DNA of 64,000 nucleotides from Blautia sp. (GTDB lineage: Bacteria; Bacillota; Clostridia; Lachnospirales; Lachnospiraceae): assembly GCA_029257805.1 (NCBI GenBank), contig JARIAR010000025.1:62001-126000 (forward strand), written 5' to 3'. Each line of letters opens with the position of its first letter. The first letter of the stretch is position 1. The translations under genes and the position numbers were made by a program. Below are positions 1-64,000 of the stretch, piece by piece. Under the pieces are notes generated by a model. That model had not been told where the DNA came from. It saw only the letters and a program-made list of their open reading frames with translations, and did no database searches.

Positions 1-1793
1 TTGTAGTTGTGGTAATGCTGGAGGCCAGAAAACATAATATTCAGCCTGTTCAGAAAAAAGCAGGGGCAAAAGAGCGGTGGATGGCTTTTAAAGATGCTTT
101 TTGGGGATTTCTGATGCCGGTAATCATTTTAGGAGGAATTTACGGCGGTATTTTCACTCCAACGGAAGCAGCAGCCGTTTCTGTTGTATATGGTCTGTTT
201 GTAGGTATGGTTATTTATCGGGAAGTGAAGCTCAAAGATCTGGCAGAAATATTAATTGATTCTGCTAAAACAACAGGGGGAATTATGCTGATCGTAGCAA
301 GTGCATCTTTGTTTTCTTTTGTATGTACAAAGTTTGGAATTGCAGAAGCTGCTTCTGCATTGCTGGGAAGTATTGCTCATAATCAGTTTACGTTCCTTTT
401 AATCGTAAATGTCATTTTTCTTATTGCCGGATGTTTTATTGATGCAAACTCTGCTATGTATATTTTTATTCCGATTATGCTTCCGGTTTGTAAGGCCCTT
501 GGTTATGATGTAGTTGCTTTCGGGGTAATGGCAACCGTGAATCTTGCCATTGGTCAGGTAACTCCTCCGGTAGGTGTGAATCTCTTTGTTGCAATTGGGG
601 TTAAAATGCGCAAAGGCATGCAAGTTACCTTACAGCAGATCTCCAGGGCAGTTGTTCCTATGATCGCAGTAAGTGTAGCCGTTCTTCTGGTGATCACTTA
701 CATTCCGGGAGTGTCTGTAACACTGCCTAAAATACTTGCAAAAGATTCTTATTCTGGACTGGCCTCTTCTGGATCTTCCGAAAATGCCATGGCTTCAGGA
801 GGAGAAGGAAATACGTTTCATGAAATAGAAGACTATAGTAGTCTGGACTGGCCGGAAATGACATGGAATTTTGCGTGTTCAACAACAGAAACAAGTACAT
901 GGGCAGATGGAGGACGTAAATTTGGAGAATTAATGGAAAAAGCAACAGGCGGAAAAATCAAGGTCAATGTGTATGCTTCTGATCAGCTGACAAATGGAAA
1001 TCAGTCAGAAGGAATTCAGGCTCTTATGAATGGGGATCCTGTCCAGATTTCCATGCATTCTAATTTGATCTATTCTGCATTTGATCCGAGATTTAACGTA
1101 GTATCCCTTCCATTTGCTTACGATTCTCTGGAGGATGCAGATTCTAAGTTTGATGGAGAAGCAGGAGAACAGTTGAAAAGAATTCTGGAAGAGTATGGTC
1201 TTCATTGTATGGGAATTGCGGAAAATGGTTTCCGTGAATTAACAAATAGTGTACAGGAAGTAAAATCTGTAGAGGATATGAAGAATCTTAAAATCCGCGT
1301 AGCCGGTTCAAATCTTCTTATGGAATGTTATAGAAGATGGGGAGCGGATGCTACCAATATGAACTGGTCTGAAACCTATACGGCTTTACAGCAAAATACA
1401 GTAGAAGGGCAGGAAAATCCTCTTCCTGCAATTGATGCAGCCAGCGTACAGGAAGTGCAGAAATACTGTTCTATGTGGGATGCAATTTATGACTGTCTCT
1501 TTTTCTGCATCAATCAGGAACTTTATGATAGTCTTACTCCTGACCAGCAGGCAGTGGTAGATGAGGCAGGACAAAAGGCCGTAGAATATGAACGTTACAT
1601 TAACCGTGCAGGAGATGAAGAAATTACATTACGCTGGGCAGAAGAGAATGGTGTTGTGATAACAGAGAAAGAAGATATGGATCTGGATTCTTTTAAAAAT
1701 GCAGTAAATGGTATTGATGAATGGTATATAACAGAACTGGAAAAACAGGGTTATAAAGATGCAGATAAGCTGGTAAATTCCTTCCGCTCATAA
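1..1793 (+). CDS. TRAP transporter large permease fused to DctP-type binding domain (5' partial)
   Basis: The frame is open at the left edge, so the true start lies outside the window. The first ~245 visible residues are the C-terminal half of a DctM-type TRAP permease: hydrophobic helices with motifs such as GCFIDANSAM and NLAIGQVTPPVGVN. A Ser/Gly-rich linker follows (about residues 250-283 of the visible part). The last ~310 residues are a complete DctP-type solute-binding domain (motifs KIKVNVYASDQL, NLKIRVAGS, QNTVEGQENP). Normally the binding protein is a separate secreted protein with its own signal peptide. Here it has none and would be tethered to the membrane, which requires an extracellular permease C-terminus. 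The substrate is probably an organic acid, but the sequence does not identify it. The 3' end overlaps the convergent LysR gene by 6 bases. Confidence 0.9.
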   Translation, partial: VVVVMLEARKHNIQPVQKKAGAKERWMAFKDAFWGFLMPVIILGGIYGGIFTPTEAAAVSVVYGLFVGMVIYREVKLKDLAEILIDSAKTTGGIMLIVASASLFSFVCTKFGIAEAASALLGSIAHNQFTFLLIVNVIFLIAGCFIDANSAMYIFIPIMLPVCKALGYDVVAFGVMATVNLAIGQVTPPVGVNLFVAIGVKMRKGMQVTLQQISRAVVPMIAVSVAVLLVITYIPGVSVTLPKILAKDSYSGLASSGSSENAMASGGEGNTFHEIEDYSSLDWPEMTWNFACSTTETSTWADGGRKFGELMEKATGGKIKVNVYASDQLTNGNQSEGIQALMNGDPVQISMHSNLIYSAFDPRFNVVSLPFAYDSLEDADSKFDGEAGEQLKRILEEYGLHCMGIAENGFRELTNSVQEVKSVEDMKNLKIRVAGSNLLMECYRRWGADATNMNWSETYTALQQNTVEGQENPLPAIDAASVQEVQKYCSMWDAIYDCLFFCINQELYDSLTPDQQAVVDEAGQKAVEYERYINRAGDEEITLRWAEENGVVITEKEDMDLDSFKNAVNGIDEWYITELEKQGYKDADKLVNSFRS

Positions 1794-2690
1794 AGTCGAT
1801 ATAGAAAGCTGATGGATTACAAGTTGAATAAAAAGCTGCATTTGCGGAGTGACATATTTGTTCTTATGATAAAATAATTGATTAAACATTTCCACAGGAG
1901 GCAGGTTTGTATGCACTTCCGTAAGAACTCCTTTTTGTATTTCCGCCTGAACGGTAAAACGGGGTAAGAAAGAATATCCCATTCCCTTTTTTAAAAGATG
2001 GATGATCGTTTCGGTATTTCCGATTTCCAGTATGGGAGAAATGTGGATTTCCCGTTTTGACAGAAGACGTTCCAGTTCATAGTGGTAAGCGGCGCCTATT
2101 TCAGTGAGAATAAAAGGCTTTGTAGCCAGTTCCTGAATTTTTATAACAGATTCAGAACTGGCTGCAGAGCCTTTTTCTTTTAAAGTTACAAAAACGATCT
2201 GTTCTGTTTTTTGAGCGGCACATATCCATTCCCCACTGTATATTTTATGATCTAAAGTAAAAATACAGTCTATTTCATTACTTTTTGCAAGTTCCATTAA
2301 TTCATCTGTAGTACCTGATTTAATTGTGATTTTTATTCCGGGGTACATTTCATGGAATTTAAGAAGAAGGTTTGGAAGAAGGGCAGTGCAGACAGACTCC
2401 ACACCTCCGATACGTAAAGTACCGCCTGGAATTTCTTCCTGTGTACAAAAAGAGCGGGCTTTATCTGTTGCTTTTAAAATATTGTTGGCATATGGGATAA
2501 AGGCTTCTCCACGTTCTGTGAGATATACTCTTTTTCCAATTCGCTCAAATAAGGGGATGCCCAATTCTTTTTCCAGTTGTTGTATCTGTATTGTAACCGC
2601 AGATTGTGAATATCCAAGTTGTTCTGCTGCTTTTGAAAAATTTTGTGTACCGGCTACTTTTAAGAACGTAGTTATATTTTTTATATCCAT
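1788..2690 (-). CDS. LysR-family transcriptional regulator
   Basis: This 300-residue protein has the standard LysR layout. Residues 1-60 form the winged helix-turn-helix (NFSKAAEQLGYSQSAVTIQIQQLEKELGIPLFER region). The effector-binding domain follows (GTLRIGGVES onward). I chose the ATG at 2690 because an AAAGGAG site lies about 7 bases upstream; the ATG at 2717 has none. The gene is divergent from the aromatic amino acid decarboxylase, with about 130 bases between them. LysR proteins commonly control the divergent neighbour, so that decarboxylase is its likely target. It is convergent with the TRAP fusion gene. The effector is unknown; an aromatic amino acid is an inference from context only. 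Confidence 0.92.
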   Translation of the reverse strand: MDIKNITTFLKVAGTQNFSKAAEQLGYSQSAVTIQIQQLEKELGIPLFERIGKRVYLTERGEAFIPYANNILKATDKARSFCTQEEIPGGTLRIGGVESVCTALLPNLLLKFHEMYPGIKITIKSGTTDELMELAKSNEIDCIFTLDHKIYSGEWICAAQKTEQIVFVTLKEKGSAASSESVIKIQELATKPFILTEIGAAYHYELERLLSKREIHISPILEIGNTETIIHLLKKGMGYSFLPRFTVQAEIQKGVLTEVHTNLPPVEMFNQLFYHKNKYVTPQMQLFIQLVIHQLSISTL

Positions 2691-2823
2691 ATAAACTCCT
2701 TTATTAAAAAAAATCATATATAATATAAAAATTATAAATTTTACATATATATAATTTTAGTGTACATTACTATTTGGAAATAGTCAAAGAGAATTTAATG
2801 TTTAATGGAAAGAGGATGTTGGT

Positions 2824-4251
2824 ATGATAAATAGTGAAAACGTATTAAACAGCAGACAGCTGGAGAAAGAAATAGAAACATTTGTACATGGATTTTTACA
2901 GGACAAACGGAATATCCATTCCCAGGAAGTAATCTGGCAGGCACCGGAAGGACAAATGGATAAAGTAAAGGCAATGGAAATTCCGGAAGATGGCCGTCTG
3001 GCTGATGAAGTAGTACAGGAGATGATGGGAGAAATATACCAATACCGAGGAGATGCCAACCATCCTCGATTTTTTGGATTTGTACCAGGCCCTGCATCTT
3101 CTATATCATGGCTGGGTGATATTATGACATCTGCTTACAACATACATGCAGGCGGAAGTAAACTGGCACCTATGGTTAACTGTATTGAACAGAAGCTTTT
3201 AAAATGGCTTTGCGCACAGGCTGGATTTTGTGGAGAAAAAGCAGGCGGTGTGTTTGTAAGCGGTGGATCCATGGCAAATATTACAGCGCTGACAGCTGCC
3301 AGAGACAGTAAGCTTACAGATAAAAATCTTTTTCTGGGTGTAGCCTATATTTCGGAACAGACGCATAGTTCTGTTGCAAAAGGTCTCCGCATTATTGGGA
3401 TTCCAAACTGCCGTATCCGTAAAATTCCGGTAGATTCTCAATTTCGGATGGATACCACAAAACTTCAGGAAGCCATTGAAAAAGATAAAAAGGCGGGATA
3501 TATCCCATTTGTAGTTGTTGGAACAGCAGGAACAACAAATACAGGAAGTATTGATCCTTTAGAAGAAATTTCCAATATATGCAGAGAACATAATTTATGG
3601 TTCCATATCGATGGAGCATATGGCGGATCGGTTCTCTTAAGTCCTAAATATAAATCGCTTCTTAAAGGAACAGAGCTTGCAGACAGTTTAAGCTGGGATG
3701 CACATAAATGGCTTTTCCAGACATATGGATGTGCAATGGTGCTTGTAAACGACATACAGAATTTGTATCATAGCTTTCATGTAAATCCCGAATATTTAAA
3801 AGATCTGGAAGGCGATATGGAACATATTAATACCTGGGATATTGGTATGGAATTAACACGTCCGGCAAGAGGGTTAAAATTATGGCTGACACTCCAGATT
3901 TTGGGAACACGATTGATCGGCAGCGCTATTGAACATGGCTTTCAATTAGCACAGTGGGCAGAAGAGGCCATAAGAGAAAAGGAAAACTGGGAGATTATTT
4001 CAGAAGCGCAGCTTGCCATGGTAAACTTCCGGTATGCTCCAAAGGGACTTTCAGAAGAAGAAACGGATCTGTTAAATGAAAAAATATCACAGCGCATTTT
4101 AGATAGTGGATTTGCAGCTATTTTTACAACTGTGTTAGAAGGAAAAACGGTTTTGCGTATATGTGCGCTTCATCCTGAAACAACAAAAGAAGATATGAGA
4201 AAAACAATTCAGCTTCTTGATGAATATGCAAAAGAAATCTCCGGTCATTAA
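2824..4251 (+). CDS. Aromatic L-amino acid decarboxylase, probable tryptophan decarboxylase
   Basis: This is a 475-residue group II PLP-dependent decarboxylase. Lys295 (AAA at 3706-3708) in the motif [10 protein letters not shown] is the predicted PLP Schiff-base lysine. Other family motifs are [49 protein letters not shown] and [14 protein letters not shown]. From memory, the whole protein is very close to the characterised tryptophan decarboxylase of Ruminococcus gnavus, including the [16 protein letters not shown] and [14 protein letters not shown] stretches. The likely reaction is tryptophan (possibly also phenylalanine or tyrosine) to the amine and CO2 in the cytoplasm, giving tryptamine. 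It is divergent from a LysR gene, and its last 4 bases overlap sigG convergently. The family is firm; the substrate is an inference from similarity. Confidence 0.88.
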
Positions 4252-5030
4252 GGCCGGAGATATTTTTTCATAGATTTTAGCGCATTTTTTTCCAGACGAC
4301 TGACCTGAGCCTGGGAGATACCGATTTCATCTGCAACTTCCATTTGTGTTTTGCCTTCATAAAAGCGGAGTTCAATAATGTGGCGTTCTCTGTTTCCAAG
4401 ACGTTTTAACGCTTCTCGCAGAGAAAGGTTTTCAATCCATCGTTCTTCTCTGTTTTTTTTATCGCTAATCTGATCCATAACATATAAAGTGTCGCCCCCT
4501 TCTGTATATACAGGTTCAAAAAGACTGATGGGATTTTGGATAGCATCCATGGCATAAACGATCATTTCCTTTTCAATACCGATTTCTTCTGCAATTTCAT
4601 GAATGGTGGGTTCTTTCAGTTTTTCTTTTACATAATTTTCTTTTGCGTAAATAGCTTTATATGCAATGTCTCTTAGTGAACGGCTTACCCGAATAGAATT
4701 ATTGTCACGGAGATAGCGGCGGATTTCTCCAATGATCATGGGTACCGCATACGTGGAAAATTTCACGTTTAAAGTTGTGTCAAAGTTGTCAATTGCTTTT
4801 ATAAGACCAATACATCCAATTTGAAATAAATCATCGGCATTTTCATTGCTATTTTGGAAACGTTTGATTACACTTAGGACAAGACGTAAATTTCCTTTAA
4901 TATAAAGTTCCCGCGCTTCTTCGTCACCAGCTTTAATTTTACGGAAAAGCTCCTCTTTTTCTTCTGCTTTCAGAATGGGAAGCTTCGATGTGTTTACGCC
5001 GCAGATTTCTACTTTGTTAAGTGCCATCAT
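4248..5030 (-). CDS. sigG: RNA polymerase sporulation sigma factor SigG
   Basis: This 260-residue sigma-70 factor directs late forespore transcription during sporulation. It matches sigma-G closely: the N-terminal [13 protein letters not shown] signature, region 2 ([53 protein letters not shown]), region 3 and region 4 ([23 protein letters not shown]). An AAGGAGGAT site precedes two adjacent ATGs at 5030 and 5027; either could be used. It is a single gene here, without the sigE and spoIIGA genes often found beside it. It ends against the decarboxylase gene. Its presence shows that the organism belongs to an endospore-forming lineage. Confidence 0.97.
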
Positions 5031-5181
5031 AGATCCTCCTTATCTTACTTTCTTACTAAGGATGATTCTCATGGTGGAGTGGAAATATACGGCTTTGAAG
5101 AAAATATAAAAAATAAAAGACCTTGACAAGATTTATTATGTACAGGAAAATAAGAAAAAAACAGATAAAGAAGGAAAAAAA

Positions 5182-5856
5182 ATGAAAGAAAAGAAAAGTG
5201 GATTTTATCCGGATGCTGTGGTTTTTGATATGGACGGATTGATGTTTGATAGTGAGAGGATTGTACAGAAGGCATGGAACAGAGCTGGAGAAAAAATGGG
5301 ATATGGCCTTTTAGGAGATGAAAATATACGTTTTACCCTTGGATTTAACAGAGAAAGACGGAAAGTATATTTTAAAGATAAATATGGAGCAGATTTTCCC
5401 TATGATAAGTTTCAGGATCTGTATGCAGGGATTTATAATGAGTATGTGAAAGAAAATGGAATTCCTGTAAAAAGAGGACTTTATGAATTGTTGGAAGTTT
5501 TGGAAGAAAAGGGCATTCCAAGAGCTGTGGCAACTTCTTCCAGCAGAGAGAATGCCCTGGAAAATTTAAAAAGAGCAGGAATTTTGGAAAAATTCCAGGC
5601 GGTTGTAACCGGCGATATGGTTCGGGAGGGAAAACCCAGTCCGGAAATTTATATAACAGCCTGCAGTAAGCTTGGGATACATGGGGAAAAGGCAATGGCT
5701 CTTGAAGATGCACCAAATGGGATCCTTGCAGCGAAGAATGCAGGAATGTATACCGTTTTTGTTCCGGACATTCTGGAAGATTTTTCCGAATTTTCATTCC
5801 TTCCGGATAAAAAAGCGGAATCTCTTCAGGAAGTGGCCCGGTGGCTTTCCTGTTAA
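5182..5856 (+). CDS. HAD-superfamily hydrolase, beta-phosphoglucomutase-like
   Basis: This 224-residue HAD subfamily IA protein has nucleophile Asp16 and acid/base Asp18 in the motif FDMDGLMFDS. An alpha-helical cap follows at about residues 20-85. It also has the motif II serine region ATSSS, the motif III lysine in REGKPSPEIY and the motif IV acidic residues in ALEDAPNGI. It likely dephosphorylates a small phosphorylated metabolite, or interconverts a sugar phosphate, in the cytoplasm. The sequence does not fix the substrate. A GAAGGA site precedes the ATG. The gene is divergent from sigG, and its 3' end overlaps the ylmC-type gene by 4 bases. Confidence 0.88.
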   Translation: MKEKKSGFYPDAVVFDMDGLMFDSERIVQKAWNRAGEKMGYGLLGDENIRFTLGFNRERRKVYFKDKYGADFPYDKFQDLYAGIYNEYVKENGIPVKRGLYELLEVLEEKGIPRAVATSSSRENALENLKRAGILEKFQAVVTGDMVREGKPSPEIYITACSKLGIHGEKAMALEDAPNGILAAKNAGMYTVFVPDILEDFSEFSFLPDKKAESLQEVARWLSC

Positions 5857-6125
5857 AAAAGATGCTCTTTTTCTTTGTGAAGACATTTTTCTTCCTGGAT
5901 TTTTACAAGAATAATATCTGCACCGATTTGGCAGATGCATTCCCAGGGAATAATATATTCACTTTCTCTGTTAAAGAAGCAGCAGCAAAAGCGTCCGGGA
6001 CCAGGAACGATCAGGGCAGTGAGCCGGTTGGTTTTACAGTCAAACTCCACATCAATGGGACAGCCCAGACTTCGACATGTGCAGATATTAATAATCTCTT
6101 TTTGCTTTAATTCACAGAGGCGCAT
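5853..6125 (-). CDS. YlmC/YmxH-family sporulation protein (PRC-barrel-like)
   Basis: This small 90-residue protein matches the YlmC/YmxH sporulation family. It starts MRLCELKQKEIINIC and has the conserved segments DVEFD, ALIVPGPGRF, EYIIPWECICQIGADIILV. The fold is a PRC-barrel-like beta structure. The biochemical role of the family is not established; mutants in related genes are linked to sporulation. Oddities are four Cys in the ICTCRSLGC and CCCF segments and a weak ribosome-binding site before the ATG. It lies near sigG, separated by the HAD gene on the other strand, as is common in clostridia. Confidence 0.85.
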   Translation of the reverse strand: MRLCELKQKEIINICTCRSLGCPIDVEFDCKTNRLTALIVPGPGRFCCCFFNRESEYIIPWECICQIGADIILVKIQEEKCLHKEKEHLF

Positions 6126-6280
6126 AAGGTAACCTGTTTTTTATGAAAATTTATGCGTAAATTCCCGGAAATATGCAGGTCCATTTATTGACATAATGGA
6201 AAGCTATCAAGTATAATGTGTATATTCAAATACAAAAGAAGTGCAGACCGAAAAGGTTTGTATGGAAAGGGGAATGTACT

Positions 6281-6730
6281 GTGAAATGTCCGTTTTGTAA
6301 TCAGGATAATACAAGAGTGGTAGATTCAAGACCGGTGGAGGATACCAATTCAATTCGGCGCAGACGCCTTTGTGATGCATGTGGAAGAAGGTTTACTACA
6401 TATGAAAAAGTGGAGACAATTCCTCTTACAGTAATAAAAAAAGATCAGAATCGAGAGCAGTACAGTCGGAAGAAAATCCAGGATGGTGTTTTAAGAGCTT
6501 GTTACAAGCGTCCGATTCCCATCGAAAAAGTAGAAGAAATGCTGGATTCTATTGAAGGTGAAATTTTTAATGAAGAAGAAAAAGAAATTTCCAGCACAAA
6601 GATCGGAGAAATTGTAATGGCACATCTGAAAAATCTGGATGCAGTTGCATATGTACGTTTTGCATCTGTGTATCGGGAGTTTAAAGATGTCAGCACATTT
6701 ATGGATGAGTTGAAAAAGTTTATGAATTGA
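6281..6730 (+). CDS. nrdR: Transcriptional repressor NrdR
   Basis: This 149-residue repressor of ribonucleotide reductase genes acts on NrdR boxes in response to bound ATP or dATP. The zinc ribbon is formed by Cys3, Cys6, Cys31 and Cys34 (MKCPFC and RRLCDACG). The ATP-cone domain follows at about residues 49-139 (PLTVIKKDQNREQYSRKK onward). The start is a GTG at 6281 with a GGAAAGGGGA site at suitable spacing; an upstream in-frame ATG at 6218 would add 21 residues with no homology. It lies just upstream of the thiamine operon, which has its own promoter. Confidence 0.96.
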   Translation: MKCPFCNQDNTRVVDSRPVEDTNSIRRRRLCDACGRRFTTYEKVETIPLTVIKKDQNREQYSRKKIQDGVLRACYKRPIPIEKVEEMLDSIEGEIFNEEEKEISSTKIGEIVMAHLKNLDAVAYVRFASVYREFKDVSTFMDELKKFMN

Positions 6731-6748
6731 CAGGGTTTTTGTAAAGTA

Positions 6749-6778
6749 TTGACTTTTTTTGAAAAAAAGGTGTACAAT
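6749..6778 (+). promoter_or_regulatory. Sigma-A-type promoter of the thiamine operon
   Basis: TTGACT (6749-6754) and TACAAT (6773-6778) are separated by 18 bases. This lies directly before the TPP aptamer, so transcription would start near 6785 and include the riboswitch. Confidence 0.75.
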
Positions 6779-6798
6779 ATACAAGACAATAGAAAAAA

Positions 6799-6885
6799 AG
6801 CGGGGAGCTTGTATGACAGGCTGAGAGGAAGGTATGACCTTCGACCCATTAACCTGATTTGGATAATGCCAACGTAGGGATGCTT
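6799..6885 (+). promoter_or_regulatory. TPP riboswitch aptamer (THI box)
   Basis: The segment carries the conserved THI-box elements in order: a GGGG-containing P1/P2 strand at 6801-6805, CTGAGA at 6821-6826, AACCTGAT at 6851-6858, and GGATAATGCC followed by AACGTAGGGA at 6861-6880. It is followed by a terminator hairpin and thiS. TPP binding is therefore expected to terminate transcription of the whole thi operon. Confidence 0.96.
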
Positions 6886-6910
6886 TATAAGCGTATAAGC
6901 GTAATTTATG

Positions 6911-6944
6911 GAGAAATTGCCAGACAGGTGATTTCTCTTTTTTT
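6911..6944 (+). terminator. Riboswitch expression-platform terminator
   Basis: GAGAAATTGCC (6911-6921) pairs with GGTGATTTCTC (6927-6937) through an AGACA loop, allowing two G-U pairs. A run of T follows to 6944. Its position between the TPP aptamer and thiS fits transcription attenuation. Confidence 0.85.
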
Positions 6945-6986
6945 GTCCCGAAATACAGGTTGCTTTTTATACAGGAGGTGAGGAGC

Positions 6987-7181
6987 ATGGTAAAGATCAA
7001 TGGGGAATATGAAGAGGCTGAAGGGAAAACCATAGAAGAATATTTAAAGAACGCTCATTTCGATCGAAAACGGATTGCTGTGGAACGAAATGGAGAAATT
7101 GTTCCTAAATTGCAGTATGGAAGTACAGTTATGGAAGCAGAAGACGTGATAGAAATTGTCTGTTTTGTAGGAGGTGGCTGA
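6987..7181 (+). CDS. thiS: Sulfur carrier protein ThiS
   Basis: This 64-residue ubiquitin-like protein ends in the Gly-Gly tail (CFVGGG) that is adenylated by ThiF and converted to a thiocarboxylate, the sulfur donor for thiazole synthesis by ThiG. It opens with MVKINGEYEEAEGKTIEEYL, typical of ThiS. I chose the ATG at 6987 because AGGAGG lies 8 bases upstream; this is also the normal family length. It is the first gene of the riboswitch-controlled thi operon. The ThiF ribosome-binding site lies inside its last codons. Confidence 0.95.
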   Translation: MVKINGEYEEAEGKTIEEYLKNAHFDRKRIAVERNGEIVPKLQYGSTVMEAEDVIEIVCFVGGG

Positions 7182-7182
7182 A

Positions 7183-7818
7183 ATGATCCCAACAGAGGCG
7201 GAAATGAAAGAGGCTCAGAAATTCTATCATGGAAAAAAACTGCAGGAAAAGTTTGATAAAGCAGTTGTGGCAATTTGCGGACTTGGAGGGCTGGGGTCAA
7301 ATATTGCGATTTCGCTTGCGAGAGCAGGAATTGGAAGAATGATCTTAATTGATTTTGATGAGGTATCTGTTTCCAATCTTAATCGACAGCAGTATAAGGC
7401 CATTCAGGTTGGATGGAAAAAAACAGAAGCTTTGGCTGAAAATCTAAAAGAAATCGCTCCGTATATAGAGATTGAGACACATAATATCTACATGGATGAG
7501 ACAAATATGAAAGATTTGTTAAAAGACGCAGATGTAATCTGTGAAGCCTTTGACTGTGCGGAAACGAAAGCACTTCTTACAAATATCGTACTGGAAAATC
7601 TGCCGGGAAAATTTCTTGTGGCAGCTTCCGGTATGGCAGGAATTGGCAGTGTAAATGAAATAAAAAGCCGCAGAGTAGGAAAATACTTTTATATTTGTGG
7701 AGATGGAGTAAGTGATATACAAAAAGAAACACTTCTCTTTTCATCCCGGACAGCAGTTTGTGCAGCCCATCAGGCCCATATGGTTTTACGGATTCTTGGG
7801 GAAGAATTTGAGGCATAA
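7183..7818 (+). CDS. thiF: ThiS adenylyltransferase ThiF
   Basis: This 211-residue E1-like enzyme adenylates the C-terminal glycine of ThiS. The nucleotide-binding glycine motif CGLGGLGSN is at residues 32-40 and the conserved [15 protein letters not shown] at about 57-71. The C-terminal half is short and lacks the CxxC zinc pairs of E. coli-type ThiF, which is common in the clostridial form. I chose the ATG at 7183, with AGGAGG at 7169-7174; a GTG at 7174 is less likely. The start lies directly after the thiS stop, indicating translational coupling. Confidence 0.94.
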
Positions 7819-7837
7819 AGCAGAAAGAAGGACAAAG

Positions 7838-8608
7838 ATGAAAAACGATAAACTTGTAATTGGTGGTCATGAATTTCATTCACGATTTATTCTTGGTTCA
7901 GGAAAATATTCTCTTGAGCTTATTGATGCAGCGGTAAAATATGCAGGAGCTGAAATGATCACTCTTGCTGTGCGGCGTACGAACACAAAAGAAAAAGAAA
8001 ATATTTTGGATTACATTCCAGAGGGAGTGACGCTTCTTCCAAACACGTCAGGAGCAAGAAATGCAGAAGAGGCGGTTCGGATTGCACGGCTTGCCAGAGA
8101 ACTGGGATGTGGTGATTTTGTAAAGATAGAGATCATGCGAGATGCCAAATATCTTCTTCCGGATAACGAAGAAACAGTAAAAGCAACAGAAATTCTTGCA
8201 AAAGAAGGCTTTATCGTAATGCCGTATATGTATCCGGACTTAAATACAGCACGAGATCTTGTACATGCCGGTGCAGCATCTGTTATGCCGCTGGCATCGC
8301 CGATCGGTTCTAATAAAGGGCTTGCAACAAAGGAATTTATCCAGATTTTGATAGAGGAAATAGAGCTTCCGATTATTGTGGATGCGGGAATTGGAAAGCC
8401 TTCTCAGGCATGTGAGGCAATGGAAATGGGGGCTGCCGCTATTATGGCGAATACAGCGCTGGCTACAGCGGGAAATCTTCCTGTAATGGCAGAAGCTTTT
8501 CGAAAAGCGGTGGAAGCAGGGAGAAATGCATATTTGTCCGGACTTGGAAGAGTTTTGACAAGGGGCGCTTCAGCATCGGATCCGTTAACCGGTTTTTTGC
8601 ATGATTAA
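7838..8608 (+). CDS. thiG: Thiazole synthase ThiG
   Basis: This 256-residue TIM-barrel enzyme condenses 1-deoxy-D-xylulose 5-phosphate, dehydroglycine (from ThiH) and the ThiS thiocarboxylate into the thiazole phosphate. Family motifs are ILGSGKYS near the start, [24 protein letters not shown] (with the likely Schiff-base lysine), [13 protein letters not shown] and [10 protein letters not shown]. The ATG at 7838 gives the usual ThiG length. It lies between thiF and thiH, whose product it needs. Confidence 0.96.
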
Positions 8609-8618
8609 GGAGGAAACT

Positions 8619-9872
8619 ATGGAAAATCAGTTTTTAATCGATTCGGATCATTTGTCTGCAAAAGCTCTTGAAAAAAAACATCGCCTGGAAACAGATCCTT
8701 CTTGTCGGAAAAACCACATGGAATATCTTCCGGATATGGAGCAGATTCAGTCGGATGTATGTCAGAAGGTAATGGAACAGATGGATGCTTATCATTATAA
8801 TGAGTATACGGAAAAAGAAGTAAAAGCAGCGTTGGAACATGAACGGTGTACCATAGAGGATTTCAAGGCTTTGTTATCTCCCGCTGCAGAACCGTTTCTG
8901 GAGGAAATGGCTCAGCGGGCAAGAATGGAAACAGGAAAGCATTTTGGGAATACCGTATATTTATTTACCCCATTGTATATTGCAAATTATTGTGAAAACT
9001 ATTGTGTGTATTGTGGATTTAACTGCTATAACAATATTAAGCGTATGAAGCTTACCATGGAGCAGATTGAGCATGAAATGCAGATTATTGCAAAAAGTGG
9101 AATGGAAGAAATCTTGATCCTTACAGGCGAAAGCAGAAGTCAAAGTGATGTGAAATACATAGGGGAAGCCTGTAAACTGGCCAAAAAGTATTTCCGCATG
9201 GTAGGCATTGAAATTTATCCGGTAAATACAGAAGAATACAGGTATCTTCATGAATGTGGCGTAGATTATGTGACAGTCTTTCAGGAAACATACAATACAG
9301 ATAAGTATGAATCACTTCATTTGATGGGACATAAAAGAGTGTGGCCTTATCGTTTTGATGCACAGGAACGTGCCTTAAAAGCAGGAATGCGTGGAGTGGC
9401 CTTTTCGGCTCTTCTTGGTCTTGCTGATTTCAGAAAAGATGCCTTAGCCAGCGCTTTGCATGTTTATTATCTTCAGAGGAAATATCCTCATGCAGAGATG
9501 TCCCTGTCATGTCCAAGACTGCGTCCAATTTTAAATAATGAAAAAATCAGCCCTTTGGACGTTCATGAAAAACAGCTTTGTCAGATTTTGTGTGCATACC
9601 GTATTTTTCTTCCTTTTGTGGGAATTACCGTCTCTTCAAGAGAAAGTGCAGAATTTCGAAACGGGATTGTAAAAATTGCAGCTACAAAAGTATCGGCAGG
9701 GGTATCTACGGGAATTGGAGATCATGAAACTAAGTATACAGGAAAGGAGATAAATGAGAAACAGGGGGATGAACAGTTTGAAATAGATGATAATCGCAGT
9801 CTTTCCAAAATGTATCAGGATATAGAAGCAGAAGGGCTTCAACCTGTTCTTAATGATTATCTTTATGTGTAA
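8619..9872 (+). CDS. thiH: Tyrosine lyase ThiH (radical SAM)
   Basis: This 417-residue radical SAM enzyme cleaves tyrosine to dehydroglycine and p-cresol, supplying the glycine imine for thiazole formation. The 4Fe-4S cluster motif CxxxCxxC is in NYCENYCVYCGF. Typical ThiH segments follow (ILILTGESRSQSDVKYI, GIEIYPVNTEEY, VFQETYNTDKYESLHLMGHK, SLSCPRLRPI). The ATG at 8619 has AAGGAGG at 8607-8613. Use of ThiH rather than the oxygen-dependent ThiO fits an anaerobe. Its last codons overlap tenI. Confidence 0.96.
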   Translation: MENQFLIDSDHLSAKALEKKHRLETDPSCRKNHMEYLPDMEQIQSDVCQKVMEQMDAYHYNEYTEKEVKAALEHERCTIEDFKALLSPAAEPFLEEMAQRARMETGKHFGNTVYLFTPLYIANYCENYCVYCGFNCYNNIKRMKLTMEQIEHEMQIIAKSGMEEILILTGESRSQSDVKYIGEACKLAKKYFRMVGIEIYPVNTEEYRYLHECGVDYVTVFQETYNTDKYESLHLMGHKRVWPYRFDAQERALKAGMRGVAFSALLGLADFRKDALASALHVYYLQRKYPHAEMSLSCPRLRPILNNEKISPLDVHEKQLCQILCAYRIFLPFVGITVSSRESAEFRNGIVKIAATKVSAGVSTGIGDHETKYTGKEINEKQGDEQFEIDDNRSLSKMYQDIEAEGLQPVLNDYLYV

Positions 9873-10467
9873 AATTTTTTGTGTTACCAATCAGATGCTT
9901 GTCAAAGAAGATTTTTTGTTGCGGATAGAGAAAGTAGCAAAGTCGGCACCGGACGGCATTATTTTAAGAGAAAAAGATTTAAGCGGGCAGGACTATAAGA
10001 TTCTGGCAAAAAAAGTTATGAAAATATGTGCTGCATATGAGGTTCCCTGTATTCTCCATACATTTATAGAGGAGGCACAGGAACTGGAATGTAAAGCGGT
10101 CCATGTTCCTCTTCCGAGACTCCGTACAATAAGTGAAGAGGAAAAATCCTTTTTTTCCGTTTTAGGAACTTCCTGTCATTCAGTCGGGGAAGCAGAAGAG
10201 GCAGAGAAACTGGGATGTACATATTTAATAGCAGGGCATATATTTGAGACAGATTGTAAAAAAGGGGTTCCGCCACGAGGATTGGAATTCTTGAAACAGG
10301 TGTGTAAGAGGGTACATATCCCTGTTTTTGCAATTGGAGGAATTCAAAAAGAGAATATTCCAGATATCAAAAACGCAGGAGCAGAAGGGTGTTGCATAAT
10401 GAGTGGTGCGATGCAATGTGCGGATCCATCTGGATATTTAGCAGGATTAAGGGAGAAAACAAAATGA
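9865..10467 (+). CDS. tenI: Thiazole tautomerase TenI
   Basis: This 200-residue ThiE-like TIM barrel is better read as TenI, which aromatises the ThiG thiazole tautomer. It has the TenI-like segment AGHIFETDCKKGVPPRG and a His (residue 105, in TSCHSVGEA) at the position of the TenI catalytic histidine. It lacks the ThiE HxG segment: VHVPLPRLR stands there instead. The ATG at 9865 overlaps the thiH stop by 8 bases, so the pair is translationally coupled; its own stop overlaps the thiE start in ATGA. A true thiE follows directly, which supports a non-ThiE role. Confidence 0.85.
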   Translation: MCKIFCVTNQMLVKEDFLLRIEKVAKSAPDGIILREKDLSGQDYKILAKKVMKICAAYEVPCILHTFIEEAQELECKAVHVPLPRLRTISEEEKSFFSVLGTSCHSVGEAEEAEKLGCTYLIAGHIFETDCKKGVPPRGLEFLKQVCKRVHIPVFAIGGIQKENIPDIKNAGAEGCCIMSGAMQCADPSGYLAGLREKTK

Positions 10468-11126
10468 AATTCAGAAAGGATATGCTGACACTTTACGCAG
10501 TAACAGAGCGGTCTGACAGAGCGGATCTCGGCTGGCAGGTGGAGGAAGCAATCAAAGGCGGTGTTACAATGGTTCAACTTCGGGAAAAGGAACTGCCAGA
10601 GGATGCCTTTGTAGAAGAGGCTGTTTATATAAAAAAGATATGTGAAAAATATAAAGTGCCTTTCATCATTAATGATAATTTAGAGGTTGCGTTGAAAAGC
10701 AAAGCAGATGGCATTCATGTTGGGATTTCAGATATGCCTGTTCAGGAAATACGGAAAAAAGCAGGAGAAAATTTTATTATTGGTGCGACTGCAAAGACAA
10801 TAGAGCAGGCTGTTAAGGCAGAGGCAGAAGGAGCGGATTATCTTGGGGTAGGAGCTGTTTTTCCATCGCCGACCAAAAAAGATGCTATCCGTATAACAAA
10901 AGAACAGCTGAAACAAATTACAGGCGCCGTTAAAATTCCGGCAGTTGCAATTGGAGGAATTCATTTAGGAAATGCAGAAGAATTAACCGAGTGCGGGATT
11001 TGTGGCATTGCGGTTGTATCTGCTGTTTTTTCAGCAGAAGACAGTCAGGATGCTGCAAGGAAATTAAAAGAAAAAGCAGAAAGGATATGCGGATATGAAA
11101 GCAGTATTGTCCATTGCAGGAAGTGA
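10464..11126 (+). CDS. thiE: Thiamine phosphate synthase ThiE
   Basis: This 220-residue TIM barrel couples the pyrimidine pyrophosphate and thiazole phosphate to thiamine phosphate. It has YAVTERS near the start, GVTMVQLREKEL, FIINDNLEVALKSKADGIHVG, GATAKTIEQAVKAEAEGADYLGVGAVFPSPTKKDA and VAIGGIHLGN, all standard ThiE segments. The ATG at 10464 shares ATGA with the tenI stop. Its 3' end overlaps thiD by 32 bases, so the last ~10 residues are probably variable tail. Confidence 0.95.
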   Translation: MKFRKDMLTLYAVTERSDRADLGWQVEEAIKGGVTMVQLREKELPEDAFVEEAVYIKKICEKYKVPFIINDNLEVALKSKADGIHVGISDMPVQEIRKKAGENFIIGATAKTIEQAVKAEAEGADYLGVGAVFPSPTKKDAIRITKEQLKQITGAVKIPAVAIGGIHLGNAEELTECGICGIAVVSAVFSAEDSQDAARKLKEKAERICGYESSIVHCRK

Positions 11127-11907
11127 TTCTATTGGAGGAGCCGGGATACAGGCAGATATAAAAACCATGACATTAAATGGTGTATATGCCATGAGTGTTG
11201 TAACAGCTCTTACAGCTCAAAATACAATGGGCGTTACAGGGATTCAGGAAACCCCTCCGGAATTTTTAAAAATGCAGATAGATGCGGTGTTTGAAGATAT
11301 TCGTCCTGCAGCTGTAAAAATCGGCATGGTTTCCTCGGAAAAACTTATCTGTGCCATAGAAGAAAGGTTGAAGTTCTACAAGGCAGAGAATGTGGTGGTT
11401 GATCCGGTTATGGTTTCTACAAGCGGTTCCTCCTTAATAAAGGAAAAGAGCACCGATGTCTTAACGGAAAAGTTATTTCCGTTGGCGGATGTTGTAACGC
11501 CCAATATTCCGGAGGCGGAAATTTTATCCGGAATAAAAATTAGCACAAAAGACGAAATGAAGACAGCAGCAAAGAAAATCGGAGACTTGTATGGATGTGC
11601 TGTTTTATTAAAAGGCGGACATAGTATGGAAGGGATGGATGATCTTCTTTACAAAGAAGGAGAATATACCTGGTTTAAAGGAAAAAAAATCCAGAATCCA
11701 AATACACATGGAACAGGATGTACGTTATCAAGTGCAATTGCTGCGAATCTTGCAAAAGGATATGATCTGAAAAGTGCTGTAAAAAGAGGAAAAGATTTTA
11801 CAGCAGGTGCGATTGCTGCTTTTCTTGATCTGGGAAAAGGCGCAGGTCCTATGAATCATGCGTTTGATGTAAAAAGCCTGTTTGCAGAAGAAAAAGTTAT
11901 ATATTAG
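11095..11907 (+). CDS. thiD: Hydroxymethylpyrimidine (phosphate) kinase ThiD
   Basis: This 270-residue ribokinase-like kinase phosphorylates HMP and HMP phosphate to the pyrophosphate used by ThiE. Motifs are [20 protein letters not shown] at the N-terminus, [25 protein letters not shown], and the catalytic/anion-hole segment [18 protein letters not shown]. It is a stand-alone ThiD, not fused to ThiE or ThiN. The start overlaps the end of thiE, indicating coupling within the operon. Confidence 0.96.
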
Positions 11908-11926
11908 AAAGGAATTAATAAAAGCG

Positions 11927-13240
11927 ATGAGAGAATATAAAACGCAAAAAGAAGCGGCAAGAAAAGGGATTATTACACCGGAATTAAAAATGGTAGCAGA
12001 AAAAGAGCATATGGAAGTGGAAAAGCTTTGTGCGCTTGTTGCAAAAGGAGAGGTGGCGATTCCATGTAATATCCGTCATACCTCTATTTCACCAGAAGGA
12101 ATTGGAACAGGGCTTCGGACAAAAATAAATGTAAATCTCGGAATTTCAGGGGACTGTAAGAATTACGGGGATGAAATGCAGAAAGTAGATATGGCATTAA
12201 AATTTGGTGCAGAAGCGATTATGGATCTTAGTAATTATGGGAAGACAAACACATTTAGAAAAGAGCTGGTGAAAAAGTCTCCGGCTATGATTGGAACAGT
12301 TCCTATGTACGATGCTATTGGATATCTGGAAAAAGATCTTCTTGAAATTACAGCGGAAGATTTTCTTAAAGTGATTCGTGCCCATGCAGAAGAGGGAGTG
12401 GATTTTATGACAATCCATGCAGGGATCAACCGCAGGGCAGCAGAATCCTTTATGCGTGATAAGCGTAAAATGAATATTGTATCCAGAGGAGGTTCTCTCC
12501 TTTTTGCATGGATGATGATGACAGGAAATGAAAATCCATTTTACGAGTATTATGATGAAGTATTGGATATTTTAAGGGAATATGATGTAACCATCAGTCT
12601 TGGTGATGCTCTTCGTCCGGGGTGTATTGATGACAGTTCCGATGCAGGGCAGATAGCAGAACTGATAGAACTGGGAGCTTTAACAGAACGTGCCTGGGCA
12701 AAAGATGTACAGGTAATGGTAGAAGGACCAGGCCACATGGCAATGAATGAAATCGCAGCAAATATGAAACTTCAGAAACGAATCTGCCATAATGCCCCGT
12801 TTTATGTTCTTGGCCCTATTGTCACCGATGTAGCGCCTGGATATGATCACATTACCTCTGCAATCGGAGGTGCCATCGCTGCTGCGAGCGGAGCTGATTT
12901 TCTTTGTTATGTAACTCCGGCAGAACATTTAAGACTTCCGGATTTAAACGATGTAAAGGAAGGCATTATTTCAGCTCGTATTGCAGCACATGCAGCCGAT
13001 ATTGCAAAAGGGGTTCCCCATGCAAGAGAATGGGATAATGCCATGGCAGAAGCAAGACACAAGGTGGATTGGGATAAGATGTTTGAGCTTGCAATGGATG
13101 GAGAAAAAGCAAGAACATATTTTGAAAGCACACCGCCTTCTGACAGACATACATGTTCTATGTGTGGGAAAATGTGTGCTGTACGAACAACGAATATGAT
13201 TCTGGAAGGAAAAGAGGTACGTTTTTGTACAGAAAAATAA
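11927..13240 (+). CDS. thiC: Phosphomethylpyrimidine synthase ThiC
   Basis: This 437-residue radical SAM enzyme rearranges aminoimidazole ribotide to HMP phosphate. Typical segments are [96 protein letters not shown] and [21 protein letters not shown]. The C-terminal cluster motif reads CSMCGKMC, a CX2CX3C spacing, one residue shorter than the CX2CX4C of E. coli-type ThiC. I chose the ATG at 11927, after AAAGGAATT. It is the last gene of the operon and is followed by a strong terminator. Confidence 0.96.
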
Positions 13241-13277
13241 AAAAAATAATGCCGTTTTTAAGCGGCATTATTTTTTT
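13241..13277. terminator. Bidirectional terminator between thiC and gdhA
   Basis: AATAATGCCG pairs with CGGCATTATT around a short loop. A-rich sequence lies on the left and a T run on the right, so it can end both the plus-strand thi operon and minus-strand gdhA. Confidence 0.9.
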
Positions 13278-13285
13278 GCAAAAAA

Positions 13286-14671
<1,386 letters not shown>

Positions 14672-14843
14672 CTAAAGTGCTAAAAAAGAAAAGAGCAAGA
14701 TGAAAATTTTTTATTTTTTTTATAATAACAGCTGGTACTTGCGAAAGAAGTTCAAATGTGAGATTATATAAAAATACCAGTTGACGGGAAACGTATGGAA
14801 AATAAACGTACACCGGTACAGTGTGTACACGGGAGGTAAGGTT

Positions 14844-16061
14844 ATGCGAACATTTGAAAAATCTTCTAAGCTTGATAATGTTTTATATGATGTAAGAGGT
14901 CCTGTTGTAGATGAAGCAGGAAAAATGGAAGAGGATGGAAAAGAAATTTTGAAATTGAATATTGGAAATCCATATCCATTTGGTTTTTCTGCCCCACAGG
15001 AAGTAATTCTGGATATGTTGAGTAATATCCGTACTTCACAGGGCTATTCGGATTCCAAGGGGATTTTTTCAGCAAGAAAGGCAATTATGCAGTATTGCCA
15101 GTTGCGGAATATCCCAAATGTAAATATGAATGATATTTATACAGGAAATGGTGTAAGTGAGCTGATCAATCTTTGTATGCAGGCACTTTTAAACAATGGG
15201 GATGAAATTTTAATCCCTGCACCAGACTATCCTCTCTGGACAGCTACAGCTACTTTGGCAGGAGGAAAAGTTGTACATTATATCTGTGATGAGCAGTCAG
15301 AATGGTATCCGGATATGGAGGATATCAAAAGTAAGATCACAGACAAAACAAAAGCAATTGTAATCATAAACCCCAATAATCCTACAGGAGCAGTGTATCC
15401 CAAAGAGGTTCTGGAACAAATCGTGCAGATTGCCAGAGAACATGAACTGATCATCTTTTCGGATGAAATTTATGACCGCCTTGTGATGGATGATTATGAA
15501 CATACATCTATTGCGTCTCTTGCACCGGATGTATTCTGTGTAACATTTTCAGGACTTTCCAAATCACATATGATTGCAGGATTCCGTATTGGTTGGATGG
15601 TATTAAGTGGCCCGAAAAACAGGGCAAAAGGCTATATAGAAGGCTTGAATATGCTTTCTTCCATGAGACTTTGTTCCAATGTGCCGGCTCAGTCCATTGT
15701 ACAGACAGCTCTTGGAGGATACCAAAGTGTAAATGAGTATATACAGCCAGGGGGACGTATTTATCAGCAGAGGGAATTTATATATAAAGCACTTACGGAT
15801 ATTCCCGGTATTACAGCTGTAAAGCCAAAAGCTGCATTTTATATTTTTCCTAAAATTGACGTGGAAAAATTCCATATTGAAAACGATGAACAGTTTGCAT
15901 TGGATTTTCTTCATGAAAAACAGGTTCTTCTTGTTCCGGGAAAAGGATTTAACTGGAATCAGCCGGATCATTTCCGGGTTGTATATCTGCCGAATTTACT
16001 TCAGCTTGAAAAGGCAGCAGGAAAATTAAGAGATTTTCTTAGTACATACAGACAGAAATAG
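14844..16061 (+). CDS. alaA: Alanine transaminase AlaA-type
   Basis: This 405-residue class I/II aminotransferase has the same length as E. coli AlaA and strong similarity throughout: EKSSKLDNVLYDVRGPV at the start, LKLNIGNPYPFGF, QGYSDSKGIFSARKAIMQY, YTGNGVSELI, PAPDYPLWTA, IINPNNPTGAVYPKE, SDEIYDR and GLNMLSSMRLCSNVPAQ. Lys240 (AAA at 15561-15563) in SGLSKSH is the predicted PLP lysine. It likely interconverts pyruvate/glutamate and alanine/2-oxoglutarate. The ATG at 14844 has a GGGAGG site. An upstream in-frame ATG at 14781 is not needed. Confidence 0.93.
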   Translation: MRTFEKSSKLDNVLYDVRGPVVDEAGKMEEDGKEILKLNIGNPYPFGFSAPQEVILDMLSNIRTSQGYSDSKGIFSARKAIMQYCQLRNIPNVNMNDIYTGNGVSELINLCMQALLNNGDEILIPAPDYPLWTATATLAGGKVVHYICDEQSEWYPDMEDIKSKITDKTKAIVIINPNNPTGAVYPKEVLEQIVQIAREHELIIFSDEIYDRLVMDDYEHTSIASLAPDVFCVTFSGLSKSHMIAGFRIGWMVLSGPKNRAKGYIEGLNMLSSMRLCSNVPAQSIVQTALGGYQSVNEYIQPGGRIYQQREFIYKALTDIPGITAVKPKAAFYIFPKIDVEKFHIENDEQFALDFLHEKQVLLVPGKGFNWNQPDHFRVVYLPNLLQLEKAAGKLRDFLSTYRQK

Positions 16062-16217
16062 GCATTTATAAGGCAAGATAAATTTTATAGACCGGAAAAG
16101 AAAAAAATGTTATAATAATTAGCAGGTGTGAAACAAAAAAGTAACAGGTAACAAATAGAGGGCATGAGGAGGGACCTTTATCGGCTGATTATAAAAGAAT
16201 GAAAGGGGTAATACATT

Positions 16218-17579
16218 ATGAGTGGATTTAATATGAAAGTGACACCGGAAATTGAGAGACTTACAGAAATTTGTAAAGAACACAGCAGTTTGGATCTTTC
16301 CCTTTATGGAAAATATGATGTAAAGCGTGGCTTGCGTGACATTAACGGAAAAGGTGTTCTGGCAGGTCTGACTCAGGTTTCCAATGTAAAGGCAACAAAG
16401 ATAGAAGATGGAAAAGAAGTTCCGTGTGCAGGAAGTCTGTCTTACAGAGGATATGATATTAAAGAACTGACAGGTGGTTTTATCAAAGACAAGCGTTTTG
16501 GATTTGAAGAAACCGCATATCTTCTGTTGTTTGGCAAATTGCCAAATAAAGAAGAACTTTCAGCGTTCAGCACCCTGCTGGCAGACCAGCGTTCTCTTCC
16601 AAGAAATTTTACCCGTGATGTTATTATGAAAGCACCTTCCAGTGATATTATGAATGCATTGTCCAGAAGTGTTCTTACTTTGTATTCCTATGATAAAAAT
16701 CCCGATGATATCTCTCTTCCTAACGTACTGCGTCAGTGTCTGAATCTGATCAGTGTATTCCCATTGCTGTCTGTTTATGGATATCAGGCATACAATCATT
16801 TTGTACGTGGAAAAAGTCTTTATATCCATAACCCTAAAAAAGAACTTTCTACAGCTGAAAATATTCTTCGCATGCTTCGTCCGGATAAGAAGTACACAGC
16901 TTTAGAAGCCCAGATTCTTGATATTGCATTAATCCTTCATATGGAACATGGCGGTGGTAACAACTCTACATTTACCACACATGTTGTTTCCTCTTCCGGA
17001 ACGGATACATATTCTGCTATTGCAGCTGCACTTGGATCTTTGAAAGGACCAAAGCATGGTGGTGCAAATATAAAAGTTGTAAGTATGGTTCAGGAAATGC
17101 AGAAGGAAATCAAAGACTGGGAAGATGAAGACGAGGTAAGAAATTATCTGAAGAAACTTCTTCATAAAGAAGCCTTTGACAGAAGAGGTCTTATTTATGG
17201 TATGGGACATGCCATTTATTCTGTATCGGATCCACGTGCGGAAGTCTTTAAAGGGTTTGTAGAATCTCTTGCAAAAGAGAAAGGCAGAATGAAAGACTAT
17301 CGTTTATATTCCATGGTGGAGCGACTTGCGCCGGAAGTAATTGCAGAAGAGCGGAAGATATATAAAGGCGTAAGTGCCAATGTGGATTTTTACAGTGGAT
17401 TTGTATACAGTATGCTGGATCTGCCACTTGAATTATTTACCCCGATGTTTGCAGTTGCACGTATTGTAGGATGGAGTGCCCACAGAATGGAAGAATTGAT
17501 CAATGCAGATAAGATCATCCGTCCGGCATATAAAAACGTTTTGGATCCTGCTGTTTATGTGCCGTTAGCAGAACGTTAA
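16218..17579 (+). CDS. Citrate synthase
   Basis: This 453-residue protein belongs to the citrate synthase/2-methylcitrate synthase family. Catalytic segments are the His regions LHMEHGGGNNSTFTTHVVSSSGTD and GPKHGGAN, and the YGMGHAIYSVSDPRAEVFK region; DFYSGFVYSMLDLP follows. It has an extra N-terminal ~60 residues relative to the short citrate synthases, typical of clostridial members. It would supply citrate for 2-oxoglutarate and glutamate synthesis, matching gdhA and alaA upstream. A GAAAGGGG site precedes the ATG. Methylcitrate activity cannot be excluded, but there are no propionate genes nearby. Confidence 0.9.
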   Translation: MSGFNMKVTPEIERLTEICKEHSSLDLSLYGKYDVKRGLRDINGKGVLAGLTQVSNVKATKIEDGKEVPCAGSLSYRGYDIKELTGGFIKDKRFGFEETAYLLLFGKLPNKEELSAFSTLLADQRSLPRNFTRDVIMKAPSSDIMNALSRSVLTLYSYDKNPDDISLPNVLRQCLNLISVFPLLSVYGYQAYNHFVRGKSLYIHNPKKELSTAENILRMLRPDKKYTALEAQILDIALILHMEHGGGNNSTFTTHVVSSSGTDTYSAIAAALGSLKGPKHGGANIKVVSMVQEMQKEIKDWEDEDEVRNYLKKLLHKEAFDRRGLIYGMGHAIYSVSDPRAEVFKGFVESLAKEKGRMKDYRLYSMVERLAPEVIAEERKIYKGVSANVDFYSGFVYSMLDLPLELFTPMFAVARIVGWSAHRMEELINADKIIRPAYKNVLDPAVYVPLAER

Positions 17580-17593
17580 AGAAGGACAGTAAA

Positions 17594-18466
17594 ATGAAAA
17601 AAGAAAATCACACAGCCCTTGTTTTAGAGGGCGGTGGCAATCGGGGTGTATTTACAGCCGGCGTTTTAGATTATTTAATGGAACAGGATATAAAGTTTTC
17701 CTATGTAGCAGGGGTTTCTGCCGGCGCATGCAATGCTGTTGATTTTGTTTCCGGACAGCGTGAGCGCACAAAAAAATGCATGATTTTAGAGGATAAAGAG
17801 TATCGCTATATCAGCATAGAAAACGTTTTGAAAAACAGAAGCCTTTTTGACATGGATATGCTTTTTGATAAATATCCCAATGAGATTTTTCCGTTTGATT
17901 TTCATGCATATTTTCAATCAGACATAAAATGTGAGCTGGTTGTAACAAATTGCAGGACAGGAGAGGCAGAATATTTATCAGAGAAAAATGATAAAAAAAG
18001 ACTGATGGATATCTGTCGTGCTTCCTCAAGCCTTCCGGTAGTAAGTCCTATGGTAGAGCTGGATGGGGAATGGTATTTAGACGGAGGAATTGCTGATTCC
18101 ATACCTGTTATTCACACAATGAAACAAGGTTACCGTAAAAATGTAGTTATTTTAACAAGAACATACGGATATCGAAAAGAAAAACCCGGAAAAAGCCGGC
18201 CTCTTTATGTGGCAGCTTTCCGGGAATATCCCAATCTTCTCAATGCGCTTCTAAATCGCTATCATAAGTATAACAGGACATTGGAACTCATTGAGAAATG
18301 GGAAAAAGAAGGTCATATTTTTGTTATCCGGCCTGAAATAGAGCCGATTGGAAGAGCAGAGCAGGATCAGGAAAAGCTTACTGCATTCTATCAGCATGGA
18401 TATGATCGGATGAAAGAAAAAATGGAAGATATGATGTCATATCTGAAAGTAAAGGACGAGGAATAA
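17594..18466 (+). CDS. Patatin-like phospholipase family protein
   Basis: This 290-residue alpha/beta hydrolase has the patatin catalytic dyad. Ser42 sits in the nucleophile elbow GVSAG, and Asp163 in YLDGG. The oxyanion-hole glycines are LEGGGNRG at residues 11-18. It has no signal peptide or membrane segment, so it is probably cytoplasmic or peripheral. It likely hydrolyses acyl esters of lipids; the substrate is unknown. It follows citrate synthase after 14 bases and precedes yqeG after 6 bases. Confidence 0.9.
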   Translation: MKKENHTALVLEGGGNRGVFTAGVLDYLMEQDIKFSYVAGVSAGACNAVDFVSGQRERTKKCMILEDKEYRYISIENVLKNRSLFDMDMLFDKYPNEIFPFDFHAYFQSDIKCELVVTNCRTGEAEYLSEKNDKKRLMDICRASSSLPVVSPMVELDGEWYLDGGIADSIPVIHTMKQGYRKNVVILTRTYGYRKEKPGKSRPLYVAAFREYPNLLNALLNRYHKYNRTLELIEKWEKEGHIFVIRPEIEPIGRAEQDQEKLTAFYQHGYDRMKEKMEDMMSYLKVKDEE

Positions 18467-18472
18467 GTAAGA

Positions 18473-18976
18473 ATGTTTAATTGTTTTTTTCCGGATGAAT
18501 ATAGGGATTCTGCATATGAGATCGATTATGACAGATTGTACCAAGAAGGATACAGAGGGATTTTATTTGATATAGATAATACACTTGTCCCTCATGGAGC
18601 ACCGGCAGATGAAAAGGTACAGGAATTTTTTGCATATCTAAAGAAACTGGGATTTCAAATCTGTTTTTTATCTAATAATCAAATTGGCAGGGTTTCCTCT
18701 TTTAATGAGAAAATTGGAGCAAAGTTCATAGAAAATGCGCATAAACCTTCTGTTAAAAATTATAAAAAAGCAATGGAAATGCTGGGAACCAATACAGATA
18801 ATACTATTTTTATCGGTGATCAGCTTTTTACAGATGTATATGGTGCAAAGCGGGCTGGAATTCGGAATATATTAGTAAAACCAATTCATCCAAAGGAAGA
18901 AATACAAATCGTTCTTAAGAGATATCTTGAGAAGATCGTGCTGTACTTTTACCAGAAAGAGGAGGGAAATTCATGA
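18473..18976 (+). CDS. yqeG: YqeG-family HAD phosphatase
   Basis: This 167-residue HAD IIIA protein matches the Firmicutes YqeG family: MFNCFFPDEY at the start, catalytic aspartates in ILFDIDNTLVPHG, CFLSNN as motif II, KPSVKNYKKAM, and motif IV IFIGDQLFTDVYGAKRAG. Related proteins include phosphatidylglycerophosphate phosphatases. The role here is not fixed by sequence. Its stop overlaps the aroK start in ATGA. Confidence 0.9.
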   Translation: MFNCFFPDEYRDSAYEIDYDRLYQEGYRGILFDIDNTLVPHGAPADEKVQEFFAYLKKLGFQICFLSNNQIGRVSSFNEKIGAKFIENAHKPSVKNYKKAMEMLGTNTDNTIFIGDQLFTDVYGAKRAGIRNILVKPIHPKEEIQIVLKRYLEKIVLYFYQKEEGNS

Positions 18977-19491
18977 ACCACATTATCATAATTGGATTTA
19001 TGGGTTCAGGTAAAACAAGAGTTGGGAAACGTTTAGCCAAAGATTTGGAACTGCCTTTTATTGATGTAGACCGATTGATCACAAAGCAGTTCAATATGTC
19101 TGTAAAAGAAATTTTTGAAAGATTTGGAGAACCTTTTTACAGAGCATTGGAAACACTTACCATTAAAAACCTGATAGAAGATAAAGAACGTAAGGTGATT
19201 TCTCTGGGAGCAGGACTTCCTGCTCAGGAGCAAAATCAGCAGTATTTAAAGCAGCTTGGAACGATCATTTATTTAAAAGGTTCTTTTGCTGTTTTGAAAA
19301 AACGTCTTGAAGGAAGCAATAATCCGTTAATTGATGGAGAAGATCAGGAAGATAAAATTAAAAAGCTTTTAAAACAGAGGGATCCGATATATGCAAAATT
19401 TGCAGACATTCAGGTAGTGACAGGTGTGAAGCCTTTTGAGGATCTTATTGAAGAAATTAAAGAAAAATTAGAGGAATATACAAAAAAATAG
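18973..19491 (+). CDS. aroK: Shikimate kinase
   Basis: This 172-residue P-loop kinase phosphorylates shikimate in the chorismate (aromatic amino acid) pathway. The Walker A motif GFMGSGKTRVG is at residues 8-18. The shikimate-binding segment is DVDRLITKQF, then FERFGEPFYRALE and SLGAGLP. It overlaps yqeG by 4 bases. No other aro gene is nearby. Confidence 0.94.
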   Translation: MNHIIIIGFMGSGKTRVGKRLAKDLELPFIDVDRLITKQFNMSVKEIFERFGEPFYRALETLTIKNLIEDKERKVISLGAGLPAQEQNQQYLKQLGTIIYLKGSFAVLKKRLEGSNNPLIDGEDQEDKIKKLLKQRDPIYAKFADIQVVTGVKPFEDLIEEIKEKLEEYTKK

Positions 19492-19520
19492 TTGAAAAAT
19501 ACCTCAGGGTATTATAGAAT
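19492..19520 (+). promoter_or_regulatory. Candidate promoter of efp
   Basis: TTGAAA (19492-19497) and TAGAAT (19515-19520) are spaced 17 bases, about 40 bases before the efp start. Confidence 0.55.
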
Positions 19521-19559
19521 GATTCTTAGTGAAGTGTACAATAAGGAGGAAATATAATT

Positions 19560-20117
19560 ATGATTTCAGCAGGTGATTTCAAAAACGGTATCACACTGGA
19601 AATTGACGGAAATGTATGTCAGATTGTTGAATTCCAGCATGTAAAACCTGGAAAAGGAGCTGCATTCGTTAGAACAAAATATAAAAACATCATCACAGGA
19701 TCTGTATTGGAGAAATCCTTCCGTCCTACTGAGAAATTCCCGCAGGCACGTATTGAGCGTGTAGATATGAGCTATCTGTACAATGATGGAGAATTATATA
19801 ACTTCATGAATACAGAAACTTATGATCAGGTTGCTCTTACACAGGAACAGGTAGGAGATTCTCTGAAATTCGTAAAAGAGAACGAAGTAGTAAAAATCTG
19901 CTCCCATAACGGAAATGTATTTGCTATTGAACCACCTCTCTTTGTTGAACTGGAAGTAATTGAAACAGAGCCGGGATTTGCTGGTAACACAGCACAGGGT
20001 GCAACAAAACCAGCGACAGTAGAAACTGGTGCACAGGTTCAGGTTCCGTTGTTTGTAAACCAGGGAGATAAATTAAAAATTGATACAAGAACAGGAGAAT
20101 ATTTATCCCGTGTATAA
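19560..20117 (+). CDS. efp: Translation elongation factor P
   Basis: This 185-residue EF-P relieves ribosome stalling at polyproline stretches. It has the KOW-like domain I with the tip loop [14 protein letters not shown], where Lys32 is the residue modified in many bacteria, and two OB domains; the C-terminus [17 protein letters not shown] is standard. An AAGGAGG site precedes the ATG. It is followed by a terminator hairpin at 20156-20186. Confidence 0.98.
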
Positions 20118-20155
20118 ACGGGAGACTGTTCGTATGAGAATTGCAAAGAACAGTA

Positions 20156-20186
20156 CTGCCATCGGTTTTATACCGGTGGCAGTTTT
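20156..20186 (+). terminator. Terminator after efp
   Basis: CTGCCATCGG (20156-20165) pairs with CCGGTGGCAG (20173-20182) across a 7-base loop, with one G-U pair. A short TTTT follows. The T run is weak, so it may be leaky. Confidence 0.65.
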
Positions 20187-20227
20187 GGATTTCATAGACA
20201 AGTATGGAATAAAACCGGAGGAGCATG

Positions 20228-21235
20228 ATGGAATACAGAGTTTTAGGGAAAACAGGATTGAAAATATCCCGAATGGGATTAGGGGGAATTCCCATACAGA
20301 GAATTGATGCTGAAGGTACAAAAGAATTTATGAAAAGCCTTATGAAGGCAGGGGTTAATTACGTAGATACAGCAAGAGGTTATACAGTTAGTGAAGAATA
20401 TCTTGGATATGCACTGGAAGGAATCAGAGACCAGTTTATTATTGCGACAAAAAGTATGGCAAGAACAAAGGAAGCAATGGAAGCAGATATAGAGAAGAGT
20501 CTTCATAATCTGCGAACAGATTATATTGATCTGTATCAGATACATAATCCCAATATGGAACAGCTTCAACAGGTGATTCATGAAGGTGGAGCACTGGAGG
20601 CTTTACAAGAAGCAAAGAAAGCTGGAAAGATCGGACATATTGGACTGACAGCACATTCGAAAGCGGTATTTGAGCGCGCTCTGGAATTTGATTGGGTAGA
20701 AACCATCATGTTCCCATATAATATTGTGGAAAGTCAGGGAGAAGATCTGATTTCCAGATGTCGGGAAAAAAATATTGGCTTTATAGATATGAAGCCGCTG
20801 GCCGGGGGAGCGATTGAAGATGCCCAGCTGGCTCTTCGTTATGTTTGTGCCAATCCAAATGTAACGGTGGTAATACCGGGAATGGCAGATGAGGAAGAGT
20901 TAAGGGAAAATCTGTTGGCCTGTTCAAATAAAAATTCCTTTACTACAGAGGAGATGGACAGGATGAATAGAATACGAAAAGAACTTGGGACGAACTTCTG
21001 TCGCCGTTGTAATTATTGTGCTCCATGTACAGCGGGAATAAATATTCCAAGTGTTTTTCTGTTTGAAGGATATCTGAAAAGATATAATTTAGGCGAGTGG
21101 GCAAAAGAACGATACAGTACACTTGCCGTAAAGGCTTCCGCCTGTGTTGGGTGTGGAGTATGTGAAACAAGATGTCCCTATCATCTTCCTATTCGAAAGA
21201 TGATTCAAAAATGTGCAGTGGAATTTGGACAGTAA
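20228..21235 (+). CDS. Aldo/keto reductase with C-terminal 4Fe-4S ferredoxin-like domain
   Basis: This 335-residue protein has an aldo/keto reductase TIM barrel (MEYRVLGKTGLKISRMGLGG, DTARGYTVSEEYLG, YIDLYQIHNP, GLTAHS, VVIPGMADEEEL) and a Cys-rich tail. The tail has FCRRCNYCAPCTAGI and ACVGCGVCETRCPYHLPI. The second of these is a classic CxxCxxCxxxCP 4Fe-4S motif. This class is common in anaerobes and probably passes electrons from ferredoxin-like clusters rather than using only NAD(P)H. ATGs at 20225 and 20228 are adjacent after GGAGGAG; I prefer the second. Substrate unknown. Confidence 0.92.
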   Translation: MEYRVLGKTGLKISRMGLGGIPIQRIDAEGTKEFMKSLMKAGVNYVDTARGYTVSEEYLGYALEGIRDQFIIATKSMARTKEAMEADIEKSLHNLRTDYIDLYQIHNPNMEQLQQVIHEGGALEALQEAKKAGKIGHIGLTAHSKAVFERALEFDWVETIMFPYNIVESQGEDLISRCREKNIGFIDMKPLAGGAIEDAQLALRYVCANPNVTVVIPGMADEEELRENLLACSNKNSFTTEEMDRMNRIRKELGTNFCRRCNYCAPCTAGINIPSVFLFEGYLKRYNLGEWAKERYSTLAVKASACVGCGVCETRCPYHLPIRKMIQKCAVEFGQ

Positions 21236-21258
21236 AAATAGAGAGTATTATATGTTAT

Positions 21259-21302
21259 TCCGGTATATCGGGCTGAGAATGTCTGATATACCGGATTTTT
21301 TT
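21259..21302 (+). terminator. Terminator after the aldo/keto reductase gene
   Basis: TCCGGTATATC (21259-21269) pairs with GATATACCGGA (21285-21295), followed by a run of T. Confidence 0.85.
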
Positions 21303-21330
21303 GAAACTATTTTGGGATTTACAGTGTCTA
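21302..21330 (+). promoter_or_regulatory. Candidate ECF-type autoregulatory promoter
   Basis: TGAAAC (21302-21307) and TGTCTA (21325-21330) are 17 bases apart, upstream of the ECF sigma gene. ECF factors often recognise a GAAAC -35 and a CGTC-like -10 and activate their own gene. The -10 here is one base off that pattern. Confidence 0.45.
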
Positions 21331-21390
21331 ATAGTTAGAAACAAGGAAACAAAAAGAGAATTGACCGGTTAATTCACAAGGGGGAACACT

Positions 21391-21930
21391 ATGACAGAGC
21401 TATTAATAAGAAAGGCGAAAAAAGGTGATGCAGATGCATTCTGCCGTTTGATGGATCTTCATATGCAGAGCATATATAAAGTTGCAATGGCTTATCTGAA
21501 AAATGACGAAGATGTTGCAGATGCGATTCAGGAAACAATCCTTGCCTGTTTTCAGAAAATAGGAACTTTGAAACAGAATCGTTATTTTAAAACGTGGCTG
21601 ATCCGTATTTTGATCAATAAGTGCAAAGATATTCTTCAAAATAGAAGCAGGATGGTATATACAGATATGATCCCGGAAATTCCAACTTATGAAGAAACAT
21701 TTGAAAGAGTGGAGTGGAATCAGGTTCTGGATCTTCTGGATGAAAAGTACAGAATCATATTGCTTTTATATTATCTGGAAGGATTCAACACAAGGGAGAT
21801 AGGCGATATTCTGAATATGAAGGAGAGTACGGTAAAAACAAGACTTTCCAGAGGAAGACAGAAGGTGGCAGATGTTTATTCACAGGTTATGCATGAAGGA
21901 AATACAATATATGCAGAAAGCAGGAGGTAG
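21391..21930 (+). CDS. ECF-family RNA polymerase sigma factor
   Basis: This 179-residue sigma factor has region 2 (AFCRLMDLHMQSIYKVAMAYLKNDEDVADAIQETIL) and region 4 (YRIILLLYYLEGFNTREIGDILNMKESTVKTRLSRGR) and no other domains. It resembles SigV/SigW-type cell-envelope stress factors. A GGGGGAAC site precedes the ATG. The partner anti-sigma gene starts 4 bases after its stop. It is likely held inactive by that membrane protein and released on an outside signal. Confidence 0.94.
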   Translation: MTELLIRKAKKGDADAFCRLMDLHMQSIYKVAMAYLKNDEDVADAIQETILACFQKIGTLKQNRYFKTWLIRILINKCKDILQNRSRMVYTDMIPEIPTYEETFERVEWNQVLDLLDEKYRIILLLYYLEGFNTREIGDILNMKESTVKTRLSRGRQKVADVYSQVMHEGNTIYAESRR

Positions 21931-21934
21931 ATTT

Positions 21935-23437
21935 ATGAAGTTAAATGACAAGGAAAAAATAATACAAAAAGAGTTGAGAAAAGAAGTGGAAATTCCAGAC
22001 GAAGTACAAACTAAGGTACAAGAAGCATATCGGATGATAGAAAATCATGAGATCCTTCAGGAAAAACGAGAAAAAAGATCGTATGATCGGCTGTCTGTGA
22101 TGGCAAAGGCAGCGGGAAGTGTAGCTGCGGTCCTTTTCGTTGGCTTTGTGGTATGTGTGGCAAATCCGGTTATGGCGAGGGAACTGCCGGTTGTTGGCGG
22201 ATTATTTGCGGTACTTCAGGACAAGGTAAGCTTTTTTGGAAATTTTGCAGATAAGGCAGAGCCTCTTGTAGAGCCGGAGACAACAGAAGAAGCAAAGGAT
22301 ACAGATGATGGTGCATATGTAAAAACAAAGGATGGCCTTACGATTCGTTTTGCTGAAGTATATGCAAACAGTCAGAAAATTTATCTGACAATGGAGGTAA
22401 AAAGTGAAGAGCCGTTTCCAGATACCATGATGATGAAAACAGAGCAGAATTCCCAGTTGCCTGTATTTTATATGAATTACACAAGAGATTACAGCTTTTT
22501 AAGTGAACTTCCAGAAGAGTATCAGTATCCGGAAGCCTTAAAATCTGCAGATATTGCATATCCGGAAGGGGAGTTTCTTGATGAAAATACATATGCATGC
22601 ATCTGGTCGATCGATCTGGAGCATGATATGCAGGATACATCAGAGTACGATCGAAAATATGACGAAATGACCCAGGGTGTTCTTGATGAAATGGGAGTGA
22701 CAAATGATGATTTGGATGATGAAACAGAGGAAGGTTACGCATTGTTAAGCGAGTTTATTGATAAAGTGAGCGAACGTGGCGGAAGTTTAAGAAGTGAAAT
22801 AAAACAAATCCCTGTACCTGAAACATTTACGCTTAGTCTTAATATTGAAAAATTTGTTGGAGCTAAGGCAAATCCAGAATATTGGGATAATGGTTATTCA
22901 GAGGAGGAACTTTCCGCAATGTCTGATAAAGAATGGCGTGAAGTTATGAACCAGGTACCGGAAGAATACAGGACACATCCTAATAAACATGAAAACTTCT
23001 GGTATGAAGGTGGATGGGAATTTGAGATTCCTATAACAATCGATGACAGTCAGACAGAGATACTTGAAATTAATGAAACAAATGATAAGGGAGTCGGTCT
23101 TAAATCTATTATGAAAACACCGTATGAAATAACGATCGAAGAACTTTATGAGGAAGGCTCTGATGCAGACTCGTTTCTTGTGGCCCTGGATGCAAACGGA
23201 AATAAACTTCCAAATGCAGCTTTAGTAGGAAATACAAATAATTTCATGATTCAGGACAGAGATATTTCTACAGTAGATATTTATATCCTTGATTATATAC
23301 AGTATATGGACGAATTGAAGGGGGAGGATAAATATAATAATAACGAAAATAAACCGGAAGAGGAAAAGTGGAGTACACTTCTTGAGAAGAACGCAAAATA
23401 TCATAAAACGATTCATTTTGAAGATAAAACAGAATAG
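21935..23437 (+). CDS. Membrane anti-sigma factor with DUF4179-type domain
   Basis: This 500-residue protein pairs with the ECF sigma factor just upstream. Residues 1-50 are a charged cytosolic segment that would bind the sigma factor. A single membrane helix lies at about 57-77 (AGSVAAVLFVGFVVCVANPV). The long extracellular part begins near residue 85 with the DUF4179-like domain (VKTKDGLTIRFAEVYANSQKIYLTMEVKSEE). Related proteins are regulators of ECF factors. The extracellular part is large (over 400 residues) and acidic, so it likely senses the signal. AGGAGG precedes the ATG at 21935. Confidence 0.85.
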   Translation: MKLNDKEKIIQKELRKEVEIPDEVQTKVQEAYRMIENHEILQEKREKRSYDRLSVMAKAAGSVAAVLFVGFVVCVANPVMARELPVVGGLFAVLQDKVSFFGNFADKAEPLVEPETTEEAKDTDDGAYVKTKDGLTIRFAEVYANSQKIYLTMEVKSEEPFPDTMMMKTEQNSQLPVFYMNYTRDYSFLSELPEEYQYPEALKSADIAYPEGEFLDENTYACIWSIDLEHDMQDTSEYDRKYDEMTQGVLDEMGVTNDDLDDETEEGYALLSEFIDKVSERGGSLRSEIKQIPVPETFTLSLNIEKFVGAKANPEYWDNGYSEEELSAMSDKEWREVMNQVPEEYRTHPNKHENFWYEGGWEFEIPITIDDSQTEILEINETNDKGVGLKSIMKTPYEITIEELYEEGSDADSFLVALDANGNKLPNAALVGNTNNFMIQDRDISTVDIYILDYIQYMDELKGEDKYNNNENKPEEEKWSTLLEKNAKYHKTIHFEDKTE

Positions 23438-23451
23438 AAGAAATGAAAAAA

Positions 23452-23485
23452 AAGAAGGCGCCGAAATCAGGCGCCTTCTTTTGTA
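23452..23485. terminator. Bidirectional terminator
   Basis: AAGAAGGCGCC (23452-23462) and GGCGCCTTCTT (23470-23480) form a perfect 11-bp stem. A-rich sequence lies left and T-rich right, so it can end the anti-sigma gene and the minus-strand tRNA. Confidence 0.9.
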
Positions 23486-23558
23486 AGCTGGAAATGAGAC
23501 TCGAACTCACGACCCCTTCATTACGAGTGAAGTGCTCTACCGACTGAGCTATTCCAGC
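23486..23558 (-). tRNA. tRNA-Thr (anticodon CGT)
   Basis: Reading the minus strand, the acceptor stem is GCTGGAA/TTCCAGC, the D arm contains AGCTCAGTCGGTAGAGC, the anticodon stem CTTCA/TGAAG encloses loop CTCGTAA (anticodon CGT), and the T arm contains GTTCGAGTC. The length is 73 bases. CCA is not encoded. A promoter-like TTGCAT-16-TATAAT lies upstream at 23606-23579. Confidence 0.95.
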
Positions 23559-23578
23559 TTATGCGAAATACAATCATT

Positions 23579-23606
23579 ATTATAACGCATTTTGACAAAA
23601 ATGCAA
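23579..23606 (-). promoter_or_regulatory. Promoter of tRNA-Thr
   Basis: On the minus strand, TTGCAT (23606-23601) and TATAAT (23584-23579) are spaced 16 bases, about 20 bases before the tRNA 5' end. Confidence 0.65.
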
Positions 23607-23622
23607 GTGAAAAAAATATTAT

Positions 23623-23657
23623 TTGCAAAATGAAGCTTTTATGCTATTATATAGCAT
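23623..23657 (+). promoter_or_regulatory. Promoter with overlapping inverted repeat before the M20/pot operon
   Basis: TTGCAA (23623-23628) and TATTAT (23645-23650) are 16 bases apart. A perfect inverted repeat, ATGCTAT-TAT-ATAGCAT (23641-23657), covers the -10 element, as expected for a repressor operator. Confidence 0.55.
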
Positions 23658-23707
23658 GATACGCATAAAAGACACCCATAAAAGTGATACCGGGAGGGTG
23701 AAGTAGG

Positions 23708-25012
23708 ATGGATCAGATTGAAGAAAGAATTATTCATATAATTGAAGCACATAGAAGAGAAATCGAAATTTTTGCAAAGGATATAGAGTCTCATCCTGAG
23801 CCTGGATTTTATGAAGAAAGGACAGCCGCTCATATTGCGGCTTTTTTGCGTACACTTGGTTTGAACATACATGAGCATCTTGCACGGACAGGAGTACGTG
23901 CAGACTGGATGGAGCAGGATGGGCCTAATGTTACGATTATTTCGGAAATGGATGCCATTGGCTGCAGAAAGCATCCAATGGCAGATTTGAATAATGGAAC
24001 AGCACATGCATGCGGACACCACGCACAGGTTGCTGCCATGATTGGCGCAGCATTGGCTCTTACCGATGAGGAAGTGAGGGCTTCCCTGTCTGGGTCCGTA
24101 TCTTTTTTTGCTGTTCCTGCAGAAGAATATATTGACGCAGAGAAACGAAAACATCTTCGTAACAATGGAATTGGTTTTCCTGGCTCTGGAAAAAGTGAAC
24201 TGATACGCACAGGTGCATTTAACAATTCGGATATTCTCCTGACTACTCATGTTCACATGGTTCCTGTGGAAGAGGATTTTTATCTGGGGAATCCGTCCTG
24301 TAATGGTTTTATGGCTGAAGAGGTACTGGTAAAAGGAAAAGCGGCCCATGCAGCCATTGCCCCATGGGATGGCGTTAATGCTTTGAGCATTGCCACAAGT
24401 GCGATACAGATGATGGGATTAATGAGAGAAACTTTTCGAGAAGCCGATCATGTACGGCTTCATAATGTAATACGAAAAGCAGGAGATATTATCAATAGTG
24501 TTCCTGACGAAGCTGTTATCGAAACAAAAGTGAGAGCTTCCTCCTTGGAACGGATACGGGAAATTCAGGAGATGGTGAATCGTGCATATGATGGAGCAGC
24601 ATATGCATTTGGAGGGAGTGTAGAAAAAGAACTTTTGCAGGGATATATGCCGGTACGGTATCGTGAAGCTGATAAGGTTATGATTGAAGCTGCAAAACTT
24701 TTAGGGTGTAGTTATAGAACCGTAAACAAAGGTGATTTTAATAATGCTTGCACGGATGTAGGGGATCTGACACAGATTTTTCCTGTATTAAATTTTACGT
24801 TTGGAGGATTTGAAGGAACCCTGCATAGTTCCGAATTTCAAATTGTGGATCCTGAACTTGCCTATATTCAGTCTGCAAAAATGCTGGCATTAACGGCATA
24901 CCGGCTTTTGCGTGGAAAGGCTGAAGAAGCAGAAAACATCATAAGAAATTACACCCCTGTATTTAACAGGGAAAGTTATTGTACCTATATAAAGGAGCAT
25001 TATCATATTTAA
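23708..25012 (+). CDS. M20-family amidohydrolase
   Basis: This 434-residue metallopeptidase-like amidohydrolase is of the M20D/AbgB type. Metal-binding segments are [18 protein letters not shown] and the catalytic VPAEEY; a dimerisation domain follows ([26 protein letters not shown]), then [15 protein letters not shown] near the end. It hydrolyses an N-acyl or amide bond in the cytoplasm, but the substrate is unknown. It is followed after 22 bases by a polyamine-type ABC transporter, so it may act on the imported compound, for example an N-acylated amine. GGGAGGGTG precedes the ATG. Confidence 0.88.
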
Positions 25013-25034
25013 TCCGATATATAAGGAGGTAAAA

Positions 25035-26120
25035 ATGAATAAAATTTCATTGGAATTAAAAAATATTAAAAAAAGTTTTACGCAGGATGAAGACGTATTA
25101 AAGGGAGTTAGTCTTTCTGTTTCTCAGGGAGAATTTATTACGTTATTAGGCTCTTCCGGATGTGGGAAAACAACAACTCTGCGAATAATTGCAGGACTTG
25201 AAATGCCGGATGAAGGTCAGGTGTTTCTGGATGGAGTTGATGTAACAACAATGGAACCAAATAAAAGAAATGTAAATACCGTATTTCAGAACTATGCCCT
25301 TTTTCCTCATATGACAGTGGAAGAAAATGTAGGATATGGACTGAAGCTTAAGAAACTTTCCAAAAAAGAAATTAGGAAAAAAGTTTCGCATATACTGGAT
25401 CTTGTACAGCTTTCCGGATATGAAAAACGAAAGCCGTCAGAACTTTCAGGAGGACAGAGACAGAGGGTTGCGATTGCCCGTGCACTTGTGAATAATCCCA
25501 AAGTTCTTCTTTTAGATGAGCCGCTGGGAGCGTTGGATTTGCAGCTTCGGCGTGCAATGCAGCATGAATTAAAGAGACTTCAGAAAAAACTGGGAATTAC
25601 ATTTGTATATATTACACATGATCAGGAAGAAGCCATTAATATGTCTGATCGGATTGCGGTTATGAATGAGGGACTGTTTGAACAGATTGGAACTCCGGAT
25701 GAAATATATAACCATCCCAAGACAAGTTATGTGGCCACTTTTGTAGGAAATGCAAATATTTTAAGAGGAAAAGTGGAAACATACACAGAAAATCAGGCGC
25801 TTATTGCTTTGGGTGGTGGACAACTTCTTATTGAAACAAATGGAGAGAAGCTGGTTCCGGGAGAAACGGTTACCATTGCTGTGCGCAGTGAAAACATTTT
25901 ATTAGATGAAGATTGTGGCTGTGGAATGGAAGCGATTGTAGAAGAAAAAACTTTTTCTGGTGGACAGTTGCGTATGGTATTAAGACTTCCTGACGGAGTA
26001 AAAGTTGTTGCAAGCCGATACGGAATTGATGCGAATGTATATGTGAATCAGAAGGTGTGTTGGAGATTTCAGGCAGAGGATGCTGTTCTGGTAGACAGAA
26101 AGGAGGGAGAGAATGCCTGA
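25035..26120 (+). CDS. potA: Spermidine/putrescine-type ABC transporter ATP-binding protein
   Basis: This 361-residue ATPase has Walker [11 protein letters not shown]-loop [10 protein letters not shown], signature [14 protein letters not shown], Walker [13 protein letters not shown], and a C-terminal TOBE-type regulatory domain from about residue 240. Sequence and gene order match PotA. It overlaps potB by 8 bases. Imported substrate is inferred as a polyamine from gene order; related systems can carry other cations or compatible solutes. Confidence 0.9.
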
Positions 26121-26967
26121 AAAACAGAAAAAGTCAGTATGGATGCTTCTCCCGTTGTATTTGTTTACCATTGTTTTTGTAGCATGTCCGCTTATTTATA
26201 TGGTTGCTTTAAGCTTTTCATCGGCCAATTCCGGATATGGGGTGGAATGGACATTTACAATAGAAAACTATAAAAAGATATTAGAACCGGTATATCTGAA
26301 TACATTTGTAGAATCTTTTCGTCTTGCCCTAACAAGTACGTTCATTATTTCGGTTCTTGGATATCCTTTTGGATATTTTATGGCCAGGCTGCCCAAAAGA
26401 AAAAAAGAAAAAGCAATGTTATTTTTGATGCTTCCGTTTTGGCTGAATTCTCTTATTCGTTTATATGGATGGATTATTATTTTGCAAAAAAAGGGGATTC
26501 TCAATTATATACTGGAAAAATTGGGGATTATTGAAGAGCCGCTTGCAATTTTATATAGCTATCCGGCGATTGTTATCGGAATGGTATATGTACTTCTGCC
26601 ATTTATGGCATTATCAGTGTATTCCAGTGCAGAAAAGCTGGACTGGTCACTTGTAGAAGCTGCCAGAGATCTGGGGGCAACAAAAACGCAGGCATTTTTG
26701 CATATTACACTAAAACTTACGTTTCCAGGTCTTTTATCAGGAATTATTTTAACATTGATTCCATCTATGGGCTTATTTTTTATTGCGGACATACTTGGAG
26801 GAAATAAGATCGTTCTTGTAGGAAGTCTGATTCAGGAGCAGATGACAAGAGGCAGCAACTGGCCTTTTGCAGCAGCTCTTGCGGTTATTTTAATGTTTTT
26901 GACAACTGCAATGATCATGATCTATCGTAAGATTACAAATGCAAAGGAACTGGAGGGAATTGGATGA
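26113..26967 (+). CDS. potB: ABC transporter permease PotB-type
   Basis: This 284-residue permease has about six membrane helices and the EAA loop [27 protein letters not shown]. It matches PotB by order and pattern. AAGGAGGG precedes the ATG at 26113, which overlaps potA; its stop overlaps the potC start by 4 bases. Confidence 0.9.
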
Positions 26968-27746
26968 AGAAGAATTCAAAATTTTCAGGATTTTATCTGG
27001 GGTTGATTTTTTTTCTGATGTATCTTCCCATTGCAGTGGTGGTGATATTTTCTTTTAATGAATCAAAACTTCCAGTGGCATTTACCGGATTCTCTTTAAA
27101 GTGGTACGATGCTTTGTTTCACAATCATGCAATAATGGAGGCTCTTAAGAATAGTTTGATTCTGGGAGCTGCAAGTTGTTTTACAGCTGGAATCATTGGA
27201 ACGCTAGGCGCTGTAGGACTTTTTCGTGTACATTGGAAATCAAAAGGGGTATTGGAATATATTTCCATACTTCCGTTGATGATTCCGGAAATTATTCTTG
27301 GAATGGTACTTATGGCGTTTTTTTACATGCTTGGGATTCCCTTTGGGATGCTGACTCTTCTTATCGGACATACGGTTTTTTGCGTTCCATATATATTAAT
27401 GGAAGTGAAAGCACGGCTTGTGGGAATGGATCCTTCTCTTGAAGAAGCTGCAAGAGATCTTGGAGCAGGATCTTTTCGGGCATTCTGGGATATTACGCTC
27501 CCACTTGTAATGCCGGCTGTTATTTCAGGATCGCTTCTTGCTTTTGCAATGTCCATGGACGATGTGGTGATCAGTATTTTTGTAAATGGACCAAGATTAT
27601 CTACGCTTCCAATAAAAGTTTATACGCAGATGAAAACAGGTGTAACGCCGGAAATTAATGCGTTATGTACAATTATGCTGGTAATTACGCTTTTAGTACT
27701 TTTAATATACACAATGATAAAAAAATATGGAAAAAGGAGAAAATAG
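26964..27746 (+). CDS. potC: ABC transporter permease PotC-type
   Basis: This 260-residue permease has about six helices and the EAA loop [44 protein letters not shown] is a segment typical of PotC. It pairs with PotB to form the channel. It starts inside the potB stop (ATGA) and is followed 4 bases later by the binding-protein gene. Confidence 0.9.
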   Translation: MKKNSKFSGFYLGLIFFLMYLPIAVVVIFSFNESKLPVAFTGFSLKWYDALFHNHAIMEALKNSLILGAASCFTAGIIGTLGAVGLFRVHWKSKGVLEYISILPLMIPEIILGMVLMAFFYMLGIPFGMLTLLIGHTVFCVPYILMEVKARLVGMDPSLEEAARDLGAGSFRAFWDITLPLVMPAVISGSLLAFAMSMDDVVISIFVNGPRLSTLPIKVYTQMKTGVTPEINALCTIMLVITLLVLLIYTMIKKYGKRRK

Positions 27747-27750
27747 ACAT

Positions 27751-28791
27751 ATGAAAACAAAAAAAATAGCAGCAGTTTGTCTCACAGCAGCTCTTTCTAT
27801 TTCTGCTCTTGCAGGATGCGGCGGAGAAAAGAAAAAAGAAAAAGAACTGGTTCTTTTTACATGGGAAGGGATGTTTCCACAGGAAGTATTAGAGGGGTTT
27901 GAAGAAGAGACAGGAATTAAAGTTGTATATTCCAATTTTGACACAGACGAAACAATGCTGGAAAAATTGTCCCAGGCAAAAGGCGGAGATTATGATGTGG
28001 TAATTGCAGATGATTACATCATTGAAAAGGCGGTAGAACAGGGACTTGTAAAAAAACTGGAAAAAGAAAAAATAAAAAATATCGGCAATATAAATCCTTT
28101 ATATCAGGGACAATTTTATGATGAAAAAAATGAATACACAGTTCCGTATGGCGCAGGAATCCCATTGATCGTATACGATCCGGAACAGGTAAATATTGAA
28201 ATAGAAGGTTACAGTGACTTGTGGAATCCGGAGTTAAAAGACAGCCTTGCTCTTGTTGCAAATTATCGCGTGATCTGTGGAATTACACAATTGTCTATGG
28301 GAAAAAGCTTAAATGAAGAAGATCCTGCAGTTATTGAAAAAACAGGCGAGCGTTTAAAGGAACTGGCGCCGAATGTTCGCATGATCCAGGAAGATAATAC
28401 ACAGAATGCATTACTAAACGGAGAAGCTAGTGTGGGATTTCTTTATACTTCCCAGGTAACGGCTGCTCTTTCAGAAAACCCGGATTTAAAAGTGGTATAT
28501 CCAAAAGAAGGATTGGGATTTGGAATTATGAATATGTTTGTTCCAAGTGAAGCACCTTCTTCAGAGGCTGCGTATCAGTTTATTGATTATATTTTGGAAC
28601 CGGAAAATGCAGCAAAATGTTTTGACCACATAGGATACTATTGTACAAATAAGGCAGCAGATAAGCTGGTGAATCCAAATCTTGTAGTGCCGGATGAAGT
28701 AACAAAAGGAGAAATTGTCCAGAATGTAAGTAAAGAGGCGGAAGAAGCATACGGAAAAATCTGGACAGAATTTAAGGCAGCCTGCAATTAA
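27751..28791 (+). CDS. potD: Polyamine-type extracellular substrate-binding lipoprotein
   Basis: This 346-residue lipoprotein has a signal peptide with lipobox ALAGC at about residues 18-22, then a type 2 periplasmic-binding fold (LVLFTWEGMFPQEVLEGFEEETGIKVVYSNFDTDETMLEKLSQAKGGDYDVVIADDYIIEKAVEQGLV). The pattern is that of PotD/PotF. The ATG at 27751 has an AAGGAGAAAA site. It is last of the M20-potABCD set. The exact ligand is unproven. Confidence 0.9.
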   Translation: MKTKKIAAVCLTAALSISALAGCGGEKKKEKELVLFTWEGMFPQEVLEGFEEETGIKVVYSNFDTDETMLEKLSQAKGGDYDVVIADDYIIEKAVEQGLVKKLEKEKIKNIGNINPLYQGQFYDEKNEYTVPYGAGIPLIVYDPEQVNIEIEGYSDLWNPELKDSLALVANYRVICGITQLSMGKSLNEEDPAVIEKTGERLKELAPNVRMIQEDNTQNALLNGEASVGFLYTSQVTAALSENPDLKVVYPKEGLGFGIMNMFVPSEAPSSEAAYQFIDYILEPENAAKCFDHIGYYCTNKAADKLVNPNLVVPDEVTKGEIVQNVSKEAEEAYGKIWTEFKAACN

Positions 28792-28820
28792 AGCAATGGG
28801 AAATCAAAGGGGGATAAAAG

Positions 28821-30449
28821 ATGGAAGTTTTCAAAGGAAGTGCAACTTTTTCTGGAATTGCCATCGGAAATATACTGTATTACCATAGAGGCGAATATCA
28901 GATACGGCAATGTCTTGTGAATAATGTAAAAAAAGAATTAGGGGATTTTCAAAAAGCAAGGGAAAAAGTGATGGAAGAACTGCATGCTTTATATGAGTAT
29001 GCATCTTTAAATCACCAGGGAAGCGCTTATATTTTTAAAGAGCAGATAAAGCTTTTGGAAAAAGGAAGTTTTACAAGAGCGGTGGAAAGTATGATCGAAA
29101 CTGAAAAAATAAATGCATCGTATGCCATTGCGACCACAAGAGACGAACTTGCCCAGACGTTTCGCAATTTGGAAGAACCTTTTATTCGGGAGAGAATTGA
29201 TAATATTAAAGAAATCTCCAGTCGATTGATCACATTTCTTGGAGGGCTTACTTCCACTATTTGCCTGGGAAAAGAGCCGGTGATCCTGGTAGCAGAAGAA
29301 TTAAGCCCAACTGAGATTTTAGAGATGGAAAAAGAAAAGCTTCTCGCAGTAGTGACACATTGTGGTTCTGAAACATCTCATGCATCAATTATGGCAAAAA
29401 CCATAGGGATTCCATCACTTGTAGATATTGATATACAGGAAGAATGGGAAGGGAAACCTGCTATTGTGGATGGATACACAGGAACTTTATATTTAAATCC
29501 GGATGCTGAACTTTTAAAAGAATATGAAATACGATGTAAAGCAGAAAAGGAAGAAAAAGAAGAGCTTTTAAAATTAAAAGATCAAAAAGCAGTCACTGCA
29601 GATGGGCATGAAGTAGAAATTTACGCCAATATTGCTAATTTAGACGATTTAAATAGTGCTCTTTTTTATGGTGCAGAAGGAATCGGGCTTTTGCGAAGTG
29701 AATTTCAGTATCTTGGACGTGAAAATTATCCAAGAGAAAATGAATTATTCCATGCATATAAAAAAGTGGCAGAGACAATGGGGGATAAACTGGCAGTAAT
29801 TCGAACTGTGGATCTGGGAGCAGATAAGCAGGCGGCATATATGGGGATTCCGGCAGAGGCAAACCCTATCATGGGAAACAGGGGAATACGTCTCTGTCTT
29901 GATAGAAAACGTATGTTTAAAGCACAGCTTCGAGCTATTTACAGAGCCAGCGCTTATGGAAATCTTGCCATTATGTATCCGATGATCACTTCAGAAGAAG
30001 AATTGGATGAAATTGAAGAAATTGTGTCGCAGGTAAAGGCAGGAATGCAGGAAAAAGGAATTTCTTATAGAGAAATTCCTACAAGTATTATGATTGAGGT
30101 ACCGGCAGCAGTCATGATATGTCAGGAACTGGCAAGAAGAGTGGATTTTTTAAGTCTTGGGACAAATGATCTTATACAGTATACACTTGCTATGGACAGG
30201 CAGAACCCCCTTCTGAAAAATAAGTACAATGACCATCATCCTGCCATACTGCGTATGATTAAAATGGTGGTAGAGGCAGGGCATAAAGAGAACTGCCGGG
30301 TATGTATATGTGGAGAACTTGCGGCAGATACGACCCTTACAGAAACTTTTCTTCGCATGGGGGTGGATTCTCTTTCTGTTGTACCTGCATGCATTCTTCC
30401 TGTTCGAAAGGCAGTGAGAAAAACAATTGTGGGGAAAAAAGAACAGTAA
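28821..30449 (+). CDS. ptsI: PTS phosphoenolpyruvate-protein phosphotransferase (enzyme I)
   Basis: This 542-residue enzyme I transfers phosphate from PEP to HPr. Domains: the N-terminal HPr-binding domain, the phospho-histidine domain with His187 (CAT at 29379-29381), and the C-terminal PEP-binding barrel with GIGLLRSEFQYLGR, LGADKQAAYMG, NRGIRLCLDR and catalytic Cys497 in CICGELAAD. The loop before the active His reads CGSETSH where most EI proteins have GGRTSH, so the usual Arg is Glu. There is no ptsH beside it. It follows potD after 29 bases and could be co-transcribed. It may be a second, specialised EI. Confidence 0.9.
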   Translation: MEVFKGSATFSGIAIGNILYYHRGEYQIRQCLVNNVKKELGDFQKAREKVMEELHALYEYASLNHQGSAYIFKEQIKLLEKGSFTRAVESMIETEKINASYAIATTRDELAQTFRNLEEPFIRERIDNIKEISSRLITFLGGLTSTICLGKEPVILVAEELSPTEILEMEKEKLLAVVTHCGSETSHASIMAKTIGIPSLVDIDIQEEWEGKPAIVDGYTGTLYLNPDAELLKEYEIRCKAEKEEKEELLKLKDQKAVTADGHEVEIYANIANLDDLNSALFYGAEGIGLLRSEFQYLGRENYPRENELFHAYKKVAETMGDKLAVIRTVDLGADKQAAYMGIPAEANPIMGNRGIRLCLDRKRMFKAQLRAIYRASAYGNLAIMYPMITSEEELDEIEEIVSQVKAGMQEKGISYREIPTSIMIEVPAAVMICQELARRVDFLSLGTNDLIQYTLAMDRQNPLLKNKYNDHHPAILRMIKMVVEAGHKENCRVCICGELAADTTLTETFLRMGVDSLSVVPACILPVRKAVRKTIVGKKEQ

Positions 30450-30506
30450 AACAGGTAAATCCGCATTTTTGTGCATATTTTACTATAAATAGCTGACATA
30501 AATCCC

Positions 30507-30535
30507 TTGCTTAAAAAGTTGGCGGGCTGTATAAT
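30507..30535 (+). promoter_or_regulatory. Promoter of the polysaccharide-control cluster
   Basis: TTGCTT (30507-30512) and TATAAT (30530-30535) are 17 bases apart, 77 bases before the BY-kinase gene. Confidence 0.7.
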
Positions 30536-30612
30536 AGAAAATTGAGAACACCCGGCTTTACGACAGAGAACACAGTCCGGGAGATACAAAAGGGCAAAGG
30601 TGAATAAAGATT

Positions 30613-31332
30613 ATGGTGAAAGTGAAACTTAATGATTGGAAACAGGATTATCAGATGGATGAGGCATATAAAGCCCTCCGTACAAATCTTCAGTTCTGTG
30701 GAGCAGACAAAAAAGTCATTGCGTTTACAAGTTGTACGCCAAATGAAGGGAAAAGTAATGTGACATTTCATTTAGCGGCATCTTTGGCAGAGAGTGGCAA
30801 GTCCGTTCTTTTGATTGATGCGGATTTACGTAAGTCCGTTCTTCTTGGACGAGTAGAAGTTGATGATGAAATAGTGGGTCTTACACACTACTTATCAAAA
30901 CAGGAAAAACTGGCAGATGTAATCTGTACAACTTCACAGCCGAGATTTCATATTATTTTTTCTGGTATTGTTCCGCCAAATCCTGCAGAACTTCTGGGAA
31001 GCCGTTTATTTAAAGAAATGATCAATACTGTGAAAGAGGTATATGATTATATTATTATTGATACGCCACCGCTTGGACGTGTAATTGACAGTGCAGTAAT
31101 AGCAGATGTTTGCGATGGTGTTGTAATTGTAATTGAAGCTGGAGCCATTAGTTACCGTTTTGTACAGGATGTGAAAAATCAGCTGGAGAAGACAAATTGT
31201 CCGATTCTTGGGACTGTTTTAAATAAAGTGGATTATAGTAATGATGTATATGGCAAATACGGTAAGTATGGCAAATATGGCAAGTACGGTAAATATGGTA
31301 AATATGGCAGCTATGGAGAAGTGGAGAAATGA
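30613..31332 (+). CDS. CpsD/CapB-family tyrosine kinase (BY-kinase) with repeated Tyr tail
   Basis: This 239-residue bacterial tyrosine kinase controls polysaccharide polymerisation. Walker A TPNEGKSNV is at residues 42-50, A' LLIDADLRK at about 71, and Walker B YIIIDTPP. The C-terminal tail, residues 213-234, is a regular (Tyr-Gly-Lys) repeat with eight tyrosines at 3-residue spacing. BY-kinases autophosphorylate such C-terminal Tyr clusters, but this one is unusually regular. The partner membrane activator is the Wzz-like gene two genes on. It overlaps the phosphatase gene by 4 bases. Confidence 0.92.
   Translation: MVKVKLNDWKQDYQMDEAYKALRTNLQFCGADKKVIAFTSCTPNEGKSNVTFHLAASLAESGKSVLLIDADLRKSVLLGRVEVDDEIVGLTHYLSKQEKLADVICTTSQPRFHIIFSGIVPPNPAELLGSRLFKEMINTVKEVYDYIIIDTPPLGRVIDSAVIADVCDGVVIVIEAGAISYRFVQDVKNQLEKTNCPILGTVLNKVDYSNDVYGKYGKYGKYGKYGKYGKYGSYGEVEK
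31249..31314 (+). repeat. 9-base tandem repeat encoding Tyr-Gly-Lys units
   Basis: Units of TAY GGY AAR are repeated six times, then a TAT GGC AGC variant and a final TAT. Silent third-base variation among the units suggests the repeat is maintained at protein level. Confidence 0.9.
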
Positions 31333-32042
31333 TAGGACTCTATGATATGCATTGCCATATTATTCCTGGTGTAGATGACGGTTCCAGAAGCTTAGAAGAA
31401 TCAAAATGGCTTTTGCAGAAGGAATATAAGGATGGGGTGAGAAATATTATCCTTACTTCCCATTTCCGTTACAGAATGTTTGAGCCGCCGCTGGAAGTGG
31501 TGAAAGAACAGTTTCTACGAGTGCAGGAAGCTGCTGCAGAGATTGCAGATGACTTAAAAGTTTATCTGGGATGTGAACTTCACAGCAGTATGGATATGAT
31601 TTCCTGTTTAAAAAAAGGAGAACGCCTGACAATGGCAGGAAGCCGTTATGTGCTTGTGGAGTTTAGTTATGGAGATGAAAGATCTTACATAAAGGAACGT
31701 GTTCAGCAGTTAAAACTTAATGGGTACAATCCTATTGTTGCGCATGTGGAGCGTTATAAAGCAACAAAAAGTGATATTTCTTTTGTAGAAGAGCTGAAAG
31801 ATTTAGGGGCTTATATTCAGGTTAATGCGGATACGATCAGTGGAAAAGACGGTTTTGGGGCAAAAAGATATGCCAAGAAGCTTATGAAACAGGAACTTCT
31901 GGATTTTGTTGGTTCTGATGGGCATCGGAAGACCGAACGAATTCCGGATATGGCAAAATGTTGTATGCAGATGAAAAAGATAATGGGAGAAGATTACACT
32001 AGAAAAATATTAATAGAGAATCCCAAAAAAATCACAGGGTAA
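31329..32042 (+). CDS. CpsB/YwqE-type PHP tyrosine-protein phosphatase
   Basis: This 237-residue PHP-family metal phosphatase dephosphorylates the adjacent BY-kinase. The metal-binding segments are YDMHCHIIPGVDDG, LTSHF, LGCELH, VAHVERY and GSDGHR, as in CpsB/YwqE. It overlaps the kinase gene by 4 bases, consistent with a kinase/phosphatase switch. Confidence 0.92.
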   Translation: MIGLYDMHCHIIPGVDDGSRSLEESKWLLQKEYKDGVRNIILTSHFRYRMFEPPLEVVKEQFLRVQEAAAEIADDLKVYLGCELHSSMDMISCLKKGERLTMAGSRYVLVEFSYGDERSYIKERVQQLKLNGYNPIVAHVERYKATKSDISFVEELKDLGAYIQVNADTISGKDGFGAKRYAKKLMKQELLDFVGSDGHRKTERIPDMAKCCMQMKKIMGEDYTRKILIENPKKITG

Positions 32043-32059
32043 TGGAGAGTTAAAGAAAA

Positions 32060-32797
32060 ATGGACAATCAGATAAGAGAAAATCAGGAAGTGGAAATTGA
32101 TTTGGGTGAAATTTTCCGTGTATTGCTTAGCAGACTTGGGATCATCCTTCTTTCCGGGATTGTATTTGGCCTTGTTGCTATTGCAGGAACAATGCTTTTT
32201 ATCAAACCGGTTTACGTATCCACTACAAAGATCGTAGTATTAAGTAAACAGGATAATAGTACTTTGACAAATCAGGATATGCAGACAAGTACTCTGCTTA
32301 CAAAGGACTACGCAGAGCTGATCAAAAGCCGTACTGTAACAGAAGGTGTGATTGCACAGCTGGATCTGAATATGAAGCATGAGCAGCTTCTTTCGAAACT
32401 CAGCGTGGAAAATCAGGCAGATACCCGTATTGTAGCAATTAGAGTAAAAGATGAAGATCCGTATATGGCGAGTCAGATTGCCAATGCCATTCGTGATGTA
32501 GCTTCTGTACATATTCAGGAAGTTATGGATATCGAAGCTGTAAATGTTGTAGAAACAGCAAATATTCCAAGTGAGCCGGCAAGCCCTAACCTTTTGAAAA
32601 ATGGAATTTTCGGTGGAATATTCGGAGTGATTCTTGCAATCATTATTGTAGTAGCTGTTTATCTGGCAAATGATACAGTAAAAACTCCGGAAGACGTAGA
32701 ACGTTACCTGCAGTTAAGTGTACTTGGAAGTATTCCGCTTATGGATAAAGAAAAGAAATCCAAAAAACAGAAAAAAGCAAAAAAACGTCGCAGATAA
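32060..32797 (+). CDS. Wzz/CapA-type chain-length determinant, BY-kinase activator
   Basis: This 245-residue membrane protein has two helices (about 27-48 and 180-205) enclosing an extracellular domain, and PSEPASPN, the usual Wzz Pro-rich motif, before the second helix. It ends in a strongly basic cytosolic tail rich in Lys and Arg (from about residue 230). It would regulate chain length and activate the kinase. It is the third gene of the operon. Confidence 0.9.
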   Translation: MDNQIRENQEVEIDLGEIFRVLLSRLGIILLSGIVFGLVAIAGTMLFIKPVYVSTTKIVVLSKQDNSTLTNQDMQTSTLLTKDYAELIKSRTVTEGVIAQLDLNMKHEQLLSKLSVENQADTRIVAIRVKDEDPYMASQIANAIRDVASVHIQEVMDIEAVNVVETANIPSEPASPNLLKNGIFGGIFGVILAIIIVVAVYLANDTVKTPEDVERYLQLSVLGSIPLMDKEKKSKKQKKAKKRRR

Positions 32798-32845
32798 TTA
32801 GTAGGAAAAAGACAGATCGATAATAAATTTAGGGAGTAAAGTATA

Positions 32846-33616
32846 ATGCGAAAATGGCTGATAGCATTAATGGTGGTGCTTAGTGTGGTGCTTGGAACTG
32901 TTGTAGCAGGACTCCGTTTTGCAACCGACCGGAAAGGACCGGAAATAACTTTTTCGAGTAAAAAAGAAGCTGTTTATAAAGAGAACATGACAGATGAAGA
33001 GCTTTTAAAAGGCGTAGCTGCAATAGATAACAAGGATGGTGATGTAAGCGATAGCTTAAAAGTAGAGTGCATATTTAATGAGGAATCAGATCAGGTCTAT
33101 GTGTCTTATGTAGCAAAAGACAGCAGCAATAATGTTACTAAGAAGCAGTTTATTATGGAAACAAAGGGACAGAAAAAAGAAAGTGAAGATTCTGATAAAG
33201 AAGATGTCAGAAAAGAAAGCGAGGAAGAAGCAAAAGACGATGAGGCTGCAGCTCCTGTAGAAGAGAACGGAGAAAGCAAAGATTCAGAGGAAGAACAGCC
33301 GGCAGAAGAGATGTCCAAAGAAGAGGAAGCTCAAAAGAGAGAAGAAGAAAAAATAGAGTCTCTTGCTCCAGAAGCGCCAAAGTTTTACCTTACAACGTAT
33401 TACATAGAAATACCAGTAGGGACTTCCGTAGACCAATTAAGTTATGTGGCAGATATTCAGGATGATACAGACGAAACAAATAAGTTGTACCGTCAGATCC
33501 AGATTGAAGGAAATGTAGATATTTACACACCGGGTACATATGAGCTTACTTATTATGTGGTAGATTCCAATGGTAATGAATCTAATCGGGCAGTCCTTAC
33601 AGTTGAGGTTCAGTAA
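32846..33616 (+). CDS. Membrane-anchored protein with Ig-like (DUF5011-type) domains
   Basis: This 256-residue protein has an uncleaved signal-anchor helix at residues 5-25. An Ig-like domain follows at about 30-112 (KGPEITFSS, AIDNKDGDVSDSLKVE, VSYVAKDSSNNVTKKQF). A Glu/Asp/Lys-rich low-complexity linker spans about 113-172. A second beta-sandwich domain lies at about 175-256 (IEIPVGTSVDQLSYV, YTPGTYELTYYVVDSNGNES). The DxKDGDVS and Y.V.DSxGN motifs are typical of DUF5011/HYR-like bacterial surface domains. It sits between Wzz and LCP genes, so an extracellular polysaccharide or wall role is likely. No enzyme motif was seen. Confidence 0.75.
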   Translation: MRKWLIALMVVLSVVLGTVVAGLRFATDRKGPEITFSSKKEAVYKENMTDEELLKGVAAIDNKDGDVSDSLKVECIFNEESDQVYVSYVAKDSSNNVTKKQFIMETKGQKKESEDSDKEDVRKESEEEAKDDEAAAPVEENGESKDSEEEQPAEEMSKEEEAQKREEEKIESLAPEAPKFYLTTYYIEIPVGTSVDQLSYVADIQDDTDETNKLYRQIQIEGNVDIYTPGTYELTYYVVDSNGNESNRAVLTVEVQ

Positions 33617-33645
33617 GGAAGAGAATGGTAAATGAGGCATGGAAA

Positions 33646-33677
33646 AGGCAGGAGCATACATGCATCCTGTCTTTTTT
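33646..33677 (+). terminator. Intra-operon terminator or attenuator before the LCP gene
   Basis: AGGCAGGA (33646-33653) pairs with TCCTGTCT (33665-33672), with an inner GCAT/ATGC helix and a following T run. It lies between the Ig-like protein gene and the LCP gene, so it may reduce read-through. Confidence 0.75.
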
Positions 33678-33703
33678 CATTCATTATAAAAGGAGAATGT
33701 TAT

Positions 33704-35212
33704 ATGAACAGACGAAGAAGTGGTATAATAGGAAAGATCATAGCTTCCATTTTTGGGCTTTTATGCATAGGATTTATGGGATTGTTGGTCTATACAAAAT
33801 TAATTCCAACGATTGTTCTTGTAATAATCGGAGTAGTTTTAATGTTGCTGGTGGCGCTTGTAACTGCTTTCATGTGGAATAAGCATAATCATGTAAGATT
33901 TACAGTAGGAGTATTGCTGTCAGTGATATTTACCGGTATTTTTGCTGTTTCAAGTGTATATATCTATAAAACCACAGATACACTTTCAAAAATTTCCGGT
34001 GTAAATACAGAAATTGCACAGGTTGGGATTTATGTAAGAGCTCAGGATCAGGCGGAATCTCTGGCAGCAACAAGTGGATATACATATGGAATCATCACGG
34101 ATTTAGATAGAGAAAATACAAATCAGGTATTAGAAAATTTAAAATCTGAATTTGGAACAGATATACAGGTTCAGGAGTATAGAGGGCTTACAGAATTAGT
34201 TGACGGGCTTATAAGAGAAGAAACCAGTGCGATTATTTTAAATCAGGCCTATATACCAATTGTAGAAGAAATGGACGGATATGCAGATGTAGAGTCAAAA
34301 ATCCGTCAGATTGATGTGAAAAATGTAGAATCTGTAATTGAAACCACAAGTGAAGCAGCGGACAAACCACAAACTGTACAGCAAAATCAGCAGACGCAGC
34401 AGCCTGTTGAAAACTCAGATAAGAATGTTTATACCGTTTTTATTAGTGGTATTGACAATCGTGGAGGAATGGTGGCAAAAAGCCGCAGTGATGTAAATAT
34501 TATAGCTGTGGCAAATACAAAGACTCGTCAGCTTCTTCTTGTATCAACTCCAAGAGATTATTTTGTACCGCTCTCTATTTCAGGAGGACAGCCGGATAAA
34601 CTGACACATGCAGGTATTTATGGTATCAGCGTATGCATGGATACGCTTGGAATGTTGTATGATACAGATATTAATTATTATTTCCGGTTGAATTTTGGCG
34701 GTTTCGTAAATATTATTGATGCTCTTGGCGGAATTACGGTAGAATCGGATTATGATTTTACTTCCGGAAGTGAAAAATATCATTTTAATGAAGGGGCAAA
34801 TTACGTAAATGGAGAGCAGGCTCTTGTGTTTGCAAGAGAACGTTATTCATTTAAAGAAGGAGACCGTCAGAGAGGGAAGAACCAGATGGCAGTGATCAAG
34901 GGCGTTATTAATAAGGCGTTGTCCCCTGAACTTTTGAAAAATTATTCTTCTATTCTTTCCGGAATACAAGGAAGCTTTGAAACAAATATTGATTATGAAG
35001 AAATTGCACATCTTTTGCAGAATCAGCTGACAGATGGTGGGGCTTGGAACATTGTTAGCTATAGTGTGGACGGAACAGGCGATAAACAGAAGCCGTATTC
35101 TATGAGCCAGCCGGCATATGTCATGATTCCGGATTACAGTACAGTAGATAAGGCAAAAGAAATGATGCGTCAGGTACGTGATGGAGAGATTATCTCCGTA
35201 CCACAGGCATAA
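33704..35212 (+). CDS. LCP-family (LytR-CpsA-Psr) glycopolymer transferase
   Basis: This 502-residue protein has three N-terminal membrane helices (about 8-30, 34-56, 66-88). An extracellular domain follows, then the LCP catalytic domain at about 245-420: FISGIDNRG, SRSDVNIIAVANTKTRQLLLVSTPRDYFVPL, NFGGFVNIIDALGGI, FARERYSFKEGDRQRGKNQ. These Asp and Arg residues bind the polyprenyl pyrophosphate. LCP proteins attach secondary polymers to peptidoglycan. AAAGGAG precedes the ATG at 33704. Confidence 0.92.
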   Translation: MNRRRSGIIGKIIASIFGLLCIGFMGLLVYTKLIPTIVLVIIGVVLMLLVALVTAFMWNKHNHVRFTVGVLLSVIFTGIFAVSSVYIYKTTDTLSKISGVNTEIAQVGIYVRAQDQAESLAATSGYTYGIITDLDRENTNQVLENLKSEFGTDIQVQEYRGLTELVDGLIREETSAIILNQAYIPIVEEMDGYADVESKIRQIDVKNVESVIETTSEAADKPQTVQQNQQTQQPVENSDKNVYTVFISGIDNRGGMVAKSRSDVNIIAVANTKTRQLLLVSTPRDYFVPLSISGGQPDKLTHAGIYGISVCMDTLGMLYDTDINYYFRLNFGGFVNIIDALGGITVESDYDFTSGSEKYHFNEGANYVNGEQALVFARERYSFKEGDRQRGKNQMAVIKGVINKALSPELLKNYSSILSGIQGSFETNIDYEEIAHLLQNQLTDGGAWNIVSYSVDGTGDKQKPYSMSQPAYVMIPDYSTVDKAKEMMRQVRDGEIISVPQA

Positions 35213-35221
35213 AAATAAGAG

Positions 35222-35260
35222 AAAAAAGACAGAACGTTAAAAGCGTTTCTGTCTTTTTTT
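35222..35260 (+). terminator. Terminator after the LCP gene
   Basis: AAAAGACAGA pairs with TCTGTCTTTT, with a CG/CG inner pair, followed by a T run. Confidence 0.85.
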
Positions 35261-35302
35261 GTGATTTTTTTATCTAAAGATCCATTAAATTTATAAATAA
35301 AC

Positions 35303-35331
35303 TTGTGAAAAAAGTCTGTTTTTAGTATAAT
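35303..35331 (+). promoter_or_regulatory. Promoter of the 5-oxoproline cluster
   Basis: TTGTGA (35303-35308) and TATAAT (35326-35331) are 17 bases apart, 33 bases before the transporter gene. Confidence 0.65.
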
Positions 35332-35364
35332 AAAGTCTAAATACTAACAAAGGGGGAGTTCATT

Positions 35365-36567
35365 ATGAGCGAAAAGAAAAAAAGCGGAGGAGCGCTTTTA
35401 GGGGCTGCATTTTTGATGGCGACATCTGCCATTGGACCTGGTTTTCTTACACAGACTGCAACTTTTACAGGACAATATCAGGCAAGCTTTGGATTTGTTA
35501 TTCTGGCATCTATTATTCTGTCTGCAATTGCTCAGTTAAATATCTGGCGTGTGCTTTGTGTGACCGGTCTGCGTGGACAGGATGTGGCAAATAAATTGCT
35601 TCCGGGACTTGGATATTTTGTAGCATTTATGATTGTACTTGGAGGTCTTGTATTTAATATCGGAAATGTAGGCGGCGGTGCCCTTGGATTAAATACACTT
35701 CTTGGAGTACCTACAAAGGTAGGATATGTTATTGCAGGGCTTCTTGCAATCGCTGTATTCTTGTTTAAAAATGCAAAATCTGCCATGGATAATCTTACAA
35801 AAATTCTTGGCGGAATTATGATCCTTGTTATCTTTATTGTGATTGTTGTGGTAAAACCGCCAATGGGTGAAGCAGTAAAAAATACATTTGTTCCATCAGC
35901 CGGAGTAGGCAATCTTATTCCTGCAATCCTGACACTTCTCGGTGGTACAGTAGGTGGATACATTACATTTGCAGGAGCACATCGTCTTGTAGATGCAGGT
36001 ATAACAGGAGAAAAGAATTTAAAAGAAATTAATAAAAGTTCAGTAATGGGAATTGTAATTGCAACTATCGTTCGTATCTTCCTGTTTCTTGCAGTCCTTG
36101 GTGTTGTGGTAAAAGGAGTAACACTTGACCCGGCCAATCCGGCTGCAGATGCATTTAAACAGGGGGCAGGAGAAATCGGATATCGTTTCGCAGGTCTTGT
36201 ACTCTTATGTGCAGCAGTTACTTCTATTATTGGAGCTGCATATACATCGGTATCCTTCCTGAAGACTTTTAGCAAAGGAATTGAAAAAAACGAAAACTGG
36301 GTAATCATTGGATTTATTGCAGTTTCTACATTAATCATGCTGGTACTTGGAAATCCGGCATTGCTGCTTGTTCTTGCTGGTGCATTTAATGGTCTTATTT
36401 TACCTATTACATTGGGAATCTGCCTTATTGCATCTCAGAAAAAATCAATTATGGGAGAAAACTACCGTCATCCAAAGATTCTTTTGATTCTTGGAATTAT
36501 GGTAGTAATCCTGTCTGCTTATCTGGGTATCACTACGTTTGTTTCCAAGCTGGGTACTTTATTCTGA
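35365..36567 (+). CDS. NRAMP-fold transporter, YcsG-like, of the 5-oxoproline cluster
   Basis: This 400-residue membrane protein has about 11 helices of the NRAMP/APC fold. It lacks the metal-binding DPGN of true NRAMP (here SAIGPGFLTQT) and the MPH motif of helix 6 (here YITFAGAHRL), so a metal substrate is unlikely. In Bacillus, a related NRAMP-like gene (ycsG) sits with pxpA/B/C. The likely substrate is 5-oxoproline or a related lactam, by context only. AAGGGGG precedes the ATG. Confidence 0.82.
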   Translation: MSEKKKSGGALLGAAFLMATSAIGPGFLTQTATFTGQYQASFGFVILASIILSAIAQLNIWRVLCVTGLRGQDVANKLLPGLGYFVAFMIVLGGLVFNIGNVGGGALGLNTLLGVPTKVGYVIAGLLAIAVFLFKNAKSAMDNLTKILGGIMILVIFIVIVVVKPPMGEAVKNTFVPSAGVGNLIPAILTLLGGTVGGYITFAGAHRLVDAGITGEKNLKEINKSSVMGIVIATIVRIFLFLAVLGVVVKGVTLDPANPAADAFKQGAGEIGYRFAGLVLLCAAVTSIIGAAYTSVSFLKTFSKGIEKNENWVIIGFIAVSTLIMLVLGNPALLLVLAGAFNGLILPITLGICLIASQKKSIMGENYRHPKILLILGIMVVILSAYLGITTFVSKLGTLF

Positions 36568-36584
36568 TCTGACAGGATGCAGGG

Positions 36585-36615
36585 AAAGGTGTGATCGAAA
36601 TGGTTGCACCTTTTT
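36585..36615 (+). terminator. Attenuator-like hairpin between transporter and pxpB
   Basis: AAAGGTGTGATC (36585-36596) pairs with GGTTGCACCTTT (36602-36613) with G-U pairs and a GAAAT loop. A short T run follows. It probably lowers expression of the downstream genes rather than ending the operon. Confidence 0.6.
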
Positions 36616-36655
36616 ATGTAGAAAATCCTTTTAATAGGATAACAGGAGAAAAAAC

Positions 36656-37384
36656 ATGCAAAATATAAAAATTTTAACAGCAGGGGATTCCTCTGTTCTT
36701 ATTGAATTCAAAAAAGAAATAAGTCCGGAAATCAATCGGAAGATCACATCTACGGTGCAGCTTATGAAAGAGCAGCATATAGAAGGTGTGGTGGATGTGA
36801 TTCCGGCATTTTGTTCATTGCTGGTAAATTATGATCCTCGTGTAATTTCTTATGAAAATCTGAAAAAACGTCTTACGCTTCTTTTAAAAATGGAAACAAA
36901 AACCGGAGAGCAGCGAAAAAGAGTTTATGAGATTCCGGTATGTTATGGAGGAGAATATGGTCCGGATCTGGAAAATATTGCGAAACATGCAGGACTTACC
37001 CAGGAAGAAGTAATTCAGATCCATTCCTCCAGAGATTATCTCATTTATATGTTGGGGTTTCTTCCAGGTTTTTGCTATCTTGGAGGCTTGGATGAACGTA
37101 TCCATACACCACGTCTTGCAAATCCAAGAATTAAGATTCATGCAGGAAGTGTGGGGATAGGCGGTTCTCAGACGGGAATTTATCCGTTGGATTCTCCTGG
37201 AGGATGGCAGCTTATGGGAATGACTCCTGTTAAGACATATGATCCGTTAAGAGAAAAGCCGATTCTTGTGGAGGCAGGAGATTATATTCGTTTTCGGCCT
37301 GTTGACGAAGATGAGTATAAAAGAATAAAAGAAATGGTAGAGCGTGGAGAATATCAATGTACCATTTACGAAGGAGAGGTGTAG
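36656..37384 (+). CDS. pxpB: 5-oxoprolinase subunit B (KipI/AHS1 family)
   Basis: This 242-residue protein is of the allophanate hydrolase subunit 1/KipI family. It has LTAGDSSVLIEF near the start, the VVDVIPAFCSLLVNYDP segment, YGGEYGPDLENIA, LIYMLGFLPGFCYLGGLDERIHTPRLANPR and VGIGGSQTGIYPLDSPGGWQLMG. With PxpC and PxpA it forms ATP-dependent 5-oxoprolinase, which opens 5-oxoproline to glutamate. The same fold forms part of the carboxyltransferase domain of urea carboxylase. The next gene starts 1 base after its stop. Confidence 0.93.
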   Translation: MQNIKILTAGDSSVLIEFKKEISPEINRKITSTVQLMKEQHIEGVVDVIPAFCSLLVNYDPRVISYENLKKRLTLLLKMETKTGEQRKRVYEIPVCYGGEYGPDLENIAKHAGLTQEEVIQIHSSRDYLIYMLGFLPGFCYLGGLDERIHTPRLANPRIKIHAGSVGIGGSQTGIYPLDSPGGWQLMGMTPVKTYDPLREKPILVEAGDYIRFRPVDEDEYKRIKEMVERGEYQCTIYEGEV

Positions 37385-37385
37385 T

Positions 37386-38393
37386 ATGGGAATTCGTATA
37401 CTAAAAGGAGGAATGCTGACAACAGTACAGGATCTTGGGCGTACCGGTTATCAGAGTCAGGGATTCAGTGTTGCCGGTGTTATGGATATACGGTCTTTTA
37501 AAATTGCAAATCTTCTTTTGGATAATCCTGAAAATGAGGCAGTTCTTGAGATGACTTTAATAGGACCGACGTTGCAGTTTACCTCAGCTACGATTATTGC
37601 CATTACAGGAGGAGATTTCAGTCCTACGATCAATGGAGAGCCAGCCCCTATGTATACCGCTCTTTATATGAATAAGGGGGATATTTTAAAGTTTGGCAGT
37701 GCAAGAACTGGAAGCAGAGGATACATTGCCTTTTCCAGTTATCTGGATGTTCCTGTTGTGATGGGAAGCCGGTGTACCAATTTAAAAAGCGGCATTGGGG
37801 GATTCAAAGGAAGAAAACTTCAGGCAGATGATTATATTGGTTTTCGTATAAAAAGGCGTTATCTTCCGTTCTTTCTTTCCAGAAAATTGGATGGGGACAG
37901 ATTTGAAGAAGAAAGTGCAGTTTTACGTGTTGTAATGGGACCGCAGGATAAACTTTTCAGTAAGCAGGGAATTAAAAGTTTTCTTAGCGGGGAATATACA
38001 GTGACAAGCGATTTTGACAGAATGGGCTGTCGCTTGGAAGGTCCGTTTATTGCATCAAAAGAAACATCCGATATTATTTCCGATGGAATTGCTTTTGGAT
38101 CTGTGCAGGTTCCGTCTCATGGAAAGCCTATCATTCTCCTTTCTGACAGACAGACAACAGGAGGATATGCCAAAATTGCAACAGTTGCCTCTGTTGATAT
38201 TCCAAAACTTGTACAGAGAAAGACCGATCATAAAATTCATTTTCAGTCAATTTCTGTTGAAGAAGCACAGGAATTATATTTAAAAGAAATGGAAGAATTG
38301 GATGAAATGAGAAAACAGATACACCAGCCTTGTAAAGAAGTCCTGGATTGTCGTCTTGTGGCAAAAAGGCTGAGTCTTTTATTTAAGGATTAA
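37386..38393 (+). CDS. pxpC: 5-oxoprolinase subunit C (KipA/AHS2 family)
   Basis: This 335-residue cyclophilin-like protein is of the KipA/AHS2 family, partner of PxpB. It has the family start [31 protein letters not shown], then [28 protein letters not shown] and the C-terminal [19 protein letters not shown] chose the ATG at 37386 with GAAGGAGAGG upstream. PxpB plus PxpC form the 5-oxoprolinase core and are the homologues of the urea carboxylase carboxyltransferase domain. A biotin carrier gene follows. Confidence 0.93.
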
Positions 38394-38412
38394 GAGAAAA
38401 GGAGATATAAGA

Positions 38413-38847
38413 ATGGATTTAGAAAAAATTGAAGGTCTTGTTAAAATTATTGAAAACTCTTCTTTAAAGCAATTTACTTACAAAGAAGGGGATATGAAGA
38501 TTACTATGAGTAAATTGGATCACCCTCCTGTAGTTGCTGCAGGGATTCCTGCAAATCCTGTACAAATGCCGGTTTTGGAAGAACAGGAAGAAGAAAAAGA
38601 GGAGGAAAAACTTTTCATCACATCTCCTATTGTAGGAACTTTTTATTCTGCGCCTTCTCCGGATGCATCTGCATTTGTTAAAGTAGGGGATCAGGTGAAA
38701 AACGGACAAACCGTATGTATTCTGGAAGCAATGAAGTTGATGAATGAAATTCAAAGTGAATTTGACTGTGAAATTGAGGCGGTTCTTGTAAGCAATGAGC
38801 AGAAGGTGGAATATGGACAGCCATTGTTCCGGGTAAAGAGACTGTAA
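38413..38847 (+). CDS. accB: Biotin carboxyl carrier protein
   Basis: This 144-residue protein has an AccB-type N-terminal helix, an acidic linker ([11 protein letters not shown]), and the C-terminal biotinyl domain ([54 protein letters not shown]). Lys108 (AAG at 38734) in EAMKLM is the biotinylated residue. It lies inside the pxp cluster, not with fab genes. It could serve acetyl-CoA carboxylase or a pxp-linked carboxylase. It would be carboxylated by the AccC-like enzyme next door. Confidence 0.92.
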
Positions 38848-38871
38848 AAGCAGATAAAGGAGGCTGAAACG

Positions 38872-40218
38872 TTGTTTAATAAGATTTTGATTGCCAATCG
38901 CGGTGAAATTGCAGTTCGTATTATACGTGCATGCCGCAATATGGGAATTCGCAGTGTAGCAGTTTATTCTAAGGAAGATGCAAAGAGTCTTCACGTACAG
39001 CTTGCAGATCAGAGGATATGTATTGGAGAAGGACCTGCCAGAAATAGTTATTTAAATATGGATAGAATTATTGCAGCTGCCAGAAATATGGGAGCAGATG
39101 CCATTCATCCAGGTTTTGGATTTTTGTCAGAAAATAGTGAATTTGTTCGTAAATGTCAGGAAAACGGAATTACTTTTATAGGTCCGGATGCCGATGTCAT
39201 TGATAAGATGGGAAATAAATCTCATGCCCGAAAAACGATGATGGAAGCTGGGGTACCTGTTGTTCCGGGGACAAAGGAACCGGTGTATGATGCAGAAGTG
39301 GGAAAAGTTCTTGCAAAAGAAATCGGATATCCGGTTATGATAAAAGCATCATCCGGTGGCGGCGGAAAAGGTATGCGTGTAGCAAAAAATGAGGAAGAAT
39401 TTGAATTTCAATTTAATGTTGCACAAAGAGAATCTGCGAATGCTTTTGGAGATGATACCATGTACATTGAGCGTTTCGTAGAGAATCCGCGTCATGTAGA
39501 AATTCAGATCATGGCAGATCAATATGGAAATGTAGTTGCTCTTGGGGAGAGAGATTGTTCTGTTCAGAGAAATCATCAGAAGTTAATTGAGGAATCTCCA
39601 TCTCCTGCTATTACAGAAGAAATGCGGAAAGAAATGAATCACTATGCTGTACTTGCTGCAAAAACGGTAAAATATACAAATGCAGGAACAATAGAGTTCA
39701 TTGTGAGTCCTCAGGGAGAATTTTTCTTCATGGAAATGAATACAAGGATTCAGGTAGAACATGGTGTGACAGAAATGGTAACCGGAACAGATCTGATTAT
39801 TGAACAGATTCGAGTAGCAATGGGGGAAAAACTCAGTTTTTCTCAGGAAGATATAAAACTTTCCGGACATGCTATTGAATGCCGGATCAATGCAGAAATA
39901 CCGGAAAAAAATTTCATGCCAAGTCCCGGAGTTGTACAGCATCTTCATCTTCCGGCAGGAAATGGTGTTCGTGTGGATACAGGGCTTTACACAGGTTATA
40001 AGATTCCGTCGGAATATGATTCTATGATCGCAAAGATCATTGTACATGCACCGGACAGAGAAGCTGCAATTCAGAAAATGCGTTCTGCTTTGGATGAAAT
40101 GGTGATTCTAGGTGTTGAGACGAATTTAGATTTTCAGTATCAGATTATGCGGAATCCTGTATTTTGTGAAGGAAAAGCAGATACCGGATTTATAGAAAAA
40201 ATCATGCATATTGGATAA
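38872..40218 (+). CDS. accC: Biotin carboxylase
   Basis: This 448-residue biotin carboxylase carboxylates the biotin of the carrier upstream using ATP and bicarbonate. It has the N-terminal KILIANRGEIAVRIIRACRNMGI, ATP-grasp loop KASSGGGGKGMRV, GERDCSVQRNHQKLIEESPS, FIEMNTR-like MEMNTRIQVEHGVTE, and the C-terminal domain. The usual RIQVEHPVTE carries Gly for Pro. The start is TTG at 38872, with AAGGAGG at 38857-38863. No accA or accD is near, which suggests this is a second copy dedicated to the pxp locus. Confidence 0.92.
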   Translation: MFNKILIANRGEIAVRIIRACRNMGIRSVAVYSKEDAKSLHVQLADQRICIGEGPARNSYLNMDRIIAAARNMGADAIHPGFGFLSENSEFVRKCQENGITFIGPDADVIDKMGNKSHARKTMMEAGVPVVPGTKEPVYDAEVGKVLAKEIGYPVMIKASSGGGGKGMRVAKNEEEFEFQFNVAQRESANAFGDDTMYIERFVENPRHVEIQIMADQYGNVVALGERDCSVQRNHQKLIEESPSPAITEEMRKEMNHYAVLAAKTVKYTNAGTIEFIVSPQGEFFFMEMNTRIQVEHGVTEMVTGTDLIIEQIRVAMGEKLSFSQEDIKLSGHAIECRINAEIPEKNFMPSPGVVQHLHLPAGNGVRVDTGLYTGYKIPSEYDSMIAKIIVHAPDREAAIQKMRSALDEMVILGVETNLDFQYQIMRNPVFCEGKADTGFIEKIMHIG

Positions 40219-40241
40219 GGAAGGAAAACAGGAGGGGCCCT

Positions 40242-41009
40242 ATGTATCGTATAGATTTAAATAGTGATCTGGGAGAAAGTTTTGGACGTTACACAATAGG
40301 AATGGATGAAAAAATAATTCCGCTTATTACGTCTGCAAATGTGGCATGTGGATATCATGCAGCAGATCCGGTAGTAATGTCTAAAACAGTACGCAGAGCG
40401 AAAGAAGCAGGTATTCAGATAGGAGCACATCCGGGTTTTCCGGATTTAATGGGATTTGGGAGAAGAAATTTAAATGTGACTCCGGAAGAAGCAAAAGCAT
40501 ATGTCCTTTATCAGCTTGGTGCGCTGGATGCTTTTTGTAAAGCAGAAGGAATAAAACTTCAGCATGTAAAACCTCACGGTGCTCTTTATAATATGGCAGC
40601 GAAAGACTATGTTCTTTCCAAAAGTATTTGCGAAGCGATTTATGAATTTGACAAGAATTTGATCGTTCTTGCTTTGTCTGGTGGAGAGCTTGCAAGAGCA
40701 GCAGCAGATATGGGACTTCGTACAGCTTTGGAAGTATTTGCAGATCGGGGATATGAAGAGGATGGAACGCTTGTAGACCGCAGAAAAGAAGGCGCAATGA
40801 TCACAGATGAAGAAGAAGCCATAAAGAGAGTGATTCGTATGGTGAAAGAAAAAAAAGTGACAGCTGTTACTGGAAAAGATATTTCTATTCAGGCAGATTC
40901 TGTTTGCGTACATGGAGATGGTGAAAAAGCACTGGCTTTTGTTGAAAAGATCCGCCAGGCTTTCCAGAATGAAAACATCCAGATCGTACCGATTGATGAA
41001 ATTGTATAA
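40242..41009 (+). CDS. pxpA: 5-oxoprolinase subunit A (LamB/YcsF family)
   Basis: This 255-residue LamB/YcsF protein is the third subunit of 5-oxoprolinase. It has the family start IDLNSDLGESFGRYTIG, then VACGYHAADP, GAHPGFPDLMGFGRR, VKPHGALYNMAAKD and EVFADRGYEEDGTLVDRRKEGAMI. The fold is a deacetylase-like TIM barrel with His and Asp metal ligands. AGGAGGGG precedes the ATG. It is the last gene of the cluster and is followed by a terminator. Confidence 0.95.
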   Translation: MYRIDLNSDLGESFGRYTIGMDEKIIPLITSANVACGYHAADPVVMSKTVRRAKEAGIQIGAHPGFPDLMGFGRRNLNVTPEEAKAYVLYQLGALDAFCKAEGIKLQHVKPHGALYNMAAKDYVLSKSICEAIYEFDKNLIVLALSGGELARAAADMGLRTALEVFADRGYEEDGTLVDRRKEGAMITDEEEAIKRVIRMVKEKKVTAVTGKDISIQADSVCVHGDGEKALAFVEKIRQAFQNENIQIVPIDEIV

Positions 41010-41041
41010 AAATAAAAAATGAAATAAGCGGTATTAGAGAG

Positions 41042-41080
41042 AAGGCGTTGAACTATATTTGTATTTCGACGCCTTTTTTT
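41042..41080 (+). terminator. Terminator after pxpA
   Basis: AAGGCGTTGAA (41042-41052) pairs with TTCGACGCCTT (41065-41075) with one G-U pair, followed by seven T. Confidence 0.9.
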
Positions 41081-41495
41081 GAATTTTTATCTGTATACCA
41101 TAATAATAAGATAAAACTTACAAATATAAGAAAAAAACAGAAAATAAAAAAATACACCGCAAATATTGACGATATTAAAGAGATATAGTATAATTAAAAT
41201 ACAAATAATATCAAAGATGAATTGAAGACGGATAAAATGTAATGAGTTAAAGAGCTGTTTAATAGGGATAATTTAGTTGTAATAGAAGCGTAATCGGATT
41301 TAATAAAGGGATAGCAAAAAGTAATGTCGAGTAAGATGTGGTGAGGATAGAGAACTTTACCATATATAGTCACTTCTTATAAATGTAGGAGATGTGGAAT
41401 TAGGATTATGGTTAAAAATAAAAGAGAGGAGGGGATACCAGTGCAGTTTTAATATTGGAGCGTGTGTATTAATATAATATGGGATGAAATGCTGT
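41081..41495 (+). other. Gene-free leader region of the accessory island, with strong promoter
   Basis: This 415-base stretch carries no convincing gene. TTGACG (41166-41171) and TATAAT (41189-41194) are spaced exactly 17 bases, a near-consensus promoter. It implies an untranslated leader of about 295 bases before the broken secreted-protein gene. The leader is AT-rich and contains an unexplained AGAGAGGAGGGG at about 41422-41433 that is not placed before any long frame. Confidence 0.6.
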
Positions 41496-41894
41496 ATGAA
41501 AAAAGTTAAAAGTGTAGTAATAGGAATATTAGTAGGTACGTTTATGTCAACAATTGCTGTTTCGGCATAAAGTAGAGAATTTACTTTTTATATGAATACA
41601 TCCTACCAGAATGGAAATTATAATTGTGGGTATGTAGCATTGAAAGCTGATAATGAGCAATACGCATATATTACAGTTACAAAATTTGATAAAGTTAAAG
41701 ATCCTCGTGTTTCGATGTGGGTTGCTCCGAATGGAGGTTACAGTGAATTAACAGTGCCATGGACTTGGACATCTACTGCACCAAGAAAAAAATTGGGATA
41801 TAGAAGTTGGCATGGTGCAGGTAGTCGCCATCAACTTTGTGCAGAACAGTTTTATTCAGGAAGTGTTGTGATAGGCAGAAAATGGACACCGTAA
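41496..41894 (+). pseudogene. Small secreted protein gene interrupted by an in-frame stop after its signal peptide
   Basis: An ATG at 41496 encodes a typical signal peptide of 24 residues (MKKVKSVVIGILVGTFMSTI then AVSA), ended by TAA at 41568-41570. The same frame then continues without another stop to 41894: SREFTFYMNTSYQNGNYNCGYVALK... and ends in VVIGRKWTP. So one point mutation seems to separate the signal peptide from a mature domain of about 107 residues. The mature part is rich in beta-prone residues, has two Cys, and resembles small secreted proteins of the DUF2712 kind (uncertain). An internal ATG at 41592 could give a cytosolic product but has no good ribosome-binding site. Confidence 0.7.
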
Positions 41895-41933
41895 AATCAA
41901 TAAAATAAATATTTTTATTATATCTTAAAGTGA

Positions 41934-41971
41934 AGTATGCTGCCTAAAGTTTGTAGGCAGCATACTTTTAT
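41934..41971 (+). terminator. Terminator after the interrupted secreted-protein gene
   Basis: AGTATGCTGCCTA (41934-41946) and TAGGCAGCATACT (41954-41966) form a perfect 13-bp stem, followed by TTT. It separates this gene from the transporter genes. Confidence 0.85.
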
Positions 41972-42009
41972 AACCATACCTGAAATTGCATAAAAATGAG
42001 GGGTGCAGA

Positions 42010-43107
42010 ATGAAAAATGTTTTATTTATGTTCATTATGATTTGTACAGTTGTTTTAGCAGGATGTAAAAATAAGGAGCTTGCTTCTTCACAGACAGCTG
42101 AGAAGAAGGTTGAAAAGTTTCCAGAAACAATTGAAAGAAATTTAGCAGAAAATATTAATATTAATGCGAAATGTGTATATCCGGATAAATGTAAATACGG
42201 AAATGCAATGAAGGCTAAGTTGGGAAAAAATTTTTTTTGGGATAAAAAGGATGAAATAGCAAAATTATGTTTTGGTAATCGGGAAATTGAAGAGAGATAT
42301 GAAAATGATTATGGTGATGTGCAAGAGATAAACTTTTTGACGGATGATGCTCAAACTGTGTTACAGATTTCTTCTAATAATTATTTGACATATACAACGC
42401 AGAAGGCTCTTGATATACAAAATGTTATTAGTACAGACAGTAGATATGATGGTTATAATGGTGATAGATACCAGAATATTTCAGATTTATCTTTTATGAC
42501 TCAGGATGAAGCATGGTCAAACATACAGGGGTTCTTGGGGAAACTTGGTATTGAATGTTCTGAATCATATAAATGCTATGTCATGGAGCATAATGTGATG
42601 GAAGAAGAACAGAAGAAAATCATATCGCGAGAAGAAGAATTAGGAGAGAAAATACCAGATAAAGAAAAGCAGTGGTCTGCAGATGATGATTGTTATTATT
42701 TTATGACTTATATTTCCTGGGAAGGGGTTCCTGTGTTACCTTTCATACAAGGGGAGGGTACAGATGAAGACAATGTAACTGTTATATATAATAGAGATGG
42801 AATAATAGGATTAAATATTGATGGATATTTTTCTTTAGAATATGAAGAGGATATTAAAATTCAATCTCCGGAAAATGTTGTTGAAAAAATCAAAAGTTTT
42901 TTAGAGAAGATTATCTCACAAGATTTTTATGAAGTTAAAAAAATAACTCTGTGCCAAAAGGTAACGGGAATTGATTTTGATAAGCGAAAAGCAGAGATTG
43001 TACCCGTTTGGGAATGTAGAATAGCTATAAAAACACCAGATGAAGAGAATATGTCTTACATACAAAAAATTTATTTTAATGCTGAAACCTTAGAAATTGT
43101 ACAATAG
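42010..43107 (+). CDS. Hypothetical lipoprotein of the accessory island
   Basis: This 365-residue protein has a signal peptide with lipobox VVLAGC (Cys19), so it should be anchored outside the membrane. The rest has no enzyme motif I recognise. The C-terminal half (YYFMTYISWEGVPVLPF, IYNRDGIIGLNIDGYFSLE, PVWECRIAIK, YFNAETLEI) resembles extracellular regulatory proteins of the YycI/PepSY kind, weakly. I chose the ATG at 42010 with GAGGGGTG upstream. The gene is clearly more AT-rich than its chromosomal neighbours. It lies directly before three transporter genes, and may be an immunity or accessory lipoprotein. Confidence 0.7.
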   Translation: MKNVLFMFIMICTVVLAGCKNKELASSQTAEKKVEKFPETIERNLAENININAKCVYPDKCKYGNAMKAKLGKNFFWDKKDEIAKLCFGNREIEERYENDYGDVQEINFLTDDAQTVLQISSNNYLTYTTQKALDIQNVISTDSRYDGYNGDRYQNISDLSFMTQDEAWSNIQGFLGKLGIECSESYKCYVMEHNVMEEEQKKIISREEELGEKIPDKEKQWSADDDCYYFMTYISWEGVPVLPFIQGEGTDEDNVTVIYNRDGIIGLNIDGYFSLEYEEDIKIQSPENVVEKIKSFLEKIISQDFYEVKKITLCQKVTGIDFDKRKAEIVPVWECRIAIKTPDEENMSYIQKIYFNAETLEIVQ

Positions 43108-43120
43108 TAAGAGGTATTAA

Positions 43121-43897
43121 ATGTTAAAAAAAACAATGAAAATCGATTTGGTGAGAGCAGTATGTAGTTTTAGATTTTTCATATCTGTTTTTATAATGTT
43201 TTTGGTATGGTATCTTAATAGTAAAAGGTTTGGAATTAAAGAAGATATTTTATACTTATTTATAAATGTATGGGGGCGTTCTACTACACCTTTATTAGCA
43301 ATTGTAGTATCATCTTTTGGCTATGTTGCTTCATATAGTGAAGATGTAGAAAACCATTTTTTAAAATATTCTTTGTTGCGAATAGGAATTAAAAGATACA
43401 TTATTTCAAAAATAATTATTTGTTTTTTCACTTCTTTTTTAATTATCACATTGGGAACAGCACTCTTTTTATTTAGCCAAAGCTACTCTTTACCGTTAGT
43501 GGCGGATCATAGCATAACGGTCGCAAATTTTGCACCGGTAAGTTGTTTTGGAAACTTAATTTCTTCGCATGCTTTTTTATTTATACTTTTACAATTGTTT
43601 TTGTTTGGTTTGCTTTGTGGAGGAATGTCTGTATTAGCTTTGGCATTTTCTACATTTGTAAAAAATTCTTATGGTGTATTTGTGATTCCCTTTTTATTGC
43701 ATTATACTTTTTTTTATTTATTTTCTCAAATAGCTAATAAACATCCTATTTTTGATATAGAGAATGTTTATAGTTGTTTTGTAACGGATACGAATAATGC
43801 TGCACTTTTTTTATTGTATGCATTATTTGTAACATTATTGTTTGTATCTGTTAGTTTTGGGATTATGTATAAAAAAATAAAGGGAGACTTTTCATGA
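43121..43897 (+). CDS. ABC-2-type membrane protein (permease 1)
   Basis: This 258-residue protein has about six hydrophobic helices and the topology of an ABC-2 permease. It carries no sequence motif that fixes a substrate. It starts 13 bases after the lipoprotein gene with GAGGT upstream, and overlaps permease 2 by 4 bases. It would pair with permease 2 and the ATPase. The base composition is very AT-rich. Confidence 0.75.
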   Translation: MLKKTMKIDLVRAVCSFRFFISVFIMFLVWYLNSKRFGIKEDILYLFINVWGRSTTPLLAIVVSSFGYVASYSEDVENHFLKYSLLRIGIKRYIISKIIICFFTSFLIITLGTALFLFSQSYSLPLVADHSITVANFAPVSCFGNLISSHAFLFILLQLFLFGLLCGGMSVLALAFSTFVKNSYGVFVIPFLLHYTFFYLFSQIANKHPIFDIENVYSCFVTDTNNAALFLLYALFVTLLFVSVSFGIMYKKIKGDFS

Positions 43898-44739
43898 AAG
43901 TATTTATAAAAATTATACGAATTTGCCAATATCAATTACGTATATTAAGTAGAAATTATAAAATATTTACAATTCCTGTATGTATGACGATTTTTATGTG
44001 GAATGCCCTAAATCCATTTAGGAATTTTTTGATTTCAGTAAATGAAAAAGCCACTCCGTTTTTATTCCCATTTTTATTTAGTAATAAATATCTTGCAGCT
44101 TTAATGTTTACCGGAGTGGTACTTTTTTTTATAGATGCACCGTTTTATGATAAACATCAATTGTTTGTTGTTATGAGGAGTGGAAAGGAAAAATGGATTT
44201 TAGGACAGGCATTGTATATTGTATCAGTAAGTGTTTTGTATATGATTTTTTTGGTGATTATGAGTGTTATTATTCTGATACCACATATAATGTTTGGGAA
44301 AGATTGGGGCAGGATATGGACCACATTGGCGGTGACAGATGCTACATATGATATGGGAACACCCTTTAATGTGTCAGGAAAAATTTTATTTACATATAGA
44401 CCAATTCAAGCAATAATGATTGTTTTTGGATTAGGGATTTTAATTTGTGCTTTTTATGGATTTTTTATGTGGTGTTTGAATTTGTTTTTTGGAAAAATTA
44501 TTAGTTTGTCCGTTACTCTTGCTTCTATTATTCTTGTGATAAGAATACAATACTTTCCGGCTTGGGTTATGTATGTAGTACCTAGTGCTTGGGCTGATTT
44601 GAGTGTACTATCAGAATATGCTTTTCATAAGATTTCAATTTTCAGGGCTGCTATAATACTTATATTGGCTATTTTGTGTTTAGGGATTATTTCTTTTTAT
44701 AAAACATTACATAGCGATATTGCAAGGGGAGAAAATTAA
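43894..44739 (+). CDS. ABC-2-type membrane protein (permease 2)
   Basis: This 281-residue protein has about six hydrophobic helices. It is the second membrane subunit of the island transporter. It starts within the permease 1 stop (ATGA) and ends one base before the ATPase gene. It is not clearly homologous to permease 1, suggesting a heterodimeric exporter. Substrate unknown; a peptide or small protein is plausible from the upstream secreted-protein gene. Confidence 0.75.
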   Translation: MKVFIKIIRICQYQLRILSRNYKIFTIPVCMTIFMWNALNPFRNFLISVNEKATPFLFPFLFSNKYLAALMFTGVVLFFIDAPFYDKHQLFVVMRSGKEKWILGQALYIVSVSVLYMIFLVIMSVIILIPHIMFGKDWGRIWTTLAVTDATYDMGTPFNVSGKILFTYRPIQAIMIVFGLGILICAFYGFFMWCLNLFFGKIISLSVTLASIILVIRIQYFPAWVMYVVPSAWADLSVLSEYAFHKISIFRAAIILILAILCLGIISFYKTLHSDIARGEN

Positions 44740-44740
44740 T

Positions 44741-45355
44741 ATGAATGAAATTGTAATTTCTGTTGATAATATTGTGAAAAGATTTGGAAATGAGGAAGTG
44801 CTAAAAAATGTTTCTCTTCAGGTTGAAAAGGGAAAAATTTATGGGATTATCGGTAGAAATGGATCTGGAAAAACTGTGCTATTTAAATGTATATGTGGAC
44901 TATTGCAAATAGATTCAGGAACAATTAAAGTGGAAAAGAGCCAAATAGGTGCTATTATAGAAGAACCTGGATTTTTAAAACAATATTCAGGGGAAAAAAA
45001 TCTTTATTTCTTAGCGGGATTAACAGATAAAAAAAATAAAGATATAAAAGAGGTGTTAAAAACAGTAGGATTGGAAGATGCGGGAAAAAAGAAAGTAGGA
45101 AAGTACTCTATGGGAATGCGTCAAAGATTAGGTATTGCGCAGGCAATTATGGAAGATCAAAGTATTCTTATATTAGATGAACCCATGAATGGCTTAGATA
45201 ATGAAGGGGTACAAGAAATGAGACGTCTGTTTGGTGAATTAAAACAGCAAGGTAAGACGATACTTCTTGCTAGTCATAACAGAGATGATATAGAAATCCT
45301 TTGTGACCATGTATATAAAATGGATCATGGCATATTAACCCCGAAAACTAATTAA
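44741..45355 (+). CDS. ABC transporter ATP-binding protein of the island
   Basis: This 204-residue ATPase has Walker A GRNGSGKTVL, signature YSMGMRQRLGIAQA, Walker B ILILDEPMNGLD and the switch His (LASHNRDD). It is of the short ABC-2/bacitracin or lantibiotic immunity kind. I chose the ATG at 44741, 1 base after the permease 2 stop, with AAGGGGAGAA upstream. It is last in the island operon and is followed by a bidirectional terminator. Confidence 0.9.
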   Translation: MNEIVISVDNIVKRFGNEEVLKNVSLQVEKGKIYGIIGRNGSGKTVLFKCICGLLQIDSGTIKVEKSQIGAIIEEPGFLKQYSGEKNLYFLAGLTDKKNKDIKEVLKTVGLEDAGKKKVGKYSMGMRQRLGIAQAIMEDQSILILDEPMNGLDNEGVQEMRRLFGELKQQGKTILLASHNRDDIEILCDHVYKMDHGILTPKTN

Positions 45356-45400
45356 GTGTTGCTGCTAAGGAAACGGTGATATAATAATATATATTTAGAT

Positions 45401-45449
45401 AAAAAACAGGAGAATATCCCAAAATAAAAGGATAATCTCCTGTTTTTTT
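45401..45449. terminator. Bidirectional terminator between the island and rfbD
   Basis: AACAGGAGAATATCC pairs with GGATAATCTCCTGTT (one mismatch), with A-rich and T-rich flanks on either side. Confidence 0.9.
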
Positions 45450-45455
45450 ACAAGA

Positions 45456-46397
45456 TCAAAATTCAATTTCATTCAGATAACGGGCCAGAGCATCCTGCCA
45501 GGTTGGAAGAGGCGTGAAACCGTTTTCTGTAAGTTTGCTTCTGTCAAGCCGGCTGTTAAACGGGCGTACTGCCTTGGAAATACCATATTCAGCAGTAGTA
45601 ACAGGAGCAATCGTAAGATGTTCGCTGTTATATTCCGGGTGCCCAAGTGCAGCTGCCTGACGGAAAATTTCACAGGCAAAGTCATACCAGCTAATGTATC
45701 CGCCCTCATTTGTAGCATGGTAATATCCATACTTTTCAGTTTCAATCATATCTACTAAAAGATATGCCAGATCCAGAGTATAGGTAGGGGTTCCAATCTG
45801 ATCGTTTACAACTGTAAGACGGTCATGATTTTTTCCTACTTTAAGCATGGTTTTAATAAAGTTGTTTCCGCTTTTTCCAAATACCCATGCGATTCGTACA
45901 ATGAAAAATTTTTCCAGAGCTTCTGAAACAGCAAGTTCTCCTTCAAGTTTTGTTTCTCCATATACGTTGAGGGGTTTATAATCTTTACAGTCTGCTTTCC
46001 ATGGTTCGGTTCCCTGACCGTCAAATACATAGTCTGTGCTGATATAAACCATTTTGCATCCAAGTACTTTACAAATATTTGCGATATTTTTTGTGCCATC
46101 AGCATTAATGGAACGAACTTTGTCTTTTTTATCTTCATCTTCTGCAAGATCTACAGCAGTCCATGCAGCACAATGAATGACAACGTCTGGTTTTACTTCT
46201 TTCAGAATGCGTTCTACAGCAGAAGCATTTGTAATATCAAGAGACATATAAGGCATTTTTGTTACAGCAGTTCCGTCTTGTATTCCCTGATATGTTTCTG
46301 CAAGATCGCTTCCAATTCCTTCATATCCACGATTGGAAAGTTCGTTCATAACATCATGTCCAAGTTGTCCGGCAACACCTGTTACAAATACTTTCAT
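45456..46397 (-). CDS. rfbD: dTDP-4-dehydrorhamnose reductase
   Basis: This 313-residue short-chain reductase makes dTDP-L-rhamnose. Rossmann motif GVAGQLGHDV is at residues 7-16; the catalytic YxxxK is in YGETKLEGE. RfbD segments include YISTDYVFDGQG, RIAWVFGKSGNNFIKTML and NDQIGTPTYTLDLA. I chose the ATG at 46397, with a GGAGGCA site. It is last in the minus-strand rfbA-rfbB-rfbD order, 13 bases after rfbB. Confidence 0.95.
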   Translation of the reverse strand: MKVFVTGVAGQLGHDVMNELSNRGYEGIGSDLAETYQGIQDGTAVTKMPYMSLDITNASAVERILKEVKPDVVIHCAAWTAVDLAEDEDKKDKVRSINADGTKNIANICKVLGCKMVYISTDYVFDGQGTEPWKADCKDYKPLNVYGETKLEGELAVSEALEKFFIVRIAWVFGKSGNNFIKTMLKVGKNHDRLTVVNDQIGTPTYTLDLAYLLVDMIETEKYGYYHATNEGGYISWYDFACEIFRQAAALGHPEYNSEHLTIAPVTTAEYGISKAVRPFNSRLDRSKLTENGFTPLPTWQDALARYLNEIEF

Positions 46398-46410
46398 ATG
46401 CGTGCCTCCC

Positions 46411-47430
46411 TTAGCGATTTCCGTACATTTTTTCATAGTAATTCTGATATTCGCCGGAAATGATTGTTTCCCACCATTCCTTGTTATCCAGATACCACTG
46501 GATTGTTTTTTTGATTCCGTCTGCAAATTTTGTTTCCGGAAGCCATCCAAGTTCATTATGAATCTTGGTAGGGTCAATTGCGTAGCGCATATCATGTCCC
46601 TTTCGGTCTGCTACATAGGTAATCAGACTTTCTGGTTTTCCAAGCTCTTTGCAGATGATTTTTACAATGTCAATATTTGTCATTTCATTATGACCGCCAA
46701 TGTTGTAAACTTCACCTACGCGTCCCTTATGGATAATAAGATCAATGGCTTTGCAGTGATCCTCAACATAAAGCCAGTCACGAACATTTTCGCCTTTTCC
46801 ATATACAGGGAGCGGTTTATCATTCAGTGCATTTGCAATCATAAGAGGAATGAGTTTTTCCGGGAAATGATATGGACCGTAATTGTTAGAGCAACGACTG
46901 ATGGTAACAGGAAGTCCATAAGTTCTATGGTAAGCAAGGACAAGAAGATCTGCAGCTGCCTTGGAAGAACTGTAGGGACTGCTTGTCTGGATAGGAGTTT
47001 CTTCTGTGAAGAATAAGTCTGGACGGTCAAGAGGAAGATCGCCGTAAACTTCATCTGTGGAAACCTGATGGTAACGTTTGATTCCGTATTTGCGGCAGGC
47101 ATCCATAAGTACAGCAGTACCTTTAATATTGGTATCAAGGAAAATTTCCGGTTCTTCAATGGAACGGTCTACATGACTTTCTGCTGCAAAGTTAACAATA
47201 ATATCAGGATGTTCTTCTTCAAATAAGCGGTAAACATTTTCACGGTCTGTGATGCTAAGTTTAACAAAACGGAAATTTGGATTGTCCATAACAGGAGCTA
47301 ATGTGGAAAGGTTTCCTGCATAAGTAAGAGAATCCAGACAAATGATCCGATAATCAGGATATTTATCTAACATGTGAAAAATAAAGTTACTTCCAATAAA
47401 TCCGGCTCCACCGGTAACAATGATGTTCAT
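46411..47430 (-). CDS. rfbB: dTDP-glucose 4,6-dehydratase
   Basis: This 339-residue dehydratase turns dTDP-glucose into dTDP-4-keto-6-deoxyglucose. Rossmann motif GGAGFIGSNF is at residues 7-16; TDEVYGDLP and the catalytic YSSSKAAAD follow; the C-terminus has RKGHDMRYAIDPTKI. AAAGGAG precedes the ATG. Second gene of the rfb set. Confidence 0.97.
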   Translation of the reverse strand: MNIIVTGGAGFIGSNFIFHMLDKYPDYRIICLDSLTYAGNLSTLAPVMDNPNFRFVKLSITDRENVYRLFEEEHPDIIVNFAAESHVDRSIEEPEIFLDTNIKGTAVLMDACRKYGIKRYHQVSTDEVYGDLPLDRPDLFFTEETPIQTSSPYSSSKAAADLLVLAYHRTYGLPVTISRCSNNYGPYHFPEKLIPLMIANALNDKPLPVYGKGENVRDWLYVEDHCKAIDLIIHKGRVGEVYNIGGHNEMTNIDIVKIICKELGKPESLITYVADRKGHDMRYAIDPTKIHNELGWLPETKFADGIKKTIQWYLDNKEWWETIISGEYQNYYEKMYGNR

Positions 47431-47475
47431 AAAGAGTCTCCTTTCAAAATGTGTGATTTTATATGAGAACAGAAA

Positions 47476-48372
47476 TCAGTGCAGAATATCCAGATATTTT
47501 CCATCCAGAACATCTTTTAAATATTGTCCGTACTGATTCTTTTTCAAAACTTCGTAAACTTTTAAAATATCTTCTTTGGTGATCCAGCCATTTAAGTAAG
47601 CAATTTCTTCCAGGCAGGCGATTTTCCGATGCTGATGGTTTTCCACTGTTTTTACAAAATTAGTGGCTTCTACAAGACTTTCGTGGGTGCCGGTATCGAG
47701 CCATGTAAATCCCTGTCCTAAAAGTTCTACATTAAGTTCATTGTTTTCCAGATAAATGCGATTTAAATCGGTAATTTCCAATTCACCTCGGGCGCTTGGT
47801 TTCAGATTTTTCGCATACTCTACAACACGATTATCATAGAAATACAAACCTGTAACACAGTAGTTGCTCTTAGGTTGTTCCGGCTTTTCTTCAATAGAAA
47901 CTGCTTTTCCGTTTTTGTCAAATTCTACAATGCCGAAACGTTCCGGATCATCTACATAATAGCCAAAAACAGTAGCTCCTTTTCCGGATTCCGCGTTTTT
48001 AACAGCTGTCTGCAAGCGATCTTTTAGTCCGTGACCGCAGAAGATATTATCGCCAAGAACCATGGCAACTGTGTCATCACCAATAAAATCCTCCCCAATG
48101 ATAAAGGCCTGAGCAAGCCCGTCAGGACTGGGCTGTACAGCATACGTAAGGGTTACTCCAAACTGATGACCATCTCCAAGAAGTTCCTGGAAGCGTGGTG
48201 TATCCTGTGGTGTGGAAATAATGAGAATTTCCCGGATACCTGCATTCATTAATACAGACATAGGATAGTAGATCATTGGTTTGTCGTAAATGGGGAGAAG
48301 CTGTTTGGATGTCACCATGGTAAGGGGATACAGGCGAGTTCCGGAACCTCCCGCTAAGATAATTCCTTTCAT
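47476..48372 (-). CDS. rfbA: Glucose-1-phosphate thymidylyltransferase
   Basis: This 298-residue nucleotidyltransferase makes dTDP-glucose. It has [18 protein letters not shown] at the start, [41 protein letters not shown], and [12 protein letters not shown]. It is the first gene of rfbABD. An AAAGGAG site lies 7 bases upstream. There is no rfbC (epimerase) in this set, so that gene must be elsewhere if rhamnose is made. Confidence 0.97.
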
Positions 48373-48430
48373 AAAAATCTCCTTTCGTGATTTTTGTGTT
48401 GTATATTTCGTCGCGTTTCTTGATGATTGT

Positions 48431-48463
48431 ATTATAAAAGATGACCTTAGGTAACCTTCAAGG
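48431..48463 (-). promoter_or_regulatory. Candidate rfbA promoter with 19-base spacer
   Basis: On the minus strand, TTGAAG (48461-48456) and TATAAT (48436-48431) are 19 bases apart. The upstream part contains GGTTACC and CCTT...AAGG symmetry. Long spacers with dyads are typical of MerR-controlled promoters, and a MerR-type gene is adjacent. The dyad is off-centre, so this is tentative. Confidence 0.35.
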
Positions 48464-48490
48464 GAAATTTAACAAAATTGTAAAATTTGG

Positions 48491-49672
48491 TTAATTTGCA
48501 CAAATAAAAAGCCCGGCATCTTTTGTAATAGAAAATCCTGATGATGTTTTTTTTGATACATAAGAACGAAACTCTTTGTAATGATCTAAAATATATTGAT
48601 TTTGGTTGCCATGGCAGGAAAGAATATAAGAAATCAGAGGCTCTGCATCTGGCACAAGGAGAGTATCTTCATAGGATTCCCATTTTATGTCTGAAAAAAA
48701 GGGAGAAAGAATTTCCAGTCCATTTTCACGCCCAAATTTTTCGTACAGTTTGTCAGCAGAAAGAATAATCCGTTCGTCAAAATTTTGTACGAGCCAGTTT
48801 ACTTCCTGCATGTGTCGGTTTCCGTATGTACTGCATATAAGGCGTCCCGTTGGTTTTAAAACACGTTTTATCTCCCGGCAGACTTTGGGAAGATCTTCAC
48901 AGTAAAAAAGAACATGGTTGGCAATGACAAGATCAAAGGAATCATTTTTAAAAGGGATGGTATGGCAGTCAAATGTGTGAAAGGAAAACCGGGTATCATT
49001 TGCTCCAATAGCACGTCTTGCATCGCGTAACATCCCATCAGAAATATCAGAAAGTGTAACAGAGAGACTGCCTGGAAGTTGGGACAGATTTTCCGTCCAG
49101 AGTGCACCGTCTCCGCAGCCGATTTCCAGGATGCGCATTCCCGATTGTATGGAGGATTTTTTATAGATCCAGGGAAACCATCCTTCCTTATTTTGGGAAT
49201 AAAGATGGTGAAGGGTTATGCGGGCAGAAATATTGGAGGCATTCTGATATTGATTTTTCATACTTTTTTCCATGTTGGTTAAATGGATAAGGTTTAACAT
49301 TTTGCTCCAATTTAAGGTATGATCTGCCTGAATGGCGTCAGCAGTATCCTGAATTGCTTTTTCTACAAGCTGCATTTGTTCAATTCGGTCTCGTACAAGT
49401 TTAAGCTGTATATTCAGTGATCGCAGCATAAAATGATAATCGGAATCATCAATGGTCATTTCCCGGATATCATCAAGAGAAAAACCAAGATATTTCAGAA
49501 GAAGAATCTGCTGCAGACGGGCAAAATCCTCATCTGTATAAAAACGTGCTCCGGATTCTGTTACAAAAGAAGGCTTTAAAATATCCTGCTTGTCATAATA
49601 GCGGATAGTACGAAGGGTTACATGAGCCATTTTTGCAAATTCCCCGGAAGAATAGTATCCGTCTTTTTTCAT
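48491..49672 (-). CDS. MerR-type regulator fused to a SAM-dependent methyltransferase
   Basis: This 393-residue protein has an N-terminal MerR domain: HTH and wing at residues 8-75 (YYSSGEFAKMAHVTLRTIRYYDKQDILKPSFVTESGARFYTDEDFARLQQILLLK) and a coiled-coil to about 115. A class I methyltransferase domain follows at about 150-393, with motif I ILEIGCGDGA (181-190), LSDISDGML, FDLVIANHVLFYCEDLP and ICSTYG. It may methylate a small molecule and regulate transcription in response to the same ligand. AAGGAG precedes the ATG at 49672. It is divergent from the DUF3825-type gene. Substrate and DNA target are unknown. Confidence 0.85.
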   Translation of the reverse strand: MKKDGYYSSGEFAKMAHVTLRTIRYYDKQDILKPSFVTESGARFYTDEDFARLQQILLLKYLGFSLDDIREMTIDDSDYHFMLRSLNIQLKLVRDRIEQMQLVEKAIQDTADAIQADHTLNWSKMLNLIHLTNMEKSMKNQYQNASNISARITLHHLYSQNKEGWFPWIYKKSSIQSGMRILEIGCGDGALWTENLSQLPGSLSVTLSDISDGMLRDARRAIGANDTRFSFHTFDCHTIPFKNDSFDLVIANHVLFYCEDLPKVCREIKRVLKPTGRLICSTYGNRHMQEVNWLVQNFDERIILSADKLYEKFGRENGLEILSPFFSDIKWESYEDTLLVPDAEPLISYILSCHGNQNQYILDHYKEFRSYVSKKTSSGFSITKDAGLFICAN

Positions 49673-49835
49673 AAAAATACTCCTTTTTATAGATAACTTT
49701 ATTATAAAAGGAAGAAGAATCAGAATCAATATAAATATGAAAATAAGCAGTTCTGTACCGGATAAAAAGAAATAAAATAATATAGAAGAGATAGAATTTG
49801 TTCTGTCTGTAAATACGGAAAGCAGGAGGTTTCAT

Positions 49836-50585
49836 ATGAATTTATTTGATTTTACGTATTGTGGGAACTATAACCGGCAGATTCAGTGTCTCTCCAGAAT
49901 GGCGCCGGAAAAATGGAGCTTTGGAGATGCAAATGACAATGGGATTTTAAAAGGATATCTGGAGCAAACCTTTCGAAGATTATACGAGGAAGGGAAGGTA
50001 CTGGAAGAATTAAAGTACGCAGTTTTTAATACAGGATTATTTAATCACTACTATCAGCCAATATATGCATATTTTGTTCCTAATCTTGTGCCGGGACGTC
50101 AAAAGTGGTTTTTAGAAGGATTTTATACAGAATATCATCTTTTAAAGGTGAAAGCTGCCAAACTTCCGGAAAAGGCGCAGTATGTAAAGAACCCGTCAGA
50201 GCTTGTATTTGATACAACCCTTCCCGTTATTCCGCAATATGAACATATATTTGGAGAGGAAGAAAACGCACTTCGCCTTCCGGAACAAGTAAGAAACAGT
50301 ACCATGAAAGTGCAGCTTTTTGACGGGGCACTAAAACAGACAAAGCGAATGCTTGAGGCTGATTATAAAACAGCAATTCCACAATATTATAATCATGGGA
50401 TTCAACTACTTATTCCCATATGCCTGCAAAGTCCGGACAGGCCGGATCTGGCTCTCGCCTGTATGAAGACAGAAGATGGTTCCAGATATCTTGGCCGGAC
50501 ATGTCTTACTTTGAAAATGGCATATCATAATGCAAGACTTTTGGCAAGACTGGACAGCTGTTGGTTAAAACCGCAAGCTGCATAA
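49836..50585 (+). CDS. DUF3825-type protein
   Basis: This 249-residue protein appears to be of the DUF3825 family, by its N-terminal segments LFDFTYCGNYNRQIQCLSRMAPEKWSFG, ILKGYLEQTFRRLYEEGKV, YAVFNTGLF and IYAYFVPN. It has no membrane helix or signal peptide. The family function is unknown to me; a nucleic-acid or nucleotide role is only guessed. GCAGGAGG precedes the ATG. It is divergent from the MerR-methyltransferase gene and may be its target. Confidence 0.65.
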   Translation: MNLFDFTYCGNYNRQIQCLSRMAPEKWSFGDANDNGILKGYLEQTFRRLYEEGKVLEELKYAVFNTGLFNHYYQPIYAYFVPNLVPGRQKWFLEGFYTEYHLLKVKAAKLPEKAQYVKNPSELVFDTTLPVIPQYEHIFGEEENALRLPEQVRNSTMKVQLFDGALKQTKRMLEADYKTAIPQYYNHGIQLLIPICLQSPDRPDLALACMKTEDGSRYLGRTCLTLKMAYHNARLLARLDSCWLKPQAA

Positions 50586-50682
50586 AGAAAAAATCAATAC
50601 TTCCTCTATTCATAAGATTGGAAATGTGATATGATTAAAAGATGACAAAAGATTGGAAAATACCATAGATGGAGGTTGTACC

Positions 50683-51432
50683 ATGTTAGAATTAAAAAAT
50701 ATTTCCTTTCAGGTAGCGGATGAAAGAAACCGAAATCAGAAAGAGAAAGGAATCCTCAAGGATGTGAGCATGACATTGGAGGATAATAAATTTGTGGTTA
50801 TTACAGGACCGAATGGAGGAGGCAAATCCACATTGGCGAAAATTATAGCCGGGATTGAAAAACCAACTTCTGGTCAGATTCTCTGGGATGGGCAGGATAT
50901 TACAGATATGAGCATCACAGACAGAGCCAAACTTGGAATTAGTTATGCATTTCAACAGCCTGTTCGATTTAAGGGTGTGACCGTATTTGATCTGATTCGT
51001 CTTGCAGCAGGAAAAGAAATTTCAATTTCGGATGCCTGTCAGTATCTTTCCAAAGTAGGGCTTTGTGCGAAAGATTATATAAAAAGAGAAGTAAATGGAA
51101 GTCTTTCAGGAGGAGAAATCAAGCGTATAGAAATTGCTACGATCATGGCACGGAAAACAAGAGTCTCCGTGTTTGATGAGCCGGAAGCAGGAATTGATTT
51201 ATGGAGTTTTCAGAATCTGATCCAGGTGTTTGAAGAAATGCATCATCAATTGCACGGTTCTATTCTGATCATATCTCATCAGGAGCGTATTCTGGAAATT
51301 GCAGATGAAATCTTACTGATTTCTGATGGAAAACTGGTAGAAAAAGGTTCTAAAGAAGAAATGATGCCAAAGCTTCTTGGAACTACAAATGCAGCAGCAA
51401 TGGGCTGTCAGAAATTAGCAGGTGAGAAGTAA
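50683..51432 (+). CDS. SufC/SmsC-type Fe-S assembly ATPase
   Basis: This 249-residue ATPase matches SufC: Walker A GPNGGGKSTL, Q-loop YAFQQPVRF, signature SLSGGEIKRIEIATIMA, Walker B VSVFDEPEAGID. The ATG at 50683 has GGAGGTTG upstream. It is followed after 11 bases by a short SufB/D-type scaffold, so the pair forms a two-gene Fe-S assembly system (SMS type). It lacks SufS, SufU and a second scaffold. Confidence 0.9.
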   Translation: MLELKNISFQVADERNRNQKEKGILKDVSMTLEDNKFVVITGPNGGGKSTLAKIIAGIEKPTSGQILWDGQDITDMSITDRAKLGISYAFQQPVRFKGVTVFDLIRLAAGKEISISDACQYLSKVGLCAKDYIKREVNGSLSGGEIKRIEIATIMARKTRVSVFDEPEAGIDLWSFQNLIQVFEEMHHQLHGSILIISHQERILEIADEILLISDGKLVEKGSKEEMMPKLLGTTNAAAMGCQKLAGEK

Positions 51433-51443
51433 GGAGGATCAGG

Positions 51444-52361
51444 ATGGATACAATACAGAAAGATTTATTGGAAGCAGTATCCGGGCTGCATGAAATTCCG
51501 GCAGGCGCATATAACATAAGGGCAAACGGGGCAAGTGTTGAGCGTAATTGTACAGAAAATATAGAAATTGTAACAAAAGAAGATAAAAGCGGAATTGAGA
51601 TCCACATTAAACCCGGAACCAAAAATGAAAGTGTGCATATTCCTGTTATCCTCAGCCAGTCTGGTCTGGAAGAAGTTGTGTATAATGATTTTTATATTGG
51701 AGAAGGTGCCGACGTAACGATCATAGCAGGTTGTGGGATCCACAATGGTGGAGATGCCGCAAGCCGTCATGATGGGATCCATCGTTTTTACGTAGAAAAA
51801 AATGCGCATATTAAATATGTAGAAAAGCACTATGGAAGTGGGGATGGAAGTGGAGAACGCATTATGAACCCTGTGACAGAGATCCATTTGGATGAAGATA
51901 GTGTTATGGAAATGGATACCGCACAGATCCGTGGAGTAGATTCTACAAACAGAGAAAATAAAGCCTACCTGAAAGAAGGAGCTAAACTGATTGTCATGGA
52001 ACGTCTTATGACACATGGAAAACAGCGTGCAGAAAGTCATTTTGATGTGCAGCTGGATGGAGAAGATTGTTCGGCGAATGTAGTTTCGCGTTCCGTTGCA
52101 AGAGAAGATTCCTATCAGCTTTTTGAATCACATATTTGCGGAAATAATCGATGCAGCGGACATACAGAGTGTGATGCAATCATTATGGAAAATGCAAAGA
52201 TCAGTGCGATTCCGGAGCTTACAGCCAATCATGTAGATGCAGCTCTGATTCATGAAGCTGCTATTGGAAAAATAGCAGGCGAACAGCTTATAAAACTGAT
52301 GACGCTGGGACTTACAGAAGCAGAAGCAGAGGAGCAGATCATAAGTGGATTTTTAAAATAG
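51444..52361 (+). CDS. Short SufB/SufD-type Fe-S scaffold (SmsB-like)
   Basis: This 305-residue SufBD-family protein is far shorter than typical SufB (about 465). It has the right-handed beta-helix pattern (GADVTIIAGCGIHNGG, KNAHIKYVEKHYG, EIHLDEDSVMEMDTAQIRG) and the C-terminal SufBD core (FESHICGNNRCSGHTECDAIIMENAKISAIPELTANHVDAALIHEAAIGKIAGEQL). Three Cys lie in the CGNNRCSGHTEC segment, with His and Glu in the final helices. Together with the SufC-like ATPase it would assemble Fe-S clusters. AAGGAGGATC precedes the ATG. Confidence 0.88.
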   Translation: MDTIQKDLLEAVSGLHEIPAGAYNIRANGASVERNCTENIEIVTKEDKSGIEIHIKPGTKNESVHIPVILSQSGLEEVVYNDFYIGEGADVTIIAGCGIHNGGDAASRHDGIHRFYVEKNAHIKYVEKHYGSGDGSGERIMNPVTEIHLDEDSVMEMDTAQIRGVDSTNRENKAYLKEGAKLIVMERLMTHGKQRAESHFDVQLDGEDCSANVVSRSVAREDSYQLFESHICGNNRCSGHTECDAIIMENAKISAIPELTANHVDAALIHEAAIGKIAGEQLIKLMTLGLTEAEAEEQIISGFLK

Positions 52362-52370
52362 GAGAAGCGT

Positions 52371-53105
52371 ATGGCTGAGAAAGAAACAAAAGATTCTGTA
52401 CCTAAGAATGGTATAGCCAGAATGTATCTTCAGGATGAAGACATTCAGGAAGAATGTGAGCAAAGGAAAAGTACAGTGGATATGACGCGTAAGGAACGCT
52501 GGCTGTTAGAAAAAGAAAAGATGAAACACATGACTTTTTCTAAAAAACTGGAATATTTTCTGATGTATTATAAATGGGTTCCTGTTTGTATAATTGCGGT
52601 TGTATTGGCTGTTTATGGTGGGATTCACTGGTATCAAAGTGCAAAAATAGAAACCGTTTTATCCATTGCGCCTGTAAATGCATTAAGTACTGATATGATA
52701 GAAAAAGAGAAGGAAATAAAAAAAATCCTGGGAACAGATGATAAGTATGAGGAAGTTTCAATAAAATCTAATTTTGCTACAACTGCCCAGGGAACGGAAT
52801 TTGACTATTACGGACAAATGGCATTTGTAGCGCAGATGGAAGCAGGGGACATTGATGTAATGTTAATGCCTCAGGGGCTTTATCAGACATTGAAAAAGAG
52901 CGGGATTTTTGAAAATATGGAAGAGGTTCTGGGAAAGGCAGAGGAGACAGAGGTTCATGGACAGATTAAGGAAGATTGTCTTGTTTTTACAGATTCCTCT
53001 CTTACAAGTGATTACGGATTAACATATAAAACAGTATATGTAAGTGTTTTGAAAAATTCGCAGAACAAAGAGAATGCAGCAAAATGGCTGAAGACTCTGA
53101 AATAA
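52371..53105 (+). CDS. Hypothetical single-pass membrane protein
   Basis: This 244-residue protein has a long charged cytosolic N-terminus (about 70 residues), one helix at about 72-88 (VPVCIIAVVLAVYGGIHWY), and an extracellular domain with no motif I recognise. DYYGQMAFVAQMEAGDIDVMLMPQGLYQTLKKSGIFENMEEVL resembles part of a binding-protein fold. It starts 9 bases after the SmsB-like gene with AGGAG upstream, so it probably belongs to the same transcript. Function unknown. Confidence 0.7.
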   Translation: MAEKETKDSVPKNGIARMYLQDEDIQEECEQRKSTVDMTRKERWLLEKEKMKHMTFSKKLEYFLMYYKWVPVCIIAVVLAVYGGIHWYQSAKIETVLSIAPVNALSTDMIEKEKEIKKILGTDDKYEEVSIKSNFATTAQGTEFDYYGQMAFVAQMEAGDIDVMLMPQGLYQTLKKSGIFENMEEVLGKAEETEVHGQIKEDCLVFTDSSLTSDYGLTYKTVYVSVLKNSQNKENAAKWLKTLK

Positions 53106-53119
53106 AAAACAGGCAAGAC

Positions 53120-53160
53120 AAAAGCAGGAGTACTGTTGTAAACAGAAACTCCTGCTTTTT
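53120..53160 (+). terminator. Terminator after the Fe-S gene set
   Basis: AAAAGCAGGAGT (53120-53131) and ACTCCTGCTTTT (53148-53159) pair perfectly, with an inner CTGTT/AACAG helix, then T. Confidence 0.88.
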
Positions 53161-53210
53161 ATGTTGCACCTTGCGGCGAACACAGTTAATGGGGAAAGTC
53201 CCTAAGCTAC

Positions 53211-54593
53211 CTAATTTTGAAAATATTCTTTTACTAGTTTCGCTACGGTTCCGGATAAAAGGAAAAGGGCAATCAGGTTGGGAATAGACATAAGTCCATT
53301 AAAGGTTTCTGCAATGCTCCAAAGAAGTCCCAGTTCTACAGTAGCACCGAGGATAGAAACAAGAGCATAAACGATCATAAAAGGGCGGATTGCTTTTACA
53401 GAAAAAAGGAATTCCACGCATCGTGCACCATAAAGTCCCCATCCAATAATAGTTGAAAAGGCGAAGCAGCACATGGCAATGGCTGTAAAAACAGATACCC
53501 AGTTTCCGTAAGTGGCAGTAAACCCGGATATGGTAAGTTCTGCACCGGCAGCAGCACCATAGTGGATCGGAACTTTACTTACAAGAATTAAAAGGGCAGT
53601 TAATGTACAAATGACAATGGTATCTGCAAATACTTCGAAAATTCCAAATAGTCCCTGTTTTACAGGTTGTTTTGTATCTGCACATGCATGGGCAATAGAT
53701 CCGGTACCAAGACCAGCTTCATTGGAGAAGATTCCCCGGGATACCCCTCGCTTCATACTAACAAAAAAGCTCCCTACAATTCCTCCTGTTACAGCAGAGG
53801 GATGAAATGCGCCGTTTATAATAGAGGCAAATACAGAAGGCACATATTTAATGTTTAAGAGTATTACCCCAAGTGATAACAGAATATATAAAACCGCCAT
53901 AAAAGGAACGAGTCGTTCTGTGACTTTTCCGATACGTTTCACTCCTCCCAGGAGAACAAGTCCCACAAGGATGGCCAAAAAGATACCCAGGATAAGATTC
54001 AGAGTTCCTACAGAATCCGGGGAAATAATATGATAATTTAAAAGTGCTGTATTAATGGCTGTGGTAATGGTATTGACCTGAGTGGCGTTTCCTGTTCCAA
54101 AAACAGTTAAAACACCAAAGATAGAAAAGATAACAGCCAGCCAGTGCCATTTTTTGGAAAGACCGTTTTTTATGTAATACATAGGTCCGCCTACATAATC
54201 CCCGTGGGCATTTCGTTCCCGAAAGTGAACGGCAAGAGTAACTTCGGAAAATTTAGTACACATACCTAAAAAAGCGGAAATCCACATCCAGAACACGGCG
54301 CCTGGACCGCCAATAGCGATTGCGCCTGCAACGCCGGCGATATTTCCTGTCCCTACAGTTGCAGCAAGAGCTGTACAAACAGCCTGAAAAGGTGTCATGG
54401 TTCCGTCTGAGGCATCCTTTTTATGAAAAACTCTTCCGATGGTGGTTTTGATAGCATAGGGGAACTTACGAATTTGAATAAATCGTGTTCGAAAGCTTAG
54501 GTACAGGCCAACTCCAATAATACAGATCATGGCAGGGACACCCCAAATAAAGTTATTTACGATGTTGTTTATGGTTTCGATTGCATGTAACAT
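53211..54593 (-). CDS. AGCS-family alanine/glycine:cation symporter
   Basis: This 460-residue membrane protein has about 11 helices and clear AGCS motifs: TPFQAVCTALAATVGTGNIAGVAGAIAIGGPGAVFWMWISAFLGMCTKFSEVTLA, GGPMYYI, FSNEAGLGTGSIAHA and FGTGNATQVNT. It imports alanine or glycine with sodium or protons. I chose the ATG at 54593 with AAAGGAG upstream; the ATG at 54626 lacks a site. It is divergent from trmO. Confidence 0.93.
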   Translation of the reverse strand: MLHAIETINNIVNNFIWGVPAMICIIGVGLYLSFRTRFIQIRKFPYAIKTTIGRVFHKKDASDGTMTPFQAVCTALAATVGTGNIAGVAGAIAIGGPGAVFWMWISAFLGMCTKFSEVTLAVHFRERNAHGDYVGGPMYYIKNGLSKKWHWLAVIFSIFGVLTVFGTGNATQVNTITTAINTALLNYHIISPDSVGTLNLILGIFLAILVGLVLLGGVKRIGKVTERLVPFMAVLYILLSLGVILLNIKYVPSVFASIINGAFHPSAVTGGIVGSFFVSMKRGVSRGIFSNEAGLGTGSIAHACADTKQPVKQGLFGIFEVFADTIVICTLTALLILVSKVPIHYGAAAGAELTISGFTATYGNWVSVFTAIAMCCFAFSTIIGWGLYGARCVEFLFSVKAIRPFMIVYALVSILGATVELGLLWSIAETFNGLMSIPNLIALFLLSGTVAKLVKEYFQN

Positions 54594-54741
54594 AAATATA
54601 ATCTCCTTTGATACCGCACACTGCAATTTTACAGTAGTATAGTAATAACATCATATCATGATTAAGGGGAAATGTATAGAAGAAAGTTGACAATAGAGAA
54701 AGGCTATGATAGTATCGGCCAAAGGAAGGCAGGAAAAAAGA

Positions 54742-55422
54742 ATGAAAGCAATTGCACATATAAAAAGTGATTTTCCTACAAAATTTGGAATCCCAAGACA
54801 AAGCGGTCGTGTGGAAACGTTAAAGGCAAGTATTATTTTTGAACCGGAATATCGCAACCCCGATGCATTTCGCGGGATAGAAGAATTTAGTCACATATGG
54901 CTCTTGTGGGAATTTTCAAAAACAATGAGAGAAAACTGGTCCCCCACGGTGCGTCCTCCACGTCTTGGAGGCAATACAAAAAAAGGCGTTTTTGCCACGC
55001 GTTCTCCCTTTCGACCAAATCCAATTGGTCTTTCCAGTGTAAAATTAGAGGGAGTGGAACTGCAGACAGATTCCGGTCCTGTTCTTCATATATTAGGCGG
55101 AGATTTAATGGATGGAACGCCCATTTATGATGTGAAACCGTATATCCCGGGTGATTGTCATCCGGATGCATGTTTTGGATTTGCGGGTATTACAAAGGAT
55201 TATAAACTAGATGTGGAGATTCCGGAAAGATGGCTTGTGCAAATCCCGGAAGAAAAGCGTGAAGCTTTGCGGTCTGTTCTGGAGGAAGATCCAAGGCCTG
55301 GATATCATCATGATCCAGGGAGGGTATATGGCATGCCATTTGGAACGTTGGACATTCGTTTTCAAGTAAATGGTAATTTACTTACTGTATGCGAAATAAC
55401 AGAGTTTAAAGAAAGAGATTGA
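54742..55422 (+). CDS. trmO: tRNA (adenine37-N6)-methyltransferase TrmO-like
   Basis: This 226-residue protein has the YaeB/TsaA domain: IAHIKSDFPTKFGIPRQSG, FEPEYRNPDAFRGIEEFSHIWLLWEF, TRSPFRPNPIGLSSVKLEGV, and DGTPIYDVKPYIP. TrmO methylates the N6-threonylcarbamoyl adenosine at tRNA position 37. A C-terminal extension follows from about residue 150. I chose the ATG at 54742. A terminator-like hairpin follows. Confidence 0.9.
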   Translation: MKAIAHIKSDFPTKFGIPRQSGRVETLKASIIFEPEYRNPDAFRGIEEFSHIWLLWEFSKTMRENWSPTVRPPRLGGNTKKGVFATRSPFRPNPIGLSSVKLEGVELQTDSGPVLHILGGDLMDGTPIYDVKPYIPGDCHPDACFGFAGITKDYKLDVEIPERWLVQIPEEKREALRSVLEEDPRPGYHHDPGRVYGMPFGTLDIRFQVNGNLLTVCEITEFKERD

Positions 55423-55450
55423 CAGAATGGAAAAAAAATGGTAAGCTCTC

Positions 55451-55485
55451 TATAGAGTTCGCTACGGCTAACTCTATAATTTTTC
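55451..55485 (+). terminator. Terminator after trmO
   Basis: TATAGAGTT (55451-55459) and AACTCTATA (55470-55478) pair perfectly across a 10-base loop, followed by ATTTTTC. Confidence 0.75.
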
Positions 55486-55494
55486 TATTGCAGT

Positions 55495-55527
55495 TAGTTG
55501 CGTGCAACTATTGGAACGGATTATAAA
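55495..55527 (+). promoter_or_regulatory. Palindromic operator overlapping a promoter before the DUF2325 gene
   Basis: TAGTTGC-GT-GCAACTA (55495-55510) is a perfect 7-bp inverted repeat. It overlaps a possible -35 (TTGCGT, 55498-55503) spaced 18 bases from TATAAA (55522-55527). The leader before the start codon would then be very short. The repeat suggests a dimeric repressor site. Confidence 0.5.
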
Positions 55528-55547
55528 TACGAAAGGAGAAGTGTATT

Positions 55548-55829
55548 ATGAGTGTTGTTATTGTGGGTGGAAATGAGCGTATGGTATGTCAGTATGAAGA
55601 TATATGTAAAGGTTATGGATGTAAAGCAAAGGTATTTGCCAAAGAAAAAGGAGCTATGAAAAAGAAAATAGGTGCTCCGGATCTTATGATCCTTTTTACA
55701 AGTACGGTTTCTCATAAAATGGTAAACTGTGCAGTAGAAGAAGCAAAGAGAAAATCAATTCCGGTATGTCGGTGTCATACAAGCAGTGCAGCAGCACTGG
55801 AAAATATTTTAAAAGAGTATTGTGCTTAA
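55548..55829 (+). CDS. DUF2325-domain protein
   Basis: This 93-residue protein matches DUF2325: SVVIVGGNERMVCQYEDICKGYGCKAKVFAKEKG, PDLMILFTSTVSHKMVNCAVEEAKRKSIPVCRCHTSSAAALENIL. It has a small Rossmann-like pattern and several Cys residues. The role is unknown; such proteins often lie with metal or redox genes. GAAAGGAG precedes the ATG. It stands alone between trmO and lysC with a palindrome at its promoter. Confidence 0.8.
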   Translation: MSVVIVGGNERMVCQYEDICKGYGCKAKVFAKEKGAMKKKIGAPDLMILFTSTVSHKMVNCAVEEAKRKSIPVCRCHTSSAAALENILKEYCA

Positions 55830-55914
55830 ACTAAAAGGCTTTCAGTATTTTTGTTTGGAAATACATAGATAATTGCAGGTTCCTTGTAAAATATCACAGT
55901 TTTTTAATAAATGC

Positions 55915-55943
55915 TTGCAAAATATGTGAAAATTCAATAGAAT
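55915..55943 (+). promoter_or_regulatory. Candidate promoter of aspartate kinase
   Basis: TTGCAA (55915-55920) and TAGAAT (55938-55943) are 17 bases apart, about 60 bases before the start. No lysine riboswitch was seen. Confidence 0.5.
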
Positions 55944-56001
55944 AATATATACATACTTTATAGTGATAAAGAGAAAAAGTACAACACAAGGAGCAGGCAT
56001 T

Positions 56002-57321
56002 ATGAAAAAGGTGGTAAAATTTGGAGGAAGTTCGCTTGCAAATGCGGAACAGTTCCAAAAAGTAAGAGAGATTATTAAAGGCGAAGAAAGCAGACGATAT
56101 GTGGTTCCTTCAGCTCCTGGAAAGCGATTCGATGGAGATATAAAAGTAACAGATATGTTATATCATTGCTATGATCTTGCGTCATCCGAAAAAGATTTTG
56201 GGAATGAATTGAAGGCTATTAAAGAACGATATTATGAAATTATCAGAGGATTAAATTTAGATCTTTCATTGGAAGAAGAATTCAATCAGATTGAAAAAGA
56301 TTTTCATGATCATGTAGGCGTAGAATATGCTGCTTCCAGAGGGGAATTTCTTAATGGAAAGATTATGGCTGCTTATCTTGGATATGAATTTGTAGATGCA
56401 GCATCTGTAATCCGTTTTCATGAAGATGGAACTTTTGATATGAAAAAGACAGATATGCTGTTAGGTAAAAAACTGGAAAAATGTGAATGTGCAGTTATCC
56501 CCGGATTTTATGGAGCATGTGAAGACGGAACCGTAAAAACGTTTTCCAGAGGTGGTTCAGACGTAACGGGATCTCTTGTGGCAAAAGCGATTCAGGCTGA
56601 TTTATACGAAAACTGGACAGATGTTTCGGGCTTTCTTTTGACAGATCCCAGAATTGTAAAAAATCCTGCAGTGATTGAAACGATAACATATAGAGAACTT
56701 AGAGAACTCTCTTATATGGGGGCAACTGTTCTTCATGAGGAAGCAATTTTCCCGGTACGAAAAGAGGGAATCCCCATTAATATACGTAATACAAATTGTC
56801 CGGAAGATCCGGGAACATTTATTGTAGAAAGCACATGCAGAAAACCTAAATATACAATTACAGGGATTGCAGGGAAACGAGGATTTTGTTCAATTAATAT
56901 TGAAAAGTCCATGATGAACAGTGAAGTAGGATTTGGAAGAAAAGTCCTTCAGGTTTTTGAAGATCAGGGCATTAATTTTGAGCATGTTCCCTCAGGGATT
57001 GATACAATGACCGTTTATGTTCATCAGGATGAATTTGAAGAAAAAGAGCAGCAGGTTATAGCGGGGATTCATCGTGCAGTGCAGCCGGATTTTATAGAGA
57101 TGGAAGCAGATCTGGCTCTTATCGCTGTTGTAGGAAGAGGAATGAAATCTACTCGCGGAACAGCTGGACGCATTTTTGCAGCACTTGCTCATGCAAATGT
57201 TAATGTGAAAATGATCGATCAGGGCTCTAGTGAATTAAATATCATTATAGGGGTGGAAAATCGGGATTTTGAAACAGCAGTCAAGGCAATTTACGATATT
57301 TTTGTTATGACACAGCTTTAA
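56002..57321 (+). CDS. lysC: Aspartate kinase
   Basis: This 439-residue aspartokinase makes aspartyl phosphate, the first step to lysine, threonine and methionine. It has VVKFGGSSLANAEQF, the catalytic TFSRGGSDVTGSLVAKAI, TDPRIV, ELSYMGATVLHEEAIFPV, and C-terminal ACT domains (ITGIAGKRGFCSINIEKSMMNSEVGF, LIAVVGRGMKSTRGTAGRIFAALAHANVNVKMIDQGSSELNIIIGVENRD). I chose the ATG at 56002 with AAGGAGC upstream. It is not fused to homoserine dehydrogenase. A terminator follows. Confidence 0.93.
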   Translation: MKKVVKFGGSSLANAEQFQKVREIIKGEESRRYVVPSAPGKRFDGDIKVTDMLYHCYDLASSEKDFGNELKAIKERYYEIIRGLNLDLSLEEEFNQIEKDFHDHVGVEYAASRGEFLNGKIMAAYLGYEFVDAASVIRFHEDGTFDMKKTDMLLGKKLEKCECAVIPGFYGACEDGTVKTFSRGGSDVTGSLVAKAIQADLYENWTDVSGFLLTDPRIVKNPAVIETITYRELRELSYMGATVLHEEAIFPVRKEGIPINIRNTNCPEDPGTFIVESTCRKPKYTITGIAGKRGFCSINIEKSMMNSEVGFGRKVLQVFEDQGINFEHVPSGIDTMTVYVHQDEFEEKEQQVIAGIHRAVQPDFIEMEADLALIAVVGRGMKSTRGTAGRIFAALAHANVNVKMIDQGSSELNIIIGVENRDFETAVKAIYDIFVMTQL

Positions 57322-57338
57322 ATTTAATATAGGCAGAA

Positions 57339-57376
57339 AATAAAAGGATCAGTTAAACTGGTTCTTTTATTTTTTT
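57339..57376 (+). terminator. Terminator after aspartate kinase
   Basis: AATAAAAGGATCAG (57339-57352) pairs with CTGGTTCTTTTATT (57358-57371), with two G-U pairs, followed by T. Confidence 0.85.
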
Positions 57377-57397
57377 AGAAAATAGATTCATAAAAGA

Positions 57398-57446
57398 TTG
57401 ACAAAATCGAACAAATGTTTTATTCTTAAGACAGAACAAATGTTTG
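57398..57446 (+). promoter_or_regulatory. Promoter with two LexA (DinR) boxes
   Basis: TTGACA (57398-57403) and TATTCT (57421-57426) are 17 bases apart. A LexA-type box CGAACAAATGTTTT (57408-57421) fills the spacer. A second, AGAACAAATGTTTG (57433-57446), covers the likely start of transcription. Both fit the Bacillus-type GAAC-N4-GTTY pattern. The radical SAM gene that follows is therefore predicted to be SOS-induced. Confidence 0.8.
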
Positions 57447-57457
57447 GAGAGTAAGGC

Positions 57458-58756
57458 ATGGTATATAAAGAAAATATGGGGATATTGGAAAAATTGCAAA
57501 TATTATCAGATGCGGCCAAATATGATGTTGCATGTACCTCCAGCGGCGTAGATCGAAAGGGAGATGGAAAAGGCATGGGAAATAGTATTTCCGCAGGAAT
57601 CTGTCATAGTTTTTCCGGGGATGGACGCTGTATTAGTCTTTTAAAGGTTTTGTATACAAATGAGTGCATATTTGATTGTAAATATTGTGTAAACAGAGCG
57701 GCCAATGATGTAGTGAGGACCAGTTTTACTCCGGAGGAGCTTAGCCGGCTTACCATGGAGTTTTATCGGCGAAACTATATAGAAGGATTATTCTTGAGTT
57801 CGGGAGTAAAAGGGAGCCCGGATGAAACAATGGAGGAACTGATCCGTACAGTGGAACTTTTGCGGAAACATTATCATTTTCAGGGCTATATACATTTAAA
57901 GGCAATTCCTGGTGCTTCATCTGATCTTATAGAGAAGGCGGGATATTTAGCGGATAGAATGAGTGTGAATTTGGAATTACCAACAGCGGAAGGGCTTAGA
58001 AGACTGGCACCTCATAAAACACGGCGTACAATCTTAAAGCCTATGAAACAGATTCAGATTCAACATGGGGCAAATAAAGAAGAACTGGCAGTTTATCATC
58101 ACGCACCGAAGTTCGTTCCTGCAGGACAGAGTACACAGATGATTATAGGAGCAACAGGAGAAAGTGATTATGAAATTGTATCGGTGGCAGAATCTTTATA
58201 TGAGCAGTTTTCTTTAAAACGTGTTTTCTATTCTGCCTTTGTGGCGGTAAATGAGGATAAAGATCTTCCTATGCTCCCTTTTGGACCTCCGCTTTTGAGA
58301 GAACACAGGCTATATCAGGCGGATTGGCTTATACGGTTTTATGGTTTTCACGCTTCTGAACTTTTATCAGAAAAGCGTCCGAATTTTAATCTTTTTTTGG
58401 ATCCAAAGTGTAACTGGGCAATTTCACATCTGGAGTACTTTCCGGTTGAAATTAATAAGGCAGACTATTATATGCTGCTTCGTGTACCGGGAATCGGAGA
58501 GAAATCAGCGAAAAGAATTTTGGGAGCCAGGAAAACACATTCTCTTGATTTTGAAGATCTTCAAAGAATTGGAGTTGTTTTAAAAAGGGCATTATATTTT
58601 ATTACATGCAGAGGAAGAATGATGTACAAAACAAAAATGGAAGAGGATTATATTGTAAGAAATATGATAGATTCTAAGGAACGGTTTTTAATGAATGAAG
58701 GGAATATAACGTATCAGCAGTTATCTTTGTTCGATGATTCCTTTATACAAACATAA
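57458..58756 (+). CDS. Putative DNA modification/repair radical SAM protein (TIGR03916 type)
   Basis: This 432-residue radical SAM protein has the cluster motif CxxxCxxC in NECIFDCKYCVNR. It has the family-specific segments SAGICHSFSGDGRCISLLKVLYTN at the start, GLFLSSGVKGSPDETMEELI, VNLELPTAEGLRRLAPHK, and a C-terminal helix-hairpin-helix (LLRVPGIGEKSAKRILGARKTH), a DNA-binding element. This matches the family annotated as a putative DNA modification/repair radical SAM protein, linked in other genomes to uracil-DNA glycosylase-like proteins. Chemistry is unknown. The LexA boxes support a DNA damage role. A GGAGAG site precedes the ATG. Confidence 0.88.
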   Translation: MVYKENMGILEKLQILSDAAKYDVACTSSGVDRKGDGKGMGNSISAGICHSFSGDGRCISLLKVLYTNECIFDCKYCVNRAANDVVRTSFTPEELSRLTMEFYRRNYIEGLFLSSGVKGSPDETMEELIRTVELLRKHYHFQGYIHLKAIPGASSDLIEKAGYLADRMSVNLELPTAEGLRRLAPHKTRRTILKPMKQIQIQHGANKEELAVYHHAPKFVPAGQSTQMIIGATGESDYEIVSVAESLYEQFSLKRVFYSAFVAVNEDKDLPMLPFGPPLLREHRLYQADWLIRFYGFHASELLSEKRPNFNLFLDPKCNWAISHLEYFPVEINKADYYMLLRVPGIGEKSAKRILGARKTHSLDFEDLQRIGVVLKRALYFITCRGRMMYKTKMEEDYIVRNMIDSKERFLMNEGNITYQQLSLFDDSFIQT

Positions 58757-58770
58757 GAATGAGGTACAAA

Positions 58771-59553
58771 ATGGATAGAGATACAAAAATGGTCCTCATG
58801 TGTGAGGAAAGCTTAAGAGGAGTTTTTACAGCAATATATGATGGGTGGAAATATGCAGTACAGGGATATAAGATTGAAATCTGTACAGATATGCAGGAAA
58901 ACATGGAGCTTTTCAGTGTTTATCAGGAGATTGTTCCAGATGATGAAAAGGCGCAGAAAGTGGGAAAAAGTATACGTAAGAAATTAGGTATGCAAGTGTA
59001 TGAAGATATCTGCTATGCGATTGCTTCCAATCATCCAGAGAAAGGGACGGCAGTTTTTTATGTGCTGCGTCTGGGATTTGCGGCAGGTCGATGCAATAAA
59101 AAGGTTATGGAGGCACTGGGGGATCCATATGTGAATCTTGTTGCTAAACTTCGGACAAAAGTATGGAATGAAATACATCGGTTTTTGGGGTTTGTCCGTT
59201 TCCAGGAAACAGGAGGTATTTTGTTTTCGAAAATTTCGCCGGAAAATGATATTCTGATAATGCTATCCACACATTTTGAGAATCGTTTTCCAAGAGAGTA
59301 TTGGATGATATATGATGAGAAAAGAAAAAAGGTGCTGGTTCATAAAGCGGGGGAAAAATGTATGATTTATACAGATGTGGAATTTTTTCCGGAAAAAGCA
59401 GAATACCTGAAAGAAACGGATGTGTATGAAACATTATGGAAAACCTTTTGCCAGAGTATTGAAATAAAAGAGAGAAGAAATAGAAAACTGCAGCAGCAGC
59501 TTGTGCCGAAGAAATTTCAGATGAATATGATAGAAATGAACGGCAGTAAATAG
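58771..59553 (+). CDS. Putative DNA repair protein, DUF4130 family (TIGR03915 type)
   Basis: This 260-residue protein is the usual partner of the upstream radical SAM protein. Features include LMCEESLRGVFTAIYDGWKY at the start, DICYAIASNHPEKGTAVFYVLRLGF, NEIHRFLGFVRFQETGGILFSKISPENDILIMLSTHFENRFPREYWMIYDEKRKKVLVH. I chose ATG 58771 with GAGGT upstream. The radical SAM stop lies 14 bases before it, so they share a transcript. In other genomes the family is fused to a UDG-like domain; no such domain is present here. Biochemical function unknown. Confidence 0.82.
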   Translation: MDRDTKMVLMCEESLRGVFTAIYDGWKYAVQGYKIEICTDMQENMELFSVYQEIVPDDEKAQKVGKSIRKKLGMQVYEDICYAIASNHPEKGTAVFYVLRLGFAAGRCNKKVMEALGDPYVNLVAKLRTKVWNEIHRFLGFVRFQETGGILFSKISPENDILIMLSTHFENRFPREYWMIYDEKRKKVLVHKAGEKCMIYTDVEFFPEKAEYLKETDVYETLWKTFCQSIEIKERRNRKLQQQLVPKKFQMNMIEMNGSK

Positions 59554-59573
59554 ATGGATTTCCCATGACAGTA

Positions 59574-59582
59574 TGATATAAT
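59574..59582 (+). promoter_or_regulatory. Extended -10 promoter of the helicase gene
   Basis: TGA-TATAAT (59574-59582) is a perfect extended -10. No clear -35 is seen. This may give the helicase gene its own promoter besides read-through from the SOS promoter. Confidence 0.45.
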
Positions 59583-59617
59583 AAGAAATATTGATTTGAG
59601 AGACTGGGAGAAAAAAC

Positions 59618-61960
59618 ATGGAAAAACCAACAGTCCGAATTTCAGTGAGAAATCTTGTTGAATTTATACTGCGAAGAGGAGATATCGATAATCGTCGGAA
59701 TTCCAATGACAAAGAAGCAATGCAGAAGGGGAGCCGGATTCATCGGAAAATACAAAATAAAATGGGGAGTCATTATAAATCGGAAGTTTCTCTTAAATGG
59801 AGGAGCGAGTACGATGATGTTGTGATCCTTGTGGAAGGGCGTGCAGATGGCATTTTTGAAGAAGAAGAACAAATCTGCATTGACGAAATTAAGGGAGTTT
59901 TTACTAAGATTGAGAATATTACAGAGCCACTTCCGGTGCATAAAGCACAGGCTATGTGTTATGGGAGAATTTATGGAGAAACACAGGGGCTTTCTGAAAT
60001 AGGAATACAGATGACGTATGCAAATCTGGATACAGAAGAAATCTGTCGCTTTCGGGAAAAATATACTTTGGATGAATTAAAAAAATGGTATAAGGCTCTT
60101 ATGGATTCTTATCATAAATGGATATCCTATCAGTTAAAATGGAGAGAAAAAAGAAATGCCTCTATGCAAAATCTGGAATTTCCATTCCCATATAGAGAAG
60201 GACAGCGCCAGATGGTAAGTGGCGTATATCACGCTATTTCAAAAGAAAAACAAATTTTTATTCAGGCACCTACCGGTGTTGGGAAAACAATGTCGACAAT
60301 TTTTCCGGCGGTGCGTGCTGTAGGTGAAGAAAAAGGAGAAACCATATTTTATCTTACTGCGAAAACGATTACCAGAACAGTAGCAGAAGAGGCATTTGAA
60401 GTTTTGGCACAAAAGGGGCTGAAGTTTAAGTCTATTACCATAACGGCTAAAGAAAAAATGTGTTTATGTACAGAGGTAGAATGTAATCCGGATGCCTGTC
60501 CTTATGCAAAAGGGCATTATGACAGAATTAATGATGCTGTTTATGAATTATGGAAAGATGGTGATTCCTATAACCGGGAAATCCTCCTGGAACATGCAGA
60601 AAAATGGAAGGTATGCCCGTTTGAATTGAGTTTGGATTTGGCTTTATGGGTAGACGGGGTGATTTGTGATTATAATTATGTATTTGATCCAAATGCACAA
60701 TTGAAACGCTTTTTTGGTGAAAATAAATGTGGAAAGTATATTTTTCTTGTGGATGAAGCGCATAATCTTGTGGACAGAGGAAGAGAGATGTATAGTGCAG
60801 ACATCTGTAAGGAAGAGGTGTTGGAAGTTCGAGGAAAAATAAAAGAAAAATATCCAGGCCTGGCCAAAGCGTTGGAACGTGTAAATAAACAGCTTTTGGA
60901 GATGAAGAAAAGTTGTGGACAGTACGAGATTCTTGATGGACCGGGGCCGTTTCCGCTAAGTCTTCTCAGGGTAATGGGGGAAATGGACCGCATTATGGAG
61001 GAAACACCAGAGCAGAAATTTAAGGAAGATATTCTGGAATTTTATTTTGGAGTAAGAGATTTCCTTAATATATCGGAACTGGTAGATGAAAATTATGTTG
61101 TATATACAGAGAATGGTGAAGATGGAAAATTTCGCCTTCATTTGTTTTGTGTAAACCCGGCAGATAATTTAGGAGAATGTCTGTCAAAAGGTGTCAGTAC
61201 TGTGTTTTTTTCAGCTACGTTTTTACCCATGAAGTATTACCGGGAAGTTTTAAGTACAGAAAAAGATACATATGGAATTTATGTGCCCTCTCCGTTTCCA
61301 AGAGAAAACAGATGTCTTTTAATTGGAGATGATGTAAGCAGCCGATACACAAAAAGAAATTACGGGGAATATAGAAAAACAGCAGAATATATTGCGAGGC
61401 TCATATGGCAGAAAAAAGGTAATTATATGATATTTTTCCCATCATATAAATTTATGGAAGAAGTGTATGCTGTTTATGAAGATGAATTTTCTGTAGGATG
61501 GATCCGTAGTATTTGTCAGAAAAATGATATGAGTGAAAGAGAAAGGGAGATATTTCTGGAAGAATTTTCAGAAGATGGTGCAGTAGTAGGATTTTGTGTG
61601 ATGGGAGGTGTTTTTGCAGAAGGGATTGATCTTATAGGAGATCGCTTGATCGGGGCTGTTATTGTGGGAACCGGACTTCCTCAAATAAGTAATGAAAGAG
61701 AAATTCTAAGAAAATATTATGATGCAAAAGGAGAAAATGGTTTTGATTATGCATACCGTTTTCCTGGAATGAATAAAGTACTTCAGGCATCGGGACGTGT
61801 AATTCGAACCCAGTATGACAAAGGGGTTATTCTTCTTTTAGATGATCGTTTTTGGAATAGAGATTATCAGGGACTTTTTCCAGCAGAATGGATAGATAGA
61901 AAAAGGTGCAGATTAAAAACAATAGAAGAGGAACTGCAGGAATTTTGGAATGAAAAATGA
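59618..61960 (+). CDS. XPD/DinG-type Fe-S helicase fused to an N-terminal PD-(D/E)XK-like nuclease domain
   Basis: This 780-residue protein has an N-terminal domain of about 180 residues with a nuclease-like motif: GSRIHRKIQ, VEGRADGIFEEEEQICIDEIKGV (Asp and Glu-x-Lys) and HKAQAMCYGRI. The helicase follows: Walker A QAPTGVGKTM, DEAH box LVDEAHNLVDRG, four Cys of an Fe-S cluster in the MCLCTEVECNPDACPY region, and the C-terminal ASGRVIRTQYDKGVILLLDDRF. Such superfamily 2 helicases unwind damaged or branched DNA. It follows the SOS-type radical SAM/DUF4130 pair on the same strand. GGGAG precedes the ATG. Confidence 0.85.
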   Translation: MEKPTVRISVRNLVEFILRRGDIDNRRNSNDKEAMQKGSRIHRKIQNKMGSHYKSEVSLKWRSEYDDVVILVEGRADGIFEEEEQICIDEIKGVFTKIENITEPLPVHKAQAMCYGRIYGETQGLSEIGIQMTYANLDTEEICRFREKYTLDELKKWYKALMDSYHKWISYQLKWREKRNASMQNLEFPFPYREGQRQMVSGVYHAISKEKQIFIQAPTGVGKTMSTIFPAVRAVGEEKGETIFYLTAKTITRTVAEEAFEVLAQKGLKFKSITITAKEKMCLCTEVECNPDACPYAKGHYDRINDAVYELWKDGDSYNREILLEHAEKWKVCPFELSLDLALWVDGVICDYNYVFDPNAQLKRFFGENKCGKYIFLVDEAHNLVDRGREMYSADICKEEVLEVRGKIKEKYPGLAKALERVNKQLLEMKKSCGQYEILDGPGPFPLSLLRVMGEMDRIMEETPEQKFKEDILEFYFGVRDFLNISELVDENYVVYTENGEDGKFRLHLFCVNPADNLGECLSKGVSTVFFSATFLPMKYYREVLSTEKDTYGIYVPSPFPRENRCLLIGDDVSSRYTKRNYGEYRKTAEYIARLIWQKKGNYMIFFPSYKFMEEVYAVYEDEFSVGWIRSICQKNDMSEREREIFLEEFSEDGAVVGFCVMGGVFAEGIDLIGDRLIGAVIVGTGLPQISNEREILRKYYDAKGENGFDYAYRFPGMNKVLQASGRVIRTQYDKGVILLLDDRFWNRDYQGLFPAEWIDRKRCRLKTIEEELQEFWNEK

Positions 61961-61991
61961 TAATGAAACGATTTAAATCTTTTAAAAAGAA

Positions 61992-62020
61992 TTGCGCTCC
62001 CAGGGAAAACAGGGTATACT
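61992..62020 (+). promoter_or_regulatory. Promoter of the beta-lactamase-fold hydrolase gene
   Basis: TTGCGC (61992-61997) and TATACT (62015-62020) are 17 bases apart, 40 bases before the start. Confidence 0.55.
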
Positions 62021-62059
62021 TGCGGTAATTGCTTTTTAACAGAAATCAGAGAGGAAGAA

Positions 62060-63520
62060 ATGTACAGAATGCAGAATCATTTTTTGAAACAAGTGGCTTT
62101 AGCAGGGGCGTTGTTGGGAATTGTCATATGGAAAGTTCCAGCGGATATTAAAGCAGCTCCGGCAGAAAGCCTCATCACGGTTACAGAAGAATCACAGATT
62201 CATCCGATTCCGGATGGAAGCGGAAAATATCTTCTGAAAAGTGACGGATTTTACTGCCTGAATCAGGATGGAACATTAGAAAATGTTCCGGCCGTACATT
62301 ATTTTGATCATTTTGTAATAGATGGAACGACATTTAATGGGTACTATTACCACGATGAAACAGGAAAATTCCGTGCAGAAAATCCACATATGGTACATAT
62401 TCAGATTCCGGCACGTCCAGATGCGGAAATTGAGGAAATGACAATTTCTTTTGACGGGTATTTTATGGTAAATAATCTTGGAAAGCTGTCTGCTGCACCA
62501 CAGGTTCGTTATATGGATAATCTTGTACTAAATAATACAACATTTAATGGATATTATTATTTTGATGAATTTGGAGAACTGGAGACAGAGCCGGGTATTC
62601 ACTATTTGGAGATGACGTCTAACGGACAGCAGTTTGCAGGGCGTTATTATTTTGGAGGTGTCAATGGGCTTCTGGAGCAGAAAGAGTGGGAAACACCGGA
62701 AGGTTTTATGACAGATGAAACAGGACGTCTTCAGGATATGGATGATCTTGGAATAAAAAATCTAAAGACGAAACTGGAAGAAATAATAAAGGGATATCAG
62801 GGTGACTGGAGTATTTATGTAAAAGATTTAAACAGCCAGGAAACTTTGGAGATCAATAACAAGCCGTTATATTCCGCCAGTCTTATAAAGGCCTTTGTTC
62901 TTGCGGATTCCTATGATAAGATGGAAAATATAAAGAAGAATGAAGGACTAAAGATAAAAATGGATCCAGACAGTGCACAGGTTAAAGTGAAGTTAGATGA
63001 TTTGTTATGGAATATGATTGCGGTAAGTGATAACGAGTCCTTTAATGAACTTGTGCGGCTACAGTCAGAAAAGTCAGATTTTGCTGAAGGAGCAGAAAAA
63101 ATAAATGAGTATCTAAAACAAGAGGGATATAAAGATACTTCCGTGCAGCATACGCTGTCTCCTTCTTCCTCACCTTCAACAGGTTTGGGAGGGAAAAATA
63201 TAACTTCCGTAAAGGATTGCGGACTTCTTCTGGAAAAAATTTACAGAGAAGAATGTGTGAATGAAGAAGCATCACGGGATATGTTGAATATTCTTCTTGA
63301 TCAGGAAGTGGATTGGAAAATCCCCAAAGGTTTGGAAGAAGGAATAACAGTTGCAAATAAAACAGGGGAAACAGACACAAGTCAACATGATATAGCCATT
63401 ATATATGGAGAAAAAACAACATATATTCTTTGTGTAATGTCAGAAAATTCGGCAGGAAATACTGCAATTCATAATATACAAGATATTTCCAGAATAGTGT
63501 ATTACTATTTGAATCTATAG
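62060..63520 (+). CDS. Secreted class A beta-lactamase-fold serine hydrolase with N-terminal wall-binding-like repeats
   Basis: This 486-residue protein has a signal peptide (about 1-32). Aromatic-rich repeats follow at about 50-220: two closely similar units around TTFNGYYYxDExG plus degenerate copies. They recall choline/glucan-binding repeats. A class A beta-lactamase/DD-peptidase-fold domain occupies about 230-486. Ser274 and Lys277 (SASLIK) form the SxxK motif, SDNES the SDN motif, and NKTGETD the KTG motif. A peptidoglycan-active or penicillin-interacting serine hydrolase is likely; true beta-lactamase activity is unproven. GAGAGGAA precedes the ATG. Confidence 0.82.
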   Translation: MYRMQNHFLKQVALAGALLGIVIWKVPADIKAAPAESLITVTEESQIHPIPDGSGKYLLKSDGFYCLNQDGTLENVPAVHYFDHFVIDGTTFNGYYYHDETGKFRAENPHMVHIQIPARPDAEIEEMTISFDGYFMVNNLGKLSAAPQVRYMDNLVLNNTTFNGYYYFDEFGELETEPGIHYLEMTSNGQQFAGRYYFGGVNGLLEQKEWETPEGFMTDETGRLQDMDDLGIKNLKTKLEEIIKGYQGDWSIYVKDLNSQETLEINNKPLYSASLIKAFVLADSYDKMENIKKNEGLKIKMDPDSAQVKVKLDDLLWNMIAVSDNESFNELVRLQSEKSDFAEGAEKINEYLKQEGYKDTSVQHTLSPSSSPSTGLGGKNITSVKDCGLLLEKIYREECVNEEASRDMLNILLDQEVDWKIPKGLEEGITVANKTGETDTSQHDIAIIYGEKTTYILCVMSENSAGNTAIHNIQDISRIVYYYLNL

Positions 63521-63541
63521 AAATAAAAACAAAAAAATTTC

Positions 63542-63570
63542 TTGACTCTGCCAAAATTTTTTAATACAAT
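63542..63570 (+). promoter_or_regulatory. Promoter of ridA
   Basis: TTGACT (63542-63547) and TACAAT (63565-63570) are spaced 17 bases, 45 bases before the start. Confidence 0.7.
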
Positions 63571-63615
63571 AAAGGTATAGATTGTTGGATAAAAAATTAG
63601 AAAGGGGATTTTATT

Positions 63616-63993
63616 ATGAAAGTAATTTATACAGATAAAGCACCTGCTGCAATTGGACCTTATTCTCAGGCAATGGTATTTCAGAATATGTTGTTTACAT
63701 CCGGACAGATTCCGGTAGATCCGACCACAGGAGAGTTAGCAGGAGATACAATTGTAGAACAGGCTGAGCAGGTAATGAAAAATTTACAGGCAGTGCTGGA
63801 AGAGGCAGGAACAACCTTCGGAAATGTAATCAAAACAACATGTTTTCTTGCTGACATGGGAGATTTTGCTGCATTCAATGAAGTATATGCAAAATATTTT
63901 GTAAATAAACCGGCTCGTTCCTGTGTTGCAGTAAAGACACTTCCTAAAAATGTACTTTGTGAAGTAGAAGTGATTGCTGCAATAGAAGAATAA
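63616..63993 (+). CDS. ridA: RidA-family imine/enamine deaminase
   Basis: This 125-residue RidA/YjgF protein hydrolyses reactive enamine and imine intermediates such as 2-aminoacrylate. It has the family start KVIYTDKAPAAIGPYSQAM, FTSGQIPVDPTTGEL, TTCFLADMGDFAAFNEVYAKYF, the catalytic Arg in KPARSCVAVKTLP, and CEVEVIAAI at the end. AAAGGGG precedes the ATG. The gene is complete, ending 7 bases before the right edge. Confidence 0.96.
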   Translation: MKVIYTDKAPAAIGPYSQAMVFQNMLFTSGQIPVDPTTGELAGDTIVEQAEQVMKNLQAVLEEAGTTFGNVIKTTCFLADMGDFAAFNEVYAKYFVNKPARSCVAVKTLPKNVLCEVEVIAAIEE

Positions 63994-64000
63994 ATTGTGT

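Follow-up and report, generated by a model that had tools for sequence, protein, structure and literature searches.

A predicted LexA-controlled operon encoding a radical SAM protein and a DUF4130 protein in Blautia sp. and its relatives

Few DNA repair enzymes employ radical SAM chemistry. SOS control of radical SAM genes has been described more than once. CAC3343-CAC3344 of C. acetobutylicum was added, as a predicted member, to the LexA regulon on the basis of footprint and expression data (PMC3828012), and SOS control of the COG1573-COG4277 operon has been reported in Bacteroidetes and is cited for Verrucomicrobia and Alphaproteobacteria (PMC8565304). Some Proteobacteria have SplB genes under SOS regulation (PMC3323433), the radical SAM gene vnz_31145, possibly of a family other than TIGR03916, is LexA-bound and upregulated 20-fold by mitomycin C (PMC9380542), and the Gram-positive core SOS regulon includes a radical SAM protein that may likewise differ from TIGR03916 (PMC7739468). 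DUF4130 has been linked to SplB-like radical SAM proteins and to uracil-DNA glycosylases (UDGs) and is predicted to be a mutagenesis-related enzyme (PMC3765255). We found no biochemical study of TIGR03916 or TIGR03915 in the open-access literature.

The window, i.e. the whole 64-kb stretch of DNA analysed here, contains in region 57398-59553 an SOS-type promoter with two LexA-type boxes, followed by a two-gene operon on the + strand. The promoter TTGACA-17-TATTCT (57398-57426, + strand) is predicted purely from its match to the consensus (10 of 12 bases; TTGACA at 57398-57403, a spacer of 17, TATTCT at 57421-57426) and ranks highest among the nine promoter-like sites between 57250 and 59750, against a chance expectation of 8.4. 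Both boxes read GAACAAATGTTT on the + strand and lie 25 bp apart, box 1 (57409-57420) inside the promoter spacer and box 2 (57434-57445) at the predicted transcription start, and both placements are conserved. The ATG of the first gene (57458-58756, + strand; 432 aa) is at 57458; the gene encodes a TIGR03916 (rSAM_link_UDG) protein with a radical SAM domain and a C-terminal helix-hairpin-helix (HhH). The second gene, TIGR03915/DUF4130 (58759-59553, + strand; 264 aa), starts 2 nt past the stop of the first. An intrinsic terminator (57338-57372, + strand) closes the upstream aspartate kinase gene and sets the operon apart from it; it consists of a 16-pair hairpin and a T-rich tail (-14.8 kcal/mol, z -6.4 vs shuffles) and is not among the sites listed by the consensus scanner. 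On recheck, every detail of the promoter with one box in its spacer and one at its start was as given in the preliminary description, and the gene identities proposed there, a radical SAM protein with HhH and its partner, hold, both proteins scoring over their family cut-offs. Directly downstream, on the same strand, lies a Rad3/DinG-like helicase gene (59618-61960; TIGR00604 143.7 bits, below the cut-off; PADLOC typeIV_DinG 416.7 bits), whose product appears nuclease-like by eye at its N-terminus; in the same orientation, such a helicase follows the pair in 8 of 35 wide Lachnospiraceae loci and at loci L160 and L161.

The radical SAM protein matches TIGR03916 with 678.5 bits (cut-off 343.5), PF04055 with 33.0 bits and the HhH family PF12836 with 27.1 bits (cut-off 27). 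The radical SAM triad C70-x3-C74-x2-C77 is present in 143/143 sequences, and ahead of it stand three extra cysteines, C26 and C58, invariant in the 143 sequences, and C49, found in 142, with H50 kept in 141. The conservation of C26, C49 and C58 suggests that they are ligands of a second Fe-S cluster. The sole C49 exception is locus L214, where a second cysteine adjoins C26; this protein lacks both C49 and H50 and carries a CGC motif. L203-L214 form a lower-scoring TIGR03916 subgroup in which C26 is one residue closer to the aspartate and the DUF4130-like partners fall below the cut-off. An AlphaFold model of the radical SAM protein, built from 7 sequences, has a mean pLDDT of 55.4 and a pTM of 0.43; it is good solely at about residues 330-390, the cysteine stretch having a pLDDT <50. 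In a PDB profile search, solved relatives of the family matched its HhH and short radical SAM stretches only. The family name implies a UDG link, which sits in the name and outside the score of the profile, and the partner in the window is DUF4130 without a UDG. Two further copies were observed in unusual settings: an IMG/VR contig (L172 851-4260) carries an alphaproteobacterial-type copy beside a gene that looks tape-measure-like by eye, and NZ_CP077849.1, a 3.66-Mb record labelled as an Acinetobacter baumannii plasmid, an odd size for a plasmid, carries a copy with 50% identity.

The partner protein reaches 222.5 bits for TIGR03915 (cut-off 112.25) and 155.8 bits for PF13566 (DUF4130). As the preliminary description had it, DUF4130 is the usual partner of the radical SAM gene: the 68 of 120 Lachnospiraceae genomes in which one family exceeds its cut-off are precisely those in which the other does. 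Outside the Lachnospiraceae a DUF4130-like ORF is found at 45 of 49 loci, the exceptions being L214, L185, L187 and L199. The last three belong to one family (f53) and combine a strong radical SAM match with the lack of both a LexA box and a DUF4130 ORF across the stretch examined, so that at these loci the radical SAM protein may act without a partner. In Proteobacteria DUF4130 is fused to UdgX (TIGR03914) beside the same radical SAM gene, and these fused partners contain GEQPG and a crosslinking-loop motif with its histidine (R-x-H; K-R-R-I-H) in 5/5 aligned sequences. In the window pair, NCBIfam and Pfam searches detected no UDG domain, and GEQPG and the K-R-R-I-H loop are absent; the sole UDG-superfamily match of the genome lies elsewhere, on contig C61. 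A hidden UDG within DUF4130 was considered and is unsupported, as the hhalign value is 17%, for 15 columns located at the linker. No solved relative of DUF4130 was found, and neither protein of the pair matched a PADLOC defence model. Fecal contigs labelled 'Bacteriophage sp.' and a 240-kb Acinetobacter phage record (H41-H60) also carry the pair, reflecting either phage carriage or mislabelled bacterial DNA. Orthologues are found on plasmids of Paracoccus, Phaeobacter, Azospirillum and Caballeronia, all of them aerobic genera. The pair thus also occurs outside anaerobes, and the idea of an anaerobe-specific radical repair reaction, raised in the preliminary description, finds no support.

The placement of the boxes was compared across 120 Lachnospiraceae genomes, one per genus, 68 of which have TIGR03916 over cut-off; upstream DNA covers 65 of the 67 other-genus genomes, G026 and G058 being omitted as their gene is cut or split. 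A box with the four bases between its half-sites left free was counted if it lay no more than 300 nt ahead of the N-terminal motif conserved in TIGR03916. The preliminary description had named missing boxes in front of homologues as a refuting outcome; the result was the opposite, a box being present before the orthologue in 58 of the 65 other genera, with two or more in 31 of them (100 shuffles: mean 0.81, maximum 3). Within the genus of the window genome, where 18 of 41 genomes contain the TIGR03916 gene, a box is found in 14 of the other 17, 11 of them with two. The real half-sites match 72 of 82 loci and nine scrambled half-site patterns 0-4 of 82, and a box precedes only 4 of 179 other ORFs from 35 of the same loci. 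A wider reading of 400 nt found a box in 77 of 88 rows, in which the window and one locus are each counted twice and L095, a locus added to the 300-nt count, is missing. Most of the 10 loci that lack a perfect box have near-boxes in its usual position, e.g. GAACATACATTC or paired AAACN4GTTT; L140 and L155 have no near-box there. The free middle positions of 144 boxes are biased towards ATAT (A 0.81, T 0.65, A 0.65, T 0.81), and in 57 of 71 cases (81 examined) the box lies inside the best promoter-like site or no more than 30 nt downstream of it. Among loci from outside the Lachnospiraceae 49 were fetched, of which 12 lacked the N-terminal motif under the search pattern and were left uncounted; 25 of the 37 counted have a box, some of which lie more than 200 nt upstream and may be chance matches.

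In the genome of the window lexA and recA each have a single match over cut-off, with CGAACATAGGTTCG upstream of recA and CGAACACACGTTCA upstream of uvrB. The genome's own lexA (G000:C24:8342-8941, L057) has no perfect box upstream, solely the one-mismatch GAATATCTGTTT; among Lachnospiraceae lexA genes a perfect box precedes 23 of the 29 read, L244 being left out of this count. Published LexA motifs are GAAC-N4-GTTC in Gram-positives, GTTC-N7-GTTC in Alphaproteobacteria and CTGT-N8-ACAG in most Beta- and Gammaproteobacteria (PMC3323433). From the 158 records of plasmid-borne TIGR03916 orthologues found, 13 proteobacterial loci were picked for spread among 40 listed. GAAC-N7-GAAC occurs in 10/10 of the chosen alphaproteobacterial loci, 17-39 nt before the start (0.034 expected overall), and CTGT-N8-ACAG in 3/3 of the betaproteobacterial ones (0.01 expected). 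Three Bacteroidota loci (L162, L163, L171), scanned for the published Bacteroidetes motifs, gave nothing convincing (GGA-N5-TCC at -133 and -175; CTAA-N5-TTAG within the gene), and the Gemmatirosa locus (L260) stands outside these counts. As the motif changes with the clade, giving three operator types, the pair appears to keep its SOS control. LexA control of the pair is thus very likely, based on the conserved place of the boxes, the boxes before recA, uvrB and the lexA genes of relatives, and the clade-specific motifs; LexA would bind the promoter and DNA damage would induce the pair. The preliminary description took such control as evidence for a damage role, and this holds for the control itself, now backed by conservation and position, and for the time at which the pair would be used, but not for the lesion or the reaction.

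The frequency of the boxes would by itself suit a different explanation, namely that they are chance matches or the sites of another repressor. There is no enrichment of GAAC-N4-GTTY in the window (2 observed vs 3.3 expected; at least 2 in 75 of 100 shuffles) or in the genome (119 vs 128 for the reversed pattern), and the exact 12-mer of the two boxes has 4 copies in the 2.6 Mb assembly, two of which are this promoter. On sequence evidence, the signal above chance is the position of the boxes and the conservation of that position rather than their number. The same position in 58 of 65 genera, the comparison with lexA, recA and uvrB and a motif that switches between clades make this explanation very improbable, place and conservation being the grounds on which chance boxes are rejected.

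Alternatives that accept LexA control differ in what the pair does. It might be a photolesion repair system like spore photoproduct lyase (SplB), which would agree with a radical SAM protein under SOS control and with the grouping of DUF4130 with SplB-like radical SAM photolyases in the relevant passage of PMC3765255. We consider this unlikely, since little UV reaches a gut anaerobe, no SplB family was matched in NCBIfam or Pfam and a PDB search with the family profile, up to E = 1, brought up no SplB chain; membership in SplB is thus without support from these searches. Solved SplB structures do exist. Alternatively, the pair could serve a uracil or deaminated-base pathway; here the capture of the site would fall to DUF4130 and UdgX, and the radical SAM protein would process the base or free the crosslink. 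The DUF4130-UdgX fusion with GEQPG and the R-x-H loop in all five aligned partners speaks for such a pathway, as does the covalent bond of UdgX to the abasic site, the physiological role of UdgX being described as largely unknown (PMC10359453); but a UDG domain is missing from the Lachnospiraceae pair, the only UDG-superfamily match of the genome is encoded elsewhere and no kinship of DUF4130 to UDG was detected, so that we regard this pathway as possible yet doubtful. That the pair mutates or modifies DNA instead of repairing it would fit the description of DUF4130 as mutagenesis-related (PMC3765255, in the part dealing with this domain) and the words modification/repair in the NCBIfam family name. 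The operon has no polymerase and neither protein matches a PADLOC defence model, both of which argue against this reading and leave it little probability.

We favour, with moderate confidence, a two-gene SOS operon whose products act jointly on damaged DNA by radical attack on a base lesion. LexA bound to the two boxes would block the promoter, and upon DNA damage LexA would be cleaved and the pair made. The HhH may then hold the DNA, and the radical SAM centre, probably aided by the second Fe-S cluster at C26/C49/C58, would attack the base lesion by radical chemistry, DUF4130 recognising the lesion or handing it over, a role to which Proteobacteria may have joined the UdgX domain. The boxes, their conservation, the pairing, the motifs and the UdgX fusion can be read in the sequence, and from these we infer how the two proteins share the work and that their function is to repair base lesions. 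Joint action of the pair on DNA is likely; base-lesion repair by radical chemistry is our best guess. An SOS switch that follows the pair through three unrelated operator types points to selection for production upon DNA damage, and hence the reaction probably serves repair or tolerance and would matter in many gut and soil bacteria. More tentatively, we speculate about a widespread SOS-induced branch of radical repair, in which a two-cluster enzyme and DUF4130 reverse or rewrite base lesions and UdgX acts as a covalent lesion trap in Proteobacteria. If true, such a trap would explain the purpose of UdgX, and the link to the pair turns UdgX physiology into a testable question.

LexA control of such genes is not in itself novel, as it had already been predicted for CAC3343-CAC3344 and reported for COG1573-COG4277 operons. 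CAC3343-CAC3344, which we matched to the window pair by product name and gene order, not by sequence, represents LexA control of a like pair, but as a prediction alone and for a single species in the passage concerned. COG4277 is presumably the same family as TIGR03916. The COG1573-COG4277 operon, as far as described in the cited passage, resembles the window pair in being LexA-controlled and in combining an HhH/radical SAM gene with a repair partner, but that partner is a uracil-DNA glycosylase, whereas the partner here is DUF4130 alone. Similarly, UdgX is fused to DUF4130 next to the same radical SAM gene in Proteobacteria, whereas the window pair is without a UdgX domain. SplB, a DNA-repair enzyme, is a radical SAM protein like TIGR03916, but TIGR03916 has a C-terminal HhH and three extra cysteines, and the kinship detectable in the NCBIfam, Pfam and PDB searches is the radical SAM motif alone. 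Taken together, the kind of system was already known, and what is new here is the quantified control for this genome, the three extra cysteines and the UdgX fusion with its crosslinking-loop motif.
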